Below are positions 1 through 64,000 of a stretch of 64,000 nucleotides of DNA, in pieces. The stretch is from assembly GCF_001025215.1 (NCBI RefSeq), contig NZ_AP012330.1, forward strand, positions 1,302,001 to 1,366,000. Reading direction: 5' to 3'. Position numbers and translations under genes: made by a program. This DNA comes from Bifidobacterium pseudocatenulatum DSM 20438 = JCM 1200 = LMG 10505 (GTDB lineage: Bacteria; Actinomycetota; Actinomycetes; Actinomycetales; Bifidobacteriaceae). The stretch's first letter is position 1; each line of letters begins with the position of its first letter. The notes below the pieces were generated by a model. That model did no database searches, was not told where the DNA came from, and was given only the letters and a program-made list of their open reading frames with translations.

Positions 1-336
1 CATAAGCGTGCCCCATGGGTTGGTAAACAGGTGCGGCAGGAAACCAAGCACGCTGACGATTACCGCCGCCGCTGGCCCGTAGGCGAAACCTGCCACCAGG
101 CTGACAATGCCGGATGGATCATATTTCAGCCATTCAACGCCTGGCACAATGGGAAATTCCACAAAGCTGACGGCCATCGACAGCGCCACGAACAGCGCAT
201 ACATGGCGATGCGTTTGGTGGACCAGCGTCCAGAGTCGGCCACGCCTGTGGAATGCGCGTTGTCGGGGCGCGTCATGCTTTCGCTGGCGATTTCGGCGTC
301 GTTGTTTTGGGTATTGTTTGGTGAGGATACACTCAT
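1..336 (-). CDS. ribU: ECF transporter S component, probable riboflavin transporter RibU (3' part missing)
   Basis: Substrate-binding membrane subunit of an energy-coupling factor transporter; only the first 112 residues lie in the window. The start is the ATG at 336-334. After a polar N-terminus of about 38 residues come the S-component hallmarks: a first membrane segment (IAMYALFVALSMAVSFVEF), a P-x-x-P-G-V-E-W-L-K-Y-D-P-S-G loop, and a second segment ending in GFLPHLFTNPWGTLM. The FMN riboswitch that abuts the start codon makes riboflavin (or a flavin precursor) the likely substrate. It would work with shared EcfA/EcfA'/EcfT subunits, which are not seen here. The family assignment is strong; the substrate is inferred from the riboswitch. 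Confidence 0.87.
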   Translation of the reverse strand, partial: MSVSSPNNTQNNDAEIASESMTRPDNAHSTGVADSGRWSTKRIAMYALFVALSMAVSFVEFPIVPGVEWLKYDPSGIVSLVAGFAYGPAAAVIVSVLGFLPHLFTNPWGTLM

Positions 337-344
337 GTTGAGCC

Positions 345-492
345 CCGTTTCTTCCATCCGGACTTTGACCGTTGGCTCCGGATTCTCACCGGATCAGCCG
401 CTTTCGCGGGTCGCGGGCTTCGGCATGGGACCGTTATGAACGTCAGTCGTACCGTTACCGCCAGTAAGGATTTTCACCTTCCCTGAAACTTG
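345..492 (-). ncRNA. FMN riboswitch (RFN element) in the ribU leader
   Basis: Read on the minus strand, the leader carries the conserved RFN blocks in order: a 5' block with GGTGAAAATCC followed by CTGGCGGTAA, a variable hairpin, an AGCCCGCGA block, then GATCCGGTGAGAATCCGGAGCC, and a final block ending AAAGTCCGGATG. The 3' strand of the basal stem (TCCGGATGGAAG) ends about 15 nt before the ribU ATG, so the aptamer or its expression platform probably covers the ribosome binding site. This fits FMN-induced repression of riboflavin uptake at translation. Confidence 0.93.
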
Positions 493-496
493 CACG

Positions 497-502
497 ATTA
501 TA
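497..502 (-). promoter_or_regulatory. Putative -10 box of the ribU riboswitch transcript
   Basis: On the minus strand a TATAAT hexamer lies within GCGTATATATAATCG, a few bases upstream of the first RFN block, the right place for initiation of the riboswitch RNA. A TTGCAT about 21 bp upstream is a poor -35 at that spacing. The rest of 503-712, between this and the helicase stop, shows no gene. Confidence 0.45.
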
Positions 503-712
503 TATACGCCTATCGTCGGAAATATGCAAACCGCGTCTCACTGGCGTCTATTATCAGCAGGCATCAATCTTTAATCCGGAAACCATGATCTTAGCCTCAT
601 ATGCCTTTTGCCTATGGCATGAACGTCGCCTCATGGTGTGTTGCCGCAGTGTGCGCTTTACCTGTTGCTTTCGTATCGTGTGCGTTCAAGCAAGCGGCAG
701 GTACGTTGATTG

Positions 713-3700
713 TTATGCCAGCAGGTCGAGCAAGTCGTCTTTGCTGAGTGTGCCGACGCCTCCAGATGCGGTGCCGTCGGTGAACTGTTGGGCAAGCTCG
801 CTTTTCTTCTCCTGCAGTTTGAGGATGCGTTCCTCAATGGTGTCTTTGGCTACGATCTGGTACACGTTCACATCCTGCGTCTGTCCGATGCGGTGCGCAC
901 GATCGGTGGCCTGGTTCTGCGCGGCCGCGTTCCACCACGGGTCGGCGTGCACCACTACGGACGCACCCACAAGGTTCAGCCCCGTATTGCCCGCTTTGAG
1001 CGAGATGAGGAACACGGGAACATCGTTGCCATTGAATTCGTCCACCAGTTCCACACGGCGTTTCTTCGGTGTCTCGCCGGTGATGGTGTAGAAGTCCACG
1101 CCCTGTTCAGCCAAACGTGTACCAATCAGGTCAAGGAATGAAGTGAACTGCGAGAATACGAGCACTTTCTTGCTTTCGTCCATGCACGTGGATACGAGTT
1201 CGCAAATAGCGTCAAGTTTGGCGGAAGCGTTTTTCGCATCCGCATAGACGAGTCTCGGATCGCAACAGATTTCGCGCAACAGTGTGAATTCCGCAAGGAT
1301 TCGAATCTTCTTCGTATTGAAGTCGGCGTCCTTGGTTTTGGTAAGGGTGGCGCGCAACCGTTGCTCGTGCGCCGCATAGAGTTTGCGCTGTTCGCCTTCC
1401 AGTTTGACGGTGAGCACGTTTTCGAACTTGTCAGGCAAATCGGTCAGCACGTCTTTTTTCAGACGTCGTTTAATGAACAGTCCGACCAAAGCCTGCAGTT
1501 TGTCAGCCATGACGGAATGTTCAGAACCGGGTGCCATGATCGGCTGTTCGTATTTTTCTCGGAACTTCGTGTAGGTTCCCAGCAATCCGGGCATGAGGAA
1601 GTCGAAGATGCTCCACAGTTCGCTCAACCGGTTTTCGATGGGGGTTCCCGTCAATGCGAACCGGTGTTCGGCGGTGATCTGTTTGACGGCTTTCGCCAAC
1701 TTCGTGGCATGGTTTTTGATGTATTGCGCCTCATCGAGCGCCATCAATGCGAACCGGCAGGCGGCGTAATCATCCACGTCGCGGCGCAATAAATCGTATG
1801 AGGTGATCACCACATCGGTACGCTGCATATCGTTGGATTCCGAGGGGTTCTTCCATTGCTGTGCCACGGCTGCGATGAGCTTGCGCCGTTGTGCCTTCGT
1901 GCCGGCCACAACTTCGATGGTAAGATCCTGCGTGAACTTCTCGCATTCGGCAGCCCAGTTGTATACCAAGGATGCCGGGCAGACAATCAACGCTGGACCG
2001 CTCCCCTTGCGAGCTTCCACCAGTGACAGCAATTGCACGGATTTGCCCAAACCCATTTCGTCGGCGAGAATGCCACCGAAACCTTTGTCCCACAAGGTGG
2101 AAAGCCATTGGAAGCCTTCCACCTGGTATGGGCGCAGTACGTTTTTGAGGTTGCGGGGCACTTCGTATCGTTTCGGGTCGATGATTTTCACATCGTTGAC
2201 ATAGTCGACGAACGATTCGCTTTTGCCGTCGTCATCAACTTGAGCATCCAAGAGGAACGCCCGATATCCGGGAATGGTGATTCTTCCGGAATCAAGCTGT
2301 TGCTCATCAAGGTCAAGATCTGTGGCAATCTGATCAAGTTCATGCAGATCGGCATTCTTCAGATCAACGAACGTACCGTCCTTGAATCGATGGTAGCGGC
2401 GGTTCCTGCGGTAGGAATTCAGCAACGCGCCGACCTCGTTCATCGGCACTTCGTCGGCTATCGGCGAAATCTCAACCAGATTCGAGTCGATGGACAGTCC
2501 GACCTTCACCGTAGGGCTGCCTGGCATCATCATGCCGTCGAACGCGGCCGTGGAGAACACCTGCCCGACCGAACGCAAGATATCCACGCCTTCGGTGAGC
2601 AAGAGCAGAATAGTCTGTTCGTCTTCCTCACGAATCCGCGCCACGTCAATGGAACTCCATGTCGGGAAAAGCTGGCGAACCACCTGCACCGCGAATGATT
2701 CGCGGGCCGTATCTCGTTTGATGAGCGCCGCTTTCGACCGCGAGTCCGGATTAATCACGCCTCGTAGCGCTTTGGCGGTCGGCACCAACTGGAACACGAA
2801 ATCGCCGTATCGTGCCACAGCCTCGCAGGTGATGCCCTGCAGATCACGGTCCAAGTAGAATTCGATCTGGCAGTCGACTCCCATCCGTTCGGCGACTTCC
2901 TGCGGAATATCGAAACCAATGCCCGCTTCGGTAAGTTTTGGCAGTATTGTTCGTGCGAACATGGGCCAGTCGTTTTCCGCAATGAACACACCATCGCTAA
3001 CGTTCGACGCGCACAATGTCATCAACGCGTCCACTGCGGGAAGGATGCTGTCGGTACAACGGAAGAGTCCGCTCACTGGCATCATATGGGAATCCGTCGG
3101 AGTGCCGTTATGCTCGGCACTCATGAGGTACACGCCCCGCTGCCCAACAATCCGATCCGTGATGGTACGGTTCGACGTGATACGCACGCCCGACGAAGCG
3201 CCTTCCTTCACATATTCGGCGATGAACCGAAATTGCGGATTGCCATCGAATATGGCGATAGTATGCGACCTGGACTCCCCTGGCGTGGCCACTTCGACAT
3301 AGCCCGGAGCGGCGTCATCCGTATGGGCGAAATCATCCGGAGTGAGCTGCCGCGCCCTCTCACGCCCCTCATGCTTGGGAGCTTCCAGCGGCCCACGTGC
3401 TATCAGCACGTCTTCGATGTAGTCCTGTTGCGGTTCCGCTTCGAACAGGTTCAGTAGATCGCACAATTCCCCATCGGTGAGCATGATTTCACGTTCGATA
3501 CGCACGTCTGGCGCGTAATAGTAGTTGTTCTGCAGTTGCGCTGCGGCACGTGATCCAACAACACCTTGCAGGAATCGGAACAGCTGCAGCGAGAACGGTT
3601 CGAGCATGTCCGGAGTGTGGGTGAACGAGAGTTTCTGTCCGTATGACACGTATGCCCCGTTGTGCATGTCGGCTACGAATTTGGAAATGCTTTTGATGAT

Positions 3701-4555
3701 ATAACTTGCGTCGCCGCAGCCGATTTTCAACGTCAGGCTCCACAGCTCACGGTTCATGATCAGCGTGGGCTCCAGACGCACGCTTCCCGGTTTCACTATG
3801 ATGGAACCGCTCTTGCGTTTTGTTTTCGTGGCCCCTTGCGTAATGACGCCTCGTTGCTCGTCGGCGAGACGGCTTTTCGCGTCGACGATGCGCTTGAGCA
3901 CGTCAAGCTGCGCGCTTTGACCGGTATTGTCATTCTTCGCATCCAGCGCACGCATGTAGTCGGATAGGATATGCGAGGTCACGCCACTTCGCTTGAATCC
4001 GCGGAACCGTTCGGGCTGGTCAAGAAACAGCAGCAGCATTGCGGCGACATGCTTGCACATGCCCGTATAGCGGCGCCCCCCAGCCGGATCCGAATCGAAC
4101 TCGTCATCGTCCTGCACATGACCGAACGTCGATCCTGAACCGAAATCATCATAATCATCGACATAATCGTATTCATCGTCATCATCATCGAAACTGCGAT
4201 ATTTTGGATTGTTGCGGTAGCTGGGCGAATATGCCGACGAATACGTGCCATAACCGTGCTGCGAACCGTTGAACGCGGGGCAGGAGCAGTAGCGCGCTAA
4301 GAACAGTTCGTCGGAGAGATCGAGCGTGGCCTGCACTTCGTATCGGCTGGACGGTGAGGTGGTGCCCCGCATATTGGCATGCAGGGTGATGCGGTCGGAA
4401 TCGGAGTCGTTCAGGCAATGCAGATCCGACATTTTCGCACGCCACTGGTTGGCGATTCCACGGGCACGCTGCAATACAGGCTGACTGCATTCGCTGCGTA
4501 GTTCGTCGGAAAGCCATGACAAAGTATCCGCCAACTGAACCCCAATCGTTCGCAC
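713..4555 (-). CDS. SNF2-family DEAD/DEAH helicase with N-terminal SWIM zinc finger
   Basis: Swi2/Snf2 (HepA/RapA-like) ATPase of 1280 residues, expected to move along dsDNA or remodel nucleoprotein. The SWIM zinc finger is C90-x-C92 ... C167-x-H169, its halves separated by an unusually long acidic insert (residues about 122-156, D/Y-rich). The helicase core in the C-terminal half has motif I (DEMGLGKSVQ), motif II (DEAQ), motif III (LTGTPIENRL) and motif VI (ATDRAHRIGQ). It stands alone with long untranslated flanks. The length and the SWIM+SNF2 order match actinobacterial homologues. Its cellular role is not established from the sequence. Confidence 0.93.
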   Translation of the reverse strand: MRTIGVQLADTLSWLSDELRSECSQPVLQRARGIANQWRAKMSDLHCLNDSDSDRITLHANMRGTTSPSSRYEVQATLDLSDELFLARYCSCPAFNGSQHGYGTYSSAYSPSYRNNPKYRSFDDDDDEYDYVDDYDDFGSGSTFGHVQDDDEFDSDPAGGRRYTGMCKHVAAMLLLFLDQPERFRGFKRSGVTSHILSDYMRALDAKNDNTGQSAQLDVLKRIVDAKSRLADEQRGVITQGATKTKRKSGSIIVKPGSVRLEPTLIMNRELWSLTLKIGCGDASYIIKSISKFVADMHNGAYVSYGQKLSFTHTPDMLEPFSLQLFRFLQGVVGSRAAAQLQNNYYYAPDVRIEREIMLTDGELCDLLNLFEAEPQQDYIEDVLIARGPLEAPKHEGRERARQLTPDDFAHTDDAAPGYVEVATPGESRSHTIAIFDGNPQFRFIAEYVKEGASSGVRITSNRTITDRIVGQRGVYLMSAEHNGTPTDSHMMPVSGLFRCTDSILPAVDALMTLCASNVSDGVFIAENDWPMFARTILPKLTEAGIGFDIPQEVAERMGVDCQIEFYLDRDLQGITCEAVARYGDFVFQLVPTAKALRGVINPDSRSKAALIKRDTARESFAVQVVRQLFPTWSSIDVARIREEDEQTILLLLTEGVDILRSVGQVFSTAAFDGMMMPGSPTVKVGLSIDSNLVEISPIADEVPMNEVGALLNSYRRNRRYHRFKDGTFVDLKNADLHELDQIATDLDLDEQQLDSGRITIPGYRAFLLDAQVDDDGKSESFVDYVNDVKIIDPKRYEVPRNLKNVLRPYQVEGFQWLSTLWDKGFGGILADEMGLGKSVQLLSLVEARKGSGPALIVCPASLVYNWAAECEKFTQDLTIEVVAGTKAQRRKLIAAVAQQWKNPSESNDMQRTDVVITSYDLLRRDVDDYAACRFALMALDEAQYIKNHATKLAKAVKQITAEHRFALTGTPIENRLSELWSIFDFLMPGLLGTYTKFREKYEQPIMAPGSEHSVMADKLQALVGLFIKRRLKKDVLTDLPDKFENVLTVKLEGEQRKLYAAHEQRLRATLTKTKDADFNTKKIRILAEFTLLREICCDPRLVYADAKNASAKLDAICELVSTCMDESKKVLVFSQFTSFLDLIGTRLAEQGVDFYTITGETPKKRRVELVDEFNGNDVPVFLISLKAGNTGLNLVGASVVVHADPWWNAAAQNQATDRAHRIGQTQDVNVYQIVAKDTIEERILKLQEKKSELAQQFTDGTASGGVGTLSKDDLLDLLA

Positions 4556-4596
4556 ATTTGTTCTTATGAAAGAGTATCAGCACAGCGGAACAGGAA

Positions 4597-4624
4597 AGCC
4601 GTGGCTGCAATCCCAGCCACGGCT
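4597..4624 (-). terminator. Stem-loop terminator
   Basis: Perfect 11-bp stem AGCCGTGGCTG (4597-4607) / CAGCCACGGCT (4614-4624) with a 6-nt loop. On the minus strand it is followed by TTTCC, so it probably ends transcripts from the channel gene and the region below it. Confidence 0.6.
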
Positions 4625-4875
4625 TCGCTCCATACCGGTTATATCAGCGGCAACGCTTGGTGAGCGGCTGCCATGGATCGAGTTCCACCGGTTCGGATTC
4701 CAGCAGCGGCCCGATCTACGCTGGTTGGTAATGGAGCCCTGCTTCAGTCCTATGGAGAAGTCGCGCGGCAGCGAGCGCTGACCCTTGTAATCGGTGGCGG
4801 CTTCGAGCACGCCCACAGATACCGTCGCGTTGACCGTGGAACCGACCGATAATACCGGTGCAGTCACGAGAACCG
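4625..4875 (-). pseudogene. Possible gene-tail relic, unidentified
   Basis: Between the channel stop and the terminator the minus strand has protein-like but broken reading: one frame from about 4867 reads through VLSVGSTVNATVSVGVLEA and DYKGQRSLPRDFSIGLKQG, and another frame ends in PLLESEPVELDPWQPLTK before a stop. It looks like a decayed C-terminus placed just ahead of a terminator. I do not recognise the family, and it may be plain untranslated sequence. Confidence 0.25.
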
Positions 4876-5631
4876 CTATAGCCTGCGCAGCTGCGCGATA
4901 TCATCGCGCAGCTGGTTGACGGTGTCCGTCAGTTCCCGCACATTGTGGCGCAACTGTTCCGTTTCCGATTCCGCCTCATCCGCACGCTTGTCGGTCTCGT
5001 CACGAACACGGTCGACAATCCATGAAGCCAGCGTCGCGGTGACGATGCCGATCAGGGCAACGCCGGTTATCATCAGTCCGATGGCGATGCATCTTCCCTG
5101 CCATGTCACCGGGGACAAATCGCCATAGCCGACTGTGGTGACGGTCACGAACGACCACCATATCGCTTCACCGAAATCGGTGATGGAAGCGCCCGGAACC
5201 CCACGTTCCACATCCAATTCGGCAAGGGCGCCGATATACATCAGTAGTGTCACGCTGCAGCATGTGTACAGTGTGATGCGCCCACGCACCGCCATGCCAC
5301 CGGTACGATTGAGCACGTTGAGCACTGCCACCAGACGCAGCAGTCTCAACGGCCTGAAGACGGGCAATGCGATGGACACCAGCATCAGCAGATTGTCTTT
5401 GAACCAAGTTTTCTTATCTTCTGCCAGCAGGATCGAAACGACGCAGTCGGCGATGAACACCATCCAGATGATGTTGATCACCATTTCACACAACAGGATA
5501 TGCGTCCTCGCCAGAACTTCCCACGAATACGCGAACAGGAACACCAACGCCAATGCCGTCATGAACCATTCCGTCGCACGACGCCATTTGTTCAATGTCA
5601 TACCCTTTCCTTTCTTCCCGACTGCCATCAT
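4876..5631 (-). CDS. Ion channel family protein, K+-selective type
   Basis: Single-polypeptide channel of 251 residues with a classic K+ selectivity filter TVGYGD (about 166-171) between the last two membrane helices. Earlier membrane segments include a basic S4-like stretch (RPLRLLRL, about 93-100), so this is a small voltage-sensor-type or ion_trans channel. The C-terminus is a predicted coiled coil (DETDKRADEAESETEQL onward, with heptad leucines) that may drive tetramer assembly. The upstream ATG is preceded by GGGGAG at good spacing; an internal ATG at 5601 also has an AGGAAAGG-like site and could be the real start. It follows the dehydrogenase gene closely and may be cotranscribed. Confidence 0.88.
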   Translation of the reverse strand: MMAVGKKGKGMTLNKWRRATEWFMTALALVFLFAYSWEVLARTHILLCEMVINIIWMVFIADCVVSILLAEDKKTWFKDNLLMLVSIALPVFRPLRLLRLVAVLNVLNRTGGMAVRGRITLYTCCSVTLLMYIGALAELDVERGVPGASITDFGEAIWWSFVTVTTVGYGDLSPVTWQGRCIAIGLMITGVALIGIVTATLASWIVDRVRDETDKRADEAESETEQLRHNVRELTDTVNQLRDDIAQLRRL

Positions 5632-5656
5632 ACGGGTCTCCCCGCACGCGCGACCG

Positions 5657-6649
5657 TCAGCTTTTGATGGGCATGCGATTGTCGAGCGACTGACCGTTGG
5701 CGTAGCAGCGGACGTTGCCTAATGCAATGGAGATGATACTGCGTTCGGTGATCTCAAGATGGTTGCCTCCCGCCACATGTGGGGTGATGAGGCATTTCGG
5801 CTCGCACCACAGCGGCGAGTTGGCCGGCAGCGGTTCCGGTTCGGTCACATCGAGCGCGGCACCACGGATTCGTCCTTCCGCGAGCGCGTCGGCAAGCGCC
5901 TGACTTTCAATGGCGTTGCCGCGGCCCGCGTTGATGATGATGGCGTCAGGTTTGAGAGATGCGATGCGTTCCGCATTGAGCAGGTGGTACGTTGTCGAAG
6001 TGGATGGTACGCACATGGCGATCACATCGGCGTATTGCAGCACGTCGTCGAGGGACTCGAATCCTACGATATGGTCGACGCCCGGCGCTTCGACGGCGGG
6101 ATTACGGCGAATGCCAATGGTTGTCATTCCGACGTTTTTGCAGAGTCGTGCGAAGTGTGATCCGATGTCGCCGGTTCCGATGACGAGCGCCGTTTTTCCG
6201 TTGGGGCTGACGGCGCGGCCCGCGTCTTGCCACATGGCATTCGGGTTGCTTGCCGCATAGATGTGCAGGTTCTTCATGATGGCCCACATCATGGCGAACA
6301 TGTGTTCGGAGACGCTTTGTCCGTAGGCTCCGGTGGCATTGGTGAGCATGGATCCGGGCTGCAGGATGCCGGGTCGCTGGTATTTGTCGACGCCGGCGCT
6401 CCAAGTTTGAAGCCATTCGAGTTTGGGGCACTGCGCGCATTCCTCGGGCGCGATGTTGCCGATGACCGCGGTGGCTTTGGCTTTGAGCTCCTCCGGTACT
6501 GCGGCGGTCCAGCTCATGCTTCCCCGTTGGGTCGAATCGCCGACGAATTCCTGTGGTATGTCTTTCGCAGCACGTATGAATTGCGCACGTTCGGATTCGG
6601 TCAACGGCAGGCAGTTGACGATCAATTTGCGGTCGTTCCATATTCCCAT
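5657..6649 (-). CDS. D-isomer-specific 2-hydroxyacid dehydrogenase, NAD-binding
   Basis: 330-residue NAD(P)-dependent 2-hydroxyacid dehydrogenase. The Rossmann nucleotide-binding loop is VIGTGDIGSHFA (a G-x-G-x-x-G variant). Catalytic-type residues follow: Arg in NAGRGNAIE, Glu in DVTEPEPLP, and the His of TPHVAGG. The substrate is unknown; the family includes phosphoglycerate, lactate, hydroxyisocaproate and glyoxylate-type enzymes. Its N-terminal third recurs as a degraded fragment at about 19365-19668 on the same strand, so part of this gene has been duplicated across the accessory island. Confidence 0.92.
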   Translation of the reverse strand: MGIWNDRKLIVNCLPLTESERAQFIRAAKDIPQEFVGDSTQRGSMSWTAAVPEELKAKATAVIGNIAPEECAQCPKLEWLQTWSAGVDKYQRPGILQPGSMLTNATGAYGQSVSEHMFAMMWAIMKNLHIYAASNPNAMWQDAGRAVSPNGKTALVIGTGDIGSHFARLCKNVGMTTIGIRRNPAVEAPGVDHIVGFESLDDVLQYADVIAMCVPSTSTTYHLLNAERIASLKPDAIIINAGRGNAIESQALADALAEGRIRGAALDVTEPEPLPANSPLWCEPKCLITPHVAGGNHLEITERSIISIALGNVRCYANGQSLDNRMPIKS

Positions 6650-6702
6650 GCGTTTTACCCTATGACAATCGTCGGATATAGGGTTTCACGTTGGGTTCTG
6701 GG

Positions 6703-7182
6703 TCAGACGCCGAGTTCGTCGGTATCAAAGATGATGGTGGCCGGACCGTCGTTGGCGAGCCGCACGCGCATGTGGGAGCCGAATCGTCCTTCTTTTACTT
6801 CGAGTCCTTGCACGCGCAGGGCGTCGTTGAATCCGTGCCATGTCTGTTCGGCGTGCGCGGGCGCTCCGGCTTTCACGAAGCTTGGGCGGTTGCCTTTGCG
6901 CACGTTCGCGTATAGCGTGAATTGGGAGATGGACAGCACACTGCCGTTCACGTCGTGGATGGAACGGTTCATTTTGCCGTTCTCGTCTTCGAAGACGCGC
7001 AGGTTGGCGATTTTGCGGGCAAGCCAGTCGATTTGTTTCGCTCCGTCCGTGTCTTCCACTCCGGCAAGCAGCACATAGCCGATGCCTATATGCTGTGGTT
7101 CGAATGTGGTGTCGACTTCTCCGCTTGTCTCGTCGACCACGTCGACGGATCCTTCGCCGACCTTCTGCAATACGATGCGCAT
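6703..7182 (-). CDS. dtd: D-aminoacyl-tRNA deacylase
   Basis: Cytoplasmic proofreading enzyme that hydrolyses D-amino acids from mischarged tRNA. Starting at the ATG at 7182 (MRIVLQKV), the 159-residue protein has the full family length and its active-site signatures SQFTLYANVRKGNRPSF and, near the C-terminus, DGPATIIFDTDE. The frame is open further upstream, but homology begins at this ATG. The gene starts 17 nt after the stop of the upstream hydrolase, which suggests one transcript. Confidence 0.95.
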   Translation of the reverse strand: MRIVLQKVGEGSVDVVDETSGEVDTTFEPQHIGIGYVLLAGVEDTDGAKQIDWLARKIANLRVFEDENGKMNRSIHDVNGSVLSISQFTLYANVRKGNRPSFVKAGAPAHAEQTWHGFNDALRVQGLEVKEGRFGSHMRVRLANDGPATIIFDTDELGV

Positions 7183-7199
7183 AGTCCGTCCCGGTCTTT

Positions 7200-7859
7200 T
7201 CAGCCGGCGTAGTCGACGATGGCCTGCGTGACCTGTTTCAGGTAGTCGAGCGACGTCTGCCAATCGTCCGGCACTTCGATGGAATGGTTGGCACCAGCGT
7301 ACGTGCGCACATGGTCGGTGAGCAGATGCGCTTTGGCGTCATCGTAGTATGGGTCGGCGTCACCTGCGCAGATTAGCGGCATCGGGCTGCCGGCAGTTCC
7401 CGGTAGCGGCGCGGGAATGACCGACTTGTGCTTGTCGAATGGCGGCGGGTTGAGCACCGGGGTGAGCAGCACCACACGTAATCCTAGTTTTGCGGAATGC
7501 GGATATGAGAGTGTGGAGAGCGATTTGGTGACGACCAGCAAATGCGGCTCCTCACCCGATTCGGCAGCATGTTCGAGCGCCGCCTTGCGCCATTCGTCGA
7601 CCACGCGTTCCATGCAGGCGATCATTTCCGGAAACTCGACGCTTTCCGTCAGTTTCAGGTCGAGCCGGTCCACGAACCATCCGTTGGCCGCAAGCGCCTG
7701 CGCTGCCCAGTACAGCAGCGGTCGGTCTACGGTGTATCCAATGCCCGGCATGATGAGCACGTGATTGCCGGTTTCGGTGTTCTTCACACGGTTCTTACCC
7801 CATGGGGTGACCGCCGGTGTGACGTTTTTCGTTGTTGGTTGCGTGCCGTTCTTGCCCAT
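7200..7859 (-). CDS. Alpha/beta hydrolase fold protein
   Basis: About 219 residues. An early beta strand HVLIMPGIGYTVDRPLLYWAA is followed by a nucleophile-elbow-like LLVVTKSLSTL (T-K-S-L-S in place of the canonical G-x-S-x-G), an Asp in ICAGDADPYYDD and a His in YAGANHSIEVPDDW. These are plausible Ser-Asp-His positions of a dienelactone-hydrolase-like fold. The frame is open to an ATG at 7931, but that start has no ribosome binding site and adds only an Arg-rich stretch; neither start is well supported. The substrate is unknown. Confidence 0.75.
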   Translation of the reverse strand: MGKNGTQPTTKNVTPAVTPWGKNRVKNTETGNHVLIMPGIGYTVDRPLLYWAAQALAANGWFVDRLDLKLTESVEFPEMIACMERVVDEWRKAALEHAAESGEEPHLLVVTKSLSTLSYPHSAKLGLRVVLLTPVLNPPPFDKHKSVIPAPLPGTAGSPMPLICAGDADPYYDDAKAHLLTDHVRTYAGANHSIEVPDDWQTSLDYLKQVTQAIVDYAG

Positions 7860-7936
7860 GCTGTGTTTGATTCGCCTTTTCGTGTGTTCCGTCCGTCTTG
7901 GCCGGTCGTTGCGGCCGGCGTCGTTTCCCATATTGC

Positions 7937-8068
7937 ATGCTAGGCGGCGCCGGCTACAATCGTTTCCGTCAGTTCACCACGCATTGGTTGCCGAACTACG
8001 GACCGACCTATTACGCCGCTTTCGTGCACGATCCGGAAGGCAACAACATCGAGGCCATGCTCGTCTGA
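7937..8068 (+). pseudogene. C-terminal fragment of a VOC/glyoxalase-family protein
   Basis: A 43-residue in-frame piece ends in PTYYAAFVHDPEGNNIEAML-V, the hallmark last strand of vicinal-oxygen-chelate proteins with its metal-ligand Glu. Nothing upstream in this frame supplies the rest of the domain, and the minus-strand hydrolase gene begins just before it. It marks the left edge of the relic-rich island. Confidence 0.7.
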
Positions 8069-8100
8069 GTGTCCGACAGCTCAACAGCGACAAGACCAGA

Positions 8101-8132
8101 TCCCGCCATACGTTAATGTTCTCATGGCGGGA
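8101..8132. terminator. Inverted repeat, weak terminator
   Basis: Nine-bp perfect stem TCCCGCCAT / ATGGCGGGA around a 14-nt loop, 32 nt after the VOC fragment stop. There is no T-run on either side, so the terminator role is tentative. No gene is seen from 8133 to 8330. Confidence 0.4.
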
Positions 8133-8330
8133 CCTGTCATATTCCCAGAGAATCAAACATCTCAGCAGCCGTATGGAAACACGGGCCGTTCTCCGCTGAA
8201 TATTCATGGACTTCCCGCAAGGCAGAAAACGTATCAGTAGGAACGGCGCTCTGTTGAGGAAAGTCTAATAAAAGTCGGAACTCGTACGTGCCTGGATTGG
8301 AACACATATGATTTTCCCCTTTAGCCCTGG

Positions 8331-8528
8331 TTACTTGAACAGGTCGAACAGACTGAACGTGGTCTTCTTGTAGACGGTGTTGTACAGTTTGCGCTTGGGG
8401 TACAGCCAGCCCATGCCCTTCTTACCATAGCCGGGGATCAGCGCACGCTTGACCGCACGAGTGGCGCGGCCCTTCGTACGCGCGGACAGGCTCTTCTTCC
8501 AACTGGGTTTCCTCATTCCATACTTCAT
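8331..8528 (-). CDS. Small basic protein, conserved hypothetical
   Basis: 65-residue Lys/Arg-rich protein (MKYGMRKPSWKKSLSART... ending TFSLFDLFK). The start at 8528 is chosen because AAAGAGG sits 5 nt upstream; upstream codons in the frame lack support. A central Gly-Tyr-Gly-Lys-Lys-Gly stretch and the hydrophobic end suggest a small nucleic-acid- or membrane-associated protein. I recall similar short proteins in Gram-positive genomes but cannot assign a function. Confidence 0.7.
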   Translation of the reverse strand: MKYGMRKPSWKKSLSARTKGRATRAVKRALIPGYGKKGMGWLYPKRKLYNTVYKKTTFSLFDLFK

Positions 8529-8631
8529 GACAGCCTCTTTTCGGACGGTTATGTATCGCTCAACATTGCATACGCATCGGCTGGATAAACTCAAAGATGA
8601 ACATAGATGAACATCAAGTACAGTCAAGCAA

Positions 8632-10784
8632 TTACTTACTGGCAGCTTCTTTGAGAGCGGCCTGCAGTTCAGGATCAACGGCGAATAAATACAATCCATG
8701 CACACCGCGTTTGAGCAGAACATTCAGCTCATTACGCAGATTGGATTGCGCGTAACTGATTGAGCCGTTCCTCTTACTCACTGCACGTTTATTACAACTT
8801 GCCTTTTCGTTAAAAACGATTTTCCCTTCGCGATAGGTAACCGACGGTCCAATGATGACACCTACATAATTAAGATCAAACCCCTGAATAGAGAACGTTG
8901 ATCCCACTTCATTAAGCGTATGCGGACTTTCCGCCCAGACAGCATCTAGGGAAAGACCCTTATCCCCTACCTTGATTTCGTAATTCCATGGATGACAGAA
9001 ATAATCAGCTCTTCCATCAGGATTAAACGCATCGTATCCTCTCGGCATTCCCTGAGCCGCTCCCATGCGCCATACTCCCTGTGCATCGCGATGCAACTCA
9101 ACATTCCAGAGACCATCGGGACTTGAATCGTTAATTTTGCCGCCCTTATACTCCCAATCATACGTAGCAACCACACGAGAAAGCCCGCATCCGTCAACGC
9201 CTGAAGCCTTTAGATATGCCTTCTCCTTTATGGCTTTAAACAGTTCAACCGGCGAATCGAATACTCTGATTTCAAATGGCTCGCGGACATATTCGCCTGT
9301 TTCTCTATTCTTCTCCCCAATGTCTTGAGGAATACGACCTATTCTCTTACCATCAGCGAAATCATCAATCCATCGAATCGTCGCATCATCCGCAGCAATG
9401 CGAAATTGCCTATGCAAGCATATGCGACTTAGCAAATAGTGATCACCCCACATATTCAATGGCACAAATCGCTCCAACTGCCCGCTATAGCCAGCAGCAG
9501 TTTTTGCACGTCGCTTTCTGCTTGCTGCGGAAAGAGCATGTCCTGATCCTCTTCGCTCCAACGCTGCGAAGTTTGCAAAATCTGATTCGGGTCGAATACC
9601 GCAATAACCACTTTCGCACGACGCAATAAATCGTGCAGCATGTTCTTGCCTGAGTATCCTTGGTCACCCTGCGTCAACAGCAGATGAGCTTCATCAACAA
9701 GCACTACATCGGCTTTGCCTCGGGGCTTGTCCGCAATAGCTCGATTACTTGCTGTTTTCTCACTAAATCGATTGATGAATCGACTTGGTTTAAGAGCCAC
9801 CTCGCCAAAATGTTTCTGCAAACCTAATTTGCTTGCAATTTGGTTATAGACGTGCATTTGCTGGTTATGGTTGACAAGAATATATGCTTTTCTGCGATCT
9901 TCCTTACTGATTTTTGGCGATGAATCGGTTCCCAGAATATCTTCATCATCTTCGTCATTGATGCGCCCATTGATGTCCATTTCTGTTGCTATGCGATAAA
10001 ACAGGTGACTTAGCAAAACCGTCTTTCCAGTACCCGCAACGCCTTGCACGAAAATCAGTCTCGATAAACCGGAATCGGCTGAATTACCAGAGCCGGCAAG
10101 AGCTTCAGAAAGCGCGTCCATAATCGATTCCTCCGCAGCTATCTGATCATCACTCAATTGGTGAAAAGGCGATGCTTTAAAAAGTGCAGAATCGCGAATA
10201 ATCTCCTCAGCCGGAAATAGTTCCGGATCCTGTCGGTTCAGTTCCAGCCAGATGTCCGAGAAAATCTGGCTGAATTCATCCTGCGTATAGTAGTCGCCTT
10301 GCGCGTTGGCGCGACGATTGTTCAAATTCTTGACTGCATCAGAGCCAAGAAGATAATGCATCAGCCGGTTCTCCACGTCCAAAGTCAGAGATTTGTTGAA
10401 ATGCGGATTGCCAATGACATACTGTCACACAGAACGAGCGTCGCTCTGCAAATTTTCTTGAAATTCCTTCCAATCAACTCTCGTTTTGGGATCTTCCCTC
10501 AGATGATGCATTGTTCGACTACGAATATTATTCGTCTCTCCCACATACACCGTATATTCGGGACGTAAAGTATGCTGATTCCTCTTCTTTGAATGAACCA
10601 CATACACCGTTGGATAATCGAAAATATAGTGCAAAGTCTCACGCTCAACAGCAGATAATGTCTCGTATCCTAATTGCTCGACAAAGGCTTTCTCTATTTC
10701 TGCTTTGTCATCAATGCTCTGATACGGCAAATCTATAATGATTGACTTTGGAAGCGCGCTCTTCGTCATATGCTCATTATGCAC
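8632..10784 (-). pseudogene. GIY-YIG nuclease / DUF2075 (Schlafen-type) helicase, broken twice
   Basis: Three segments make up one ancestral protein of about 715 residues. Segment 1 (10784-10428) is a GIY-YIG domain (YPTVYVVHSKKRN...EYTVYVGETNNI). Its reading is cut by an in-frame TGA at 10425-10427, and translation resumes in the same frame as QYVIGNPHFNKSLTLDVENR. Segment 2 carries the DUF2075 P-loop (FVQGVAGTGKTVLLSH) and Walker B (VVLVDEAHLLL). A frameshift near 9485-9500 (after DVQKLLLAIAG) leads into segment 3 (GQLERFVPLNMWG to the stop at 8632). A shifted start at a TTG (10382) could still make the ATPase half. The gene is divergent from the MazG-like gene, a common defence-associated pairing. 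I infer loss of function. Confidence 0.85.
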
Positions 10785-10828
10785 CCGAGAGAGGCCTTCA
10801 GAAAAGATTCGACATACACTTACGTATT

Positions 10829-11152
10829 ATGATTTCCGATTCAAGCATCAACGCGATCCGTAAATTCGTAGCAGAGCGGGACTGGTCTCAATTCCACACT
10901 CCCGGCAATCTTGCCAAATCTATCAGCATTGAGGCCGCAGAACTTCTGGAATGTTTTCAATGGAACGACGAGCCACAAGACAGCAATATCGAACATATTC
11001 ATGAGGAAATAGCAGATGTACTCATATATTGCATCATGCTATCTGACAAATTGGGATTTGACCTTGACGAGATAATCCTCGATAAGCTTGCGAAGAATGC
11101 TCAGAGATATCCGGCTGAATTTGCCTACGGCAATAGTAATAAAGCCAATTGA
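10829..11152 (+). CDS. MazG-like nucleotide pyrophosphohydrolase
   Basis: 107-residue all-alpha NTP pyrophosphatase of the MazG/dCTPase type, which would hydrolyse (d)NTPs to NMP and PPi. The metal-binding E-x-x-E ... E-x-x-D pattern is visible in SIEAAELLECFQW and HEEIADVLIYCIML. The N-terminus IRKFVAERDWSQFHTPGNLAKS is typical of the family. The start at ATG 10829 is taken because homology begins there; the ribosome site is weak. It is divergent from the broken GIY-YIG/DUF2075 gene with about 45 bp between starts, so both could share a regulatory region. Confidence 0.87.
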   Translation: MISDSSINAIRKFVAERDWSQFHTPGNLAKSISIEAAELLECFQWNDEPQDSNIEHIHEEIADVLIYCIMLSDKLGFDLDEIILDKLAKNAQRYPAEFAYGNSNKAN

Positions 11153-11200
11153 CGCTGTATATACGTTCGTAGGTAACACCTGAATAGTTGCACGCTGCCC

Positions 11201-11400
11201 AATCTGCATTCACTATGAGCCACGTTTTCTTCGCGAGCGCGACGGGGGTTCCAACAGATAGAACCTGCATCCAGGTTAGTAATCCGTCAGAATGCGTTCG
11301 CGCATTCTCGCGTACTTTCACGCATTCTCGCGTACCAACATCTTGATTACATATTCTGTTCATGTACGGCATGCTCACTTACCCAAGTGATATACAATGC
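11201..11400. repeat. 200-bp diverged direct repeat, copy 1
   Basis: Closely resembles 17021-17220 in the same orientation and at the same length, from AATCTGCATTCACTATGAGC to TATACAATGC. Inside is a short tandem unit (CGCATTCTCGCGTAC, TTTCA, then the unit again). Copy 2 carries the same layout with substitutions. The two copies bracket the BREX relic and the Gabija-like pair. Neither strand gives a convincing protein. From 11401 to 11764 I see only short frames, including a fragment on the minus strand reading MEVAKRVPKFFDSEERAKRL, with no clear gene. Confidence 0.75.
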
Positions 11401-11764
11401 CGGATTCGCCACCCTGCGAAGATTACGTGAGCAGCTGCAGCAACCCGGCAACCATCTTCGCCTGAAAATCAGTAGTGCATTGAGACGTCTCGCGAGGCGC
11501 TTGGCGCGTTCTTCGCTGTCGAAGAACTTCGGCACACGCTTCGCCACTTCCAACCGCTCGTTCCGGGGGCGACAGAGGTTTCCGGCAGCGTTTCCTTAAG
11601 AGCCACGGCATACGCAGTAGTCACCCATTCCCTCTTTCAGAGCTCATCGAAAATCAGTTCCTAAAAACTTTCAGATGTTGGGTGTTCCTCTGCAATAGCG
11701 TCATCAAAATTCGAATCGCCTCATGATCGCGTCACCAAGACCCGAATCGCGTCATAATCCCGTC

Positions 11765-12170
11765 ACAATCCCGTCGTCGAAAACTGTCTCTGAGCCATTA
11801 CGATAGATATTGATGCACAGATCCGTATCGCAGCCAAGGAATTTTGATTCCGGCAATCCGGCATCACATACCTTCTGCATCACACGCAGGATACTGCCCC
11901 CATGCTCGATATACCCATGTACTCAAAAGCAGAGGCCAAGGCATCGTTACGTATATTTCAAATAGCCCCGCTTCATGCGTTCAATGGTCTACCCATCGGC
12001 AAGCGCTCTGACAAGGTGATTTCAAGCCGATTGTCATAAATCTCAATCTGAATGCTCGAATAGTTGTAGCTGCAATGCACTTGCGTTGACAATCAGCTCG
12101 CAAATGGCATCCGACGGAATCTCATATATGTCCTGCCAGTGCACACCCTTGAGCCAGACACCCATATGAA
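11765..12170 (-). pseudogene. ATP-binding AlbA_2/HATPase_c_4-type regulator, C-terminal relic
   Basis: Pieces in different frames reconstruct the family's C-terminus in order: HWQDIYEIPSDAICELIVNA, then HCSYNYSSIQIEIYDNRLEI, LPMG, TIERMKRGYLK, RNDALASAFEYMG, YIEHGGSILRVMQKVCDAG and LPESKFLGCDTDLCINIYRN. At least four frame changes separate them, so the gene is dead. Such proteins with an N-terminal AlbA_2 (Schlafen) domain often sit beside BREX and other defence loci. The N-terminal part is missing; the sequence runs directly into the brxB-like piece. Confidence 0.7.
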
Positions 12171-12331
12171 TGTCGCACAGCACATACTGGTAGGACTCTT
12201 CGATAAGCTCCTGCCTAGGCGGGTAATCACAAATGTAATAGGGACTCCATAATCTCGTGCAAATAAGCGAAATCATCATCAATGTCACGGTGCTCATCGG
12301 CAGCTTCAACGCCTGCGATGAAATCAGTCAC
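12165..12331 (-). pseudogene. brxB: BrxB-like (DUF1788) N-terminal fragment
   Basis: A GTG at 12331 overlaps the stop of the brxA relic (GTGA), as in real brxA-brxB pairs. Reading gives VTDFIAGVEAADEHRDIDDD and FAYLHEIMES, then shifts frame to PYYICDYPPRQELIEESYQY. The last piece resembles the family's N-terminal strand of the form PFYI-x-DYPP-x-x-E-L-x-V. After about 50 residues the sequence passes into the AlbA_2-type relic, which implies a deletion. The assignment rests on this short stretch plus its position after brxA. Confidence 0.5.
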
Positions 12332-13067
12332 GCTATCCCCCATTCGTGCTCACAAGGATGATTCACGCATAGGAAAAACCCGAACGAATCCGGTCTCTTC
12401 ATAAGAATATCCGCCAAAGAAGGACTAGGCAGGAAGGAGACCACCGTGTCGGAATTTTTATCGAACAGGTGGGCTTCAACCATGGCCTTGAACAGATTGG
12501 ATCGGAGTTTCCTTGCCGTTCCCTCGCTTATGGTTTCCAGCTCGGGATGCCATGTAGCCTTGTTCGCAATGAACCGATCATAATCCTCAAAGTCCAGATG
12601 CGTATTGCCGGTAAGATAATGCTTTTTAAGTACTTCATTGCGTAATATCGGCACATCGCGATCCACATAAGTGCCTCGCGGTCGGATGTGGAGGAATCCG
12701 GGCCTGCCAAATATGCAAGCTCTCCAACCGTGAGCGCACTGAGCCGCCTAGTAGTTTCCGCCACAACGCGCCTGTTCGCGGAATCCGTGCGAATCGCAAG
12801 AACGTTTTCCTCGATGGCCTGTTGGCGAATCGTGGCAATGGATTCGCCGACTTCTTCGTCAGCACTCTTGTCGCTCTTTTCGTTGACCTTTTCAGAGATC
12901 TTTTCAGAGACCTTGGTTTGGGAAGAACGCTCAGTGCTGCCACCGCCCATACGATTCAGGTACATTTCGGCAAGCGCACGGCCCTGCGGGGAGAGAAGTC
13001 CACCAACGGTGAAGGAAAGCCTGTATCTCTCCCCCTGCGTCGTCTCCGCGCCGTATGAGCCAGCCAT
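12328..13067 (-). pseudogene. brxA: BrxA (DUF1819) family protein, frameshifted
   Basis: BrxA is a small DNA-binding BREX component. The N-terminal part (from 13067) reads ERYRLSFTVGGLLSPQGRAL and later RQQAIEENVLAIRTDSANRR and EALMWIAMCRYY. The frame breaks near 12640-12660, and the C-terminal part continues in another frame as NEVLKKHYLTGNTHLDFEDY, ATWHPELETISEGTARKLRS and FLPSPSLADILMKR, ending at 12328. A short deletion at the break also removes a few family residues. The original start has a plausible ribosome site (AGAAGGAGAATCGC before the ATG). No brxC, pglX or pglZ is nearby. Confidence 0.75.
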
Positions 13068-13291
13068 GCGATTCTCCTTCTGCTAAGACATCAGTGTTAA
13101 GCCACAAGAACATTTCAGAATATTTCATGGTGTGGATACCAGTAGTATCAGCCCCTAATGGTGGAATCATTCCGTATATCTTGATCTAGAAGTCTCTTTC
13201 GATATGCAGCTATCCACCGCTCGAGCAATAGGTAATATAATGATGCGCAAGCTTAACAATTAGAATAGCCTAAAGCCAAAGGAGACGGATT

Positions 13292-13456
13292 ATGTTCGGC
13301 AAAGTTCGTAAGACAAGAAGCGACTGCACTGTCGGCACGTATGAAAAGAAGCACGATCTTCCAACCGGCACCATTCGGAATAAGGACGGACGAAAGGCAC
13401 GCAAGGACAAGACGCTTGCAGCGCTTCGCAAAGAAAATGGGAAAGATTATCGCTGA
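13292..13456 (+). CDS. Small conserved hypothetical protein
   Basis: 54-residue basic protein beginning MFGKVRKTRSDCTVGTYEKK and ending RKENGKDYR, with the middle reading HDLPTGTIRNKDGRKARKD. A good ribosome site AAAGGAGA stands 6 nt before the ATG. It is divergent from the BREX relic and precedes an IS3 tail. The T-x-E-K ... G-x-I-R-N-x-D-G-R pattern looks conserved, but I cannot name the family. Confidence 0.65.
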   Translation: MFGKVRKTRSDCTVGTYEKKHDLPTGTIRNKDGRKARKDKTLAALRKENGKDYR

Positions 13457-13519
13457 TAAATCGGTCGCCGGTTAACAACGCTCCTCCTTGAAGGCACAGG
13501 TACAGCAAAAACGCACAAC

Positions 13520-13771
13520 GATGTTTCGGTCATACTTGTTCCTTCCAATCAGGGAGGCACAAGAAAAGTCAGCAACTCGTACTATGGACGCCAGCTTGCA
13601 GAAACACACACCACGACCAAGCAACTGAGGCGCGACCTCAACAACTACGTATGGTGGTTCAATAATCAGCGACTCCACTCCACCCTTGGATACTGGAGTC
13701 CAAAAGAATTCACCGAACGAGGACTCGTCATTCTAGAGAACCATCCAACACACCGTTACCAATCCATATAA
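13520..13771 (+). pseudogene. IS3-family transposase (OrfB) C-terminal fragment
   Basis: The frame ending at the TAA at 13769-13771 reads YYGRQLAETHTTTKQLRRDL, NNYVWWFNNQRLHSTLGYWS and PKEFTERGLVILENH. The W-W-F-N-x-x-R-x-H-x-x-L-G-Y-x-S-P block is the end of the DDE integrase domain of IS3-group OrfB. No catalytic DDE residues remain. It sits just ahead of the Gabija-like pair. Confidence 0.8.
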
Positions 13772-13810
13772 ACAAGCGGATAGTTAATTAGACAGTCTGG
13801 GGGATATGCG

Positions 13811-15511
13811 ATGTATATAAAGGAAATGCGCGTATTTGGATTCAAGAGATTTTCCAAGCTGCAAGTTGAACTCTCACCTGGAATTAATATTGTCGTCGGT
13901 GATAACGATGCGGGAAAGTCAACACTTCTCGAAGTCATCACCGCAGTATTAGATGGACAATATAGAGGAACCTCTTTAGCAAGGAATCTGTCGGAGGATT
14001 TATTTAATGCTGAAAATGTAGCCACATACATAAAAAATATTCGTTCAGGAACTCAATGCGAACCGCCAGAGATTCTTATCGAAGCTGTATTTGGCGGTAA
14101 TGACCAAGAAGAATTATTAGCTCTCTATGAAGGGGACGCCAATTCCAAAGGGGCGAAGGAATCTGGTATATCCCTTCGCATCACCTTGGATACAGACTCA
14201 TTCGCCAATGAATATCAAGAATTCGTTGATTCCAGAGAATGCTTTGGAATTCCGATAGAGTACTACTCTTGTTCTTGGACTACATTTGCCCGTAAATCAA
14301 TCCGCCCTGTCGGGATTAAATTCAATGCTTCACTAATTGGCGGAGGGCACGCATTTGCTTGGGCAAATGCTAAAGCGGTTGTTTCAAGAATTGCTCGGAA
14401 TGTGCTGGAACCGAGTGATCAGATTGTTATCTCTCAGGCGCATAGACAAATGAGAAGCAACTTTTCCGCAAATGAAAAAGTCCAACAAATCAATGACAAG
14501 ATATCCGAGAAGGTAGAAAGCCTAACTAGAAAAACGGTTACCCTAGGCTTCGAGGCAGATACCGTTAGTTCTTGGGAGAACGGCATTGTAACAAAATTGG
14601 AGAATATCCCTTTCTCAAATGTGGGAGATGGAACCAAAAGCATTATCACTGCAGAATTGGCATTATCGAAAAGTAAAGATGGTCAAAAAGATGTGATTCT
14701 TCTTGAAGAGCCAGAAAACCACTTATCTCATACACGGCTGAGCATGTTCCTCGACGATGTTAAAAACCGTTGTAAAGACATACAATTGATAGTAACGACT
14801 CATAGCAGTTTCGTGGCAAACAAACTTGACCTCAAAAATCTCATACTATTAAACGGAGACGAATCGACTTCCTTCGCAGATTTGCAAAAAGATACATCTC
14901 GCTTTTTCATGAAGGCTCCTGGCTACAGTACCTTGCGCGTTTTGCTCTGTAAGGCATCAATACTCGTGGAGGGAGATGCCGACGAACTCGTTGTGCAGCG
15001 TGCATACCTTGACTCGTACGGAAGGCTTCCGATTCAGGACGGCATTGACGTCATATCAGTAAGGGGAGTCACTTTCTTAAGATTTTTGGAAATCGCTCGA
15101 AAAATCGAAAAAGATACTGTTGTCATTACCGATAATGACGGGAACGTCGAAGCCCTTCGAAGCAAATACAGGGACTATCCTTTTATTAATTCGCCAGAAG
15201 CCACCAATGCCCATCAAGTCATTTCTTATGATGAAAGCTATCTCACTGAGGGGAAAGCGAAAAAAGTAAACTACAATACACTCGAATCTGAGATATACGA
15301 GTCGGCAGGTGCGGAAAAGTTAGCTAAAATTCTGGGCAGATCAAATAATAACCGCGATGAAACACTCGACTATATGGAAAAACATAAAACCGAAGTGGCT
15401 CTAAAAATATTTGATGCAACAGAAAAGATAACATACCCAAATTACATTGTTAAAGCTATCGAATGGGCTGCCAGTAAAGTTGGCGCCAAGAAGGTTGGTG
15501 TTGGCAAATAA
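13811..15511 (+). CDS. gajA: Gabija GajA-like OLD-family ATPase/TOPRIM nuclease
   Basis: Class 2 OLD nuclease of 566 residues, the length of known GajA. The ABC-type ATPase half shows Walker A GDNDAGKS (30-37), Walker B VILLEE (about 295-300) and an H-loop TTHSS (329-333). The C-terminal TOPRIM domain has the Glu of ILVEGDADE (E387) and the DxD of ITDNDGN (D441, D443). In the Gabija family this protein is a DNA-nicking nuclease held in check by nucleotides and used against phage. It overlaps the helicase gene by 1 nt (TAATG), so translation is coupled. All key motifs are intact. The region is more AT-rich than the flanking core, consistent with transfer. Confidence 0.87.
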   Translation: MYIKEMRVFGFKRFSKLQVELSPGINIVVGDNDAGKSTLLEVITAVLDGQYRGTSLARNLSEDLFNAENVATYIKNIRSGTQCEPPEILIEAVFGGNDQEELLALYEGDANSKGAKESGISLRITLDTDSFANEYQEFVDSRECFGIPIEYYSCSWTTFARKSIRPVGIKFNASLIGGGHAFAWANAKAVVSRIARNVLEPSDQIVISQAHRQMRSNFSANEKVQQINDKISEKVESLTRKTVTLGFEADTVSSWENGIVTKLENIPFSNVGDGTKSIITAELALSKSKDGQKDVILLEEPENHLSHTRLSMFLDDVKNRCKDIQLIVTTHSSFVANKLDLKNLILLNGDESTSFADLQKDTSRFFMKAPGYSTLRVLLCKASILVEGDADELVVQRAYLDSYGRLPIQDGIDVISVRGVTFLRFLEIARKIEKDTVVITDNDGNVEALRSKYRDYPFINSPEATNAHQVISYDESYLTEGKAKKVNYNTLESEIYESAGAEKLAKILGRSNNNRDETLDYMEKHKTEVALKIFDATEKITYPNYIVKAIEWAASKVGAKKVGVGK

Positions 15512-16596
15512 TGTCTAGAATGTATCTAGCTGCGGCGGGTTCCGGAAAAACAACATTTCTTCTGGAAAAAACATCAGATAAAAGCAAGAGATATCTATAT
15601 ACAACTTTTACGGATGAGAACGCAGAAAACGCTCGAGACATGCTCATCAAAAAATACGGATGCGTACCATCGAACGTGACCATTCTTCCATGGTTCAGCT
15701 TTCTGCTAGAACATGGGGTGCGCCCATTCCAAGGTGCCGCTGGTTTTAAAGATATGCAATTTACCGGCATACAGATAAAGCCAGAAGGCCGTAATTATTA
15801 TAAACAGCCAGCCCTTAGACATTACTGCAACTCGTCCAACGCAATTTATGCGGCTAAGCTGCCTGAACTCGCTTTGCTCTGTAATAAGCAGAGTGGCGGA
15901 GCAGTACTTAATAGACTGCAACGCATATTTGATGCTGTCCTGATTGACGAAGTTCAAGATATGGCTGGATACGACTACGAATTCATAGAACTTCTCATCA
16001 ATTCCGATATCAATATAATCCTCTGTGGAGATGAGCGACAGAAAACTTATAGAACCAATGGAAGCCGCAAAAACAAGGGCAAAACACTTGAATGCTTTCT
16101 TCAGGAAAGGAAACTGATCGGTAGATGTCCAGTAGATCGAAACACCTTGAACGGCAGCCACAGATGCGGAGAAACAATTATCCAGTTCGCCAACAAACTA
16201 TATCCCACATTTCCCCAAACCAAATCTTTAGCGAAATCATCGTCAAGTCGTCATTCTGGAGTTTGGCTTGTCCCAGATTCGTGCGCGCAAGCCTACTCCG
16301 ATAAGTATCATCCAGTCGTCCTTCGCGATAAAAGCAACATCAAAACCATAGATTCATCCAACATTCTCAATTTCGGCAAATCTAAAGGAAGGACCTATGA
16401 TGACGTTCTGATTTATCCTGTCGGCAGTGTCCGAAAATGGCTCAGCAATCATGAACAAGATTTAAAAGAACAAACATGTTCACGCTTTTATGTTGCAGTC
16501 ACGCGAGCTCGTTACAGCGTTGGGATTGTCCTTCCCGACAAAGAAGCTAATCAGCTAAATGATATTTATCAAGTATGGGAAAACACTTTTGAGTAG
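15511..16596 (+). CDS. gajB: Gabija GajB-like UvrD/Rep-family helicase, compact
   Basis: Superfamily 1 helicase of 361 residues. Motifs in order: Walker A AAAGSGKTT (7-15), motif II LIDEVQD (144-150), motif III CGDERQ (172-177) and motif VI VAVTRAR near residue 330. Pairing and coupling with the OLD nuclease identify it as the GajB role, sensing or unwinding DNA ends for GajA. Described GajB proteins are nearer 490 residues, so this one probably lacks insertion subdomains. The C-terminal RecA-like lobe is still present, so it is not simply truncated. An alternative is a GajB-like subfamily of related class 2 OLD systems. Confidence 0.82.
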   Translation: MSRMYLAAAGSGKTTFLLEKTSDKSKRYLYTTFTDENAENARDMLIKKYGCVPSNVTILPWFSFLLEHGVRPFQGAAGFKDMQFTGIQIKPEGRNYYKQPALRHYCNSSNAIYAAKLPELALLCNKQSGGAVLNRLQRIFDAVLIDEVQDMAGYDYEFIELLINSDINIILCGDERQKTYRTNGSRKNKGKTLECFLQERKLIGRCPVDRNTLNGSHRCGETIIQFANKLYPTFPQTKSLAKSSSSRHSGVWLVPDSCAQAYSDKYHPVVLRDKSNIKTIDSSNILNFGKSKGRTYDDVLIYPVGSVRKWLSNHEQDLKEQTCSRFYVAVTRARYSVGIVLPDKEANQLNDIYQVWENTFE

Positions 16597-16645
16597 AAGG
16601 CAACATAGAAACAGACAAGGGTCGCAGACGTTTTCTTGGAGATAA

Positions 16646-16731
16646 TCACGCAGCCATTCCTTGGCTTTGATGGTATTTACTAGGGCTCATCCAACTAAGT
16701 GACTGTTTGACGCGCTCATAGTCAGTCATGC
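16646..16731 (-). pseudogene. IS3-family transposase tail
   Basis: The minus-strand frame reads DYERVKQSLSWMSPSKYHQS, then Q-G-M-A-A and a stop, which is the extreme C-terminus of an IS3-group OrfB. The same frame continues upstream as KKLSDEALVLATVASAG, which is not transposase, so this is a junction scar. Confidence 0.6.
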
Positions 16732-16779
16732 CAGCGGATGCGACCGTCGCCAGAACCAACGCTTCGTCGCTCAGTTTTT

Positions 16780-16938
16780 TCAGTCGTCTATCTCAATCGC
16801 GTGAATCGCGACTTCGCCATCTTCCGAGAACTCGGCTTTTCTGAATTCCATGCGGAGTTCCATGCCGGTCTCGTCGAACTCACCGTTCAGATTACGCACC
16901 AGCGCATCGACCAATCAGCCGCTAGAGCTCTCAGCCAT
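16780..16938 (-). pseudogene. Small protein gene with in-frame stop
   Basis: A minus-strand ATG at 16938 follows a good GGGGAG ribosome site. It reads M-A-E-S-S-S-G, then TGA, then LVDALVRNLNGEFDETGMEL and RMEFRKAEFSEDGEVAIHAI, ending E-I-D-D. The strong codon logic after the TGA suggests a former 52-residue acidic protein broken by one nonsense change, or restarting at the TTG right after the stop. The family is unknown. It lies just downstream of repeat copy 2, which may hold its promoter. Confidence 0.45.
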
Positions 16939-17020
16939 ATTCTCCCCACTCCGATAGACGCACTATGCTTAACGCCCATGGTGTTCGTTCCTTTGTCTGT
17001 TCGGTGGATAACATGCGGGC

Positions 17021-17220
17021 AATCCGCATTCGCCATGAGCCATGTTTTCTCCGCGAGCGCGACGGGGTTCCAACAGATAGAGCCTGCATCCACGTTAGTA
17101 ATCCGCCAGAACGTGTTCGCGCACTCTTGCGCACTTTCATGCACTTTTGCGCATCTACGCCTTGATTGCATATTTTGCCATTCATGCGGCATGTTCAATT
17201 GCCCACTGATGTACAATACT
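17021..17220. repeat. 200-bp diverged direct repeat, copy 2
   Basis: Counterpart of 11201-11400, running from AATCCGCATTCGCCATGAGC to TGTACAATACT. The internal tandem motif is diverged here (GCGCACTTTCATGCACTTTTGCGCA). On the minus strand it leads into the small acidic protein gene. From 17221 to 17450 I see no gene; a GAAAGGGG ribosome site for the next gene closes the gap. Confidence 0.75.
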
Positions 17221-17450
17221 GTGCATCAGTGCCCATCCAAGGCTACGTTTACGTCCTGAAATGCGGTGGGCCTCTTTTCTATCTCATTGCTGCTGCGAGT
17301 AGTAGCAACAGCTTCCAAGCCTCTTAGCAATGCTCAATTCCAGGGCCTCTTCCTTTTGCCAAGCCGCATAGGCATGTATAAATCAACCAATACCCGCCTT
17401 TTCTGAACTACACTGTTCCTAGAAGAGTTCCGTGTTGAAAGGGGTAACCG

Positions 17451-17897
17451 ATGACGCGCAAAGGTGGGTTTTTGAAGGGGATCGTCGCATCGGCGGCGAC
17501 CTATGCCGTCAAAACGGCGGTCGACATTGCGGCCAATCCGGAAAACATGCAGAAGGTGGCGCAGCTTGTCAGCGAACAACAGGTAGGCAGCAAGCTTAAG
17601 CAGGCCGCCGCGAGCATGCATCTGCCGGCCGCGCTTAGCCCATCCGCAAGAGTCGCCAAGAAGCTTGACACCATCGAGGAGACACTGGAGCAATACGCCG
17701 ACCAATTTCCCGTAAACGCACCAGTCGAACGATGGAAGAGCACCCTGCAAAGCCTTCGTCTTATGGACACCATGAACAGATCCACAACCGGCAGCGAGCA
17801 TAAGAACCGCCTGGAAAAGCTCCAGACGCAGACCGAAGCTCTGTTCAACGAGATCTTCCAGTCCCTTGACTCGGGCGATGCCCAGATCGAAGACTGA
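17451..17897 (+). CDS. Conserved hypothetical protein, helical
   Basis: 148 residues, starting at an ATG with GAAAGGGG 6-7 nt upstream. The N-terminus GGFLKGIVASAATYAVKTAV could be an amphipathic or weak membrane helix. The rest is charged and helical, rich in K, E and Q (KLDTIEETLEQYADQ; RLEKLQTQTEALFNEIF), with coiled-coil character. It may form an operon with the following gene (about 100 nt gap, same strand). I do not recognise the family. Confidence 0.7.
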   Translation: MTRKGGFLKGIVASAATYAVKTAVDIAANPENMQKVAQLVSEQQVGSKLKQAAASMHLPAALSPSARVAKKLDTIEETLEQYADQFPVNAPVERWKSTLQSLRLMDTMNRSTTGSEHKNRLEKLQTQTEALFNEIFQSLDSGDAQIED

Positions 17898-17999
17898 CCA
17901 CTTCCCCACTGCTTTCATACCTGTTCCCCGCCACTCCCAAGCGCACCGACGCGTCTGCCAGTCGTATACTGCTACCAAGTGGATTTGAAGGAAATAACC

Positions 18000-18692
18000 A
18001 TGATCGACGACGATTCCAACGAACTCATCCCATTCGAAGGCGGAGACAGTGATGCCGATGCCAGCACCGGGAACAACAATCCAGACGACACGAAAAGCGT
18101 CACCATCATCCAAGACGAACAAGGCATCGTCTTCCTCGGCGACGCCGGTACCATAGATCTCTGGCTCAAGGATGAAGGCTTCGATTCCAAAGCATTCAAA
18201 GCCAAAGCCATACAGACCGTCTCCTCGGCCAGCAAAGGCGCACAGGCAGCCGGCAACGCCATGGTCGAAAGCGGACGTTGGGTAAAACTCACCAAGGAAT
18301 CGGCTGAGCTGGTCGCCAAATACGGCAAGAACTGTAAGAAGGGACCGTTCCAAGCCGGTGTTGTACGGCAACCGAACGGGCGCATCATCAAACATCTAAA
18401 ATTCACCCAGCCAGGGCAACTCAACCCCGCCATGCTCACCGGCATCAGCGGCGTCATGGCACAGATGGCTCTGGAACAGGACGTCTCCGAAATCACCGAT
18501 TACCTGAAGGAAATCGATGCGAAGCTCGACGACCTGCTGCGCGATCAGAAAGACCAGACCGTCAGCAAGCTCACCGGAATCTCCCAATATAGTAAGGAAT
18601 CACATGCGTTATTTCACTTCGGACACGCATTTCGGCCATCCACTAGTCACCGCGCTGCGCGGGTTCCTGAACAATGGCAAGCTACGTGCTGA
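18000..18692 (+). CDS. Hypothetical protein, probably 3'-truncated and chimeric
   Basis: Starts at ATG 18000 after AAGGAAATAACC. Residues 1-190 look like a normal soluble protein: an acidic N-terminus, then KSVTIIQDEQGIVFLGDAGT and later QLNPAMLTGISGVMAQMALE and ITDYLKEIDAKLDDLLRDQK. After QTVSKLTGI the composition changes abruptly (HALFHFGHAFRPSTSHRAAR) because the frame runs for about 90 nt inside the phosphoesterase gene. I infer the native C-terminus was lost in a deletion that joined this gene to the next one. Function unknown. Confidence 0.6.
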   Translation: MIDDDSNELIPFEGGDSDADASTGNNNPDDTKSVTIIQDEQGIVFLGDAGTIDLWLKDEGFDSKAFKAKAIQTVSSASKGAQAAGNAMVESGRWVKLTKESAELVAKYGKNCKKGPFQAGVVRQPNGRIIKHLKFTQPGQLNPAMLTGISGVMAQMALEQDVSEITDYLKEIDAKLDDLLRDQKDQTVSKLTGISQYSKESHALFHFGHAFRPSTSHRAARVPEQWQATC

Positions 18693-19359
18693 GTACCTCG
18701 ACATCTGGCAGACGCAGACCCGCACCACCGCACACGCGTGGATCAAACAATATGTGCACGACAATCAGACATCGTTCAAAGCGATCTGCGACATCGCACG
18801 TCATGAGAACACCATCATCGACAATATCAACGAGATCGTCGGGCACGACGACGAACTGTGGATTCTCGGCGACCTCTCCTACCGTTGCACCGTCGAGCAC
18901 ACACTCGAATGCCTGCGCCGAATCAACTGCCAACATCTGCATCTGATCATCGGCAACCACGACCGCAACTTCCGTCTCCGATTCAATGACATGCTATACG
19001 AAGACGTGTTCGAGACCATCGACGACTACTGCGAAATCGACATGGAACTTCCCGTTCTCGATGAATCCGGCAAAATAACGGTGGCGACCACGCAGCAAAG
19101 CATCGCCATGAGCCACTTCCCCAGACTCTCGGCATTGGCCGAAGAACACGGCGACTGGCCGAGCAACTGGAACGAGTTCGCCGATATGGCGCCTACCACC
19201 GAAGGCTGGCTGCTCTACGGCCATACGCATCAGGACGTTCCCGACGGCACTGATCCGCGAAGTGTGAACGTGGGACTCGACGCATGGGATTTCAAGCCCG
19301 TCAGCGAACAGCAGATCCTCGCCTGGCTTGTATCCCGGTGTGCCGACCAATCAAAATGA
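18604..19359 (+). CDS. Calcineurin-like metallophosphoesterase
   Basis: 251-residue predicted phosphoesterase with the five metal-site blocks: D-T-H in YFTSDTHFGH (residues about 5-10), GDLSYR, GNHDRN, the His of MSHFPR and GHTH near the C-terminus. This is the two-metal phosphohydrolase core; the substrate is unknown. The start at ATG 18604 is supported by AAGGAA 5 nt upstream and by the core motif beginning at residue 3. It overlaps the end of the upstream frame by 89 nt, consistent with a deletion junction just before it. Confidence 0.88.
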   Translation: MRYFTSDTHFGHPLVTALRGFLNNGKLRAEYLDIWQTQTRTTAHAWIKQYVHDNQTSFKAICDIARHENTIIDNINEIVGHDDELWILGDLSYRCTVEHTLECLRRINCQHLHLIIGNHDRNFRLRFNDMLYEDVFETIDDYCEIDMELPVLDESGKITVATTQQSIAMSHFPRLSALAEEHGDWPSNWNEFADMAPTTEGWLLYGHTHQDVPDGTDPRSVNVGLDAWDFKPVSEQQILAWLVSRCADQSK

Positions 19360-19364
19360 ATTCC

Positions 19365-19668
19365 ACCCTGAGCATGAATCCGGGCTGTAGGATGCCGGGT
19401 CGCTGGTATTTGTCGACGCCGGCGCTCCAGGTTTGCAACCATTCGAGTTTGGGACACTGTCGGCATGTTCCCGGATCAACATTGCCGACGATGACGGTGA
19501 CTTGAGCTTTGAGCTCTTCGGGGATGATGGCCGTCCTTGCCATGTTGCCACGCTGCGCCGGATCGCCTACGAATTCTTGCGGCACGCCTTTGGCTGCACG
19601 CATAAACTGCGCTTGTTCGAATGGCGTCAACGGCAGGCAATTGACGATAAGTTTGCGATTATTCTCGG
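19365..19668 (-). pseudogene. N-terminal fragment of a 2-hydroxyacid dehydrogenase (second copy)
   Basis: Starting in-frame at RKLIVNCLPLTPFEQAQFMR and continuing GVPQEFVGDPAQRGNM ... CPKLEWLQTWSAGVDKYQRP and GILQPGFML, this matches the first 100 residues of the gene at 5657-6649. It then diverges abruptly after GFML. There is no catalytic domain. The copies differ at many positions, so this is an old paralogous or horizontally acquired remnant, not a recent duplication. Confidence 0.85.
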
Positions 19669-19784
19669 TTCCCCCTATCCCACCTTAGGACAAACATGAG
19701 ATAAGCCTTTCGCATGTGAGTGGCGAATAGATTCAGCCGAGTCTGACTTGACCCCGGCTGAATCACATGTATGCGCCCGTCTGT

Positions 19785-19911
19785 TCAGGCAAGGGACTCG
19801 TACGCTTGCGCATCGACCGGTTCAAGCCATTCGTTGCTCATCGCGCCAGGGTCTCCTGCCGGAACCATGAACGCCAGGTGGGAGAAGGATTCGCCAGGAG
19901 CCGCACCACTG
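19785..19911 (-). pseudogene. Cupin-domain protein, C-terminal fragment
   Basis: Minus-strand frame ending at 19785 reads GAAPGESFSHLAFMVPAGDP and then SNEWLEPVDAQAYESLA. It resembles the last strands of small cupins found beside aldo-keto reductases and carboxymuconolactone decarboxylases, with S-H-L-A-F carrying a typical metal-ligand His. The upstream part is absent. Confidence 0.5.
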
Positions 19912-19919
19912 ACGGCACC

Positions 19920-20186
19920 ATGCGCAACAAGTATGATCAAGCGCAAGCCCAAGACATGCCCATCGTCGAACGTGTGCTTGAAGTAGCCGAACACCATGGA
20001 GTGCCCATGGCTCAGGTTGCGCTTGCATGGCACTGGGCCAAGGGCGTGACTGCACCTATCGTGGGCTGTTTGCAGCCAGAACGCGTGGATGATGCTATCG
20101 CCGCGCTAGGCGTGCAGCACCATGAGCTCTCGTCGACACGTAGTAAAACATATGCCAACATTGCAGGTCTCTTGCGCACAAACTAA
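19920..20186 (+). pseudogene. Aldo/keto reductase, C-terminal fragment
   Basis: Reads MRNKYDQAQAQDMPIVERVL, EVAEHHGVPMAQVALAWHWA and KGVTAPIVGCLQPERVDDAI, the NADPH-binding end of the aldo/keto reductase barrel. The catalytic Tyr/Lys/His half is missing. It overlaps head-on with the cupin fragment zone, again a rearrangement scar. From 20187 to 20393 no gene is seen. Confidence 0.7.
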
Positions 20187-20393
20187 ACCATGCAACCGGT
20201 TTGATTCCCTATTAGATAAGAACGCCTCACAACCGCAAGGTGTACTCAGCCACTACTACATCGCGGTATACATACAGCACCACTCATCAAAAAACGGAAG
20301 AGTCGCCAAAGTCATCTAAAGATGACTCCCTACGACAAATAATTACAAGGATATTCCACCTATGACAAACTGGCGCTGCGAAGAGGAGGAAAA

Positions 20394-20555
20394 ATGAAAC
20401 TAATCGCTATACTGTTGTCCATCATCATAATGGAAGCACCTAGCTCCATGACCAGCCCTGGTCCTTTTACATCAGCAAACGCTCTCAATACGTATTCCGC
20501 CAAGATATATCCCAAGTGCCCTCCAAGTCTACACTGGCTCTGCCGAGTCTTCTGA
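20394..20555 (+). CDS. Possible small hydrophobic peptide
   Basis: 53 codons beginning MKLIAILLSIIIMEAPSS, with a strong ribosome site GAGGAGGAAAA directly before the ATG. The N-terminus is a possible membrane helix. It overlaps the 3' end of the histidine kinase gene head-on. A peptide next to a lanthipeptide cluster could be an immunity peptide, but there is no family support, and codon use is not convincing. Confidence 0.3.
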   Translation: MKLIAILLSIIIMEAPSSMTSPGPFTSANALNTYSAKIYPKCPPSLHWLCRVF

Positions 20556-21714
20556 CATGATGACAGGAAAACGCGCATGAAACTGCCATGCTCCTTTTTC
20601 AGAAGATGTTTTAGCAAATCCTCCTATGGACTTAATCCATTTCATATGCAGCGACAAACCGCTTCCGGACACCGGCTTGTCAGGAAATAAGTTCTTTGAC
20701 GAAATATCATTCACCTGATCCACATGAATTAAATCATCGTCATCCCAAAAAACAATGAGACGGTATTCACCTCCTGGACTTCCATGCACAGCGATATTTG
20801 TATATAGCTCATGAATCAAAGAAAAAACCTCACGGGAAAAAGCATCATCAAGATTCTTCAAATCTTTTAGCGCAATTCTCGTCTTTCCATGAAATCCGAG
20901 TTCCTTCAGGAAGGAATCCCCTTGCTCACCTACAATTTGCAATCCAGAGAGACTCATATTGTCCGCTTGTACTGATTCCGTCTTTCCACCATTCATTAAA
21001 TCAACAACAGATCGCATCTCATCCAAAGTTTCTACGACGAGAGCCCTCACTTCTCTTATTTCTTTCTCGTCAAAGGTTTTGTTCTTCTCAGCATCCAAGA
21101 TTAGACCGTCCAGCAAAATTGCCATGTATGCCAAGTTACCAGCCACTGAATCATGAATTCGGCTGGCTACCACGCTCTCTTTTCGCAGGTATTCGACGTG
21201 CTGACTTAATTTTTCATACCTTAGTTTGTTTTGTTTGAGCTGGGCAGCAAGTTCTTTCCACGCAAACGTTTTTCCGACGAAGTATGCAAAGAACATGACA
21301 AGAATTAACATGAAATACTCATTGGCCGCCACACCATCAGCATTAAAGCGCCACATTCGAACCAATGCCACCGCGAACGGATACAGCATCCCCCACAACG
21401 ACTCAATTCGCAGCCCCGCATACCCCAGAGCCAACCAAGTTCCCCATAAAAAGCTTGGACCACCGTCATCTGGAATAAGACAGCAAATCACAAAAGTAAA
21501 AAAAAATGATATTGCAACATATAATCGGCCGCCGCGGCATCAGGACAACAGCTAATACATGCACGCATACGAGGAAAAATGTCATCACACCCGCAGAAGG
21601 GAAAAACAGTATTTCCGCAATAGTCATGATGACACAAACCGCTACAAGCAGATATTGGAGGTGAAATACGCACCATGAAATAAATGGATTTACTCTTTTA
21701 GTACTCACGTTCAT
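20529..21714 (-). pseudogene. Sensor histidine kinase of the lanthipeptide cluster, frame broken at an A9 tract
   Basis: NarL-partner-type sensor kinase. From ATG 21714 the first frame encodes membrane segments (CVFHLQYLLVAVCVIMTIAE; GVMTFFLVCVHVLAVVLM) and stops soon after a run of nine A (21498-21506; T9 on the coding strand). The other frame resumes within a few codons as FVICCLIPDDGGPSFLWG and carries the HisKA_3 phospho-acceptor (ASRIHDSVAGNLAYMAILLD) and an ATPase end (LIHELYTNIAVHG; GSGLSLHMKWI). One base more or less in the tract would give a single protein of about 394 residues. It overlaps the regulator gene by 17 nt. It may be phase-variable, a real mutation, or a sequencing artefact at the homopolymer. 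Confidence 0.8.
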
Positions 21715-22375
21715 TAATTTCCATCCATTGAATTACTGCTTGAGTCCTATTTTTAGCCCCTAATTTCTTCATGACCCTTCGAATATACGTTTTCACTGTA
21801 GGTTCCCCTATGCCAAGCTTGATGCCGATCTCCTTTGAGGTAAAACCCAGGGAACACAGCCCCATAACCTCTCGTTCCCTTTTCGCAAACGTTTCATAGT
21901 TGACATTTCCACTTTTGGCAGTCAATAATCTCTCATGCGACTCCTGCGCACTTTCGGAAGATGCATATTTAACATCCGCCCGCCGCCCATTCACTATTGC
22001 ACATAAGACATGGCAAAGACCTTTCACATTCGCCTTATCCACAAGACAGCTCGCTCCGTTTTCCAGAGCAGGCACACAGTAACGGTCCAGAGAAAAAGCA
22101 GTCATGCCCACTAAATCAACCTGAGCAGTCTCCTCACGAATGGTCCGGCACACATCGCAACCGCTCATTCCCTCTAGAGACATATCCACAAGCAATACAT
22201 CAGGACGCGTCCGCGAGTTAAGACTCTTACTCACCGCGGTCAGACCATCCGATACAGCCCAACACACGTTAGCCTGCGGAAGAATACGCTCAATCATCAT
22301 CTTCATAACGCCAAGCGTCAATCTGTCATTGTCCACGATAGCGATTCTTATTCGTTTTCCCAAATACATCGTCAC
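21698..22375 (-). CDS. LuxR/NarL-family response regulator
   Basis: 225 residues. The receiver domain has the acidic pocket IAIVDNDRLTL, the phospho-acceptor Asp in VLLVDMSLEGMSG, and a conserved Lys in CLVDKANVKG. The C-terminal LuxR-type helix-turn-helix reads FAKREREVMGLCSLGFTSKE and IGEPTVKTYIRRVMKKLGA. ATG codons at 22375 and 22369 are both possible starts. It pairs with the overlapping kinase and follows lanKC by about 80 nt, so it likely controls the lanthipeptide operon. The inverted repeat at 28035-28055 is a candidate binding site. Confidence 0.9.
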   Translation of the reverse strand: MTMYLGKRIRIAIVDNDRLTLGVMKMMIERILPQANVCWAVSDGLTAVSKSLNSRTRPDVLLVDMSLEGMSGCDVCRTIREETAQVDLVGMTAFSLDRYCVPALENGASCLVDKANVKGLCHVLCAIVNGRRADVKYASSESAQESHERLLTAKSGNVNYETFAKREREVMGLCSLGFTSKEIGIKLGIGEPTVKTYIRRVMKKLGAKNRTQAVIQWMEINEREY

Positions 22376-22458
22376 TCACCTTCACCCCTAAGCATACAAA
22401 TATAGCCACGCATTGCATCACGTACAGGCCATCACCCAGCCAGCAGCAATAGCTATTT

Positions 22459-25116
22459 TCAAACACGGAAAAGCGAAAAATCCTCATTTTCCAGAACCGG
22501 CATCCAAGATCCCCATTCCCCTGATCGCCCAGAATCACTTAACGCTAAAAGCACACCGGCCGATCCCGTCCCCAAATCCATGGAACACTTGTATCCATAA
22601 AGTCCCGGGAAAACAATGTTTCCATTGTTCTTCATCAGGTAAAGATTCAATCCATCAATAATCCGCTCCCACAGCTCATCATCAATACCTAAGTCGCGCA
22701 ACGCTATTGCAGCAGGCAACAGTCCCACATAACCCCCGAATAAGCCACCATTAAACGTGCAAACCATATCTGAACCTTGGGAAAGCCTTCTAAGAAACTC
22801 CTCATTAAGGAATTCCATTGACTCATTACCATCTTTATAGACTTCAATAAAAGCTAGGGCCACACCAGAAGTTCCACAATCCAGATAAGGCATTGTTCTG
22901 GGTTTATTCTTCAAATGATCCACGTAATACATCGGACGCTCCTTGTTATCCGCATTGGCAAGATGCGTTAGCGTAAGACGAAAAATGCTTTCCGCACGGG
23001 AGCGCAAAGCATCGTCTTTCCTGCAAAGAGAAGCCTTCCACAGGAACAGACCTGCACCCAACCAGCCCTTCATTAAGGTAAAGTCCGCTTTCGAACTCAG
23101 CATGTCTTGCGAAGTTAAACCACAATCGCATCTCTCATACACCTTGGAAAGAATATACGACAACATTTTTTCTTCATGCGAGTTCCTAGATGCTCCCAAT
23201 GACAGAAGAGCCATGCCAATGCCAGACAAACCAGAGTACAAGGAATAGTCGTCAATGCCTGCCAAATAATCAATGTGAGAGATTCCGATATAAGAAAGCA
23301 TTTTATGACATTCCTCGCGAGAAAACACCTCATATGCAGCCATGGCCACACCTACCGTACCGTTAAACAATCCCGCGCGGAACGACATACCGTCTTTCAA
23401 TTTACGTAATACCGATATATATTTCTCCCGCGCAATAGCATAAAACCATTCCGAGTTTTCCAAACATGAAGATTTCAGCAAAGCCAAGCTCACACCGGCA
23501 AAACCAGACCCAATGCTATATTTAGACATCTCATCGCCATACATTGAAATATCACCTTTGACAGGATATTCACCTCGCAAGTCAAGACCAGAGACAATCC
23601 CTTTATAAAGAAGTCTCATAAAGGTTTCAATATTCTCAGGATCTAAAAGCTTGTCACAAGCCTGTAACGCTTTGTCGATAAATGGTCCATGAGACAATAA
23701 CGGAGTCAAGCCAAGCATTCGCGATCTGACAGACCGAAGAAAAGAAACTGCCTCATTCCCAAAGTGCTTTTGCACCATATAATCCTGACAGAACAACAAC
23801 GAAGGAGCCAGATAATAAAGGGGACATATGGGAACAAAAAGGCGGTGCACTATAACCGCGAAGGCATACCAATCTTGTTGTTCATAGTTGCATACAGCAT
23901 CGTTGGTAAATCCTGGAGTAGCGATATCTACTTGAAAATCTTGGGAAAGTTTTTTCGCCGCCTCAAAATCAATCAGTTTAATTTCTAAAGAATCATTAAT
24001 CAGCACATTTGATAAGCTCAAATCTCCAACCGCAAATCCAATTCCATGCATTTTCGCAATTGCACTTTCCAATTTGGTTGCGATCTCTTTACACCCTCGC
24101 CAATAAGAATCAGAGCAATCCGTCCGAGCAGAGCATCCATCGAAAGGGAATTCCATTGCTATGTACTGCTGCAAATCTCGACCTTCAAAAAAATCCTCAA
24201 CTAAAAATGCATGATTCCAGACATCAAAACAATCGACAGCATTCACAACATCAGAGAGCGGACTCAAGGAACGAAGGATTTGATATTCATGCTTGATTCG
24301 ATGAAAAGCATCCAAACATGACCTATCACTGACCCCAACATTTTTTCGCCCTTCTTTAAGGATATATTTTTTGCCGTTTCGCGAAGCGAGATACACCCCA
24401 CCGTTATTACTAAAATGGACAGCGGAGTCTATTTGATAATCCGTTAATTTTCCATTTGAGTATTCAATAAAATAATTATTCTCTTTAACATATATAGGTT
24501 CATCAACGAAAGAAGGCAAGGAATACAGCGGTAATTCTTTATCCGGTATTAAATCACCCTGAGGAGTCACTATCACAGGTACATTCTTTTCGTTTGAAAA
24601 GCGCGGCTTCAGAGCACCATATCTGAAAAATACATTACTATTTTGCCATTGTTTATCAGTTAAGATATAAGGACCATCATCATATTTACAAACAATGGTT
24701 TTTAAATCTTTTAGTAGCTGAATAAAAATATGTTCAGAACTGGGGTAAATAGTTATGAATTTACCTGACTCAAGTCTATCCGCATATTTTCCATTCGCCT
24801 GAATGAAACAAGTTCTACTTGAAAGATATTTAAAAGAAATAGATTTAACGAAAAGATATTCAGCAACATCATAGAGAACATTCTGAGCATCATAAATTGT
24901 AGAAGTGATATGAATTTTCCAACCTTGAGGAGGAAAAGAGTACATCAGACAATTGACATAAGTCCAATGCCCATCAGACCTAACGCCCCATTGCTCTGAG
25001 TTGTCATTCGTCGGCAAAACATAAGCATCTTCACAAGCATAAACAGGTTCGCTATAGTATATGGTCTCCTTATCTGCCGAGAAACGGAGGTAATCATCCG
25101 CCGAGTAACCAACCAT
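22459..25116 (-). CDS. lanKC: Class III lanthipeptide synthetase LanKC (lyase-kinase-cyclase)
   Basis: Trifunctional enzyme of 885 residues that phosphorylates Ser/Thr in the precursor, eliminates phosphate, and cyclises with Cys to make lanthionine or labionin. Residues 1 to about 215 are the lyase-type N-domain. The kinase domain follows with the ATP-binding Lys in YILKEGRK (about 254), catalytic VGDLSLSNVLI (Asp about 365, Asn about 370) and metal-binding LIDFEAA. The C-terminal LanC-like cyclase has repeated G-x-x-G turns (GSGFAGVSLALL, GLSGIGMALL, CGTSGVALAF, LGTGSAGVLLAL). I do not see the zinc-ligand WCYG/CHG motifs, so class III rather than IV. The ATG at 25116 has AGAGGG upstream. 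Confidence 0.92.
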   Translation of the reverse strand: MVGYSADDYLRFSADKETIYYSEPVYACEDAYVLPTNDNSEQWGVRSDGHWTYVNCLMYSFPPQGWKIHITSTIYDAQNVLYDVAEYLFVKSISFKYLSSRTCFIQANGKYADRLESGKFITIYPSSEHIFIQLLKDLKTIVCKYDDGPYILTDKQWQNSNVFFRYGALKPRFSNEKNVPVIVTPQGDLIPDKELPLYSLPSFVDEPIYVKENNYFIEYSNGKLTDYQIDSAVHFSNNGGVYLASRNGKKYILKEGRKNVGVSDRSCLDAFHRIKHEYQILRSLSPLSDVVNAVDCFDVWNHAFLVEDFFEGRDLQQYIAMEFPFDGCSARTDCSDSYWRGCKEIATKLESAIAKMHGIGFAVGDLSLSNVLINDSLEIKLIDFEAAKKLSQDFQVDIATPGFTNDAVCNYEQQDWYAFAVIVHRLFVPICPLYYLAPSLLFCQDYMVQKHFGNEAVSFLRSVRSRMLGLTPLLSHGPFIDKALQACDKLLDPENIETFMRLLYKGIVSGLDLRGEYPVKGDISMYGDEMSKYSIGSGFAGVSLALLKSSCLENSEWFYAIAREKYISVLRKLKDGMSFRAGLFNGTVGVAMAAYEVFSREECHKMLSYIGISHIDYLAGIDDYSLYSGLSGIGMALLSLGASRNSHEEKMLSYILSKVYERCDCGLTSQDMLSSKADFTLMKGWLGAGLFLWKASLCRKDDALRSRAESIFRLTLTHLANADNKERPMYYVDHLKNKPRTMPYLDCGTSGVALAFIEVYKDGNESMEFLNEEFLRRLSQGSDMVCTFNGGLFGGYVGLLPAAIALRDLGIDDELWERIIDGLNLYLMKNNGNIVFPGLYGYKCSMDLGTGSAGVLLALSDSGRSGEWGSWMPVLENEDFSLFRV

Positions 25117-25138
25117 CACAATTCCCTCTTCCCCTATA

Positions 25139-25888
25139 TCAATCCTTCAAGAGTTGATTTTGAACAAAAAATCTATACGCTGGACATCTTTCAATGAGCT
25201 CTCGATGATCCCCCTGATCCAAAAGATAACCATCTTCAATAAAGAAAATAACGTCTGAGTCTATTATCGTAGACAAGCGATGTGAAATGACAATTGAAAT
25301 ATCATACTCATGCGATCTTAATAGGTTATCAAGCACACGTCTTTCTGTCTTCACATCAAGATTCGACGTTGCCTCATCCAAAATAAGTATCGGAGCTTTC
25401 CTTAAACAAGCTCTCGCAATCTGCAATCTCTGTCGCTGTCCACCAGACAAAGACATCCCCTGCTCACCAACACTCTTTTCCAAATCACCAACGGAAATAA
25501 TTTCATCTAAGCAAGCATTTTTCAAACATTTATTAATGTCTTTTTCTGATGGCACAAAATCAAGACCAAAAAATAAATTTTCTTTAATTGTTGTAGAGAA
25601 AAGGAGATTATCTTGAGAGACGACAGTAAACCACCTTCTCCACTCTTCTAGATGCTGCCCATCAAGCAAGCTCTCATTGATAGCAATGGCTCCAGAATTT
25701 GCACTATATAGACCTGTTATTGTATTAATAATAGTCGTTTTCCCGGATCCAGATGGTCCAATAATTGCATATCGACCACCCTTTTCCAACCTCATACTAA
25801 CATCATGAAGAACTTCATTATCATTGTAACCAAATGAAACGCTTTTCAGTTCCAAATAATCAACATTATTATACGCAAAGTTTTCCAT
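25139..25888 (-). CDS. ABC transporter ATPase of the lanthipeptide exporter
   Basis: 249-residue nucleotide-binding subunit: Walker A GPSGSGKTT, Q-loop VVSQDNLLF, signature LSGGQRQRLQIARA, Walker B ILILDEATSNLD, H-loop ISHRLSTI. The sequence resembles the C-terminal half of an MsbA-type exporter, but here it is its own gene: the ATG at 25888 follows the permease TAG by 2 nt, with an AAGAGAAG ribosome site inside the permease end. The frame extends further upstream only as a shadow of the permease gene. Probably exports the modified peptide. Confidence 0.9.
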   Translation of the reverse strand: MENFAYNNVDYLELKSVSFGYNDNEVLHDVSMRLEKGGRYAIIGPSGSGKTTIINTITGLYSANSGAIAINESLLDGQHLEEWRRWFTVVSQDNLLFSTTIKENLFFGLDFVPSEKDINKCLKNACLDEIISVGDLEKSVGEQGMSLSGGQRQRLQIARACLRKAPILILDEATSNLDVKTERRVLDNLLRSHEYDISIVISHRLSTIIDSDVIFFIEDGYLLDQGDHRELIERCPAYRFFVQNQLLKD

Positions 25889-25890
25889 AT

Positions 25891-26808
25891 CTACTTCTCT
25901 TGAGATCCGATGACACGGTTGATTCTTTTTAAGGAACCTTTGATTGTTTGACAACTCAAATAAAAGGTAAATAAACCACCTACTGGAGTAACCAGCTGAA
26001 AGAATAACATTACATATGCAACAAACGAACCGTATGTCAAGAGATGTACGTCCATCAGATGAACACCATAGCAAACAATGACCCCAGTACAAAAAATCGA
26101 AATCAGATTTTGAACGGGCGTAACAAAAGAATATACTTTGTCATTCAAGAGATTAACTTCTTTTATTTCATTTACTCGTTTCTTGAATTTTAGAAGCATA
26201 CATCTCTCTGCATTACATAACTTAACAGTGCGCATACTTCGCACTATTTCTGAAGTAAACGTATTTAATTTACCAATTCTCTCTTGCAGCATCATCGCAT
26301 TTCTGTTATTAAATATACCTAAGGGAACAGCCAGTATCATCACTGCAGGAAAGATAATTAGAACCAAAATAGATAGTCTGTAGTTAATTACAGTAAGAGC
26401 AACGACGGAAAACAGTATATTGATAACACTCGAAACAAACTGAGGAATACTAGCCGCCACAAAATTCCTGACCAGAGAGATATCATATACTATTCCACTG
26501 GCGATTTCACCGCTATTTTCATTGTCAAAAAAGAGCATATCTTTCTCAAAAATTATATCCATAGCCTGAATACGCAATTCCGCCACATGAAGATCGGCCT
26601 CAGTTGAAATTAGCAATCCACCAATTGCACACAATATGAATTGCGCCGCAAAAAGAAAAGGGAATACATACAGTAAACTAAGATCAAATTTTTTATTATC
26701 TATAAAATCTTTTATCAAAAGAGGAACAAAGAATGATAACGTCGATCCAGCGATACTGCAAACCACGCCAAGAATCATTCTCTTGCTAATTCGCATAAAT
26801 TTAAGCAT
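25891..26808 (-). CDS. ABC transporter permease of the lanthipeptide exporter
   Basis: 305 residues forming a six-helix ABC type-1 transmembrane domain (segments such as MILGVVCSIAGSTLSFFVPL, LSILVLIIFPAVMILAVPLG and LTYGSFVAYVMLFFQL). The coupling-helix area NTFTSEIVRSMRTVKLCNAE and the linker SLKRINRVIGS are as in MsbA-type half transporters. There is no N-terminal C39 peptidase domain, so leader removal must be done by another protease. It overlaps the oxidoreductase gene by 8 nt. Confidence 0.9.
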   Translation of the reverse strand: MLKFMRISKRMILGVVCSIAGSTLSFFVPLLIKDFIDNKKFDLSLLYVFPFLFAAQFILCAIGGLLISTEADLHVAELRIQAMDIIFEKDMLFFDNENSGEIASGIVYDISLVRNFVAASIPQFVSSVINILFSVVALTVINYRLSILVLIIFPAVMILAVPLGIFNNRNAMMLQERIGKLNTFTSEIVRSMRTVKLCNAERCMLLKFKKRVNEIKEVNLLNDKVYSFVTPVQNLISIFCTGVIVCYGVHLMDVHLLTYGSFVAYVMLFFQLVTPVGGLFTFYLSCQTIKGSLKRINRVIGSQEK

Positions 26809-27682
26809 CAGATTTTTCCGCCAAATATTTTGTATTAGTTTTAAGCAACTTTCCTTTACTGCCTATTCTAGGTTTAACATCCTCATCACCAACTTCTTCA
26901 GGTTTTAATCCTAAGCTTTCAACAAAAGCATCTGATAAGTCATCAAGCGCCATATCCTTCATTGACCAAATTCTCTTATTTACCCTAATCAATGGCGTCG
27001 CAAACCCCTCCCTCCCTGGAGCTATTAGGTCGCTTCGTAGTATTGTGTAATCATTACTTTTTTCAATCCATTCATCGTACTGTCCATTTAAACTTTCCTT
27101 TGCAATTTCTCTAGATATTCCCGCTTTAATCGCTTGTTCGATTATCTTTTCATCAGACATTTCTACATAATCTACTTCTGAAGGCTGGAACTTTTCATCA
27201 AATATTTCTGAAATGAATGCAACGACATGCTTTGGATCTTTTTCTGAAATGTAGGCTATGGATCCCGATACTCTGGCCGAATAATGGTCAGATGAACACT
27301 TGTCTAAAAAAATCACAGGATGAATTTCAAGCTTAATCTGACCACTCGTATACATTTTTCCTATATCATCATTTAATGTTCTATCAATTTGTGCACAAGC
27401 CGGACATAGGGGATCTAAATAAAATTCTACAGTCGGAATATCTTTTTTTGACCCAACTTGCACCAGTAGCCCGCCATCATTTGTTGCGTTTGTAGGTTTT
27501 CTTTTCACTTCTGATAATGACTCATACGCTTTTTTTATATCTTTAGCGTCACTTGCACTGTTTCTAGACATGAAAAGCCCAATAAATGCACTGGCGAGAA
27601 GTATAATAATTATAAATACAGTAAACAATCCGAGAATTGTTTGCTTTTCTCTTTCATTCAATCTTTTCATTACAGCATCCAT
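26801..27682 (-). CDS. Membrane-anchored DsbA-like thiol-disulfide oxidoreductase
   Basis: 293 residues: a short cytoplasmic start, one membrane helix (about 15-38, LGLFTVFIIIILLASAFIG), then an extracytoplasmic thioredoxin_4/DsbA fold with the active site C93-P-A-C96 (FYLDPLCPACAQID), a family-type Y-S-A-R helix, and a cis-Pro candidate in GFATPLIRVNKR. It would oxidise cysteine pairs outside the membrane. Its place right after the precursor gene suggests it forms the disulfide between the two central cysteines of the peptide, or protects thiols during export. The start is not firmly set: ATGs at 27682 and 27670 both lack a strong ribosome site. Confidence 0.85.
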   Translation of the reverse strand: MDAVMKRLNEREKQTILGLFTVFIIIILLASAFIGLFMSRNSASDAKDIKKAYESLSEVKRKPTNATNDGGLLVQVGSKKDIPTVEFYLDPLCPACAQIDRTLNDDIGKMYTSGQIKLEIHPVIFLDKCSSDHYSARVSGSIAYISEKDPKHVVAFISEIFDEKFQPSEVDYVEMSDEKIIEQAIKAGISREIAKESLNGQYDEWIEKSNDYTILRSDLIAPGREGFATPLIRVNKRIWSMKDMALDDLSDAFVESLGLKPEEVGDEDVKPRIGSKGKLLKTNTKYLAEKSDA

Positions 27683-27691
27683 CTATCAAAA

Positions 27692-27723
27692 TGGCTATCT
27701 GTTAACTTCAAAACAGATAGCCA
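27692..27723 (-). terminator. Attenuator hairpin between lanA and the export/modification genes
   Basis: Perfect 12-bp stem (27692-27703 / 27712-27723, AACAGATAGCCA on the 3' arm of the transcript) with an 8-nt loop, followed on the minus strand by TTTTGATAG. It would let most transcripts stop after the precursor gene while some read on into the modification genes, giving excess precursor. Confidence 0.75.
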
Positions 27724-27752
27724 CTGCAGTTTAAAACTGTTGCTCTTCTACT

Positions 27753-27911
27753 TCAGCAGAACCAACTCCACGAACTATGCCAATGATGCGTATTCGGATC
27801 ACAATTAGGATCCGTCGAACAATTTCCATGCGTGTCAACACATGGTGGCCTTTTAGAGGTCATACTTGCAGGTTGCGCAATCAAAGCCTGTAAACTGAGC
27901 AAATCCTTCAT
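27753..27911 (-). CDS. lanA: Class III lanthipeptide precursor LanA
   Basis: 52 residues; the ATG at 27911 has a near-perfect AAAGGAG site 5-6 nt upstream. The leader MKDLLSLQALIAQPA contains L-L-S-L-Q, a match to the class III I/L-L-x-L-Q recognition motif. The core is SMTSKRPPC, then VDTHGNCSTDPNC, then DPNTHHWHSSWSWFC. SMTSKRPPC fits Ser-x2-Ser-x4-Cys, and the last seven residues SSWSWFC fit Ser-x2-Ser-x2-Cys, both labionin patterns. Two further Cys lie in the middle. The four-Cys, Trp-rich core does not match any peptide I recall. It is the first gene of the minus-strand operon, upstream of the oxidoreductase, exporter and LanKC. Confidence 0.88.
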   Translation of the reverse strand: MKDLLSLQALIAQPASMTSKRPPCVDTHGNCSTDPNCDPNTHHWHSSWSWFC

Positions 27912-28034
27912 TTCCACTCCTTTGAACTTCCAGACTCTCATCACAGCGAAACAGATAGAAGTCCAGAAACATTTCTTCCACTGACGAAACCCAGTTTGAC
28001 ACTTTTCTCAATTTCGTGTCTTATTCACTCTCTT

Positions 28035-28055
28035 ATGTCATCCCTTAGATGACAT
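28035..28055. promoter_or_regulatory. Inverted repeat upstream of lanA, candidate regulator site
   Basis: ATGTCATC (28035-28042) and GATGACAT (28048-28055) form an 8-bp palindrome with a 5-nt spacer, about 125 nt upstream of the lanA start. Size and symmetry suit a dimeric LuxR-type regulator such as the one encoded in this cluster. The pairing is inference. Confidence 0.45.
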
Positions 28056-28107
28056 TTCAAGCCATATATGGATCTACCATTTTTGACATGTAACGGCTCG
28101 TTTTTCA

Positions 28108-28143
28108 TGATGGGTTACAGACATCATTGTCTGTAACCCATCA
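28108..28143. repeat. Perfect 16-bp inverted repeat between lanA and the acetyltransferase gene
   Basis: TGATGGGTTACAGACA (28108-28123) and its exact complement (28128-28143) flank a TCAT loop. No T-run follows on the minus strand; five T precede it on the plus strand. It may act as a terminator for the converging surroundings or mark the cluster boundary. From 28144 to 28315 no gene is seen. Confidence 0.6.
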
Positions 28144-28315
28144 CATTGCGAAACGGCCATCAGAACCTAGAAATCAGCCCTAGAAAGGACTGGGCATACT
28201 CTCTTCACTTGTTGCCGTCCAAAATTGCCGATAGATCGACAACCCAAATAAGTGAATGCTGTCCATATACTGACGCTTTTCCGAAAATATCACTTTCCAT
28301 ACAAGGCAGAAACGT

Positions 28316-29029
28316 TCAGCAACGCCCCTCATACAAGAAGAAGGAAAGCGCGCCGTCTTCCAGACCGCCTTGCGTAAAGGAGTCCCTGCGTACAGTACGT
28401 TCCGCTTTACGCGTCAAACCACGGTAATCATAAAAACCGTAATCGCAGGTAGTGTCAGTGAAGAGGAAATACTCGTTCATTCCAGCATCACGAAACACGT
28501 CAAGCATGTGGTTGAACAGCTTACGACCGACGCCCATGCCCCTCGCTTCCGGGGAAACCACGAACAGCGTTACCTCAGCCTGATAGCTTTTGCCGGCATC
28601 TCGCTTCAACATTTCATCGGCCTGCAAAATCGCAATCTGATCGGCAAGTCCTCGACGGCCATCCTTGCTTGTCAACAAGGGCAACGCCAAGCAATTTCGC
28701 GTAATAGCATGACGTATCCTCTGCGCTGTGGTAACACGGGATCTCAACGAGCCCAATACCACGCCAAGCACCCGACCATCACGTTCAGCGACCGTAGCCT
28801 CGGTGGTGCGGGAAAGAAAATCATGCATGTCGATGGCCGCGAGTCGATGCATATTACGCAAGTGAATCGCCTTGCGCAGCTTATACTTACGCAACCCGCG
28901 CTCATCGTTCGGAACATTCCCATTATCATCCGACTCATCATCCACATACCAAGCCTGACGGACAAGCTCTTCAAGCGCGGGAAAATCCGTGCGACGCATC
29001 GGTCGGAGCATAATCATTTCTGAAGTCAT
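28316..29029 (-). CDS. GNAT-family N-acetyltransferase
   Basis: 237 residues; the ATG at 29029 is directly preceded by GGGGGAG. Acetyl-CoA binding motif A is visible in VTLFVVSPEARGMGVGRKLF (the R/Q-x-x-G-x-G/A pattern), followed by helix FNHMLDVFRDAG and the strand MNEYFLFTDTTCDYGFYDYR. The N-terminus MIMLRPMRRTDFPALEEL is a typical GNAT opening. The substrate is unknown. It is probably a core gene, not part of the lanthipeptide cluster. Confidence 0.85.
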   Translation of the reverse strand: MTSEMIMLRPMRRTDFPALEELVRQAWYVDDESDDNGNVPNDERGLRKYKLRKAIHLRNMHRLAAIDMHDFLSRTTEATVAERDGRVLGVVLGSLRSRVTTAQRIRHAITRNCLALPLLTSKDGRRGLADQIAILQADEMLKRDAGKSYQAEVTLFVVSPEARGMGVGRKLFNHMLDVFRDAGMNEYFLFTDTTCDYGFYDYRGLTRKAERTVRRDSFTQGGLEDGALSFFLYEGRC

Positions 29030-29213
29030 GCTCCCCCATCCTAGCCGCAGCCATACCAAAACTCCGCTCACGGATGACATAATGCGCATGGTATTGAAAT
29101 AACAGGAATGCGTAGGATTTGTTGGCATTGGCATGTGAAGCTTGGGGGTCTGGGGGTCACAAGTTTAGGATGAGACAGGATTGCGTGTGACGCGCAATGA
29201 ATGAGAGGTTCAT

Positions 29214-29963
29214 ATGGCAACGTTGGTTAGACGAATTGCGGGCGCGCTATGCATAGTGCTCGCCGCGGTATGTGTTTGTTACGCTTTCGCAGTGCGTAAC
29301 ACGCATTCCGGCACAGTATTCTGGATTGTCTGGCTAGCATTCGCGGCGCTGTTCGCCGTGCTTGGATTCGGAGTGCTCTTCCAATGGTGGGCGATGCTGC
29401 CAAGACTGGTCAGAGGTGTGGCGATCGCAGTCGCATGCGTCGGTCTGGTCGCATTCGGCACGGTGGAAGGTTGCATCGTCAGTCAAATGCATGCGCAAGG
29501 CAAATCGGATCTTGATTATGTGGTGGTGCTCGGCGCCCAAGTGCGTAAGTCCGGCCCGAGCCTTGTACTTCGCTACCGTCTCGACAAGGCCATCGAATAT
29601 TTGGATGAGAATCCGAATACCATCTGCATCGTTTCCGGCGGAAAAGGACCGAATGAACCGTTCCCCGAAGCCCAAGGCATGGCTGACTATCTTAAGGAAC
29701 ATGGCATTGCCGAACAGCGCATTCTTGAGGAGCCGGAGTCAAAAACCACTGAGGAAAACATTGTCAACAGCAAGAAGCTGATCAGTGACGATAATGCTTC
29801 CGTAGGGGTGATCACCAACAATTTCCACATGTTCCGCGCGTTGCAGATTGCCGACAAATATGGTTTGGACAACGCCCAAGGCATTGCGGCTGGCTCTCCC
29901 CCGAACATGCTCGTCAACAATATGGTTCGCGAGTTTTTCGCCGAAATCAAATTCCTGCTGTAA
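29214..29963 (+). CDS. YdcF/SanA family (DUF218) membrane protein
   Basis: 249 residues with three N-terminal membrane segments, then a DUF218 domain: DYVVVLGAQVRKSGPSLVLR, IVSGGKGPNEPFPEAQGM, LEEPESKTTEENIVNSKKL and ITNNFHMFRALQIADKYG. Relatives (ElyC, SanA, YdcF) act in envelope polysaccharide metabolism; the exact reaction is unknown. The ATG at 29214 follows a weak GAGAGG site 5-6 nt upstream. A shared terminator separates it from the convergent tig gene. Confidence 0.88.
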   Translation: MATLVRRIAGALCIVLAAVCVCYAFAVRNTHSGTVFWIVWLAFAALFAVLGFGVLFQWWAMLPRLVRGVAIAVACVGLVAFGTVEGCIVSQMHAQGKSDLDYVVVLGAQVRKSGPSLVLRYRLDKAIEYLDENPNTICIVSGGKGPNEPFPEAQGMADYLKEHGIAEQRILEEPESKTTEENIVNSKKLISDDNASVGVITNNFHMFRALQIADKYGLDNAQGIAAGSPPNMLVNNMVREFFAEIKFLL

Positions 29964-30026
29964 CTCATGTTTCGGCAATCTCTGTCTTGCCCTGTTTAAG
30001 GATGCCGAAACCGAATACGAAATAAA

Positions 30027-30063
30027 TTGAGGGGTGGAATCCCATATGGATTTCACCCCTCAA
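30027..30063. terminator. Bidirectional terminator between ydcF-like gene and tig
   Basis: TTGAGGGGTGGAATCC (30027-30042) pairs with GGATTTCACCCCTCAA (30048-30063) with a single G-U pair and a 5-nt loop. It lies between two convergent genes. Confidence 0.8.
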
Positions 30064-30107
30064 CGCTTTAGAAAGATGACTCTCGCAAGTCAGGCATTAA
30101 GCGAGAC

Positions 30108-31469
30108 TCACTCTTCGGAAGCGAGTTCGTCAGCCACAGCGGCGGCTGCGGAAGCAGCTTCAACGCTCTCGGCTTCTTCATCTTCAGCGGCTTCGCCGAG
30201 GAAGGCGCTCAAATCCAAGGTTTCACCCTCGGACTTGAAGGTCACGGCACGCATGCCGGCAAGCAGGCCCTTGGAACGGCCAACTTCCTGCACTGCGGAG
30301 CCGAGCTGGCCGTTGCGCATGATGGCCTGGATGAAGGCGTTCGGATCCATGCCGTACTGCTGGGCGATGGAAGCGAGGAAGTTGAACACGTCGGACTGGG
30401 AGACCTTGACGTCCAGCTTCTCGGCGAGCACGTCGAGCACCATCTGGTCGCGCAGTTCCTTTTCGACGGTTTCTTCAGCTTCGGCCTTCTGCTCCTTGGT
30501 GGCATTGGCCGGATCAGCGGTCACGCCCTTGAGCTGCTGCTCAACCATTTCAGCCTTGACGCCCTTCGGCACCGGAATCTCCAGGCCCTCTTCGAGCTTG
30601 GCGATGAAAGCGTCACGAGCTGCGGTGGCCTGACGACCTTCGGCATCCTGGGAAGCGGCCTTCTTGAGGTCTTCCTTCAGCTCGTCGAGGGTGTCGAACT
30701 CAGAGGCTTCAGAAGCGAAGTCGTCGTCGAGTTCCGGCAGCTCTTCAGCCTTGACGGAGTTGACCTTGACCTTGACCTGAGCCTTCTCGCCTTCGTGCTC
30801 GCCTGCTTCCAAGGTACCTTCGAAGGTGGTCTCTTCGCCGGCGGACAGGCCTTCGAGAGCCTCATCCAGACCGTCAAGCATGGTTTCGGAGCCGAGCTCG
30901 TAGCTCACGCCTTCCTGGGAGTCGACCACTTCGCCGTCGATTTCGGCGGTCAGGTCGATGTTGGCATAGTCACCCTTGGCGGCCGGGCGATCCACACCCA
31001 CGAGGGTGCCGAAACGCTGGCGCAGGGCTTCCAGACGGTTGTTGATGTCTTCGTCGGTGATTTCGGCCTTGGCGACCTCGATCTCCATGCCGTCGATTTC
31101 CGGCAGTTCGATGTCCGGGCGACGCTCAACGGTGGCCACAAACTTCAGCTTGGTCTCGTCCTTGGCGGATTCCGGAACTTCCTGAACGTCGATTTCCGGC
31201 TGGGCCATCGGACGGATGCCCTTTTCTTCGAGAGCCTTGGAGTACAGCTCCGGCACACCGTTGTTCACGGCTTCGCCAGCAACGGCACCGAAGCCGATGC
31301 GCTGGTCGATGATCTTGCCGGGCACGTGGCCCTTGCGGAAGCCAGGCACGTTGACCTGCTTGGCGATTTCCTTGCGAGCATTGTCGAGATACGGGTTGAA
31401 CTCTTCCGGATCAACGGTGACGGTGAGCTTCACCTTGGTCGGCTCAAGATTCCTGACGCTGATTTTCAC
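30108..31469 (-). CDS. tig: Trigger factor, ribosome-associated chaperone and prolyl isomerase
   Basis: 453 residues, the normal length. The N-terminal ribosome-binding domain has the G-F-R-K-G signature in VPGFRKGHVPGKIID. The FKBP-type domain lies around residues 150-240 (PAAKGDYANIDLTAEIDGE), followed by the helical substrate-binding domain and a long acidic Ala/Glu tail. It binds nascent chains at the exit tunnel. The ATG at 31469 is preceded by GGAGC. The acidic tail is typical of actinobacterial versions. Confidence 0.97.
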   Translation of the reverse strand: MKISVRNLEPTKVKLTVTVDPEEFNPYLDNARKEIAKQVNVPGFRKGHVPGKIIDQRIGFGAVAGEAVNNGVPELYSKALEEKGIRPMAQPEIDVQEVPESAKDETKLKFVATVERRPDIELPEIDGMEIEVAKAEITDEDINNRLEALRQRFGTLVGVDRPAAKGDYANIDLTAEIDGEVVDSQEGVSYELGSETMLDGLDEALEGLSAGEETTFEGTLEAGEHEGEKAQVKVKVNSVKAEELPELDDDFASEASEFDTLDELKEDLKKAASQDAEGRQATAARDAFIAKLEEGLEIPVPKGVKAEMVEQQLKGVTADPANATKEQKAEAEETVEKELRDQMVLDVLAEKLDVKVSQSDVFNFLASIAQQYGMDPNAFIQAIMRNGQLGSAVQEVGRSKGLLAGMRAVTFKSEGETLDLSAFLGEAAEDEEAESVEAASAAAAVADELASEE

Positions 31470-31521
31470 GCTTGCGCTCCTGAAAAATACGGTTCTTCAC
31501 ATTTCTGCCGTTAGGCAACCT

Positions 31522-32817
31522 CTACATGATAGCGCGACTCACGGACTCTGCAACCAGCGCGACCTGCCACGCCCTCGCGCCCTGCTCGGTGAGGAATTGC
31601 GCAACGTCACGTTTTTGCGGTTCGTCGGTCCAACACAGGTTGCGCAGATACTGCGGTTTGATGATGACGTCCGCGGGGGTACGCGTGTCTTCCGCTATCT
31701 GCGCCACCATCTTGCGTGCCTTGTCAAGCGTTGCGAGACGTTCCGGATAACGTTCCCTCCAGACTCGCGTCGCTCGTGGAGCGGATATGCTCTGCGCCTC
31801 CTGGTTTTGGGGATTGCCGCTTTCGATGACCGGCCATTCGCTTTCCGGCAGATCAAGCGCCTGTTGGATTATTCTCTTCCACATGCTTGGCTTGATTTTA
31901 CGTTGGATCGGCGCGTAACGTTCGAACATTTTCTCCTGTTCGGCACCGGCTTGGATGCGTACACGCTCGTTGATGGAACGGACCGCCCTGAATTGCGCGG
32001 CGTTATGCGGCTTGCGTTCCGCCACTTCGATGATGGTGCTGTCGGCGAGCAGCAGTGTCGGCGAAATATCGTATTCGCGTGCCAGTTCATCTCGTTTGGT
32101 CCATAATGCTTTCGCCACGGCCAGGGCCTGGCGGTCCTTCATGATTTCGGTGATATGTGAAATACGCAGCCATGGGATGGGATGCTCCTTGCGTGGCGCA
32201 GTCCCTTCGCGCAGCGCGTAATCGAATTCCTCCTCAGCCCATTCGATCTTGCCTTGCTTTTGCAGTTCGGCGCGCATGGTCGTTTCAAGCTCGATCAGCA
32301 ATTCAACGTCCAGCGCCGCATAATTACGCCAGTCTCGGGGCAGCGGCCTGTACGACCAGTCGGCCGCGGAATGCTCTTTGGCAAGTGTCAATCCCAAGTA
32401 ATGCTCCGTAACGGCGGCCAAACCGAACCGTTTCATGCCGAGCAGTCTCGCGGCGATCTCGGTGTCGAACAACCGCTGCGGCTTCAATCCAAGATCATTG
32501 AATCCCGGTAGATCCTGCAAAGAATCATGCAGAATCCATACCGCATCGCCCACCGCACGATTGAAATCGTTCCAATCGGCACCTTCCGCAGCCAATGCCT
32601 GCGGATCAAGCAATCCTATGCCGGCACCGTCTCTTTTGAATTGCACCAACCAATCGTCATGACCGTATCGGAAGCCAGACGCACGTTCCGCATCCGCAGC
32701 CAAAGACCCATGCGAAGACGCCAATGCGCTGCAGTACTCGCGGAATGCCGGTAGGGTGTCGATCACATCGGGCACGCCCTCACGCGGCTCGGCCTGCAAC
32801 CTTGGCTCGTCAGTCAA
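31522..32817 (-). CDS. rnd: Ribonuclease D with HRDC domain
   Basis: 431-residue 3'-5' exoribonuclease of the DEDD family. Exo I is LAADAERASGFRYG, Exo II is ILHDSLQDL, and Exo III lies around YAALDVELLIELE. The C-terminal half has two HRDC-like helical regions (for example DISPTLLLADSTIIEVAER). It matures tRNA and other stable RNAs. It overlaps the DUF3000 gene by 8 nt, the usual actinobacterial arrangement. Confidence 0.93.
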   Translation of the reverse strand: MTDEPRLQAEPREGVPDVIDTLPAFREYCSALASSHGSLAADAERASGFRYGHDDWLVQFKRDGAGIGLLDPQALAAEGADWNDFNRAVGDAVWILHDSLQDLPGFNDLGLKPQRLFDTEIAARLLGMKRFGLAAVTEHYLGLTLAKEHSAADWSYRPLPRDWRNYAALDVELLIELETTMRAELQKQGKIEWAEEEFDYALREGTAPRKEHPIPWLRISHITEIMKDRQALAVAKALWTKRDELAREYDISPTLLLADSTIIEVAERKPHNAAQFRAVRSINERVRIQAGAEQEKMFERYAPIQRKIKPSMWKRIIQQALDLPESEWPVIESGNPQNQEAQSISAPRATRVWRERYPERLATLDKARKMVAQIAEDTRTPADVIIKPQYLRNLCWTDEPQKRDVAQFLTEQGARAWQVALVAESVSRAIM

Positions 32818-33442
32818 CGGGATAATCCTCCTCGGATTGCGTCATGGACCGGAGGAACCTAGCCCACGCGCCCACTTGGGCGCCCGCGTCAAGGCCTCCA
32901 TCGGCATAGTCTAGTGGCGTCCAAGACACACGAATCTCACATCCGGTTTCGGGAGCGTCGGACTGAGTGCCAAACGTCGTGCTTTTCGTGACTGTGACGG
33001 TTCCCGAAACATGTTCGACATCGTACGAACCGACACGGTCCATCATCGCATCCCAATACATGGACGGTATCAGACAATCGCCTTCGCCTCCAGACAACGG
33101 CAACGCGGCGAAAGCGACGCAACGCCAATGAGAATGCCAGTCATTTCGGTATTTGTGCGAATACAACACCATGATCCAGCCTGTGGAACGCGCCTCGTCG
33201 CATTGCATCTCAACTCCAATGCCGAAACTCGCCATGGCGCACGGCACTGGAATCTCACGATACGACACGCTTGGTAATCGAGGCATACGTTCTACGGAAA
33301 GCACGGCGTCCCATACCTTGTCTGGCACGCCGGAAGGTCGGGTCAACATTTGTTCAGGAGGGTCGGCGTAGGCGCACGATCCCCTACCTGTGGCACGCGC
33401 TTCGTTGGGCGTGCCTTGAGGAAAAGCATAGATGTCCACCAT
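32810..33442 (-). CDS. DUF3000 domain protein
   Basis: 210 residues. Recognised by length, by overlap with rnd and by the blocks EIPVPCAMASFGIGVEM, RSTGWIMVLYSHKYRNDWHS and RVSWTPLDYADGGLDAGAQV. This family is found mainly in actinobacteria next to ribonuclease D; its function is not known. No ribosome site is clear before the ATG at 33442, so initiation may be leaderless. Confidence 0.88.
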   Translation of the reverse strand: MVDIYAFPQGTPNEARATGRGSCAYADPPEQMLTRPSGVPDKVWDAVLSVERMPRLPSVSYREIPVPCAMASFGIGVEMQCDEARSTGWIMVLYSHKYRNDWHSHWRCVAFAALPLSGGEGDCLIPSMYWDAMMDRVGSYDVEHVSGTVTVTKSTTFGTQSDAPETGCEIRVSWTPLDYADGGLDAGAQVGAWARFLRSMTQSEEDYPVD

Positions 33443-33492
33443 GATTCAAGGCTACGGCAGAGTCGCCGGTTTTGCGGTATTTCACAGCATTT

Positions 33493-33529
33493 CGCCACGC
33501 GTCGAATGTGAAGATTTTTTCGCGTGGCG
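33493..33529. terminator. Inverted repeat downstream of pflA
   Basis: CGCCACGCG (33493-33501) pairs with CGCGTGGCG (33521-33529). It lies between the DUF3000 start and the pflA stop, so on the minus strand it would stop pflA transcripts. The loop is long and the T-run sits inside it, so the strength is uncertain. Confidence 0.4.
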
Positions 33530-33635
33530 AATGCTGGTTCAACAATTGCACGAATATTCCTTTTTCCAATCGCTGAGGCACTTTCAAACGATTGATTTGC
33601 CGGAATCGTTGGCTGGAATATGCGTGGCTTCCCGT

Positions 33636-34517
33636 TTAGTAGACGGTGAAGCCGTGCGATTGGAATTGTTCCACCACACGCTGTTTCATTGCCTCGGACG
33701 GCCCCTTCTGGTCTTCCAACGGGTAGGGAATGTTGAGCATATGCCATTTTGGACGGCCAAGCTGGTGGAATCCAAGCACATCGATATGTTCCACTGCGTC
33801 GCCGAACGACTCGCAGATCTTCGCCACATTCTCAACGTTTTCCTCGGATGAGGTGAGTCCGGGCACGAGTACGAAACGCACCCAGATCTTCTTGCCGGCC
33901 TTGGCCAGACGCTGTCCGAAATCGATGGTCGGTTGCAGAATGCCGCCAGTCACCTTCTTGTAGGTTTCCTCATCGCCAGACTTGACATCAAGCAGACACA
34001 GGTCGATGTCGTTCAGCATGTCGTCGGTATAGCTTGCGCCAAGGAATCCGGAAGTATCGAGGCAGGTGTGCACGCCCATCTCCTTGGCCGCACGGAACAC
34101 GCGGGAGACGAATGCTGGTTGCATCATGGATTCGCCGCCCGAGAAGGTGATACCGCCATGCGTCGCCTTGAAAAGATCCACATAGCGTTCGATCTTTTTG
34201 ACCATGGCCTCGTAATAGACGGGCTTGCCGTCACGCATTTTCCACGTATCCGGATTCTGGCAATACTGGCAACGCAATGGGCAACCGCTCATGAAGACGG
34301 TCATGCGTGTTCCCGGACCGTCGACGGACGTGTTGATGTCCCAGGAATGCACGAAGCCGATATCACCGCTTTTCAGCGCGTTGATGCGGTCACGCCGGTC
34401 CAGGCCGATCGGCGATTCGAAGCCTGACAGCCCTCCCATAAGCGTTTGGTTGACGTAGTTTTGCGATTCTCTGAGCATATGCCTTGTTGTGGAGCGAAAA
34501 TGTACGTTCTCAGACAT
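33636..34517 (-). CDS. pflA: Pyruvate formate-lyase activating enzyme, radical SAM
   Basis: 293 residues. The radical SAM [4Fe-4S] motif C-x3-C-x2-C is present in SGCPLRCQYCQNPD, followed by the glycine-rich GGITFSGGESMMQP. It abstracts a hydrogen from the glycyl radical site of PflB under anaerobic conditions. The start is set at ATG 34517 with GAAAGG upstream; the longer frame runs into the pflB terminator. It carries a longer N-terminus than E. coli PflA. Confidence 0.95.
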   Translation of the reverse strand: MSENVHFRSTTRHMLRESQNYVNQTLMGGLSGFESPIGLDRRDRINALKSGDIGFVHSWDINTSVDGPGTRMTVFMSGCPLRCQYCQNPDTWKMRDGKPVYYEAMVKKIERYVDLFKATHGGITFSGGESMMQPAFVSRVFRAAKEMGVHTCLDTSGFLGASYTDDMLNDIDLCLLDVKSGDEETYKKVTGGILQPTIDFGQRLAKAGKKIWVRFVLVPGLTSSEENVENVAKICESFGDAVEHIDVLGFHQLGRPKWHMLNIPYPLEDQKGPSEAMKQRVVEQFQSHGFTVY

Positions 34518-34572
34518 CGGTGTCCTTTCGTTGTATCTCTCCAATGGTTTCCCCACATTGTACAGGGAAAAC

Positions 34573-34604
34573 CAAGGGGCGAAGCTTTCACGCTCCGCCC
34601 CTTG
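34573..34604 (-). terminator. Terminator between pflB and pflA
   Basis: CAAGGGGCG (34573-34581) / CGCCCCTTG (34596-34604), extended by an AGC/GCT pair, followed on the minus strand by GTTTTCCC. It would cut most pflB transcripts before pflA, matching the need for far more lyase than activase. Confidence 0.75.
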
Positions 34605-34636
34605 CACTCTACCGCTTCACACGGTACCGTTCAGTC

Positions 34637-37012
34637 TCAGTCGACGACGGCGCCCTGGTGGAACGTACGGGAGATCACGTCGAGCTGCTGCTCCTTGGTG
34701 AGCTTGACGAAGTTCACCGCGTAGCCGGAGACGCGCACGGTCAGGTGCGGGTACTTTTCCGGATGCTCGACGGCATCCTCGAGCTGTTCCTTGCGCAGCA
34801 CGTTGATGTTGGCGTGGTACAGACCGTGGCCGTTGCCGGCGTCCAGAATGCCCACGAGGTTGCCGATGCGCTCATCCTCGTCGCGGCCCAAGCCATCAGG
34901 GGTGATGGTGTTGGTCAGCGAGATGCCGTCAAGAGCGTCGTTGTAGTCGATCTTGCCGACGGAGAACATGGAAGGCAGCATGCCATGGGAGTCCATGCCG
35001 TTCTCCGGGTTTGCGCCCGGAGCATACGGGGTGCCCTTCTTGTGGCCGGACGGGAAGGCGCCGGTGGCCTTGCCGTATTCCACGTTGGAGGTGATGGTCA
35101 GGATGGACTGGGTCGGGACCGCTCCGCGGTACACCGGCAGGCGCTTGACCTGGCCCATGACGGTGGAGACAACCCACTTGGCGATCTCGTCGGCGCGATC
35201 ATCATCGTTGCCGTACAGCGGGAACTCACCCTCGGTGCGGTAGCCGACGATCAGATCGTCATCGGCGCCTTCGACGTACTCGTCCTCATGGCCCGGAGTG
35301 GTCTTGGCGTCCTTGTTGTAGATCGGGTAGACCTTGGCGTACTTGCATGCGGACAGGGAGTCGGCTGCGATGGACAGGCCGGACATACCACAACCGAGGG
35401 TACGGTACACTTCCTTGTCGTGCAGAGCCATCTCGATGGACTCGTATGCATACTTATCGTGCATGTAATGGATGATGTTCAGAGCCATCACGTAGGTCTC
35501 GGACAGCCATTCGAGAGCCTTCTCGTAGTTGGCCTTGACCTTCTCGTAATCCAATGAGCCGTCGGATTCCGGCTGGATCGGCTCGATAACGCCCTTGTCG
35601 ATGACCTGCATGCCGGTCATTTCGTCGCGGCCGCCGTTGATGGCGTACAGCAGAGCCTTGGCGGAGTTCACACGAGCTGCGAAGAACTGCATCTGCTTGC
35701 CCACGCGCATCGGGGAGACGCAGCATGCGATGGCGGCGTCATCGCCCCAGTGGGAGCGGATTTCCTTGTCGGACTCGTACTGGATTGCCGAGGTGTCGAT
35801 GGAGATCTTGGCGCAGAAGCGCTTGTAGGCTTCCGGCAGCTTCGGATCCCAGAAGATGGTGATGTTCGGCTCCGGGCCAGGTCCAAGGTGCTCGAGGGTC
35901 AGGGTGTCGAGCAGACGGAAGGAGGTCTTGGTGACCAGCGTACGGCCATCATCGCCGAAGCCTGCGTCGGACCAAGTCGCCCAGTACGGATCGCCGGAGA
36001 AGATCGCGTCGTAATCCTTGGTACGCAGGAAGCGCACGATACGCAACTTCATGACCAAGTTGTCGATGATCTCCTGTGCGTCGGTCTCGGTGATCTTACC
36101 GGACTTCAGGTCACGCTCGAAGTACACGTCGAAGAAGGTGGAGACGCGGCCGAACGACATTGCGGCGCCATCCTGGCTCTTGACGGAAGCGAGGTAGCCC
36201 ATGTAGGTCCACTGCACTGCTTCCTGAGCGGTCTGTGCCGGACGGGACAGGTCAAGACCATATTCGTTGCCGAGGTTGATCAGCTGCTTCAGGGCCTTGA
36301 TCTGCTCGTCATGCTCCTCGCGGAAGCGGATCCAGTGCTCGATCTCCGGCTCGGTGAAGTCGTTGCGGTACGGCACGGAGTCCTTGTCACGCTGCTTGAA
36401 CTTGATCAGGGTGTTCACACCATACAGTGCCACACGACGGTAATCGCCGATGATGCGGCCACGGCCGTAGGCATCCGGCAGGCCGGTGAGGATCTTGTTG
36501 TGGCGGGCAACCTTGATCTGCTTGGTGTACACGCCGAAGACGCCGTCATTGTGGGTCTTGCGGTACTTGGTGAAAATCTTCTTGATTTCCGGATCCGGCT
36601 CCTTGCCGGCTTCCTTGATGGCCTGCTCGACCATACGCCAACCGCCGTTCGGCATCATGGCGCGCTTGCAAGGAACGTCGGTCTGCAGACCGACAACCAC
36701 ATTGTCGACTTCCGGAGAGTCGATGTAACCGGCGCCGAATGCGTCGATGCCAGCCGGTGTGTGGGTGTCGACGTCGTAGACGCGCTGCTTGCGCTCCACG
36801 GCCAGATAGTTGTCATCGAGGTACTGCCACAGGTGCTTGGTCTTCTCGGTGGCGTCAGCCAGGAAGGACTCGTCGCCCTCATAAGGCGTATAGTTCTTCT
36901 GAATAAAGTCACGGACATCAATGTCCTTCTGCCAGTTGCCCTCAGCGAAGCCTTCCCAAGCCTTAGCCTGAAGCTCTTCCGGGGAGACTGCCGTCGCATC
37001 AACTGCTGCCAT
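34637..37012 (-). CDS. pflB: Formate C-acetyltransferase (pyruvate formate-lyase)
   Basis: 791-residue glycyl radical enzyme that converts pyruvate and CoA to acetyl-CoA and formate, giving bifidobacteria extra ATP and redox balance. The catalytic Cys-Cys pair is in [12 protein letters not shown], and the C-terminal glycyl radical loop is in [15 protein letters not shown]. The start at ATG 37012 follows GAAGGAG; the GTG two codons upstream lies inside the ribosome-site area. The activase gene follows downstream behind a terminator. Confidence 0.97.
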
Positions 37013-37150
37013 TTCCACTCCTTCTGGGTGTTGGTTTGGCGACGCATCGTTACGTCGTCGCTAGTTATCGATTCTAGCTGCATAAACCTGTATAGAACCT
37101 GAGTTTACGAGGAAATAAAAGTGACATATGTCACACTTGCGAAGTATGAA

Positions 37151-37184
37151 AAATCGCGGTGCCGTAATCCGGACACCGCGATTT
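37151..37184 (-). terminator. Terminator for the 37.2-40.4 kb minus-strand genes
   Basis: AAATCGCGGTG (37151-37161) and CACCGCGATTT (37174-37184), with a minus-strand T-run TTTTT straight after the stem. It lies between the SPOR-like gene stop and the pflB promoter region. Confidence 0.8.
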
Positions 37185-37199
37185 CTTATATCGCATCAA

Positions 37200-37394
37200 C
37201 TACTTTTCATCGGAAGACCAGCGTTTCCATTCGCGATCCTGTTCTTCCCATTTGATGTTGCGTTCCTGCACGATCTTCCATGCATCGAGCGCGTCTTCCC
37301 TGGTTTTGTATGGTCCCATACGATGGCTCGCCGGTGAGATCATGCCCAGTTCAGGCTGTTCGGTAACCGTATTGAAATACCATTGCTTTTCCAT
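37200..37394 (-). CDS. Small SPOR-like protein
   Basis: 64 residues, starting MEKQWYFNTVTEQPELG and including RMGPYKTREDALDAWKIVQE, the G-P-Y-x-T-R-E-x-A pattern of the short actinobacterial SPOR-like family. A strong AAGGAG site precedes the ATG at 37394. It sits 46 nt downstream of nadE and is probably cotranscribed. Function unknown. Confidence 0.85.
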   Translation of the reverse strand: MEKQWYFNTVTEQPELGMISPASHRMGPYKTREDALDAWKIVQERNIKWEEQDREWKRWSSDEK

Positions 37395-37440
37395 ATCACT
37401 CCTTACGAAGCGCGTAACGAAACAATAGTCCGCCGCTGTT

Positions 37441-39138
37441 CTATTCGCGGAACGCGTTGGTAATCGGCAAGCGGCGGTCACGTCCGAACGCCAATGCCGT
37501 CACCTTTGGCCCAAGCGGGTATTGACGGCGCTTCCATTCGGCACGATCGACCAGTCGCATAACCGTGTCGACGGTGGTCTCATCGAAACCGTCTGCCAGA
37601 AGATCCTCACGACCATGCGCATGTTCAATGTACATCGCCAGCACCTGGTCGAGCAGCTCGTACTCCGGCAGCGAATCAGAATCCTTCTGCCCCGGGCGAA
37701 GCTCGGCGGACGGGGCTTTCTCAATCGAATTGACGGGAATCATCACGCCATCCGGCAAAGGAGTCCCAGCAAGCCCCTGTTCGTTGCCCACGACATGCAA
37801 TCCGCCGATGCCCATGCCTGCCGCGGCGGCCTTATTGCGCCAGCGAGAGATTTCCCACACACGGGTCTTGAGCAGATCCTTGATTGGCGCATATCCGCCG
37901 ACCGCATCGCCGTAAATCGTGGAATAACCGCAGGCAAGCTCCGACTTGTTGCCCGTGGCGACAGCCAGAAGCCCCTTGGAATTCGAATATGCCATGACAA
38001 TCACACCGCGAATACGCGCCTGCAGGTTCTCAGCGGCCACACCTTCAAGATCGAGCTGCTTCTGGAAGGAGACGAACAGCGGTTCGATGGGCTGAATGTC
38101 GTAGTGCGCTCCAATATTCTTCGCCAGATCGGCGGCATCATCCTTCGAACCGTCAGACGAGTACATGCTCGGCATGGAAATGCCATACACGTTAGCTCCT
38201 CCCACGGCGTCCGCGGCCATGGCCGCCACCAATGCGGAGTCGATGCCGCCGGAAAGGCCAAGGCACACGCCCTTGAAATGGTTCTTGGCCATATAATCCT
38301 TCAAGCCAAGCACGCAGGCGGTGTACACCTCTTCGTCCGGATCGGGCTTGGCTGCGATAGATCCAGCTTTCTGGCGTTCGGCAGTGGTGTCGAGGTCGAA
38401 GAAGCTCAGATCCTCCATGAACATCGGCGAACGTTCCAGCAGCGTGCCATCGGCATCGACCACGAAGCTGCCACCGTCAAACACCAGATCATCCTGACCA
38501 CCCACCTGATTGAGGTAGACCATCGGCGCGTTCACTTCAGCCGCACGGCGTACCGCAAGATCGAGTCGAGTATCAGTCTTACCCTCCTCATACGGAGAAC
38601 CGTTCATGGTAAGCAGCAAATCAATATGCTGCTCGGCAAGTTCTGCCACAGGACCGCCATCCTGCCAGATATCCTCGCAAATAGCCACACCAATACGTGC
38701 GCCATTCACATCAAGCACCATGGACTTATTGCCAGGACTGAAAATGCGGAATTCGTCAAACACGCCATAATTGGGCAGGAAGTGCTTGTCATAGCCGTCC
38801 CAAACCACGCCGTCATGCAATACGACGAGTCGGTTGCGTGGCTTGGATGTCTCGCGATCAGTGCCGACCGTGCCAACCACCACAAACAGGTCGCCAAGCC
38901 CATCGGCAGCCAGTTCGGTGGCGAGCCAGTTGGCTTTGTTCCACGCGGCTTTGCGGAAGGTGGCCCGCAGGGCGAGGTCTTCGATGGGATATCCGGTCAA
39001 TGTCATTTCCGGGAATACGACGACTTGCGCGCCCTGTTGCGCGGCGCGGCGGACGTATCGCATGATCTTACCGGCGTTGGAATCAAGGTCTCCGACGCAG
39101 GTGTCGATTTGAGCGAGTGCGAAGCGAATGTCTGTCAT
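37441..39138 (-). CDS. nadE: Glutamine-dependent NAD+ synthetase
   Basis: 565 residues. An N-terminal nitrilase-type glutaminase domain has the Glu-Lys-Cys triad (Glu in FPEMTLTGYP, Lys in YDKHFLPNYG, Cys in VAICEDIWQDGG). The C-terminal synthetase has the PP-loop LSGGIDSALVAAMAAD. It amidates nicotinic acid adenine dinucleotide in the last step of NAD synthesis, taking ammonia from glutamine. The length fits the two-domain type. Confidence 0.96.
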   Translation of the reverse strand: MTDIRFALAQIDTCVGDLDSNAGKIMRYVRRAAQQGAQVVVFPEMTLTGYPIEDLALRATFRKAAWNKANWLATELAADGLGDLFVVVGTVGTDRETSKPRNRLVVLHDGVVWDGYDKHFLPNYGVFDEFRIFSPGNKSMVLDVNGARIGVAICEDIWQDGGPVAELAEQHIDLLLTMNGSPYEEGKTDTRLDLAVRRAAEVNAPMVYLNQVGGQDDLVFDGGSFVVDADGTLLERSPMFMEDLSFFDLDTTAERQKAGSIAAKPDPDEEVYTACVLGLKDYMAKNHFKGVCLGLSGGIDSALVAAMAADAVGGANVYGISMPSMYSSDGSKDDAADLAKNIGAHYDIQPIEPLFVSFQKQLDLEGVAAENLQARIRGVIVMAYSNSKGLLAVATGNKSELACGYSTIYGDAVGGYAPIKDLLKTRVWEISRWRNKAAAAGMGIGGLHVVGNEQGLAGTPLPDGVMIPVNSIEKAPSAELRPGQKDSDSLPEYELLDQVLAMYIEHAHGREDLLADGFDETTVDTVMRLVDRAEWKRRQYPLGPKVTALAFGRDRRLPITNAFRE

Positions 39139-39215
39139 AGCTGCCTAACCTACCGTTGATTTGTTGAACGTTTTATTTTCTTACGATCGCGAATTGAAAG
39201 CGGACCGCACGCGTG

Positions 39216-40364
39216 TCACGAAAGTTCGTTGAGCACCGTCAGCGCCGCGTTGGCGTAGAATTCCACGCCGGCCTGCAGTGATTCATCCAGACCGACGAAA
39301 TGCGGGCTATGCCAATCGGGGCAGCCTTTCTCGCCATTGGAACCGATGAAGGCGAACACCGGCATGGTGACGGGCATGAAATCGCAGAAATCCTCCCCCG
39401 CCATCGAAGGATGGATTGGCTCGAGCTGCGCATAGTCGCGCACGTTGTCAGCGACGATTTTGGATAGTTCCATGTCGGAGACGAGCGGATTCTGAAAGTC
39501 ATCCCAGTCGATGTCTGTGGTAATGCCGTAGCCCGCGGCGATGGATTGGACCTGCTGCTTGAAGCGTTTCTCGACCAGTTCGCCGTCGGACTTATGGAAG
39601 TAGCGTACGGTTCCTTGGAAGCTGGCCTTGTCCGGCACGACATTCCACACGTGGCCGCCGTGCAGTTCGGTGATGGACAGCACGAGCGGATGGAATGGTG
39701 AGACATTGCGGCTGACGATGGTCTGCAAGGCGAGAATCATTGTGGCGAGCGCCTCGATAGGACCAGTGCCCTTGTGTGGATATCCGGCATGTGAGCCGGC
39801 GGCATGCAGAGTAACGTGGAATTTCACGCAGCCGGCCATCATCGGGTCGGGGCCTACGGCGATCTGTCCGGGCGCGTAATTCGGATTGTTGTGGGCGCCG
39901 ATGGCGGCGGATACGTCGGCGAGCAACCCCGCATCGACCATAGCTTTCGCGCCGAGACCGAGCTCCTCGGCAGGCTGGAACAGCAGTTTAATGGAGCCTT
40001 TGATGCGCTTGCGGCGTTTTGCGAGCCAGAATGCGGCTCCGAGCATGTAAGACATGTGCAGGTCGTGGCCGCAACCGTGCATCACACCGTCGTTGACGGA
40101 CGAGAACGGCAGGCCAGTATCCTCTTGGATGGGCAGACCGTCGATATCGGCGCGCAATGCGATGCGCGGGCCTGGTTGCTCGCCGCGGATCAGGCCGACC
40201 ACGCCGGTTTCAAGCGGGTTGTTGAGCACTTCGATGTCGTGCGCGCGTAGCAGTTTCTCGATATAGGCACTTGTCTCGTATTCCTTGAAACTGCGCTCGG
40301 GATGTGCGTGCAGATAATGACGGATCTCGATGATCTCCGGCGTGATCTCAATATGTTCGCTCAT
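39216..40364 (-). CDS. M20-family amidohydrolase (hippurate hydrolase/aminoacylase type)
   Basis: 382 residues. Metal-binding motifs: MHGCGHDLHMSYMLG, the general base and ligand Glu pair in LLFQPAEELGLGA, His in IGAHNNPNYAPG and the late block HPSMAGEDFCDFM. This is the M20D group that removes acyl groups from amino acids or cleaves amides; the substrate is unknown. The start at ATG 40364 (MSEHIEITPEI) lacks a ribosome site, and the frame upstream is open but unlike protein. Confidence 0.92.
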   Translation of the reverse strand: MSEHIEITPEIIEIRHYLHAHPERSFKEYETSAYIEKLLRAHDIEVLNNPLETGVVGLIRGEQPGPRIALRADIDGLPIQEDTGLPFSSVNDGVMHGCGHDLHMSYMLGAAFWLAKRRKRIKGSIKLLFQPAEELGLGAKAMVDAGLLADVSAAIGAHNNPNYAPGQIAVGPDPMMAGCVKFHVTLHAAGSHAGYPHKGTGPIEALATMILALQTIVSRNVSPFHPLVLSITELHGGHVWNVVPDKASFQGTVRYFHKSDGELVEKRFKQQVQSIAAGYGITTDIDWDDFQNPLVSDMELSKIVADNVRDYAQLEPIHPSMAGEDFCDFMPVTMPVFAFIGSNGEKGCPDWHSPHFVGLDESLQAGVEFYANAALTVLNELS

Positions 40365-40496
40365 GGTTGACGATTGTAGGCGCAACCGGACGTTTTTCCT
40401 ATTTTCGTGTTCGTTTTTCGTGCCGACAATGGCGTTTTCCGCAGTTTTTCCCCGTAAGCTGGATGACGTTTTGAACGGATTCACGGGGAGATCGGC

Positions 40497-41297
40497 ATGT
40501 CATCGGACATCAAGGCTGCGTTTTTCGATATCGACGGCACTTTGACGAGTTTCGTCACGCATGTGGTGCCGCGATCCACCATCGACGCATTGCATGCGTT
40601 GCAGAAAAAAGACGTGAAGGTGTTCATCTGTTCGGGGCGCGCACCCTCCTATATGGGTGTGGTGCTTGACACCATTCCCGTCGAATTTGATGGCATTGTT
40701 GGCCTTAACGGCCAGTTCTGCACAACACGCGACGGCCTCGATTACCGTCATCCAATCGACCTGCACGATGTGGAGATCATCACCGACTGGCTGCAATCGC
40801 ATACCGATGTCGTCGCCAATTACGCGGAAAGCAACTACGGGTATTTCAATCGCATCAACGCCGCTTTGGAACGTACGTGGAACAGCCTTGGCAAAACCGC
40901 GCCGAAAATCGACATATGCAATCCGCAGCAACGTATAGGAAACCATCGCACATTCCAGATCAGCCCATATGTGGATAAGGCAACGGAAGCGGAAATCGCC
41001 GGCATGTGCGGCAACGTGCGCGGTGTGAGGTGGCATCCCGACTTCACCGACCTGATTCCTGCGGATGGCGGCAAGGCGGTCGGCATGCAGGTCGTGCTTG
41101 AGCATTTTGGTTGGTCGAGGGACAATGCGATCGCGTTCGGCGATGGCGGCAACGACGTGGATATGCTACGTTTCGCCGGCATAGGCGTGGCTATGGGCAA
41201 CGCCACTGACGAACCGAAGACCGTAGCCGATTACGTCACCGACAGTGTCGACGATGCCGGAATCTCGAATGCATTGCATCATTTTGAAATTCTGTAG
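40497..41297 (+). CDS. Cof-type HAD-superfamily phosphatase
   Basis: 266 residues. HAD motif I is FFDIDGTLTSF (Asp nucleophile and acid/base), motif II is in FICSGRAP, the Lys is in GGKAVGMQVVLEHF, and motif IV is AIAFGDGGNDVDML. The Cof-type C2 cap lies between. It likely dephosphorylates sugar phosphates or similar metabolites. The ATG at 40497 follows GGGGAGAT. Confidence 0.93.
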   Translation: MSSDIKAAFFDIDGTLTSFVTHVVPRSTIDALHALQKKDVKVFICSGRAPSYMGVVLDTIPVEFDGIVGLNGQFCTTRDGLDYRHPIDLHDVEIITDWLQSHTDVVANYAESNYGYFNRINAALERTWNSLGKTAPKIDICNPQQRIGNHRTFQISPYVDKATEAEIAGMCGNVRGVRWHPDFTDLIPADGGKAVGMQVVLEHFGWSRDNAIAFGDGGNDVDMLRFAGIGVAMGNATDEPKTVADYVTDSVDDAGISNALHHFEIL

Positions 41298-41493
41298 AAA
41301 AGGTTTTTAAGAGTTTTCTTGCGATTCTATAAGACGGTTTTCGCGAATTTCTGCGTTTTTCATGCCCTTTATAAGTATTTTCAATAAGTGAACGCCGTGT
41401 TGCCGTCGATGGTTCCTCTATATTGGTCAATCGTTGGGTCCGCCGCGTGGCAAACGGGCGGCCCGTATAGCGAATTGAGAGAGGAACTCAACC

Positions 41494-42339
41494 ATGCGTA
41501 ACAAGAAGCTTCTCGGCGCGCTGCTCGCCGTCACCACGCTCGCGACCTTCGGTCTGGCCGGCTGCGGCGACTCTGGCTCCAACGGCTCCGCCTCCAAGGA
41601 GGATGACAAGACCATCACCGTGGCGGCCTCCCCGACCCCGCACGCGGAAATCCTAAACAAGGCCGTCAAGTCGCTCGTCGAGAAAGATGGTTATAAGCTC
41701 GAAGTCAAGGAGTTCACCGATTACGTTCAGCCGAACACCGCCACCGAGGATGGTGAAGTGGACGCCAACTACTTCCAGCACAAGCCGTACCTCGACAACT
41801 TCAACAAGGAGAAGGGCACGCATCTGGTGTCCGTGGAGGGTATCCACTTCGAGCCATTCGGCCTATACCCTGGCAAGACCAAGGATTTGCAGAATCTGCA
41901 GGATGGCGCCACCGTGGCCGTGCCGAACGACGCCACCAACGAGGCCCGTGCGCTTCTGCTGCTGCAGGATGCCGGTCTGATCAAGCTGAAGAATCCGAAG
42001 GACATCAACGCCACTCCGAAGGACGTCACCTCCAATCCGAAGAACCTGAAGTTCAAGGAGCTTGAGGCCGCCGTGGTTCCGACCGTCATCAAGGATGTCG
42101 ACATCGCGGCACTGAACGGAAACTACGCCATTCAAGCCGGCTTCGACCCGACCAAGGACACACTGGTCACCGAAAAGGCCGACGGCCTGGCCGCGAAAAC
42201 CTACCAGAACATCCTCGTGGTGAAGGAAGGCAACGAGAACACCGCCAAGACCAAGGAGCTCAAGAAGGCTTTGAAGTCCGACGAGGTGCGCGACTACATC
42301 AACAAGAACTACAAGGGCGCTGTGGTGCCGGTCTTCTAA
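41494..42339 (+). CDS. metQ: Methionine ABC transporter substrate-binding lipoprotein
   Basis: 281-residue NlpA/MetQ lipoprotein. The signal peptide ends in a lipobox LAGC (AVTTLATFGLAGCGDSG), so the mature Cys is lipidated and anchored outside the membrane. Family blocks are visible: EVKEFTDYVQPNTATEDGEV, ANYFQHKPYLDNFNKEKG and VAVPNDATNEARALLLLQDA. The ATG has AGAGAGGAA upstream. First gene of metQ-metN-metI. I see no SAM riboswitch in 41300-41490. Confidence 0.95.
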   Translation: MRNKKLLGALLAVTTLATFGLAGCGDSGSNGSASKEDDKTITVAASPTPHAEILNKAVKSLVEKDGYKLEVKEFTDYVQPNTATEDGEVDANYFQHKPYLDNFNKEKGTHLVSVEGIHFEPFGLYPGKTKDLQNLQDGATVAVPNDATNEARALLLLQDAGLIKLKNPKDINATPKDVTSNPKNLKFKELEAAVVPTVIKDVDIAALNGNYAIQAGFDPTKDTLVTEKADGLAAKTYQNILVVKEGNENTAKTKELKKALKSDEVRDYINKNYKGAVVPVF

Positions 42340-42363
42340 GACCCGCTTCGGCTGCAAGAATTC

Positions 42364-42393
42364 AATGCCGCAGGTATACTACCCTGCGGCATT
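42364..42393 (+). terminator. Attenuator between metQ and metN
   Basis: AATGCCGCAGG (42364-42374) / CCTGCGGCATT (42383-42393), followed by CTTGTTAT. It probably reduces metNI expression relative to the binding protein, the common ratio in ABC importers. Confidence 0.7.
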
Positions 42394-42426
42394 CTTGTTA
42401 TGGAACATCAATAGGAACAGGACATT

Positions 42427-43245
42427 ATGACGATTCAGATCGACCATCTGCACAAAAGCTATGGCAGTGGCGCCGAGGCGCATGAGGTGCTGCACGACAT
42501 CAACCTGACCATCGATTCGGGTGAAGTCTTCGGCATCCTCGGCTCCTCCGGCGCGGGCAAGTCCACGTTGGTGCGCTGCATCAATCTGCTGGAACGTCCC
42601 ACTTCCGGCAAAGTGCGCGTCGATGGTGAGGACATCACCGACGCGAAAGGCAAGGAGCTGGCGGACGTGCGTGCCGGAATCGGCATGATCTTCCAGAATT
42701 TCAGCCTGTTCCAGCAGCGCACAGTGCTGCGCAACGTCACGTTCCCACTGGAGCTCAACCATACGCCGAAAAACAAGCGCGAGGAGCGTGCCCGCTATCT
42801 GCTTGACCTGGTTGGATTGGCCGATCTGGCCGACCGCTATCCGAGCCAGCTGTCCGGCGGCCAGCAGCAGCGCGTGGCCATCGCACGCGCGTTGGCCAAC
42901 AATCCGTCCATCATGCTGTGCGACGAGGCCACCAGCGCACTCGACTCCACCACGACTGCGCAGATCCTTGACCTGCTGCGCCGCATCAACCGCGAGCTCA
43001 ACGTGACGCTGGTCATCATCACGCATTCGTTGTCCGTGGCACGCAACATCTGCGACCGTGTGGCCATGATTGATGGCGGACGCATCGTGGAGATGGGCGA
43101 TACGGAGGAATTGTTCTCCAATCCGCAAAGCGACATTCTGAAAACACTGATCACCGATGCGAAAGTGGAGAACCATCGCCATAAGCATGATTCCGCTTCG
43201 TCCGATGAGCAGACGGACTCGCCGACCAAGGAAGAGGTGAAGTGA
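42427..43245 (+). CDS. metN: Methionine ABC transporter ATPase
   Basis: 272 residues. Walker A GSSGAGKST, Q-loop IFQNFSLFQQ, signature LSGGQQQRVAIARA, Walker B IMLCDEATSALDS, H-loop ITHSLSV. MetN proteins usually carry a C-terminal NIL/ACT domain sensing methionine; here the protein stops about 25 residues after the NBD with a charged His/Lys/Asp tail, so allosteric methionine inhibition is probably absent. The metI ATG lies 2 nt after the stop. Confidence 0.93.
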   Translation: MTIQIDHLHKSYGSGAEAHEVLHDINLTIDSGEVFGILGSSGAGKSTLVRCINLLERPTSGKVRVDGEDITDAKGKELADVRAGIGMIFQNFSLFQQRTVLRNVTFPLELNHTPKNKREERARYLLDLVGLADLADRYPSQLSGGQQQRVAIARALANNPSIMLCDEATSALDSTTTAQILDLLRRINRELNVTLVIITHSLSVARNICDRVAMIDGGRIVEMGDTEELFSNPQSDILKTLITDAKVENHRHKHDSASSDEQTDSPTKEEVK

Positions 43246-43246
43246 A

Positions 43247-43927
43247 ATGGGACAGATTATCTCGCAATTCATCGCCGATTATGGCGAACTGCTGGTCGAG
43301 GGAGTACGTGACACGATCATCATGACCGCGGTAGCGACGCTACTCGCGTATGTGATCGGCCTACCTGTGGGCGTACTGCTCATCACCTCAGCAAAGAAGG
43401 GCATCCGCCCGAATGCGACACTCAACACCGTGCTCGGCTGGATCGTGAACATCGTGCGTTCCGTACCATTCATCATTCTTCTGGTGGCCATCATCCCGTT
43501 GACCCGACTGATTGTCGGCACTTCGCTCGGCGTGCCGGGAGCCATCGTGCCGCTGGTCATCACCGCGGCGCCGTTCGTGGCACGCGTGGTGGAGCAGTCG
43601 CTCGCCGAAGTGGACGGAAGTCTGGTGGAGGCCGCGCAAAGCTTCGGTGCCAGCAATCTGCAGATCGTGTTCAAAGTGCTGCTGTTCGAAAGCCTGCCGT
43701 CGCTGGTGCGCGGCGCAGCACTGACGTTCATCACCCTGTTCGGCTTCTCCGCCATGGCCGGCACCGTCGGCGCAGGCGGTTTGGGCGATATCGCCATCCG
43801 CTACGGCTACCAGCGTTACCAGTACGACGTGATGACCGTGGCTGTGATTCTGTGCGTCATCCTCGTACAGATCGTGCAGACCATCGGCGACGTGGCGTCC
43901 GACCACATCGACCATCACGAGCGCTAA
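43247..43927 (+). CDS. metI: Methionine ABC transporter permease
   Basis: 226 residues with five predicted membrane helices. The EAA-loop typical of importer permeases is VEAAQSFGASNLQIVFKVLL. Near the N-terminus is the MetI-like GVRDTIIMTAVATLLAYVIG. It forms the channel with MetN and is tightly coupled to it. Confidence 0.95.
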   Translation: MGQIISQFIADYGELLVEGVRDTIIMTAVATLLAYVIGLPVGVLLITSAKKGIRPNATLNTVLGWIVNIVRSVPFIILLVAIIPLTRLIVGTSLGVPGAIVPLVITAAPFVARVVEQSLAEVDGSLVEAAQSFGASNLQIVFKVLLFESLPSLVRGAALTFITLFGFSAMAGTVGAGGLGDIAIRYGYQRYQYDVMTVAVILCVILVQIVQTIGDVASDHIDHHER

Positions 43928-43952
43928 ACCGACGCTTTCATGCTCCTATATG

Positions 43953-43994
43953 CAAGAATCGGGTCTGAATAATTGTGTTCGGATCCGATTCTTG
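43953..43994 (+). terminator. Terminator after metI
   Basis: A long hairpin: CAAGAATCGGGTCTGAA pairs with TTCGGATCCGATTCTTG (ending 43994) with two G-U pairs and an 8-nt loop. It closes the metQNI operon. Confidence 0.75.
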
Positions 43995-44155
43995 TATGCG
44001 AAGACACTGCTACGTGGTGCGCTTACTTGTTGAGTTCAACAACTCAATCTATGATATAACCTGTTTTTGCTCCGCATTTCCCCGACTCGATGGGAGATGA
44101 TGGGATTCACGGCAAGGACACTCTACCATGCACCGAAATTCAAGTCAGAAACCAA

Positions 44156-44305
44156 TCAGTATCCGGCTTTAATGGCGGTGATGGTCAGCTCGCCACGGTT
44201 CGTGTACCCGAGCGCCGTGAAAAACTCGGATATGCAGGGGCGCACAGTGGTCTCGCTCGGTCCGAGCCGTTTGGCGATATCTTGTTTGGTGGCGCCTAGA
44301 CAAGA
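44156..44305 (-). pseudogene. LuxR-type helix-turn-helix tail
   Basis: The minus-strand frame reads GATKQDIAKRLGPSETTVRP, then ISEFFTALGYTNRGELTITA, ending I-K-A-G-Y and a stop. This is the last 50 residues of a NarL-type response regulator; receiver and start are absent. The window 44305-44429 shows no gene. Confidence 0.75.
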
Positions 44306-44429
44306 AGGAACAATCCCACTGCCATGTCAGGTATGGTAATCTCAAAACACCGTATAACCTCGAACCATCCAGAACATCGATAAACTACTTCAAAGACAAA
44401 AGAGGCGCGGCACGATTGCAGGGGCATTG

Positions 44430-44840
44430 ATGACAGGAACATTACCAAAACAGCATAAAGCGGCGCGCATTATCGAGCATATCGTCCTTGTACTCGCACT
44501 GGTCTGGGCCGGCGGCTGTACCCTCATATGGACGCAAATAGACATGCCCCACAGCATCGTGAACACGACATCCTCTGACGGCACCTGCGAAGTGGCCATC
44601 GGCGAACTGGGCTCGCCCATGTTCTTCGGCCCAAGCACCATCACGATCAAAGTCTCCTGGGACACCGATTCCAACGTCATCGGAGCCGAGAACGTCACAG
44701 AAATCAAGACGGACCTGCACAACGACGGCAAATCATTGGACTCGGACAACTTCACCGTAACCTGGCACGGCAACATCCCGACCGTCACCACCCATGGCGA
44801 GGAACAGTCGGACCAGAGCTACACGTTCAACTGGAAATAA
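44430..44840 (+). CDS. Hypothetical membrane-anchored or secreted protein
   Basis: 136 residues, starting at ATG 44430 with CAGGGG upstream. One hydrophobic segment near the N-terminus (HIVLVLALVWAGGCTLIW) could be a signal anchor; the A-G-G-C inside it is lipobox-like but off-consensus. The rest is an extracytoplasmic beta-rich, Thr/Asp-rich domain (VAIGELGSPMFFGPSTITIK). No family recognised. Confidence 0.65.
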   Translation: MTGTLPKQHKAARIIEHIVLVLALVWAGGCTLIWTQIDMPHSIVNTTSSDGTCEVAIGELGSPMFFGPSTITIKVSWDTDSNVIGAENVTEIKTDLHNDGKSLDSDNFTVTWHGNIPTVTTHGEEQSDQSYTFNWK

Positions 44841-44917
44841 CCACCCCGGACATCGCGCCTCTCCGAGAATAGTCCTCACGGCCGAGCAGATCCCACAGGG
44901 GCATAAGCATGAAAATC

Positions 44918-45055
44918 ATGACTACCATCATCATGCGCGCCTCCGATGATAATCGTGGTCAGCTGTTTTTGGCCTTATTCCAAGGTTTTCAATTTTTGGG
45001 AAACCTGCCGATCAGTCTCGTCTTCCACGAGGCACCTACAGGCACCCAAAAATAA
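44918..45055 (+). CDS. Possible short relic ORF
   Basis: 45 codons beginning MTTIIMRASDDNRGQLFLAL. Its start resembles that of a second short ORF at 53578 (MTTVIMRTTEGDMRMMLLL), and both may be remains of a cyclophilin-type gene start. It has no convincing ribosome site. On the opposite strand between 44989 and 45343 another open frame exists, but I cannot support a gene there. Confidence 0.2.
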   Translation: MTTIIMRASDDNRGQLFLALFQGFQFLGNLPISLVFHEAPTGTQK

Positions 45056-45343
45056 TCCGGGAACGTTCCACCACCCTGCCGGCGCTCAGCGTCTTCGCCG
45101 ACCGGCACGGAAAAGTGCAATACCCCCTGTGGTTTCATGATGTTCCGCCTGGGTGGTGCCCAGAAGCATTCGCCCGGCAGCACGTCTCCATGGCGGACAA
45201 TAGACAGAACGATACGCGGCCCATACAACCGTCCCAGCCGCCAATGGCACCCCGAATCCCACAGGCCTATTGCAGACAGCCCAGATCAGCTGGCTCATAG
45301 TCCAAAGCCGCCTGCGACGCCACCGTCCCAATGGCAGGAACGG

Positions 45344-46297
45344 TCAGCTGCGCAGTATGATTTCCGCCCTGTCGGCCAGTTCCCGTTCGCGCACGCCCAT
45401 AGCAGACAGGATCGCTTGTCTCCGCGACGGCATGGCGGAGGTCGCCCGTGCGACCAATGCGGAGAAGCGACCGAACAATTCCAAGTAATCGTCCTTGTCA
45501 AGCAAATAGCCAAGATCACCGATGGCCTGGTACACGTTCTCGTTAGCGCGCCCATCGTACCGGGCACAATAGCAGCGCTCGTCATGCGCGCACAGGTTGC
45601 GGTAGAACACCAGTCTGTTGAAGATGCTGTCCAACCGCTTGATGGTGATACGCCGCGGCCCGTCGTGCGTGTCCGCATACAAACCGGTGAAACTTTCGGC
45701 GACCGCCAATCGGACGGCCGGGGACTGGACTTGGAAGAACCATACCGTCTGGCCGAAAGAAAGATGGTTGGCCAGCACCCACAACGGGACCTGGCCGTTG
45801 TGGTCTTCCATGCAATGGCGGATATACGCCTTGCCGCCATAGTCGCCCCTGTTGCGCGGGTTGCCGTCCAACTCAAGTATCCGCTTGAAGACCTTGTCGA
45901 TCAACGCCACGGCGCTCGGACGGCGCCTGGAATCATAATAGTCGGGATTGAGATACGGGTTGACCTCGTCGGGGTGCAGCCTGGTGAACTCATGCGCGCA
46001 TACTGCCTTGAGCGCGGCCTCCGCCCGTGTGATGGCGGAAAACAACAGTTCACGCAACTCACGGTCGAACAGGAACAGGGCGTACAGATCATCGAAACGC
46101 GCGCCCGTCCCGTACCGGTCATCACCAGCGGTCAGGCATGCCTTTCAGTCGAGGAACAAATCCTTGTAGCCATTGACGATCGGATAATAGCCCTCGCGCC
46201 TGAGCACATGACCCGCACCGGCATCGACAGCCATGCCACGGGAGCGCAAAATGCGCAGCTGTTCGTCCACACTCCTGTAGGGCTTGCGCAACGACAT
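45344..46297 (-). pseudogene. Abi_2 (AbiD/AbiF-like) abortive infection gene with in-frame stop
   Basis: The ATG at 46297 has a strong GGGGGAGG site. It reads MSLRKPYRSVDEQLRILRSR and YYPIVNGYKDLFLD, then TGA (46145-46147), then in the same frame KACLTAGDDRYGTGARFDDL and YALFLFDRELRELL, on to the stop at 45344 (RAEIILRS). The family block RNLCAHDERCYCARYD is present. A single C-to-T change of a CGA Arg codon would explain the stop. Family members abort phage infection; this copy probably gives only a 50-residue stub unless the stop is suppressed or translation restarts at 46057. Confidence 0.82.
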
Positions 46298-46557
46298 GAA
46301 TTCGACCTCCCCCAATCCGGCGATGAAAGCACTGAGGCCACCCCGCATCCACGGGATGGCCTCAGCGAACCGAACGAAGTCCAGCTTATTTCGCTGTTAC
46401 AGAATAGCGCCGATCCCCCGCGAATGCAACCCAGCCGGACGTCGAGTGAGATGAAACCTCCATATCATTATTCCAAAGGCACACGCCGATCTATCAAGGC
46501 CACCACCAGAAAAACCCAAACGCCTCCAAAAAGAGACGACGCACGCCTCCACGAGAC

Positions 46558-47742
46558 TGAATTGCGCCCCGTTTGTTGGACGTTGTTAATTAGGATACAG
46601 CCCTAGCCCGCGAGGGACATGCTCCGGAACTCCTCCGGGGTGTGTCCCTCGAGTCGTATCTGACGCCGTCTGGTGTTCCAATGGATGATGTAGGCGTCCA
46701 GTTCGCGCTTGAACCGCTCGTACGAGTCGAACTCCCGGCCTCGGTAGAACTCGTCCTTCAAGTGGCCGAACACCTGCTCGGTAGCGGCGTTGTCCAGGCA
46801 GTTGCCCTTGCGGCTCATGGACTGGCGGATGCCGAGGCGTTCGAGCTCGTCCCTCCACCATCGGTGCTGGTACTGCCATCCCATGTCCGAGTGCAGGATT
46901 GGCTCCGCGCCGGCGAGCAGGCGCCTCTGCTGCCCGAGGTCCGGACTGCGGCTCACGTCCCAGGCCACGATCTCCTTGCTGGCCATGTCGTACACGGGAG
47001 CGAGGTACGCCTTGCCGCCCGCGACCTTGAACTCGGTGACGTCGGTCCCGAGCTTGGAGAACGGACGGGCCGAGTCGAAGTCGCGTTCGAGCAGGTTATG
47101 CACGTGATCGCCCGTCTCGCCCCTGTACGAGCTGTACCTCCTCCACGGGTTCCTGGAGCGGATGGCGCATCTCAGTCCCATGCGCCGCATGACCCCAGGC
47201 ACGCTCTTGGCCGACACCTTCCGTCCGAACTCGTGGACCAGGCACATGCGTATCTGTCGGTGGCCGCATCCGTTCGGCGTGCGTCCCCAGATCTCGCCGA
47301 CCAATGGCTCGAGATCGGCCCGCGTCACACGCTCCGGATGCGACAGGTGATGGTAGTACGTGGATCTGGCCAGTCCCGCTATCCTCAGGAGGTGGTCGAG
47401 CCGGTGTCCCCGCCCTGCGAGCAGTCGGACGACGGCGCTTCGCTCGCGCCGCGTGACTTGGACGCCCGCAGGGCCCGGAGTTTTTCCAGGTACGCGACCT
47501 TCGCCTTCAGATAGGCGACCTGTTCGGCGAGCTCCTGCTCGCGCGTCGGTTCGGGTCTCGGTTTGGATTCCGAGCCTCTGGGCCTGCCCTTGGGCCTCGG
47601 CCCGAGCGCCTCCGGACCTCCGGCCCGGTATTCGCGGCACCAGCGTTCCAACGGCGCGACGCTCGCGATCCCGTGCATGGCCATGACCTCCGCCTTGGTC
47701 AGACCGTTCTCGACGTGGTCGCGCGCCGCGGCGACCTTCGTC
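46558..47742 (-). mobile_element. IS3-family insertion sequence, 5' end lost
   Basis: Contains OrfA and OrfB in the usual IS3 arrangement on the minus strand. The 3' end is marked by ATTGCGCCCCGTTTGTTGGAC (starting at 46561), resembling IS3-group terminal repeats. The matching 5' end is not present: the OrfA frame begins directly within a GIY-YIG gene start near 47740. The element is therefore probably truncated or recombined and immobile. No gene is seen at 46298-46557. Confidence 0.75.
46603..47488 (-). CDS. IS3-family transposase OrfB, DDE integrase
   Basis: Catalytic part of the OrfAB fusion made by -1 frameshifting at GAAAAAC (coding strand, around 47481-47488). N-terminal HTH_21 block HLLRIAGLARSTYYHHL; the DDE triad is in TDVTEFKVAGGKAYLAPVYD, LHSDMGWQYQ and KGNCLDNAATEQVFGHLKDE. 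The C-terminal block HWNTRRRQIRLEGHTPEEF is intact to the stop at 46603. The coding sequence looks functional although the element's 5' end is lost. Confidence 0.88.
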
Positions 47743-47846
47743 TCCCCCACGTATACCGTATAGTCAGGAACGCTTTTATACCTGTTCTTATCTTCCGTAT
47801 GAACCACATACACCGTTGGATAATGAAGACGCGTTCTCTCGGACAT
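47385..47846 (-). CDS. Chimeric ORF: GIY-YIG N-terminus fused to IS3 OrfA
   Basis: 153 codons from ATG 47846. Residues 1-35 (LHYPTVYVVHTEDKN ... DYTVYVGET) are the start of a GIY-YIG domain like that at 10425-10784. From about residue 37 on it is OrfA: VAAARDHVENGLTKAEVMAM, HGIASVAPLERWCREY and a leucine-zipper end VAYLKAKVAYLEKL. The join keeps the frame, so the GIY-YIG gene's own promoter could now express the transposase. OrfA ends in the -1 frameshift zone to OrfB. Confidence 0.8.
   Translation of the reverse strand: MSERTRLHYPTVYVVHTEDKNRYKSVPDYTVYVGETKVAAARDHVENGLTKAEVMAMHGIASVAPLERWCREYRAGGPEALGPRPKGRPRGSESKPRPEPTREQELAEQVAYLKAKVAYLEKLRALRASKSRGASEAPSSDCSQGGDTGSTTS
47738..47846 (-). 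pseudogene. GIY-YIG nuclease N-terminal fragment (second copy)
   Basis: YPTVYVVHTEDKN and DYTVYVGET align with YPTVYVVHSKKRN and EYTVYVGET of the broken gene at 8632-10784. Only about 36 residues remain before the IS3 sequence. The rest of the nuclease/DUF2075 protein is not found in the window. Confidence 0.75.
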
Positions 47847-47848
47847 CG

Positions 47849-48007
47849 ATACCCCCTTTTATCCCTATCTCGCTTATGTATGGCAGATACACCTCGGAAA
47901 AGCGTACTTAGGGGGTATGAGAACAGCTGTCATGACAACCTGACCTGCCATATATAAGCGAGATGTCTCAGGATAAAGCACGGAATCTACCATACGTAAG
48001 CGGGATA
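47849..48007. repeat. Cluster of inverted and direct repeats upstream of the GIY-YIG fragment
   Basis: Three copies of a roughly 20-bp unit: ATCTCGCTTATGTATGGCAG (47867-47886), its inverse CTGCCATATATAAGCGAGAT (47945-47964), and a variant CTACCATACGTAAGCGGGAT (47987-48006). A shorter pair ATACCCCC (47849-47856) / GGGGGTAT (47911-47918) is nested with them. It could be a regulator-binding array for the nuclease gene. The remainder, 48008-48330, shows no gene. Confidence 0.7.
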
Positions 48008-48433
48008 ACCAAGCTTAAGCGCTCGTACGACACATTTTTGTGCACAAGACATCCCTCCGCAAGCGTCATCCGACCGCCTGGTGGCACGTTTCATATGCAC
48101 AGAGAAAACACAGCCCGCAAACACCACACTCGAAGCATGACGCCAGTGGCTTTAAGGTAGAACCACGCCGATTCTGCTTGCTGATTAAGGTAGGCGATAC
48201 GGGCTTTCTCTGGCATTCGTTGTCGACGGAAGCCCATTTGGCGGATCGCATGTTCCTCCTTTTCGGGTATGAAGGGAGTGTTCGGGCACTGGAGTGAGCA
48301 TAACGTAATCATGAGAGAGCAGACAAAATAACTACGGCAGCTTCGATCTTGCGCGTTCCGCCCCTCTCGGTCTTCCCTCGGCGCATCTCTACGAAGTGCT
48401 TGACGGTAATTTCTTCCAAGGTGAAATCAGCTA

Positions 48434-48853
48434 GTGGGGCAAGTGTTTCTGTATCTGTGCATTCTTGGACCATCCGTGTTCATGATCAGTCTCGGGTCGA
48501 ATCTGGTCTTCTCCGACGCCAACCCTCGCAAGATTGTAAAACGAGGCTGCACCACGCTCATCGCTTTTCTTCTGTTGAATATCGTGCGCGATGGGATTCC
48601 CGATGTAGTCGTTGCATTGACTGGCCACCCCAGTACTCTCGACACGTTTGGATACGATATTTTTGCGTCCGATATTCTGGGATTTGCGGGTTTCGTATTC
48701 CTGTTTTTCGCACTTGTCAAACATTTTCACATTGTTTCATTGGCTACGCCGCTGATTTCGTTATGCATGTTGACGGTTAACGATCTGATTCCGCCATTGC
48801 ACAATGTCCATTGGACTTTACGTGCAGAAGCGGCTTGTCGCACGCGCTTCTAA
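48434..48853 (+). pseudogene. Truncated multi-pass membrane protein
   Basis: The frame from a GTG at 48434 gives hydrophobic segments (YLCILGPSVFMISLGSNLVF; TTLIAFLLLNIVRDGIPDVV; ILGFAGFVFLFFALVKHFHI; SLATPLISLCMLTVND) and then degrades into TLRAEAACRTRF. It resembles the front of DUF1624 or acyltransferase-3 type membrane proteins, with the C-terminal two thirds missing. A separate short frame upstream (48335-48413, YGSFDLARSAPLGLPSAHLY) is another scrap. Confidence 0.5.
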
Positions 48854-49036
48854 AGCCTGATTTCGCATGCGCACATCCGCAAAGTCACGCAAATACTAGT
48901 TAGCGCAACACTACTTGGTGAGATTTGTTCCCGATGTTTTTCGTATAGCACCCTAGGTCAACCCTTTTTGGTATTTTTTCATTGGATATGCCATACGATG
49001 GGATATCTTTTCGGAGTATACGAGATTAGGGAAAAT

Positions 49037-51706
49037 ATGGTCAACCACCATAAAATGATTAATGCTGCAATCGCAACGCTTGCGACTTGCGCCATGTTGC
49101 TGCCGGTAGTAGGCAGCGCCAATGCTAATGAATCCTCGAATACCACCGTACTTGGTGCCGGCTATACGGCCACCAAGATTTCGCACCCCAATGCAGGGCT
49201 GGGCGAAGACGACGGTATCGTAAACGTTTTGAACGGTGAATCCATTGATGATCTCACGCAGGGTTTGCCCGAGCGTGGTCAGAACTATTCATGGGCTTCG
49301 GCCGGCTACGGCGACTGGATGTATGTGGGCACCTGCTATTCCGCAATGGGTTCCACGCTGAAATACATGGCTAACACCATGGGCACCAAGTATGCCAGCA
49401 TCAAGGCCGCTTTGGATGTTGCGTTCAACGGCGAGCTGTTCCTCGACAATGGCGAGAACCACAGCTTGCTGCTCAAGATCAACGTCAAGACCGGTGAAGT
49501 GAAGATCATCGTCAATGCGATTGGCGGAGAGCATGCGGTCAACGGCTATCGTGCAGCCGTTGAATTCCATGACAAGCTGTACTTTGCTGCCGCCGCAAAG
49601 GGTCAGCCGTACCTGCTGGAAGTTGATCCGAACAGTGGTGATGCCACTGAAATCGTGTATCGTTCCGCTGCCATGACCACTGGTCTGAAGAAGGGCTACA
49701 CTGCTGGTATCCGTGGTTTGACCGTGGTCAACAATCAGCTTATCGCCAGCATGATCACCGATAACGGTGCCACTATTGTGGCTTCTTCCAACCCGTCAGC
49801 AGGCCAGGATTCTTTCGCCACTATCGCTACCCAGACCGAGGGCCTGTACAACTATCCGGCATGCGCTGTAACTGATGGAGTGTTCGGTGGATGCGTGTGG
49901 GATATGGTCGGCTTCAAGGGCAATCTCTATGTCACTATGGTGACTGGAACCGCGAAGAACAACAAGCAATCCTTCGCACTCGTGCGCGGCACGCAAGATA
50001 AGGAAACCGGCAAGTGGACCTTCAAGCCGCTGGTCGGCGATCCGGCAGACGGCGCCAAGTACGAGTGGGGTTTCGGAGCGAGTCGTTCCGGCGCAGCCAA
50101 CATGGTGGTATACAAGGGCCACCTGTACATCGGCGGCTACAACGATCCGATGAACGCTTTGGAGAAGGCCATGCAGATGGATTTCTCCGACCTGTACAAG
50201 GATCTGGAGAGCCCGGTCAACCTGTGGCGTATGGATGTTGACGAAGACGGCAACGAAAACTTCGAAATGCTCGCCGGCGAAGCCAACAACAAGTACTTCG
50301 GCGATTCCAAAGGCACCATCGATGGCAATACCATGCTGTCCGGCTTGGGCGACAGCGACGAGCAGAGCCGTCACCTGAACCAGTATGTGTGGCGTATGCA
50401 GTCCTACAACGGCAAGCTGTACGTCGGCACCTTCGACATCAGTGATCTTGCATACCCGGCAACCCAGTTCGCCAACGGCGACATTCTGAAGCGTACTCCG
50501 GAAGAGTGGAAGAAGCAGATCGAATACATCAAGATCTTCTTCGACTCTCTGAAGAAGAATGACCAGAACGGCACTTCCGGTACTATCGACACGGACTCTC
50601 AGGAAGCCTCCAAGCCTTCCGAGTCCGAATCTCAGGAAACCACCAAGCCGAGCGATGATGACATCATGCCGTTGAACGAAGGCGAAGCATCTGAGAGCGA
50701 TCAAGCTGCACAGGCAGTTGAAGAAGCCGGCAAGACCGACGAAGTGGCCGCTGACGTGGCTACCATGCAGCAGCTGCTGGAGGACATGGGCGCTGATCTC
50801 AACTCCAAGCAGACCGACGTGGTCTCCCCTGACGGTGTCGCTCCGCAGGCCGCTGAAACCTACACGCTCGACGATCGTTACCAGTTCCTCGCATCCCTGC
50901 AGCGGCTGCTCGACCTGTACAACAAGAACAAGCAGTATCTGCCGGAATTCATTACCAACGAGCTCGACAAGTGGCTTACCGAAGAGAATCTGGAGAACTT
51001 CATCGACTTCGTGGGCGTGCTCAGCTACCTGCATTACTCCAACGATGAGACTCGTGGCTTTGACCTGATCGTCTCCTCCGATGGCACGAACTTCCAGACC
51101 ATCAGCCGTAACGGTTTCGGAGATAACAACAACCACGGTCTACGCGTGTTCGCCGTCACCGATTCCGGTCTGGCAATTGGCACCGCAAACCCGTACCATG
51201 GCACTCAGGTGTGGCTGCTGAATGATGGTGAAATCAAGAATGCTGAGCTGACGAATGGCGATGCATTCGACTACGACAAGTATGATAGCGATAAGAAGAG
51301 CGCCAACGCCAACGGTCTGACCGTTGGCATCAACCCCAATGGCAATACCGTGGAAGACGTGCAGTACGACTACCAGTCACTGACCGCCGGCACGGATTAC
51401 ACCGTGGCCGATGACGGTTCCATCGTGTTGAGCAGCGCATTCCTCAATGGTCGCGAAACCGGCAGCACCGGTTCTGTGGTGGTGTTCTACAACCAGGGTG
51501 CACGCGTGCGTTTCACTGTGACTATCAAGGACAGCACTCCGAACGCACCGAAGAAGGATGATGACAAGCAGAATACGAAGCCTGCCGCACACAAGAAGGC
51601 AAACACTGCCAACACCGGTTCCAACGTAATCGGCGTTGTTGTGGTGGTCGCTGTTCTGGTTGTCGCAGCAGGGGCATTGTTCGTGTTCAAGCGCAAGCGT
51701 TCCTGA
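49037..51706 (+). CDS. Large wall-anchored surface protein
   Basis: 889 residues from ATG 49037 (AGGGAAAAT upstream). A signal peptide (MVNHHKMINAAIATLATCAM to SANA, about residues 1-30) leads into a beta-propeller-like region of repeated strands (GLTVVNNQLIASMITDNGAT; DMVGFKGNLYVTMVTG; MVVYKGHLYIGGYND; RMQSYNGKLYVGTFDISD). An acidic Ser/Glu/Asp linker (about 525-610) follows, then a second domain (NDETRGFDLIVSSDGTNFQT) and a small Ig-like module. The C-terminus has a sortase-type end: Asn-Thr-Gly in ANTANTGSN, a hydrophobic helix and KRKRS. The sorting motif is not canonical LPxTG. No enzymatic signature recognised; adhesion or glycan binding is a guess. Confidence 0.85.
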   Translation: MVNHHKMINAAIATLATCAMLLPVVGSANANESSNTTVLGAGYTATKISHPNAGLGEDDGIVNVLNGESIDDLTQGLPERGQNYSWASAGYGDWMYVGTCYSAMGSTLKYMANTMGTKYASIKAALDVAFNGELFLDNGENHSLLLKINVKTGEVKIIVNAIGGEHAVNGYRAAVEFHDKLYFAAAAKGQPYLLEVDPNSGDATEIVYRSAAMTTGLKKGYTAGIRGLTVVNNQLIASMITDNGATIVASSNPSAGQDSFATIATQTEGLYNYPACAVTDGVFGGCVWDMVGFKGNLYVTMVTGTAKNNKQSFALVRGTQDKETGKWTFKPLVGDPADGAKYEWGFGASRSGAANMVVYKGHLYIGGYNDPMNALEKAMQMDFSDLYKDLESPVNLWRMDVDEDGNENFEMLAGEANNKYFGDSKGTIDGNTMLSGLGDSDEQSRHLNQYVWRMQSYNGKLYVGTFDISDLAYPATQFANGDILKRTPEEWKKQIEYIKIFFDSLKKNDQNGTSGTIDTDSQEASKPSESESQETTKPSDDDIMPLNEGEASESDQAAQAVEEAGKTDEVAADVATMQQLLEDMGADLNSKQTDVVSPDGVAPQAAETYTLDDRYQFLASLQRLLDLYNKNKQYLPEFITNELDKWLTEENLENFIDFVGVLSYLHYSNDETRGFDLIVSSDGTNFQTISRNGFGDNNNHGLRVFAVTDSGLAIGTANPYHGTQVWLLNDGEIKNAELTNGDAFDYDKYDSDKKSANANGLTVGINPNGNTVEDVQYDYQSLTAGTDYTVADDGSIVLSSAFLNGRETGSTGSVVVFYNQGARVRFTVTIKDSTPNAPKKDDDKQNTKPAAHKKANTANTGSNVIGVVVVVAVLVVAAGALFVFKRKRS

Positions 51707-51757
51707 ATTGCCAGAGCCTGTTCTTAGGACTCATTCCTAAGTTCGTCCGCATATAAC

Positions 51758-51796
51758 AATCCCGTATGATTCGGTTCGCCGGAATCATGCGGGATT
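51758..51796 (+). terminator. Strong intrinsic terminator after the surface protein
   Basis: AATCCCGTATGATTC (51758-51772) / GAATCATGCGGGATT (51782-51796) with one mismatch and a 9-nt loop, followed by a T-rich tail TTTTTATTTT. Confidence 0.9.
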
Positions 51797-51855
51797 TTTT
51801 ATTTTGCAGGAATCGCCCATCTCACGTCATGTCAAACTGCCATCACAAGCTGATT

Positions 51856-53235
51856 TCAATGTGCGATATGCAACCATGTGGAAGTTCCGATACGGGACCC
51901 ATTGAAAATGGCACGCAATCCTACAAATAACAGATTCACCGCAAGCCACAGCAATGCCATACGCAGCGCGGAAGACGCCTGCATCGCATCGCATATCCAA
52001 CCAATCGCAGCAAGACAGGGTACATATATTGCAGCCGTCGCCGTACACGTCAATGCAAGATAACGGTAATCCCCTGCCCCAATCAGAATGCCATCAACAG
52101 CCCACATCCAACCAGCCAACGGCAATGTCACGCCAACAACCACCATACCGACAGTGAGCAAATGCTGGATCTCAATCGACTGAGAAAACAGCGGGGACGC
52201 ACACCATCCGGCAATCATCAAACCAATACCGATTACCGTTCCTCCGCATAATCCTGCCCTGCCAGCGATTCTCGTCAAACGCATGGCTTCATCCTCTTGA
52301 CGGGCACCAATCTGCGCGGCAACCAACGTCTGACCGGCAATACCAATGGCATCAAGCATGTTCAACACGAAATTCCAACTGGAATTCACCACCTGATACG
52401 CAGCCAACACTTCCACGCCCATATGCGTAGCCAGCACCACATTCGCCACCAGGCATGCACGCAACGCAAGCGTGCGCAAGAACAACACCGCACCATCGCC
52501 AGCACTGTTCAACACTCCTGACAAACGCGGCCGTAAACGGGCACCTTCCGCACGAGTCCACAACATCGCAGGAACAATAAGCAACACTGCCATGAACCAT
52601 TGCGAAATCAGCGTGGCCACTCCAGACCCAAACACACCCCAACCGAATCCGAGAATAAACAGCAGATCCAGCAACGTATTGAGTATCGCACCCAGCGTAG
52701 CAGCTACCAACGTGATGCGAACCTTCTGCAGTCCGCGGAAAATACCGTTGGCCGCATACACCAGCAACATGCCGGGAATACCGAACACCACGGCACGCAC
52801 GTAGTCAACCGCGTTATGCAGCACACTCCCTTGGGCTCCCATGGCCATGCACAACGGGCGTGCAATAACGAACAGCGCCACAGACACCACCACGCCAATG
52901 ATTCCAGCCAGCCACAGACCATCAACGCCTGCTTCCAAGCCTTCTCTTCGTTTGCCAGCGCCCAAAAGACGCCCCACCTGCGATGTGGTGCTATACGCAA
53001 GGAACACACATAGCCCCACTACAGTGAGCACAATGGTTGACCCGACCGACAGACCGGCGAGCGCCTGCCCGCCAATATGTCCGACGATGGCGGTGTCGAT
53101 GAGCACGAATGCTGGTTCGGCGATAAGTTGCCCGAACGTTGGTATGGCCAGTGTGAGAATGGTGCTGATGGTGGTGCATGATGCGTTGTTTGCGGTATCT
53201 GTTTCGTGAGTATTCTGCGAAGTTGATGTGGTCAT
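51856..53235 (-). CDS. MATE-family efflux transporter (DinF-like)
   Basis: 459 residues with about 12 membrane segments. Family blocks: LTLAIPTFGQLIAEPAFVLI with DTAIVGHIGGQALAG in helix 1-2, and in the second half VLAAYQVVNSSWNFVLNML with DAIGIAGQTLVAAQIGA. The Asp/Glu-poor, Q-rich helices fit the DinF-type H+/Na+-driven multidrug exporter. It stands alone, convergent with the surface protein gene. Confidence 0.93.
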   Translation of the reverse strand: MTTSTSQNTHETDTANNASCTTISTILTLAIPTFGQLIAEPAFVLIDTAIVGHIGGQALAGLSVGSTIVLTVVGLCVFLAYSTTSQVGRLLGAGKRREGLEAGVDGLWLAGIIGVVVSVALFVIARPLCMAMGAQGSVLHNAVDYVRAVVFGIPGMLLVYAANGIFRGLQKVRITLVAATLGAILNTLLDLLFILGFGWGVFGSGVATLISQWFMAVLLIVPAMLWTRAEGARLRPRLSGVLNSAGDGAVLFLRTLALRACLVANVVLATHMGVEVLAAYQVVNSSWNFVLNMLDAIGIAGQTLVAAQIGARQEDEAMRLTRIAGRAGLCGGTVIGIGLMIAGWCASPLFSQSIEIQHLLTVGMVVVGVTLPLAGWMWAVDGILIGAGDYRYLALTCTATAAIYVPCLAAIGWICDAMQASSALRMALLWLAVNLLFVGLRAIFNGSRIGTSTWLHIAH

Positions 53236-53577
53236 AATCGTAAGCGTCTGGCGTGTTGGGGACTACATGTGCAGTGTAAGGTCACGTGTTTCACCATTGC
53301 CGTTGATTGCTCAGATTATGACTATGCCTGTTTTGCGCTGTTGAGAATGCCGTTGAAGGTTTTCGCTGATTGTCTGCATAAAGGTAGAGGGGCATATAAT
53401 TCCCGAACCGCTCGTGACGCATAGTCCAAGCTCCTGCGAGACCCATTCGGCCCTATCCAAACCCTAGTGGATTCCCGAATCCGCCTTCGCAGTAATACTT
53501 CATGTGACCGTCGAACTTAGCCCCGAACTCGTCAATGGGCTACCGCCTGGTCTCAAGCCCATGAGACACTAGGAACC

Positions 53578-53733
53578 ATGACTACAGTTATCATGCGCAC
53601 CACCGAAGGTGACATGCGCATGATGCTTCTTCTCTGGGATGCGACACTAGGAAACAGATCACTGAAGATTGTTGAAATCCCAGTCAAAACCGCTCCAAGA
53701 GCCCTGAACAATCCCGATTTTCCCGAAAAATAG
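53578..53733 (+). CDS. Short ORF, possible cyclophilin gene-start relic
   Basis: 51 codons beginning MTTVIMRTTEGDMRMMLLL and ending NNPDFPEK. The start recalls bacterial peptidylprolyl isomerases (M-T-x-V-x-M-x-T-x-x-G-D), but the rest does not follow the family. It may be a remnant at the insertion site of the element that begins with the integrase. From 53236 to 53577 and from 53734 to 53837 no gene is seen. Confidence 0.25.
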   Translation: MTTVIMRTTEGDMRMMLLLWDATLGNRSLKIVEIPVKTAPRALNNPDFPEK

Positions 53734-53837
53734 AATCCCCACGGCCGAAGGATAGCACCTTATTCAAAATCACCGGCGTAGGCAATTACTCTTTCTTCTA
53801 ATGGTTTTTCAAGAAGTAGAGAAAGACAAAACAACCG

Positions 53838-55181
53838 ATGGCCAATGGAGACAGGAAAAGACGAAAATGGGGATGCGTCGTCGCCTGCAAAGACGCGGAC
53901 GGAAGGATCGTCTCCTGGCAGGCCCGATACCAGAGTCCCGTCAATCCCAGGCAAAGAATCTACCGCCGATTCGGATTGGAATTCCAGACCGAGGCGTACC
54001 GCTGGCTCGACGAGGAGCACGCGCTCGTCATCGACCATAAAAAGGGGATCCGCAGGTGGACGCATCCGTCGGCGAGGACGATGCACGGCAGGGTCCTGTT
54101 CTCCTCATACGCGACGCGTTTCGTCGCCGACCTGCGGAAGAAGGACGGGTCGGAGCTGAGCGGCAGAAGCAAGCGGATCCAGAAGGCGGCGTTGGACAAA
54201 CTGCTCCCCTGGTTCGGCGAGACGCCCATGTGCGACATCACCGAGGAATTCGTCAACGAATGGTACGCGAAGGCATGCGACGAGGTACGTCCCTCCGCGC
54301 TCGAGCACGCGGTCTGGCTGCTCAAGCGCGTGATGAGGGCCGCGACCGAGCGGCAGCCGGACGGGGGTCCGCCGCTATTGTCCTCGAATCCATGCAATCT
54401 CGTCACGAGGAAGAGACCGTCCAAAAGACGCGAGCAGGCGCCGATGACCAGGCAGGAGATCGACACGCTGGTCGAGGGCTTCCCGGAATACTACCGTCTG
54501 TCGATCCATCTCGCGCTGCTGGTGGGCGGGCTGCGCATCGGAGAGGTCTGCGGACTGCAACTCAGGGACATCGACCTCGACCACAGGCTGCTGTATGTGC
54601 GGCATTCCGTGACGCAGGGTCCGGACGATCTGGGCGAATACCGGCTCGACGAGACGAAGACCCCGGAAAGCCACCGAGTCGTGCCCATCCCCGCCCCGGT
54701 CTGCCGTCTCATCAGGGAACATATCGACAGGTTCTGTCCCGACAGGGATCCCGACACGATGCTCTTCCACGCGGTCAGGCACCCGGAACGGGTCCTGAAC
54801 CCGACGACGATCCAACGGCAGTTCCGCACCGCGAGGAAAAGAATCAACCGCGAGGACGTGACGTTCCACTCCCTGCGCGCGACGCACGCGACGATGTTCA
54901 TGATCCAGGGCGGCACGCTGCGCGAGACCATGGACGAGCTCGGCCATGTGGATGTCGACGTGGCCGTCCGATGCTACCAACGCGTGGTGCCGAGGCACAG
55001 GCGCGACGTCGCCGAACGACTGGCGCTCGAATATCTCCCCGCCGGGGATCCGGCCGGCATCAAGGCGCAGATAGCCCAGAAGGAAGAGGAAATCGACCAG
55101 CTGCGGCAGACCGTCGCCGGACTCCGGAGAAGACTGGAAGAGCTCGAAGACGACGGAGACGGGCGGAGCCAGTCCGGATAA
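53838..55181 (+). CDS. int: Tyrosine recombinase/integrase
   Basis: 447 residues. An N-terminal SAM-like/AP2-type arm-binding region comes before the core. The catalytic residues are all present: R233 (GGLRIGEVCG), K274 (DETKTPESHR), H344 and R347 (FHSLRATHATMF), H370 (LGHVDVDV) and the nucleophile Y380 (RCYQRV). A C-terminal coiled coil (IAQKEEEIDQLRQTVAGLRR) follows. It is probably the integrase of the element extending right beyond the window. Higher GC and frequent AGG/CGG codons differ from the core genes. No tRNA or att duplication seen. Confidence 0.93.
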   Translation: MANGDRKRRKWGCVVACKDADGRIVSWQARYQSPVNPRQRIYRRFGLEFQTEAYRWLDEEHALVIDHKKGIRRWTHPSARTMHGRVLFSSYATRFVADLRKKDGSELSGRSKRIQKAALDKLLPWFGETPMCDITEEFVNEWYAKACDEVRPSALEHAVWLLKRVMRAATERQPDGGPPLLSSNPCNLVTRKRPSKRREQAPMTRQEIDTLVEGFPEYYRLSIHLALLVGGLRIGEVCGLQLRDIDLDHRLLYVRHSVTQGPDDLGEYRLDETKTPESHRVVPIPAPVCRLIREHIDRFCPDRDPDTMLFHAVRHPERVLNPTTIQRQFRTARKRINREDVTFHSLRATHATMFMIQGGTLRETMDELGHVDVDVAVRCYQRVVPRHRRDVAERLALEYLPAGDPAGIKAQIAQKEEEIDQLRQTVAGLRRRLEELEDDGDGRSQSG

Positions 55182-55188
55182 GCATACC

Positions 55189-55240
55189 CAAAACCGAAAA
55201 ACCGAAAAACCGAAATAATGAAAAACCAAAACCGGTGGAG
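55189..55240. repeat. ACCGAAA-type A-rich repeat, copy 1
   Basis: Starts 8 nt after the integrase stop and reads ACCGAAAAACCGAAAAACCG and onward, a 7-8 bp unit repeated about six times with drift. Similar tracts occur after two further plus-strand genes of the element (about 56533-56600 and 57565-57610). Confidence 0.7.
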
Positions 55241-55328
55241 ACCGGCATCAAACGGAACAGGCCCACGCATCTAAGCGTTGCGGCATCTGCCGTCGCAACA
55301 CTTAGATACGTGAGGCGTTATCCGAAAA

Positions 55329-56096
55329 TCATCTCGACCTATGCCTGAGTTTCGGCTTTTCCTGCCCTGGAGGAACGATGGCACGCTGATAGGAGTAATG
55401 CTCGCACACATGTTGTCTCTGTGCGGGAGACATGTCGTATGCCTTGTTCGCCGGTTGCGCATACTCACCAAGATGGGCCAGATCATTCGACATGGTCAAC
55501 GGTTCTGACAACGGCTTGACGATTCTCCTGAACATATCCTCAAGGGGACGCAGGTCGTTTCGTTGCATCCCCGCGATCGAGGCTTGATCGTTCGTCCTTT
55601 TGTCGATGAGTCCCCAATCAAAATGCCAGCCGGCCTCGCGCGCGATGATCTCCCAGAAAATGCGTTGCGTCCGCCCGTTGCCCTCACGGAACGGGTGAAG
55701 GATGTTGAAGTTGTTGTAGCTGACGCTCAGACGCTTCACGAATTCTTCATGACCGAGGCCTTTGAAAAGATCGTCACCGCGAAGCACCCCCTCGGAGTAG
55801 CGAACCCCTATGCTAAACAGCTCCAACGGTTGGAAGGGAAGCCCCTCGCCCTTGCCCATGTCGATGGTTCGTATCTCCCCCGCCCAGTCGTACACGTCCT
55901 GGAAGAGGAACCGGTGTATACGGCGAAGCTGTTCCAGCGTCCCCTCCGCAGGTGGGAGATTCTCTCTCAGAATGGCGGCGCGGGCGGAGCAGAGATCGTT
56001 CTCCGCAGCCGCCAGCGCATCCTTGTCCGTGGCGCCCACAAGGTTCCGCAGCACGTTCGTTCCTGGAATCAGGTAGGGATCGAAGACACGCGCCAT
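55329..56096 (-). CDS. Fic-domain adenylyltransferase toxin
   Basis: Fic protein of about 255 residues. The active motif HPFREGNGRTQR (about residues 134-145) is complete: catalytic His, metal-binding E/D position and phosphate-anchoring G-N-G-R. Fic enzymes transfer AMP to Ser/Thr/Tyr of targets such as gyrase. The upstream antitoxin supplies the inhibitory helix, so this is a class I module. Start either GTG 56102 (overlapping the antitoxin stop as GTGA) or ATG 56096. Confidence 0.92.
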   Translation of the reverse strand: MARVFDPYLIPGTNVLRNLVGATDKDALAAAENDLCSARAAILRENLPPAEGTLEQLRRIHRFLFQDVYDWAGEIRTIDMGKGEGLPFQPLELFSIGVRYSEGVLRGDDLFKGLGHEEFVKRLSVSYNNFNILHPFREGNGRTQRIFWEIIAREAGWHFDWGLIDKRTNDQASIAGMQRNDLRPLEDMFRRIVKPLSEPLTMSNDLAHLGEYAQPANKAYDMSPAQRQHVCEHYSYQRAIVPPGQEKPKLRHRSR

Positions 56097-56098
56097 CG

Positions 56099-56290
56099 TC
56101 ACTCCAATCCGTAACGGCGACGGGTGCGGGAAAGAAGCTCGGCGCTGCCGATGCTCCCCCGCGCATATTCTCCGGCATCGCGTATGAAGGCCCTCGTCAC
56201 GTCACCGCCTTCCAGCCGCACGGACTGCACCGACAGTCCGACGTTCTCCGTGCGGCGGCGCATCTCGGATTCAGATATCGTTCCGAACAT
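56099..56290 (-). CDS. Antitoxin of the Fic module (VbhA-like)
   Basis: 63 residues, overlapping or abutting the Fic gene. It contains S-V-R-L-E-G, a match to the inhibitory motif (S/T)-x-x-x-E-(G/N) whose Glu competes with ATP gamma-phosphate in Fic. The flanking sequence (DVTRAFIRDAGEYARGSIGS) resembles the helical VbhA fold. AAAGGAGG precedes the ATG at 56290. Coupled expression keeps the toxin neutralised. Confidence 0.82.
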   Translation of the reverse strand: MFGTISESEMRRRTENVGLSVQSVRLEGGDVTRAFIRDAGEYARGSIGSAELLSRTRRRYGLE

Positions 56291-56398
56291 TGCACCTCCT
56301 TTTCTCTTTAGATTCTAGCAAAACCGACGGCCCTTAGACGGAGCCGCGCCTGATTCCGCTCCTAAAGTCCTTCATTCCAGTCGCAATCCTTTCGCCAG

Positions 56399-56635
56399 AT
56401 GCCACGCATGACACGTCAGGCACGCCACCGCACCGTCATCGCCCAGAAGGAGCGTCAGATCGGCAAGCTCCGGGACGAGGTGGAAAGGCTCAGGAAGATC
56501 CTGCTGGAACGGGATACCGGAACCGGTGAAAACCGGGAAACCGTTTTACCTAAAAACCGAAATACCGAAAGAACTACATACCGAAAAACCGGGATATGGA
56601 AACACTGGAAAACCGAGACAAGGAGAAACCGATGA
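56399..56635 (+). CDS. Small hypothetical protein, coiled coil plus repeat-encoded tail
   Basis: 78 codons. The first 42 residues form a charged coiled coil (IAQKEERQIGKLRDEVERL) much like the C-terminal coiled coil of the integrase. The tail from about residue 43 (NRETVLPKNRNTERTTYRKT) is the translation of the ACCGAAA-type repeat and is probably not a normal protein sequence. It may be a detached partial copy of the integrase 3' end. Confidence 0.45.
   Translation: MPRMTRQARHRTVIAQKERQIGKLRDEVERLRKILLERDTGTGENRETVLPKNRNTERTTYRKTGIWKHWKTETRRNR
56533..56600. repeat. ACCGAAA-type A-rich repeat, copy 2
   Basis: Reads AAAACCGAAATACCGAAAGA and similar units, inside the 3' end of the small hypothetical gene. 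Same unit and strand as copy 1 after the integrase. Confidence 0.65.
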
Positions 56636-56723
56636 ACGAGAAGACCCTCGAACCGATGGTGATCGCGCTTTGAGACTGCTTATATCGTTTTGGACGGAAT
56701 GAGCGTCAATCAGAAAGTTATGT

Positions 56724-57554
56724 ATGATGGTTTCGCTTATTTATCTCGGTAAGGAGAATCCCATCTCATACAAGACAGTATTCGGCATGGACGCTTTCGA
56801 TAGACATGACACCGATGGAGGAAACCAAACCGCGGATTCAGCCAGCGATATAAAGGTGTATCCTGAGTCCGCTTCGGGATGTTTGATTAACGACTTGGGC
56901 AAGTTGCTGAATATGAATCCGGATTTCTATAGACGACGGATCCGCCGCATTAGACCGGCTGCGATTGCCGTCGGGCTGAGCGCCATTTGCCTGATTGCCA
57001 TTTTCTTGATTCCAAGTGAATCGAATCCGGTTTTCCAGAATTTCTTCAGCGCACTGTTTGGTTTCTTCCTCGGGTTGGCCTCCTCGGCATATGAGAAGTT
57101 CCGCAAATGGGCCGAACGAGTCAATCAGACCATGAAAGACGCTGAAGGAAGTATGCCGATATGGGAAGCCATATATAAGAATTCCATATTCTACGATGAA
57201 TGCTTCATAACGCTTCCGGCGGCACGCGTATCCCCAACCTGGGCACAAAGAGCATGGATTAAAATCAGGTTCCCCTCATTGTCGCGCAAGTGGCATAAGT
57301 ATTTTCGCAACGGAATGGCTGAACCTGGTTTGCAGCCATTATCCAATGAGAGGAAACGCAGAAAGCGGCTTCATTACCTGGAGTCGCTAAGCCGATGCGT
57401 CTTCATGCTCGAACCGTATCAGGCGACTCTTGATTATCTACTGGACTATTCGGATAAGATCCTCGGGGAGAAAATTCGTCAGGATAAAATCCTAAAGGGA
57501 TATCTTCAGCCTGTCGAAGGAATCTACATTTACCAAAAAAATGTAGGTAAATGA
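56724..57554 (+). CDS. Hypothetical protein with two membrane segments
   Basis: 276 codons from ATG 56724. The middle has IRPAAIAVGLSAICLIAIFL and FQNFFSALFGFFLGLASSAY, a hairpin of two membrane helices, followed by a cytoplasmic helical domain (YKNSIFYDECFITLPAARVS; LHYLESLSRCVFMLEPYQAT). The start is uncertain: a strong AAGGAG lies at about 56751, further in, followed by no ATG, and the next ATG is 56787. Less GC-rich than its neighbours. Family unknown. Confidence 0.65.
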   Translation: MMVSLIYLGKENPISYKTVFGMDAFDRHDTDGGNQTADSASDIKVYPESASGCLINDLGKLLNMNPDFYRRRIRRIRPAAIAVGLSAICLIAIFLIPSESNPVFQNFFSALFGFFLGLASSAYEKFRKWAERVNQTMKDAEGSMPIWEAIYKNSIFYDECFITLPAARVSPTWAQRAWIKIRFPSLSRKWHKYFRNGMAEPGLQPLSNERKRRKRLHYLESLSRCVFMLEPYQATLDYLLDYSDKILGEKIRQDKILKGYLQPVEGIYIYQKNVGK

Positions 57555-57564
57555 CGCATGCCAA

Positions 57565-57610
57565 GATACCGGAATACGGAAATACCGAAAAAACGAGATA
57601 ACGGAATCGG
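57565..57610. repeat. ACCGAAA-type A-rich repeat, copy 3
   Basis: Reads GATACCGGAATACGGAAATA and continues CCGAAAAAACGAGATAACGG, a more drifted version of the tract, again just after a plus-strand gene stop. Confidence 0.55.
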
Positions 57611-57612
57611 TT

Positions 57613-57822
57613 TCAGCCCCCGGAATCCATCACCGTACGCCCCTTACCGAAGAGATGGTCGAACAGCTTCTGGCGAGGGGCAGAACTGTCAACAGCAGCA
57701 AGCACCAGACCATGCTTGCCATCGCTGCCATTAAAAATGACGACACGGACGACATCGTACAGAAGAAAATACAGATGACCGCAAAGTTCGTGGACGACTT
57801 CGCGACGGTTGCCAGGACATAG
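57613..57822 (+). pseudogene. Unidentified C-terminal gene fragment, inverted against the R-M relic
   Basis: The plus-strand frame ending at the TAG at 57820-57822 reads TEEMVEQLLARGRTVNSSKH, QTMLAIAAIKNDDTDDIVQK and KIQMTAKFVDDFATVART, a regular protein-like sequence without an N-terminus. It overlaps, on the opposite strand, a frame that looks like noise. The family is not recognised. It meets the restriction-subunit relic at a shared A-T-V-A stretch. Confidence 0.5.
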
Positions 57823-58146
57823 GCGAACGGGCAGTCCCAGCCCCTCGCTCAACGCCTCCACCGTGATGATGAACCGTATCGGACATTCCTCGGACATGAG
57901 ATCCACGTCTTTGAGCTCGTCCACGTTGCCGGTGTTGTATGGAGGATCGATGTAGATGCAATCCACTTTGCCTTCGTATTCGGGCAGCAGGGCCTTGAGT
58001 GCTTCGAGATTGTCCCCATGGATGACCATGTTGCCGCAATCGGATCCATGCGAATCCAAAACGCTCTTTTCAGGGATGCGTTCGAGTACACGGTACGGCA
58101 CTTGAGGGTGGTATGCGACCACCTTGTTCTTCCCCATCCACTCCAA
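57823..58146 (-). pseudogene. Collapsed type III restriction-modification locus (Mod N-terminus joined to Res)
   Basis: From ATG 58146 the frame gives a type III Mod start: EWMGKNKVVAYHPQVPYRVL, NMVIHGDNLEALKALLP and the catalytic motif IYIDPPYNTGN. Right after N-T-G-N it switches to the Res helicase: VDELKDVDLMSEECPIRFII and TVEALSEG. A 1-nt frameshift follows before W-D-C-P-F-A-Y-V-L. A deletion of most of mod and the first part of res, fusing them in frame, is the simplest reading. Neither methylase nor nuclease activity can remain. The open frame runs on to 57613 only as a shadow. Confidence 0.8.
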
Positions 58147-58161
58147 GTCGGTGCTTTCGGC

Positions 58162-59139
58162 CTAATGGCTCATATGGCACCCAGGACCCTCGTGATCAAT
58201 TCCGGCACTCTTGCCATCCCCGTCTTGCCGGGCAAGGTTCTGCCGCAGCGTGTCGCCGAACCTGTCCAACAGATCCGTTTTGCTGCGAATGGCGTCCGGC
58301 TTCCGACGCAATCCCTCGACCAGTTCGATGAACGCGTGTTCCTCCTGTTCCACGCAGTCGAGGAACACGAAACAGAACGCCACGGGATCGCCGTCCACCT
58401 GCCAGGTCTCCAGACTGCGGGCATAGTCGCGCTTGGCGTCATACTTGATCGCCACGGGACGATAGCCGTGCTTCAGCAGCATGAAATTGAGCAGCTGGCG
58501 GCCGGTCCGCCCGTTGCCGTCCATGAACGGATGAATATTCTCGAACATCGCATGGAAGCCGGCGGCCCTGAGCAGCGGATGAGCGCCGCTCGCGTCCAGC
58601 CCGTCGATCAGGGCCCGCAGGTCGTCGCGGATCTCCAACGGATCGGCGGTCTTGACGCGGGTCGCGGTGATCCTCGCCAGATAACCGTAGGGGCGGAACG
58701 TGCCACGGGCGAACGGCTGCAGGTCCAGCGCAGTCACCTCATGGACGCGCCGGACCAGTTCCTCATCCAGTCTCCTCCCCTCCCGGGCGTATTCGCGCAC
58801 GTAGGCCATGCCATCCGCGACACCGCGCGCCGCGAACACGTACCGCGCCGGCGAATCCGACGGGACGAACTCGCCCTCCAAAACCAGGGACGTGTCCTCC
58901 AAGGTCAGCGTGGATCCCTCGATGGCGTTCGAATTGTAGGTGTAGCGCACCAGCCAGTCGCGGTCGTAATCCGCCAGCGCCATGCCCTCGACGCCGTCCA
59001 GGGGGTCCAGTGCGCGGGCACGGTCCTTCAGCGCGTCGATTCGTCGCAGGCGTTCGACGATTCCCAGCTCGCGTTCAAGGCCGAGCAGTTCCTCGGGCAG
59101 TTCCTGTATGCGCTGCGATAGCTCGGGATTGGCCATCAT
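58162..59139 (-). CDS. Fic-family protein with built-in inhibitory helix (class II)
   Basis: 325 residues from ATG 59139 (AAAGAGGG upstream). An N-terminal inhibitory motif S-N-A-I-E-G (about 70-75) matches (S/T)-x-x-x-E-(G/N), then an EGEFVPSDSP region, and the active motif HPFMDGNGRTGR (about 203-214). The protein carries its own antitoxin helix, unlike the class I module nearby. It would AMPylate a target when the helix is displaced. The last 25 residues (ARQDGDGKSAGIDHEGPG) look polar and disordered. Confidence 0.92.
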   Translation of the reverse strand: MMANPELSQRIQELPEELLGLERELGIVERLRRIDALKDRARALDPLDGVEGMALADYDRDWLVRYTYNSNAIEGSTLTLEDTSLVLEGEFVPSDSPARYVFAARGVADGMAYVREYAREGRRLDEELVRRVHEVTALDLQPFARGTFRPYGYLARITATRVKTADPLEIRDDLRALIDGLDASGAHPLLRAAGFHAMFENIHPFMDGNGRTGRQLLNFMLLKHGYRPVAIKYDAKRDYARSLETWQVDGDPVAFCFVFLDCVEQEEHAFIELVEGLRRKPDAIRSKTDLLDRFGDTLRQNLARQDGDGKSAGIDHEGPGCHMSH

Positions 59140-59212
59140 GTCCCTCTTTTCGTGTTCCGGTTGCAAAGTCCATTATTCCAGCCGCGGTTCGTTCCGTCCT
59201 GCGGCCTGCATG

Positions 59213-59653
59213 TCATAGGGAGGCGCGCCGGCCGTCCCGGGTCGATTCGAACGCCGCGGCCACCTCTTCCGATACCGGCATGCGCATCGTCACCCGGCCG
59301 GTTTCCTGCGCGGCGGCACGTTTCATGGCTCGGCGTTCGGCCCTGGTGGGCCGTTCGAGAATCCACTCGGCGAACGCGCGGATAAGGATGGACGCGACGA
59401 TCACGCCGATGGATCCCCAGAAGCACGGGACAAAGTCCGGCTTGGAGTGGTCGTACCAGAACCAGACAATCAAAGCGAGGATCAACGCCAGGCCGGCGGC
59501 CAGGGCGGCGAGCTTGTGGAACACGAGGGCGAGCGTGCGGATGGGATGCGTGACCAGCCCCACCGCCAACGCGACGACGACGAGCAGTGAGACGAAGCCC
59601 GCGGCGATGATGGCGACGCCCAGGTATATCGCGAGCATATAGAGTCCGAACAT
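59213..59653 (-). CDS. Hypothetical membrane protein of the element
   Basis: 146 residues with three or four membrane helices (LYMLAIYLGVAIIAAGFVSL; AALAAGLALILALIVWFWY; FWGSIGVIVASILIRAF), then a basic cytoplasmic tail (RPTRAERRAMKRAAAQETGR). AGAAGGAAGG precedes the ATG. No family recognised; it sits between the Fic gene and the XRE regulator, all on the minus strand. Confidence 0.75.
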   Translation of the reverse strand: MFGLYMLAIYLGVAIIAAGFVSLLVVVALAVGLVTHPIRTLALVFHKLAALAAGLALILALIVWFWYDHSKPDFVPCFWGSIGVIVASILIRAFAEWILERPTRAERRAMKRAAAQETGRVTMRMPVSEEVAAAFESTRDGRRASL

Positions 59654-59674
59654 GATCGGCCTTCCTTCTCTCTT

Positions 59675-60088
59675 CTATTCCGTTTCTTCGGACAGATAGG
59701 TGTAGTCGACGGCGACGCCCTCCGCCTCAAGCAGCACGGCGGCCTCGCGCACGGCGGCGGCGCGGCGCTTCACGGATTCCTCGGCCCGGACCCAGTCGGG
59801 CAGCCCCTCGGGCAGGTCGGAGACGCGGGAGAACGAGAGCACGGCCCGCTCATCTCCCCTGTGCCGTTCCACGATGGCCGCGACGGCGCGCCTGTGCTCG
59901 GCGAGATAGTGTTCGAGCATCTCCCGCATCCTTTCCGAGGGTTGGATCCGGTATTTCTCCGACTCGTATTTCTTGACCATGTCCACGGTGAGGTTCGCGA
60001 GCACGGCCGCGTCGTGCTGGGTCATGCCGATGCGTTCGCGCGTCGCGCGCATCCACGCCTTGGTCTCGCTCCAATCCTCTTCCGTCAT
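59675..60088 (-). CDS. XRE-type helix-turn-helix regulator
   Basis: 137 residues. The N-terminal HTH is TRERIGMTQHDAAVLANLTV followed by DMVKKYESEKYRIQPSERM, with the conserved M-T-Q ... A ... V-x-K-Y-E-S pattern. The C-terminal half is a charged helical region. AGGAGGG lies upstream of the ATG at 60088. The 33-bp palindrome 41 nt upstream of the ATG is probably its operator, implying autoregulation and control of the genes on either side. Confidence 0.85.
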   Translation of the reverse strand: MTEEDWSETKAWMRATRERIGMTQHDAAVLANLTVDMVKKYESEKYRIQPSERMREMLEHYLAEHRRAVAAIVERHRGDERAVLSFSRVSDLPEGLPDWVRAEESVKRRAAAVREAAVLLEAEGVAVDYTYLSEETE

Positions 60089-60128
60089 GGTCCCTCCTGG
60101 ATATAAGAAACCCGGATCCGCCTGCGCG

Positions 60129-60161
60129 AACCGTGATTATACTTTTAGTATAATCACGGTT
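60129..60161. promoter_or_regulatory. 33-bp palindromic operator with embedded -10 box
   Basis: AACCGTGATTATACT (60129-60143), spacer TTT, and its exact complement (60147-60161). TATACT within the arm is a -10-like hexamer in both orientations. Perfect 15-bp arms directly upstream of an XRE gene strongly suggest a repressor site. Confidence 0.75.
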
Positions 60162-60218
60162 TTCGACAGGGCGGACCCGGCGTTTCCCGGGTCACGGCCG
60201 CGGCCGTGACCCGTTTCG

Positions 60219-60472
60219 TCACTCGGACTGTGCCGGCGAGTTGCCGTCGGCGTCGGCTTTGCGCTGCTGGTCGAGCATCTGCTGCTGGATCAGGACGCGC
60301 TGCGCGCTCATCGTGTTCGTTCGGGCTTTTGTACATCACGCGCATGTTGCTCGCGGAGACGCTGGTCTTGAGCCAGAAGAGCACCACGGACGGGCTGAAC
60401 CGGTCGCCGGTGACGTCGGTTCTCCCCCGTCGCGTAGGTGAATTCGGTCATGGTCTGCTGTGATTCGGTCAT
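60219..60472 (-). pseudogene. Small element gene after topB, two frame breaks
   Basis: The ATG at 60472 overlaps the topB stop (ATGA). The first frame reads MTESQQTMTEFTYATGE, the second DVTGDRFSPSVVLFWLKTS and VSASNMRVMYKSPN, and the third SAQRVLIQQQMLDQQRKADA, ending SPAQSE. Two small indels are needed to join them into about 84 residues. Such short genes accompany topoisomerase in conjugative elements. Could also be sequencing error. Confidence 0.55.
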
Positions 60473-62691
60473 TTTCTTTTCCTTTCCTTGTTGTCGTTGA
60501 AGTCAAATGCGATGCCCTTGTCCTTGTCGATGAGGAGCGCGGCGTCGAACCTGCTGCCCTTCCTTGAGATGAAGCCCTCGAGGCTGACCTTCCGGCCGAC
60601 GAGCAGGCCGCGCATGGTCGTGTCGGTGATGGTCTTGCCGGCCACGGTCGTCCAGGCGCTCCAGCCGCATCCCTCCGTGGTCTTCCATGTGCCGTCGGGT
60701 TGTTTCTCGCGCCGGTTGGTGGAGCATTGGAACACCTTGCCCGTTTTGACGACGGGCTTGCCGCATCGTGGGCATGGGCCGAACGATTCCGTGTTCCGTT
60801 TCCTCGTCTGCACATGGTCCTGCCGGACGGCGGCCTGGGCATCGGCCGGGATGCCGGCGGCGAGGTCGCGGAACTCCGTTTCGACCTCCGCGGCGTCCGT
60901 CTGTCCGTGTTCGACCTCCGAAAGGCGTCGCTCCATGCCGGCGGTCAATGCCACGTCCTTGAGCTTCGGGGCGACCACGTCGATCAGGGATCGGCCCTGT
61001 TCGGTGGAGCGGAGCTGCTTGCCCTTGCGTTCCACGTATCCTGTGCGGATCAGCTTCTCGATCACGTCGGCGCGGGTGGCCGGCGTGCCGATGCCTCCGG
61101 AATGGGATTCGTCGTCGTCCAATGCGGCCTTGAGTTCCTTGTCCTCCACCCAGCGGCTAGCGTGCTCCATCGCGGCGAGCAGCGTCGCCTCGGTGAATGG
61201 CTTCGGCGGCTTCGTTTTTCCCTCGGACAGTGTCGCCCCGCCTTGCGGGACCGGCGCGATGGAGACCCCGTCGGTGAGGTTCGCGGGGATGATGTTGTCA
61301 GCGGCCTCGTCCTCCTCGCCATGGTCCTCCTGCGGGACGGCATGCTCGATGGCGTGCCAGCCGAGGGAGACGGGCTGGTCGGAACGGCTGGTGAAACGGC
61401 ATTCGCCCTCGGGCAGAAGTCGACCTTCGTCCGGATGCTTCTCGCACCAATGCGGGTCGATGTTCGCGACGACGTTCGTCACGTCGTGCACGTAGTCGTC
61501 GCCCACGGCCTCCCACATGCGTCGCACCACGCGCGTCAGCACGAGACGTTCGTCGTCGCCGAGCTCATCGAGCGCCGCCTTGTCGGCCTGCATGGTGGGA
61601 AGGATAGCGGTGTGGCCGGCCACCTTCGCGTCGTTCACGGTCAGTTCGAGATGTGGCCGTTCAGGTTTCGCGGACGGTTCGATGAAGCCGGCGGCGAGCC
61701 GGTCGCCTTCGGTGAGGCCACGCAGCGTGTCCAGGTCGTCGTGCGTGATGTACTGCGAGTCGGTGCGCGGATACGTCGCCAGTTTTTTCTCATACAGGGA
61801 TTGCAAGGCGGCCAAGGTGCGGGCGGCGGTCAGGCCGTGCAGCCGGCTCATGTCCTTCTGCAATCCGGTCAGGTCGTACAGGCGGGGCGGCGCGTCGTGC
61901 TGCTGCTTGCGGTCGGCCTTGAAGATCGAGAAGGCGAAGTCGTCCGAGTTGACGATCCGCAGCAGCGTCTCGGCGTCCTCCCGCCTGTCCAGTCGTTCGC
62001 CGGCCAGCTTCCATCCGCCCATCGGGGCGACGACCTTCCAGTACGGTCGGGCCACGTAGCCGGTAATGTCCCTGTCGCGGTCCACGATCATGGTGAGCGT
62101 GGGCGTCTGCACGCGGCCGACGGTGAACCGCGCGTTGTAGACGAGCGAATAGGCGCGTGAAGCGTTCATGCCGATCAGCCAGTCGGCCTTCGCGCGGATC
62201 ATCGCCGAATCGGCGAGCCCCTGGTATTCCGTCTCGTCCTTCATGGACGCGAGGGCGTCGCGGATGGCGTCCTCCTCCAGGCTCGCGACCCACAGGCGTC
62301 GCATCGGCTTGGAGACTCCTACATGCGTCACGATCCGACGGAAGATGGCCTCGCCCTCACGGTCGGGGTCGCATGCGTCGACAAGCATGTCGACGTCGCC
62401 GCGGCGCATCAGTCCTGCGACGACCTTGTACTGGCGGTCTGCGCCCTTGTCCCGGCTGACCTTCCATTGCCAGTCGGGTGTCGGGTCGATGGGCAGCGTG
62501 TCGAGGCTCCACTTTCCCCAGTCGTGGTTCTTGTATTCGTCGGGCGCGGCCAGGTCGACGAGGTGTCCTTGCGCCCAGGTGACCAGGTCGTCGCCGACCT
62601 GCACATAGCCGTCGTGCTTTTCCATGTGCCCGCCGACCGCCTGGGCGATGGCCTGGCCGACCGAGTGCTTCTCGGCGATGATCAGTCGCAT
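60469..62691 (-). CDS. topB: DNA topoisomerase III (type IA), element-encoded
   Basis: 740 residues. TOPRIM: Glu of IIAEKHS at the N-terminus and D-x-D-x-E in DACDPDREGEA (D108, D110). Catalytic Tyr307 in ATYPRTDSQYI. The toroid core continues to about residue 640, followed by a zinc ribbon (CPRCGKPVVKTGKVFQC ... GCGW). It relaxes and decatenates DNA strands. Chromosomal bifidobacteria use topoisomerase I; TopB-type copies are common on conjugative plasmids and ICEs. No ribosome site is obvious before the ATG at 62691. 19 nt after the upstream gene stop. Confidence 0.93.
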   Translation of the reverse strand: MRLIIAEKHSVGQAIAQAVGGHMEKHDGYVQVGDDLVTWAQGHLVDLAAPDEYKNHDWGKWSLDTLPIDPTPDWQWKVSRDKGADRQYKVVAGLMRRGDVDMLVDACDPDREGEAIFRRIVTHVGVSKPMRRLWVASLEEDAIRDALASMKDETEYQGLADSAMIRAKADWLIGMNASRAYSLVYNARFTVGRVQTPTLTMIVDRDRDITGYVARPYWKVVAPMGGWKLAGERLDRREDAETLLRIVNSDDFAFSIFKADRKQQHDAPPRLYDLTGLQKDMSRLHGLTAARTLAALQSLYEKKLATYPRTDSQYITHDDLDTLRGLTEGDRLAAGFIEPSAKPERPHLELTVNDAKVAGHTAILPTMQADKAALDELGDDERLVLTRVVRRMWEAVGDDYVHDVTNVVANIDPHWCEKHPDEGRLLPEGECRFTSRSDQPVSLGWHAIEHAVPQEDHGEEDEAADNIIPANLTDGVSIAPVPQGGATLSEGKTKPPKPFTEATLLAAMEHASRWVEDKELKAALDDDESHSGGIGTPATRADVIEKLIRTGYVERKGKQLRSTEQGRSLIDVVAPKLKDVALTAGMERRLSEVEHGQTDAAEVETEFRDLAAGIPADAQAAVRQDHVQTRKRNTESFGPCPRCGKPVVKTGKVFQCSTNRREKQPDGTWKTTEGCGWSAWTTVAGKTITDTTMRGLLVGRKVSLEGFISRKGSRFDAALLIDKDKGIAFDFNDNKERKRK

Positions 62692-62710
62692 CTCGCATCA
62701 CGTCCGATCA

Positions 62711-63139
62711 TCAGTAGTTGCCGGACGCCCATGCGGGCCGTCCGTCGTCCGAGGTGTCGGGTTCGGCGGCGTCCTTCGGGGCGGGCTCGTCGTCCGCCTC
62801 CTGGACGTCGGATCCGGTCGTCTCCGGATCCGATTCGGCGACGGTTTCCGGTTCGGGTTCGGCAGGCGGGGTTTTCCTTCCGCCCGGTGCGGCGACGAGC
62901 TCGCCCTTCGCGTCGAACGCGATGTTCTTCTCAGTTCCGGTCATCGCCAGCTTGTCCGCGATCATCGTCCGGCTCATGCCGGGGAACGCCTCCTCGAATT
63001 GCCTCGCCGCGTCGCGCAGCGCCTGTGCGCTTTTGCGGAAGTTGTCAAGACGGCTGTCGAACTTCTTCGCCGCCGTCTCCTTGCGTTTGAACGACTCGCG
63101 TTCGTCGCGCAGGAAGTCGTCCACGTAATCGGATGCCAT
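62711..63139 (-). CDS. Hypothetical element protein
   Basis: 142 residues from ATG 63139 (GAAAGGAAAC upstream). The N-terminal half is helical and charged (DDFLRDERESFKRKETAAKK; LDNFRKSAQALRDAARQFEE), the C-terminal half acidic and Pro/Glu-rich, disordered (PAEPEPETVAESDPETTG). It probably heads an operon with topB. No family recognised. Confidence 0.7.
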   Translation of the reverse strand: MASDYVDDFLRDERESFKRKETAAKKFDSRLDNFRKSAQALRDAARQFEEAFPGMSRTMIADKLAMTGTEKNIAFDAKGELVAAPGGRKTPPAEPEPETVAESDPETTGSDVQEADDEPAPKDAAEPDTSDDGRPAWASGNY

Positions 63140-63245
63140 GGTCCGTTTCCTTTCCAGTCTTGTTTTCATCGGTTCCCGGTTTCGAGCCGGCTGGAACCAT
63201 GGTCGCGCGATTGGACACGCGCCGGTTTGGACAGTCGGACTCCGT

Positions 63246-63353
63246 CAGGATCACACGCTTGTGATCCTGGCTTCGCCGGAAACGGAGCGCGGCCCTGGGC
63301 CGCGCGCTATCTTCGCCGACCCTTCCGGGATTTCCAGGCGTCGACGCCTGGAA
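63246..63353. repeat. Three hairpins in the intergenic region, oriT-like candidate
   Basis: In sequence: CAGGATCAC (63246-63254) / GTGATCCTG (63261-63269); GCGCGGCCC/GGGCCGCGC (63287-63305); and the perfect 22-bp palindrome TTCCAGGCGT-CGACGCCTGG-AA (63332-63353). They fill the gap between the divergent topB operon and the next plus-strand genes. Roles as terminator, operator or transfer origin cannot be told apart by eye. No gene is seen from 63140 to 63566. Confidence 0.55.
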
Positions 63354-63566
63354 GGGAACAGTCGGCCGGCCATGGTTCATCATCACAGCCCCGCGCCCGC
63401 GTCTTCGGAACTGCGTGTTCCATGCTCCGCTCCGGGAGGGCTTCGCCCGATTATCCCGAAGCGGGCACGGCCCACGCGTCCTCCACCGCGCGGCGGGACC
63501 GCGAGGCTGCCCCATATCCGGCGAAAGGAAAACAGGAACGCCGGCGGGACACTAAGGAGTGGAACC

Positions 63567-63770
63567 ATGCAGATGGAACCGATGGAATTGCAGCACACCG
63601 TCTTCGAGACCGACGGGGGACGAATCGACGCGATGTGGAGCGACGTGCGTCTCCACGCGGGCGACATCATCACGCCCGACGACCTCGACCCGCTGCTCGA
63701 AAGGAACGGGTGGATGCTCGTCATCAGGGACTGGTGGTTCACCGACGAGCCGTTCGGGCGCGCGGAATGA
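63567..63770 (+). CDS. Small acidic hypothetical protein
   Basis: 67 residues, start at ATG 63567 with TAAGGAGTGG upstream. Sequence: MQMEPMELQHTVFETDGGRI to RDWWFTDEPFGRAE; acidic and Trp-rich at the end. It is followed after 8 nt by the next gene, so a compact operon begins here. Family unknown. Confidence 0.7.
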   Translation: MQMEPMELQHTVFETDGGRIDAMWSDVRLHAGDIITPDDLDPLLERNGWMLVIRDWWFTDEPFGRAE

Positions 63771-63778
63771 AAGGAGAC

Positions 63779-64000
63779 ATGGACATGAAGGAGAAGAACA
63801 GGGCCGAGGAATGGTTCCGGGCCAAACACGACGAGCTCGCCGAAACGGCGCGTGCCAACCTCGCCGCACACGACTTGGAACCCGGACAGGAGGCCTACCA
63901 TCTGGACAGCCTCCATTATGCGACCGCCGAACAGATGGAGGCCATATGCCCGACGGGCATCGACTTCGACCGGTACGCGACTCTGGCGAACGGCAGCGTC
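63779..64000 (+). CDS. Hypothetical element protein, 3' end outside the window
   Basis: 74 codons seen, from ATG 63779 with AAAGGAG directly upstream. Reads MDMKEKNRAEEWFRAKHDEL, then EPGQEAYHLDSLHYATAEQM and IDFDRYATLANGSV at the edge. Charged and helical. No family recognised. Confidence 0.65.
   Translation, partial: MDMKEKNRAEEWFRAKHDELAETARANLAAHDLEPGQEAYHLDSLHYATAEQMEAICPTGIDFDRYATLANGSV

Follow-up and report, generated by a model that had tools for sequence, protein, structure and literature searches.

A predicted class III lanthipeptide island of Bifidobacterium pseudocatenulatum and a candidate peptide pheromone within it

A compact run of genes in the genome of Bifidobacterium pseudocatenulatum DSM 20438 raises the questions of what it makes and what might switch it on. 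The window analysed here is a stretch of 64,000 nucleotides, and all positions are counted from its first letter. The original prediction placed in it a complete class III lanthipeptide cluster of seven minus-strand genes, namely a LanA precursor, a DsbA-like oxidoreductase (Dsb), a pair of exporter genes, the synthetase LanKC and a two-component system, and we recovered all seven in place. A split in the kinase, a peptide gene on the plus strand (20394-20555) and the edges of the island had been missed.

The cluster is an 8.2-kb insertion in the window (20119..28304). The four relatives compared, which are those of 15 genomes screened that carry the entire right flank, lack it at that site. 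In blastn comparisons the left flank of these relatives (L197-L200) stops at 20118 (two genomes), 19908 and 19227, the match restarts at 28305 in all four, and the place of the island is taken by 67-623 bp between the flanks. As had been claimed, the cluster is less GC-rich than the rest of the window (0.406 against 0.518 on the left and 0.576 on the right). No convincing terminal repeats were found at the island edges. A plasmid origin was rejected because 72,556 plasmid records are without near-identical DNA; relatives of LanKC occur in 81 plasmid records, every one below 60% identity. A scan for sigma-70-type promoters returned 23 sites against 19.6 in shuffled sequences and one for terminator-like sites 11 against 6.0, and a perfect 16-bp inverted repeat (28108..28143) lies between an acetyltransferase gene and LanA.

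The class of the product is indicated by LanKC (22459..25116, minus strand), an 885-aa class III lanthionine synthetase with lyase, kinase and cyclase parts. Family profile searches recovered RamC_N, Pkinase and LANC_like domains, and the NCBIfam model for class III LanKC (NF038151) gives a full-length match of 607.3 bits against a cut-off of 575. Class IV was rejected, as the LanL model gives LanKC 258 bits where 650 are needed. In a 35-sequence alignment K67, H69, K96 and K119, which we take to be the catalytic residues of the lyase, and K254, E277, D365, N370 and D383, presumably those of the kinase, are invariant. Thus, the family model, the conserved residues and the failure of the LanL model together bear out the class III assignment, and the loss of essential residues that had been named as grounds for abandoning it is not seen. 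The cyclase would lack the C and C-H zinc ligands, as a sequence check found neither CHG nor WCxG in the 885 aa. LanKC has a single match in its own genome and, at E <= 1e-30, is present in 7 of the 189 genomes of the bacterial family, the present one counted, in a collection of one genome per species. The nearest synthetases stand at 84%, then at 39% (a Bifidobacterium subtile MAG) and 38-39% (Firmicutes). In related bifidobacterial class III clusters an oligopeptidase-like gene directly follows LanKC; the present cluster has no leader peptidase, as had correctly been noted, and the S9 peptidase matches of the genome fall at five places, all outside it.

The precursor LanA (27753..27911, minus strand; SD AAAGGAG) is 52 aa long, and its leader MKDLLSLQ has the L-x-L-Q type motif by which class III precursors are recognised; a comparable leader motif, LELQEL, is given in PMC10206099. 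The core is laid out as S16-x2-S19-x4-C24, C31, C37 and S46-x2-S49-x2-C52, so that S-x2-S-x(2-5)-C occurs twice and one Cys pair, C31 and C37, is left over. Two such motifs arise in 0.7% of shuffled LanA cores and at least one in 23%. The C-terminal S-x2-S-x2-C recurs in related precursors as SSISIFC (L008), SNISVLC (L020) and SFGSFVC (L130); the intact core variants in the protein collection are 98% alike and therefore provide no test of the ring pattern. Labyrinthopeptin clusters are class III, with a product that carries labionin and a disulfide on a core of about 20 aa. They are like the present cluster in a LanKC without the zinc motif and in a precursor that has S-x2-S-x(2-5)-C twice plus two further Cys, but the core here is longer (about 38 aa) and has its spare Cys pair between the motifs, the cluster includes a Dsb gene, and LanKC has its nearest kin among Firmicutes enzymes. 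The description "labyrinthopeptin-like" thus holds for the layout of the precursor, from which we predict a labyrinthopeptin-type product with labionin and a disulfide, and is not supported for kinship.

A candidate for making this disulfide is Dsb (26801..27682, minus strand), a membrane-anchored DsbA/MdbA-type oxidoreductase with the motif CPAC. It scores 24.6 bits against Thioredoxin_4 (PF13462; cut-off 23.2), its profile matches, among structures, chains named disulfide oxidoreductase, MdbA and Disulfide bond protein A (E 2e-20 to 2e-6), and C-P-x-C and a later T-P are invariant in six sequences. Such a dedicated thiol oxidoreductase had been called unusual, which stands within the loci searched. 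By tblastn (E <= 1e-3) none of the other 86 loci among L001-L087 gave a Dsb match; the flanks of some are short. Screening 80 loci for C-x-x-C within 7 kb yielded 13 ORFs; four of these are thioredoxin- or TlpA-like by eye (L009, L012, L045, L074) and none (0/13) is DsbA-like by eye. Being absent from these loci, Dsb was rejected as a regular member of class III clusters. A search at the genome level (42 of the 80 loci, 40 genomes) returned 21 with a PF13462 match, and since the matches are not assignable to the LanKC contigs it is no test of an association between Dsb and LanKC. The word "dedicated" is weakened by two relatives (G051 and G054) in which a trio of Dsb, regulator and kinase, with the same palindrome ahead, occurs in the absence of lan genes and, at that spot, of the peptide gene; Dsb may therefore be part of the signalling module.

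The remaining minus-strand genes are not all intact. The exporter consists of a membrane half (25891..26808; PF00664), whose stop TAG lies 2 nt ahead of the ATG of the ATPase half (25139..25888; PF00005); both halves share one frame in 11 of the 11 relatives checked and are split in the linker here. Downstream of a LuxR-type response regulator (21698..22375; PF00072 and PF00196), the histidine kinase occupies two frames, with its 5' part at 21466..21714 and its 3' part (HisKA_3 by profile) at 20529..21491; the latter stands at 62-63% to the intact 397-aa kinases of G051 and G054, tblastn with an intact relative hits both frames in turn, and a run of nine T marks the break (21498..21506). Because this frame is broken, the switch may be off, variable or misassembled in the present sequence. 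With the kinase broken and the exporter in two frames, the cluster, which had been called complete, is doubtfully so in the present sequence.

What such a switch might respond to is suggested by two features that are new here, the gene for a 53-aa secreted-type peptide and a palindrome ahead of both LanA and this gene. The peptide gene (20394..20555, plus strand; SD AGGAGG) is convergent with the histidine kinase gene, and its product, judged by eye to be of secreted type from its N-terminus, ends in KCPPSLHWLCRVF; no double-glycine leader was seen in it. Its homologs adjoin regulator-kinase pairs in other bifidobacteria and end in C-P-x-x-[LI]-x-W-x-C, with two invariant Cys. An initial search (E <= 0.05) gave matches in 51 genomes, nine strong and 42 weaker; among the weaker ones G173, G018, G023, G014, G088, G082 and G143 were examined, and the G143 match, which sits in a long frame with no kinase or regulator, was dropped. 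Profile A6 places the family in at least 41 of the 189 family genomes and at no fewer than 48 places, and at 47 of the 48 places listed a histidine kinase (HK) and/or response regulator (RR) gene lies within 1.5 kb. As G018, G088 and G173 had been chosen partly for a nearby kinase and had also supplied kinase queries, we counted separately without the 10 places in profile A5 and five near-copies, which left 32 of 33. Among control loci, HK and/or RR genes were near 2 of 30 centred on Dsb, and one of nine others had an HK (L150, an S9 peptidase gene beside a second system of the present genome). HK without RR is seen at L249, L250, L290, L291 and L294, and RR without HK at L263 and L293. On re-reading, 15 of 17 places showed the motif C-P-x-x-[LIM]-x-W-x-C: the peptide of G115 (L293) departs from it and in G055 (L296) it lies in another frame, past a stop, while G040:C36 (L289) has it on a 3.7-kb contig that carries no kinase or regulator. 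An order-wide search, which scored up to 16 candidates in each genome, found the peptide in at least 7 of 396 genomes, all of the same genus, the share of the 396 outside the family not being given. As a member of a family that goes with sensor kinases throughout bifidobacteria, the peptide looks like a signal for turning such clusters on.

The palindrome ahead of LanA, TGTCATCCCTTAGATGACA (28036..28054), is the sole match to its 7+7 pattern in the genome; the inner part of this TGTCATC-N4/5-GATGACA is repeated in an operator-like palindrome, AGTCATCTAAAGATGACT (20310..20327), ahead of the peptide gene. The distance is 124 bp to LanA against 66 bp to the peptide gene. In three diverged versions the end of the palindrome lies 65-66 bp from the peptide start, and in five further systems other palindromes end 56-65 bp ahead of it. 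Within a band of 56-66 bp, picked after seeing the data, 8 of 18 peptide loci have a palindrome, where 200 shuffles gave 0.5 on average and 3 at most, and the other 10 of the 18 peptide genes examined have none. The 7+7 palindrome is found in 31 of the 189 genomes, as against 4 for the reversed pattern, and in other genomes stands ahead of or near LanKC, lasso and lactococcin-972 genes; some matches among the 31 look unrelated (e.g., G028, G034). As it also occurs in genomes whose kinases are weakly like the present one (e.g., G030, G064), its cognate regulator is unproved.

From the genes, their families and conserved residues, the island edges, the palindrome positions and the linkage of peptide and kinase, all directly observed, we infer functions, biochemical steps and signalling roles as follows. 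The peptide gene would be expressed at a low level and its product secreted; the membrane kinase would sense its C-terminal segment, C-P-P-S-L-H-W-L-C, which a disulfide probably closes, and the response regulator would act at the palindrome ahead of the peptide gene as positive feedback and at that ahead of LanA as output. LanKC would bind the MKDLLSLQ leader, phosphorylate and eliminate Ser16/19 and Ser46/49 and add Cys24 and Cys52, so that two labionin or lanthionine systems are formed. The membrane-anchored Dsb would make a disulfide of the leftover Cys31 and Cys37 when the peptide is exported or afterwards, and an unlinked protease would cut the leader, perhaps after Pro14. The calculated [M+H]+ of a 38-aa core from Ala15 onwards is 4328.76 unmodified, 4256.72 after four dehydrations and 4254.71 with a disulfide in addition; from Ser16 onwards the values are 4257.73, 4185.68 and 4183.67, and for the disulfide ring CPPSLHWLC the value is 1053.46. 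The most probable reading of the island is a class III lanthipeptide cluster with a peptide pheromone of its own as the inducer. More widely, we lean towards bifidobacteria having a quorum-sensing language of their own, in which secreted, Cys-looped nonapeptide pheromones (C-P-x-x-[LI]-x-W-x-C) are paired with LuxR-type regulators and kinases, many with a palindrome ahead, and in several species command unrelated RiPPs or bacteriocins (class III lanthipeptide, lasso, lactococcin 972) via one shared operator. As part of that language, we are inclined to see in the window a peptide circuit coupled to a lanthipeptide that has a disulfide enzyme of its own.

This last assignment has a serious, if less favoured, competitor, in which Dsb closes the ring of the pheromone and serves the signalling module, not the lanthipeptide. 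The trio behind the same palindrome in G051 and G054 and the two invariant Cys of the peptide family speak for it; yet the peptide gene is missing at the trio's spot in both genomes, G017 and G086 have the peptide with no Dsb match beside the kinase in their annotated stretches, and two Cys of LanA fall outside its labionin motifs, where the precursors at L008, L017, L020 and L130 have a single Cys each. The His-rich core (H28, H42, H43 and H45, close to T27 and T41) brings to mind noursin, a copper binder in which labionin is combined with a His-butyrine crosslink (PMC10206099). A histidine-crosslinked, metal-binding product is nevertheless very improbable here, as noursin-type clusters come from Streptomyces and Saccharothrix and have a separate synthetase group (PMC10206099), whereas the present LanKC, in synthetase comparisons, is closest to enzymes of Firmicutes.

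That the island is decaying and silent in the present strain is rather doubtful. The frames of LanA, LanKC, Dsb and the response regulator are intact, both exporter halves match whole domains with an ATG just past the stop, and the sequence clusters of LanKC and Dsb represent 1739 and 1260 sequences; these set themselves against the break at the T9 run, the split exporter and the LanA variants P0134-P0137 of the protein collection, which are frameshifted. Unlikely, too, is an immunity peptide or small disulfide bacteriocin, co-regulated with the kinase, in place of a signal. Such a role would suit a secreted-looking peptide with two Cys that has its palindrome core in common with LanA, in an island where no other immunity gene was recognised, but the family tracks kinase and regulator genes almost throughout and is far more widespread in the family genomes than LanKC. 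The pheromone thus remains our preferred reading of the peptide.

In Agr-type and class II bacteriocin pheromone circuits a secreted peptide, a kinase and a regulator act on the peptide's own promoter and on bacteriocin promoters. The proposed circuit would have the same parts and the same two kinds of target, but differs in the C-P-x-x-[LI]-x-W-x-C end with two Cys, in the LuxR-type regulator and HisKA_3 kinase, and in the lack of a visible double-glycine leader. Titles and abstract openings in the literature searched yielded no bifidobacterial pheromone of this kind and no characterised bifidobacterial class III lanthipeptide, and an earlier description of either is possible. The original prediction knew of no described bifidobacterial cluster of this class; genome mining has reported class III or IV signatures in bifidobacteria (PMC8535415, PMC4289311, PMC11840169, PMC11305057), of which we found none to be characterised. 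The lantibiotic of B. longum DJO10A and pseudocin 196 are also bifidobacterial lanthipeptides, and the pseudocin 196 cluster is likewise lower in GC and presumed to have been acquired, but both are class II with other genes (PMC4289311, PMC11305057). Bifidobacterial bacteriocin clusters were predicted in 64 of 501 genomes, with antimicrobial activity in one strain, and can be silent in culture (PMC11305057). If the pheromone reading is true, a dominant infant-gut genus would have a peptide-signal system, and the defined inducer and operator would make it possible to try a synthetic nonapeptide for turning on silent clusters.

The lanthipeptide is also of interest in itself, as a candidate, open to testing, for a peptide that combines labionin with a disulfide and has an oxidoreductase of its own. 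Among class III systems of Firmicutes, paenithopeptin offers a precedent for labionin together with a disulfide, and its in vitro product lacked the disulfide, for which the authors suppose a missing oxidoreductase (PMC8960859). Paenithopeptin and bacinapeptin resemble the present case also in a leader protease that lies outside some clusters, but their disulfide enzyme is supposed to lie elsewhere in the producer and their proteases are M16B (PMC8960859). The Terribacillus halophilus cluster (L008) has a single-frame exporter and no match to Dsb, regulator or kinase (tblastn, E <= 1e-3), but shares the order LanA - exporter - LanKC, a LanKC at 38% and an S-x2-S-x2-C near the end of its precursor.

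The minus-strand gene set of the original prediction, comprising a LanA precursor, a membrane-anchored DsbA/MdbA-type oxidoreductase (Dsb), the membrane and ATPase halves of an ABC exporter, a LanKC synthetase, a response regulator (RR) and a histidine kinase (HK), was borne out. These genes occupy an island at 20119-28304 of the window, which itself covers bases 1302001-1366000 of a complete genome of 2,313,752 bases. The LanKC scores 607.3 bits against the class III model (cut-off 575) and 258 bits against the class IV model (cut-off 650); it contains RamC_N, Pkinase and LANC_like domains, its expected lyase and kinase residues are invariant in a 35-sequence alignment, and a check of the sequence found no CHG zinc motif. 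A LanKC-family profile searched against solved enzymes gave a best E-value of 7e-219, with chains named LanKC from 4e-215. LanKC is the sole match of its kind in the source genome, and across 189 genomes of Bifidobacteriaceae matches at E <= 1e-30 were obtained in seven, the source genome counted, the next best being 36% identical. In the protein collection, the cluster identical to LanKC represents 1739 sequences and a second cluster (84% identity) represents 71; below the latter, pieces of the same protein aside, relatives are at most 39% identical and come from a B. subtile MAG, Firmicutes and others. Five entries (P0004, P0012, P0013, P0016 and P0047) are LanKC variants with differing joins at or near one spot (about residue 213, ENNYF), representing either a recombination hot spot or an assembly artefact.

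The right flank of the island was sought in 15 genomes, and the four relatives in which the whole flank is present (G051, G033, G032 and G054) were compared. In these the right flank restarts at 28305 (92-94% identity), the left flank stops at 20118, 20118, 19908 and 19227, respectively (95-98% identity), and 67-623 bp lie between the two; no match to 20119-28304 was found between the flanks at that site. The cluster was thus either gained in the source genome or lost from the relatives, with gain being favoured because the GC content of the island is low (0.406) and its LanKC is foreign. An aldo/keto reductase fragment (19767-20186; the end part of the PF00248 profile) lies at the left edge, and 28108-28143, between an acetyltransferase gene and LanA, holds a 16-bp perfect inverted repeat with a 4-nt loop and without a T run.

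LanA begins with MKDLLSLQ-ALIAQP, and its core contains S16-x2-S19-x4-C24, C31, C37 and S46-x2-S49-x2-C52. Shuffled cores contained two such motifs in 0.7% and at least one in 23% of cases; the late S-x2-S-x2-C recurs in precursors of the related clusters L008 (from Terribacillus halophilus), L020 and L130, which have one Cys each. Judging by the sequence, the predicted ring pattern would leave two LanA cysteines for a disulfide, with an oxidoreductase encoded in the same cluster. Paenithopeptin combines labionin with a disulfide, and the study presumes that the producing strain has an oxidoreductase outside the cluster (PMC8960859). A profile of Dsb, which has CPAC and a hydrophobic stretch at its N-terminus, matches MdbA and DsbA structures. 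The protein belongs, as a divergent representative, to a bifidobacterial family: 185 of the 189 genomes have a match (E <= 1e-6), and the other copy in the source genome is 35% identical. The closest relatives from that search, at 51% identity, belong to G051 and G054, where they are part of a Dsb-regulator-kinase trio that lacks lan genes; therefore, the trio is either older than the lan genes or separable from them. Entries P0134-P0138 are LanA variants that leave the core sequence at differing points, which suggests repeated precursor loss in nature or sequencing error. In Brevibacillus porteri (L045), a thioredoxin-like protein is encoded at 11484-11918 directly 3' of a class III LanKC, a thiol enzyme that may have become linked independently.

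Between a palindrome and the kinase end lies a plus-strand gene (20394-20555) with a strong ribosome site, coding for a 53-aa peptide with a secretion-type N-terminus and the C-terminus KCPPSLHWLCRVF. The same gene is convergent with the kinase beside the closest kinase relatives: strong peptide-profile matches (E < 1e-20) occur in 9 of 189 genomes. Among the kinase matches listed, 11 genomes reach at least 46% identity across 310 or more of the 320 residues, and these 11, less G051 and G054, are the same nine. Widened step by step, the peptide family extends to at least 41 of the 189 genomes and at least 48 places. C, P, W and C, besides Met1, are invariant in a 19-row alignment, and C-P-x-x-[LI]-x-W-x-C is present at 15/15 places (L249-L263) and, with Met permitted as the fifth residue, at 15 of 17 further ones. 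An HK and/or RR gene occurs within 1.5 kb of the peptide gene at 47 of 48 places (30/30, one judged by coordinates, and 16/17), and at 32 of 33 when the 10 places included in peptide-family profile A5 and five near-copies are set aside; the control, 30 Dsb-centred loci, yielded two, both being the G051 and G054 trios. In an order-level sample of 396 genomes, at least seven had a peptide match, all seven from the same genus. The source genome encodes a second family member (G000:C1:53492-53647; loci L264 and L274), ending in NCPTWLQWLCGKGK, with a regulator and kinase of its own alongside; G051, G032, G033 and G054 have close homologs, and an S9 peptidase gene (G000:C1:50624-51259) adjoins the kinase of this second system. 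At L227 (G173), a peptide-family gene beside a kinase and regulator is accompanied by a divergent small exported protein, lactococcin 972-like by eye.

A candidate operator palindrome precedes LanA (TGTCATCCCTTAGATGACA, 28036-28054), and a version sharing its core precedes the peptide gene (AGTCATCTAAAGATGACT, 20310-20327). The palindrome's distance to the peptide start is 66, 66 and 65 bp in three diverged versions, and a palindrome ends 56-66 bp before the start, a band set after inspecting the data, at 8 of 18 loci (200 shuffles: mean 0.5, maximum 3). Of the 189 genomes, 31 contain TGTCATC-N4/5-GATGACA and four contain its reversed control, with part of the matches to the former appearing unrelated (e.g., G028 and G034); the one match in the source genome is the LanA site. 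In other genomes, copies are found ~85-100 bp before LanKC in L132 and L185, at the lasso precursor start and between the lasso precursor and regulator in L132, L183 and L185, ~390 bp before a lactococcin-972 gene in L187, and before the trio in G051 and G054; in L183 a lactococcin-972 gene lies ~2.8 kb beyond a copy.

In peptide-pheromone circuits, the genes for a secreted peptide, a kinase and a regulator lie together, a palindrome often immediately precedes the peptide gene, and a biosynthetic gene is preceded by the same palindrome. Because the peptide-kinase-regulator-palindrome layout matches such circuits, we read the island, with some confidence, as a class III lanthipeptide cluster that would be controlled by a dedicated pheromone. 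The weakest points of this reading are the broken kinase, the putative regulator-palindrome match and the uncertain Dsb substrate. Alignment with an intact 397-aa relative requires two frames of the kinase, which join at nine T. An undivided exporter reading frame, 578-654 codons long between stops, is present in 11/11 loci where tblastn located both halves immediately upstream of LanKC; in the island, the linker contains a stop codon, and the ATPase half begins in another frame at an ATG 2 nt beyond it. Either break can be a sequencing error or a loss, and the T run can also be a slippage switch.

Genome-mining studies give NAI-112-like calls in B. bifidum (PMC8535415) and in bifidobacteria (PMC11305057), a class IV signature in B. 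longum infantis (PMC4289311) and a class IV call in B. pseudocatenulatum LH-CAM-02 (PMC11840169), the last being possibly the same locus as the island. Among the open-access papers searched, we found neither a characterised bifidobacterial class III/IV lanthipeptide nor a description of the peptide family. G051 has a separate class III cluster (L131; LanKC ~28% identical) with an exporter, regulator and kinase. Each of its three candidate precursors carries two Ser-rich Cys motifs, a design close to that of labyrinthopeptin. In L132, L133 and L185 (from G064, G080 and G030), a class III LanKC, spanning two frames in G080, adjoins a lasso cluster, several genes there are preceded by the palindrome, and an oligopeptidase-like gene 3' of LanKC is a candidate leader peptidase.
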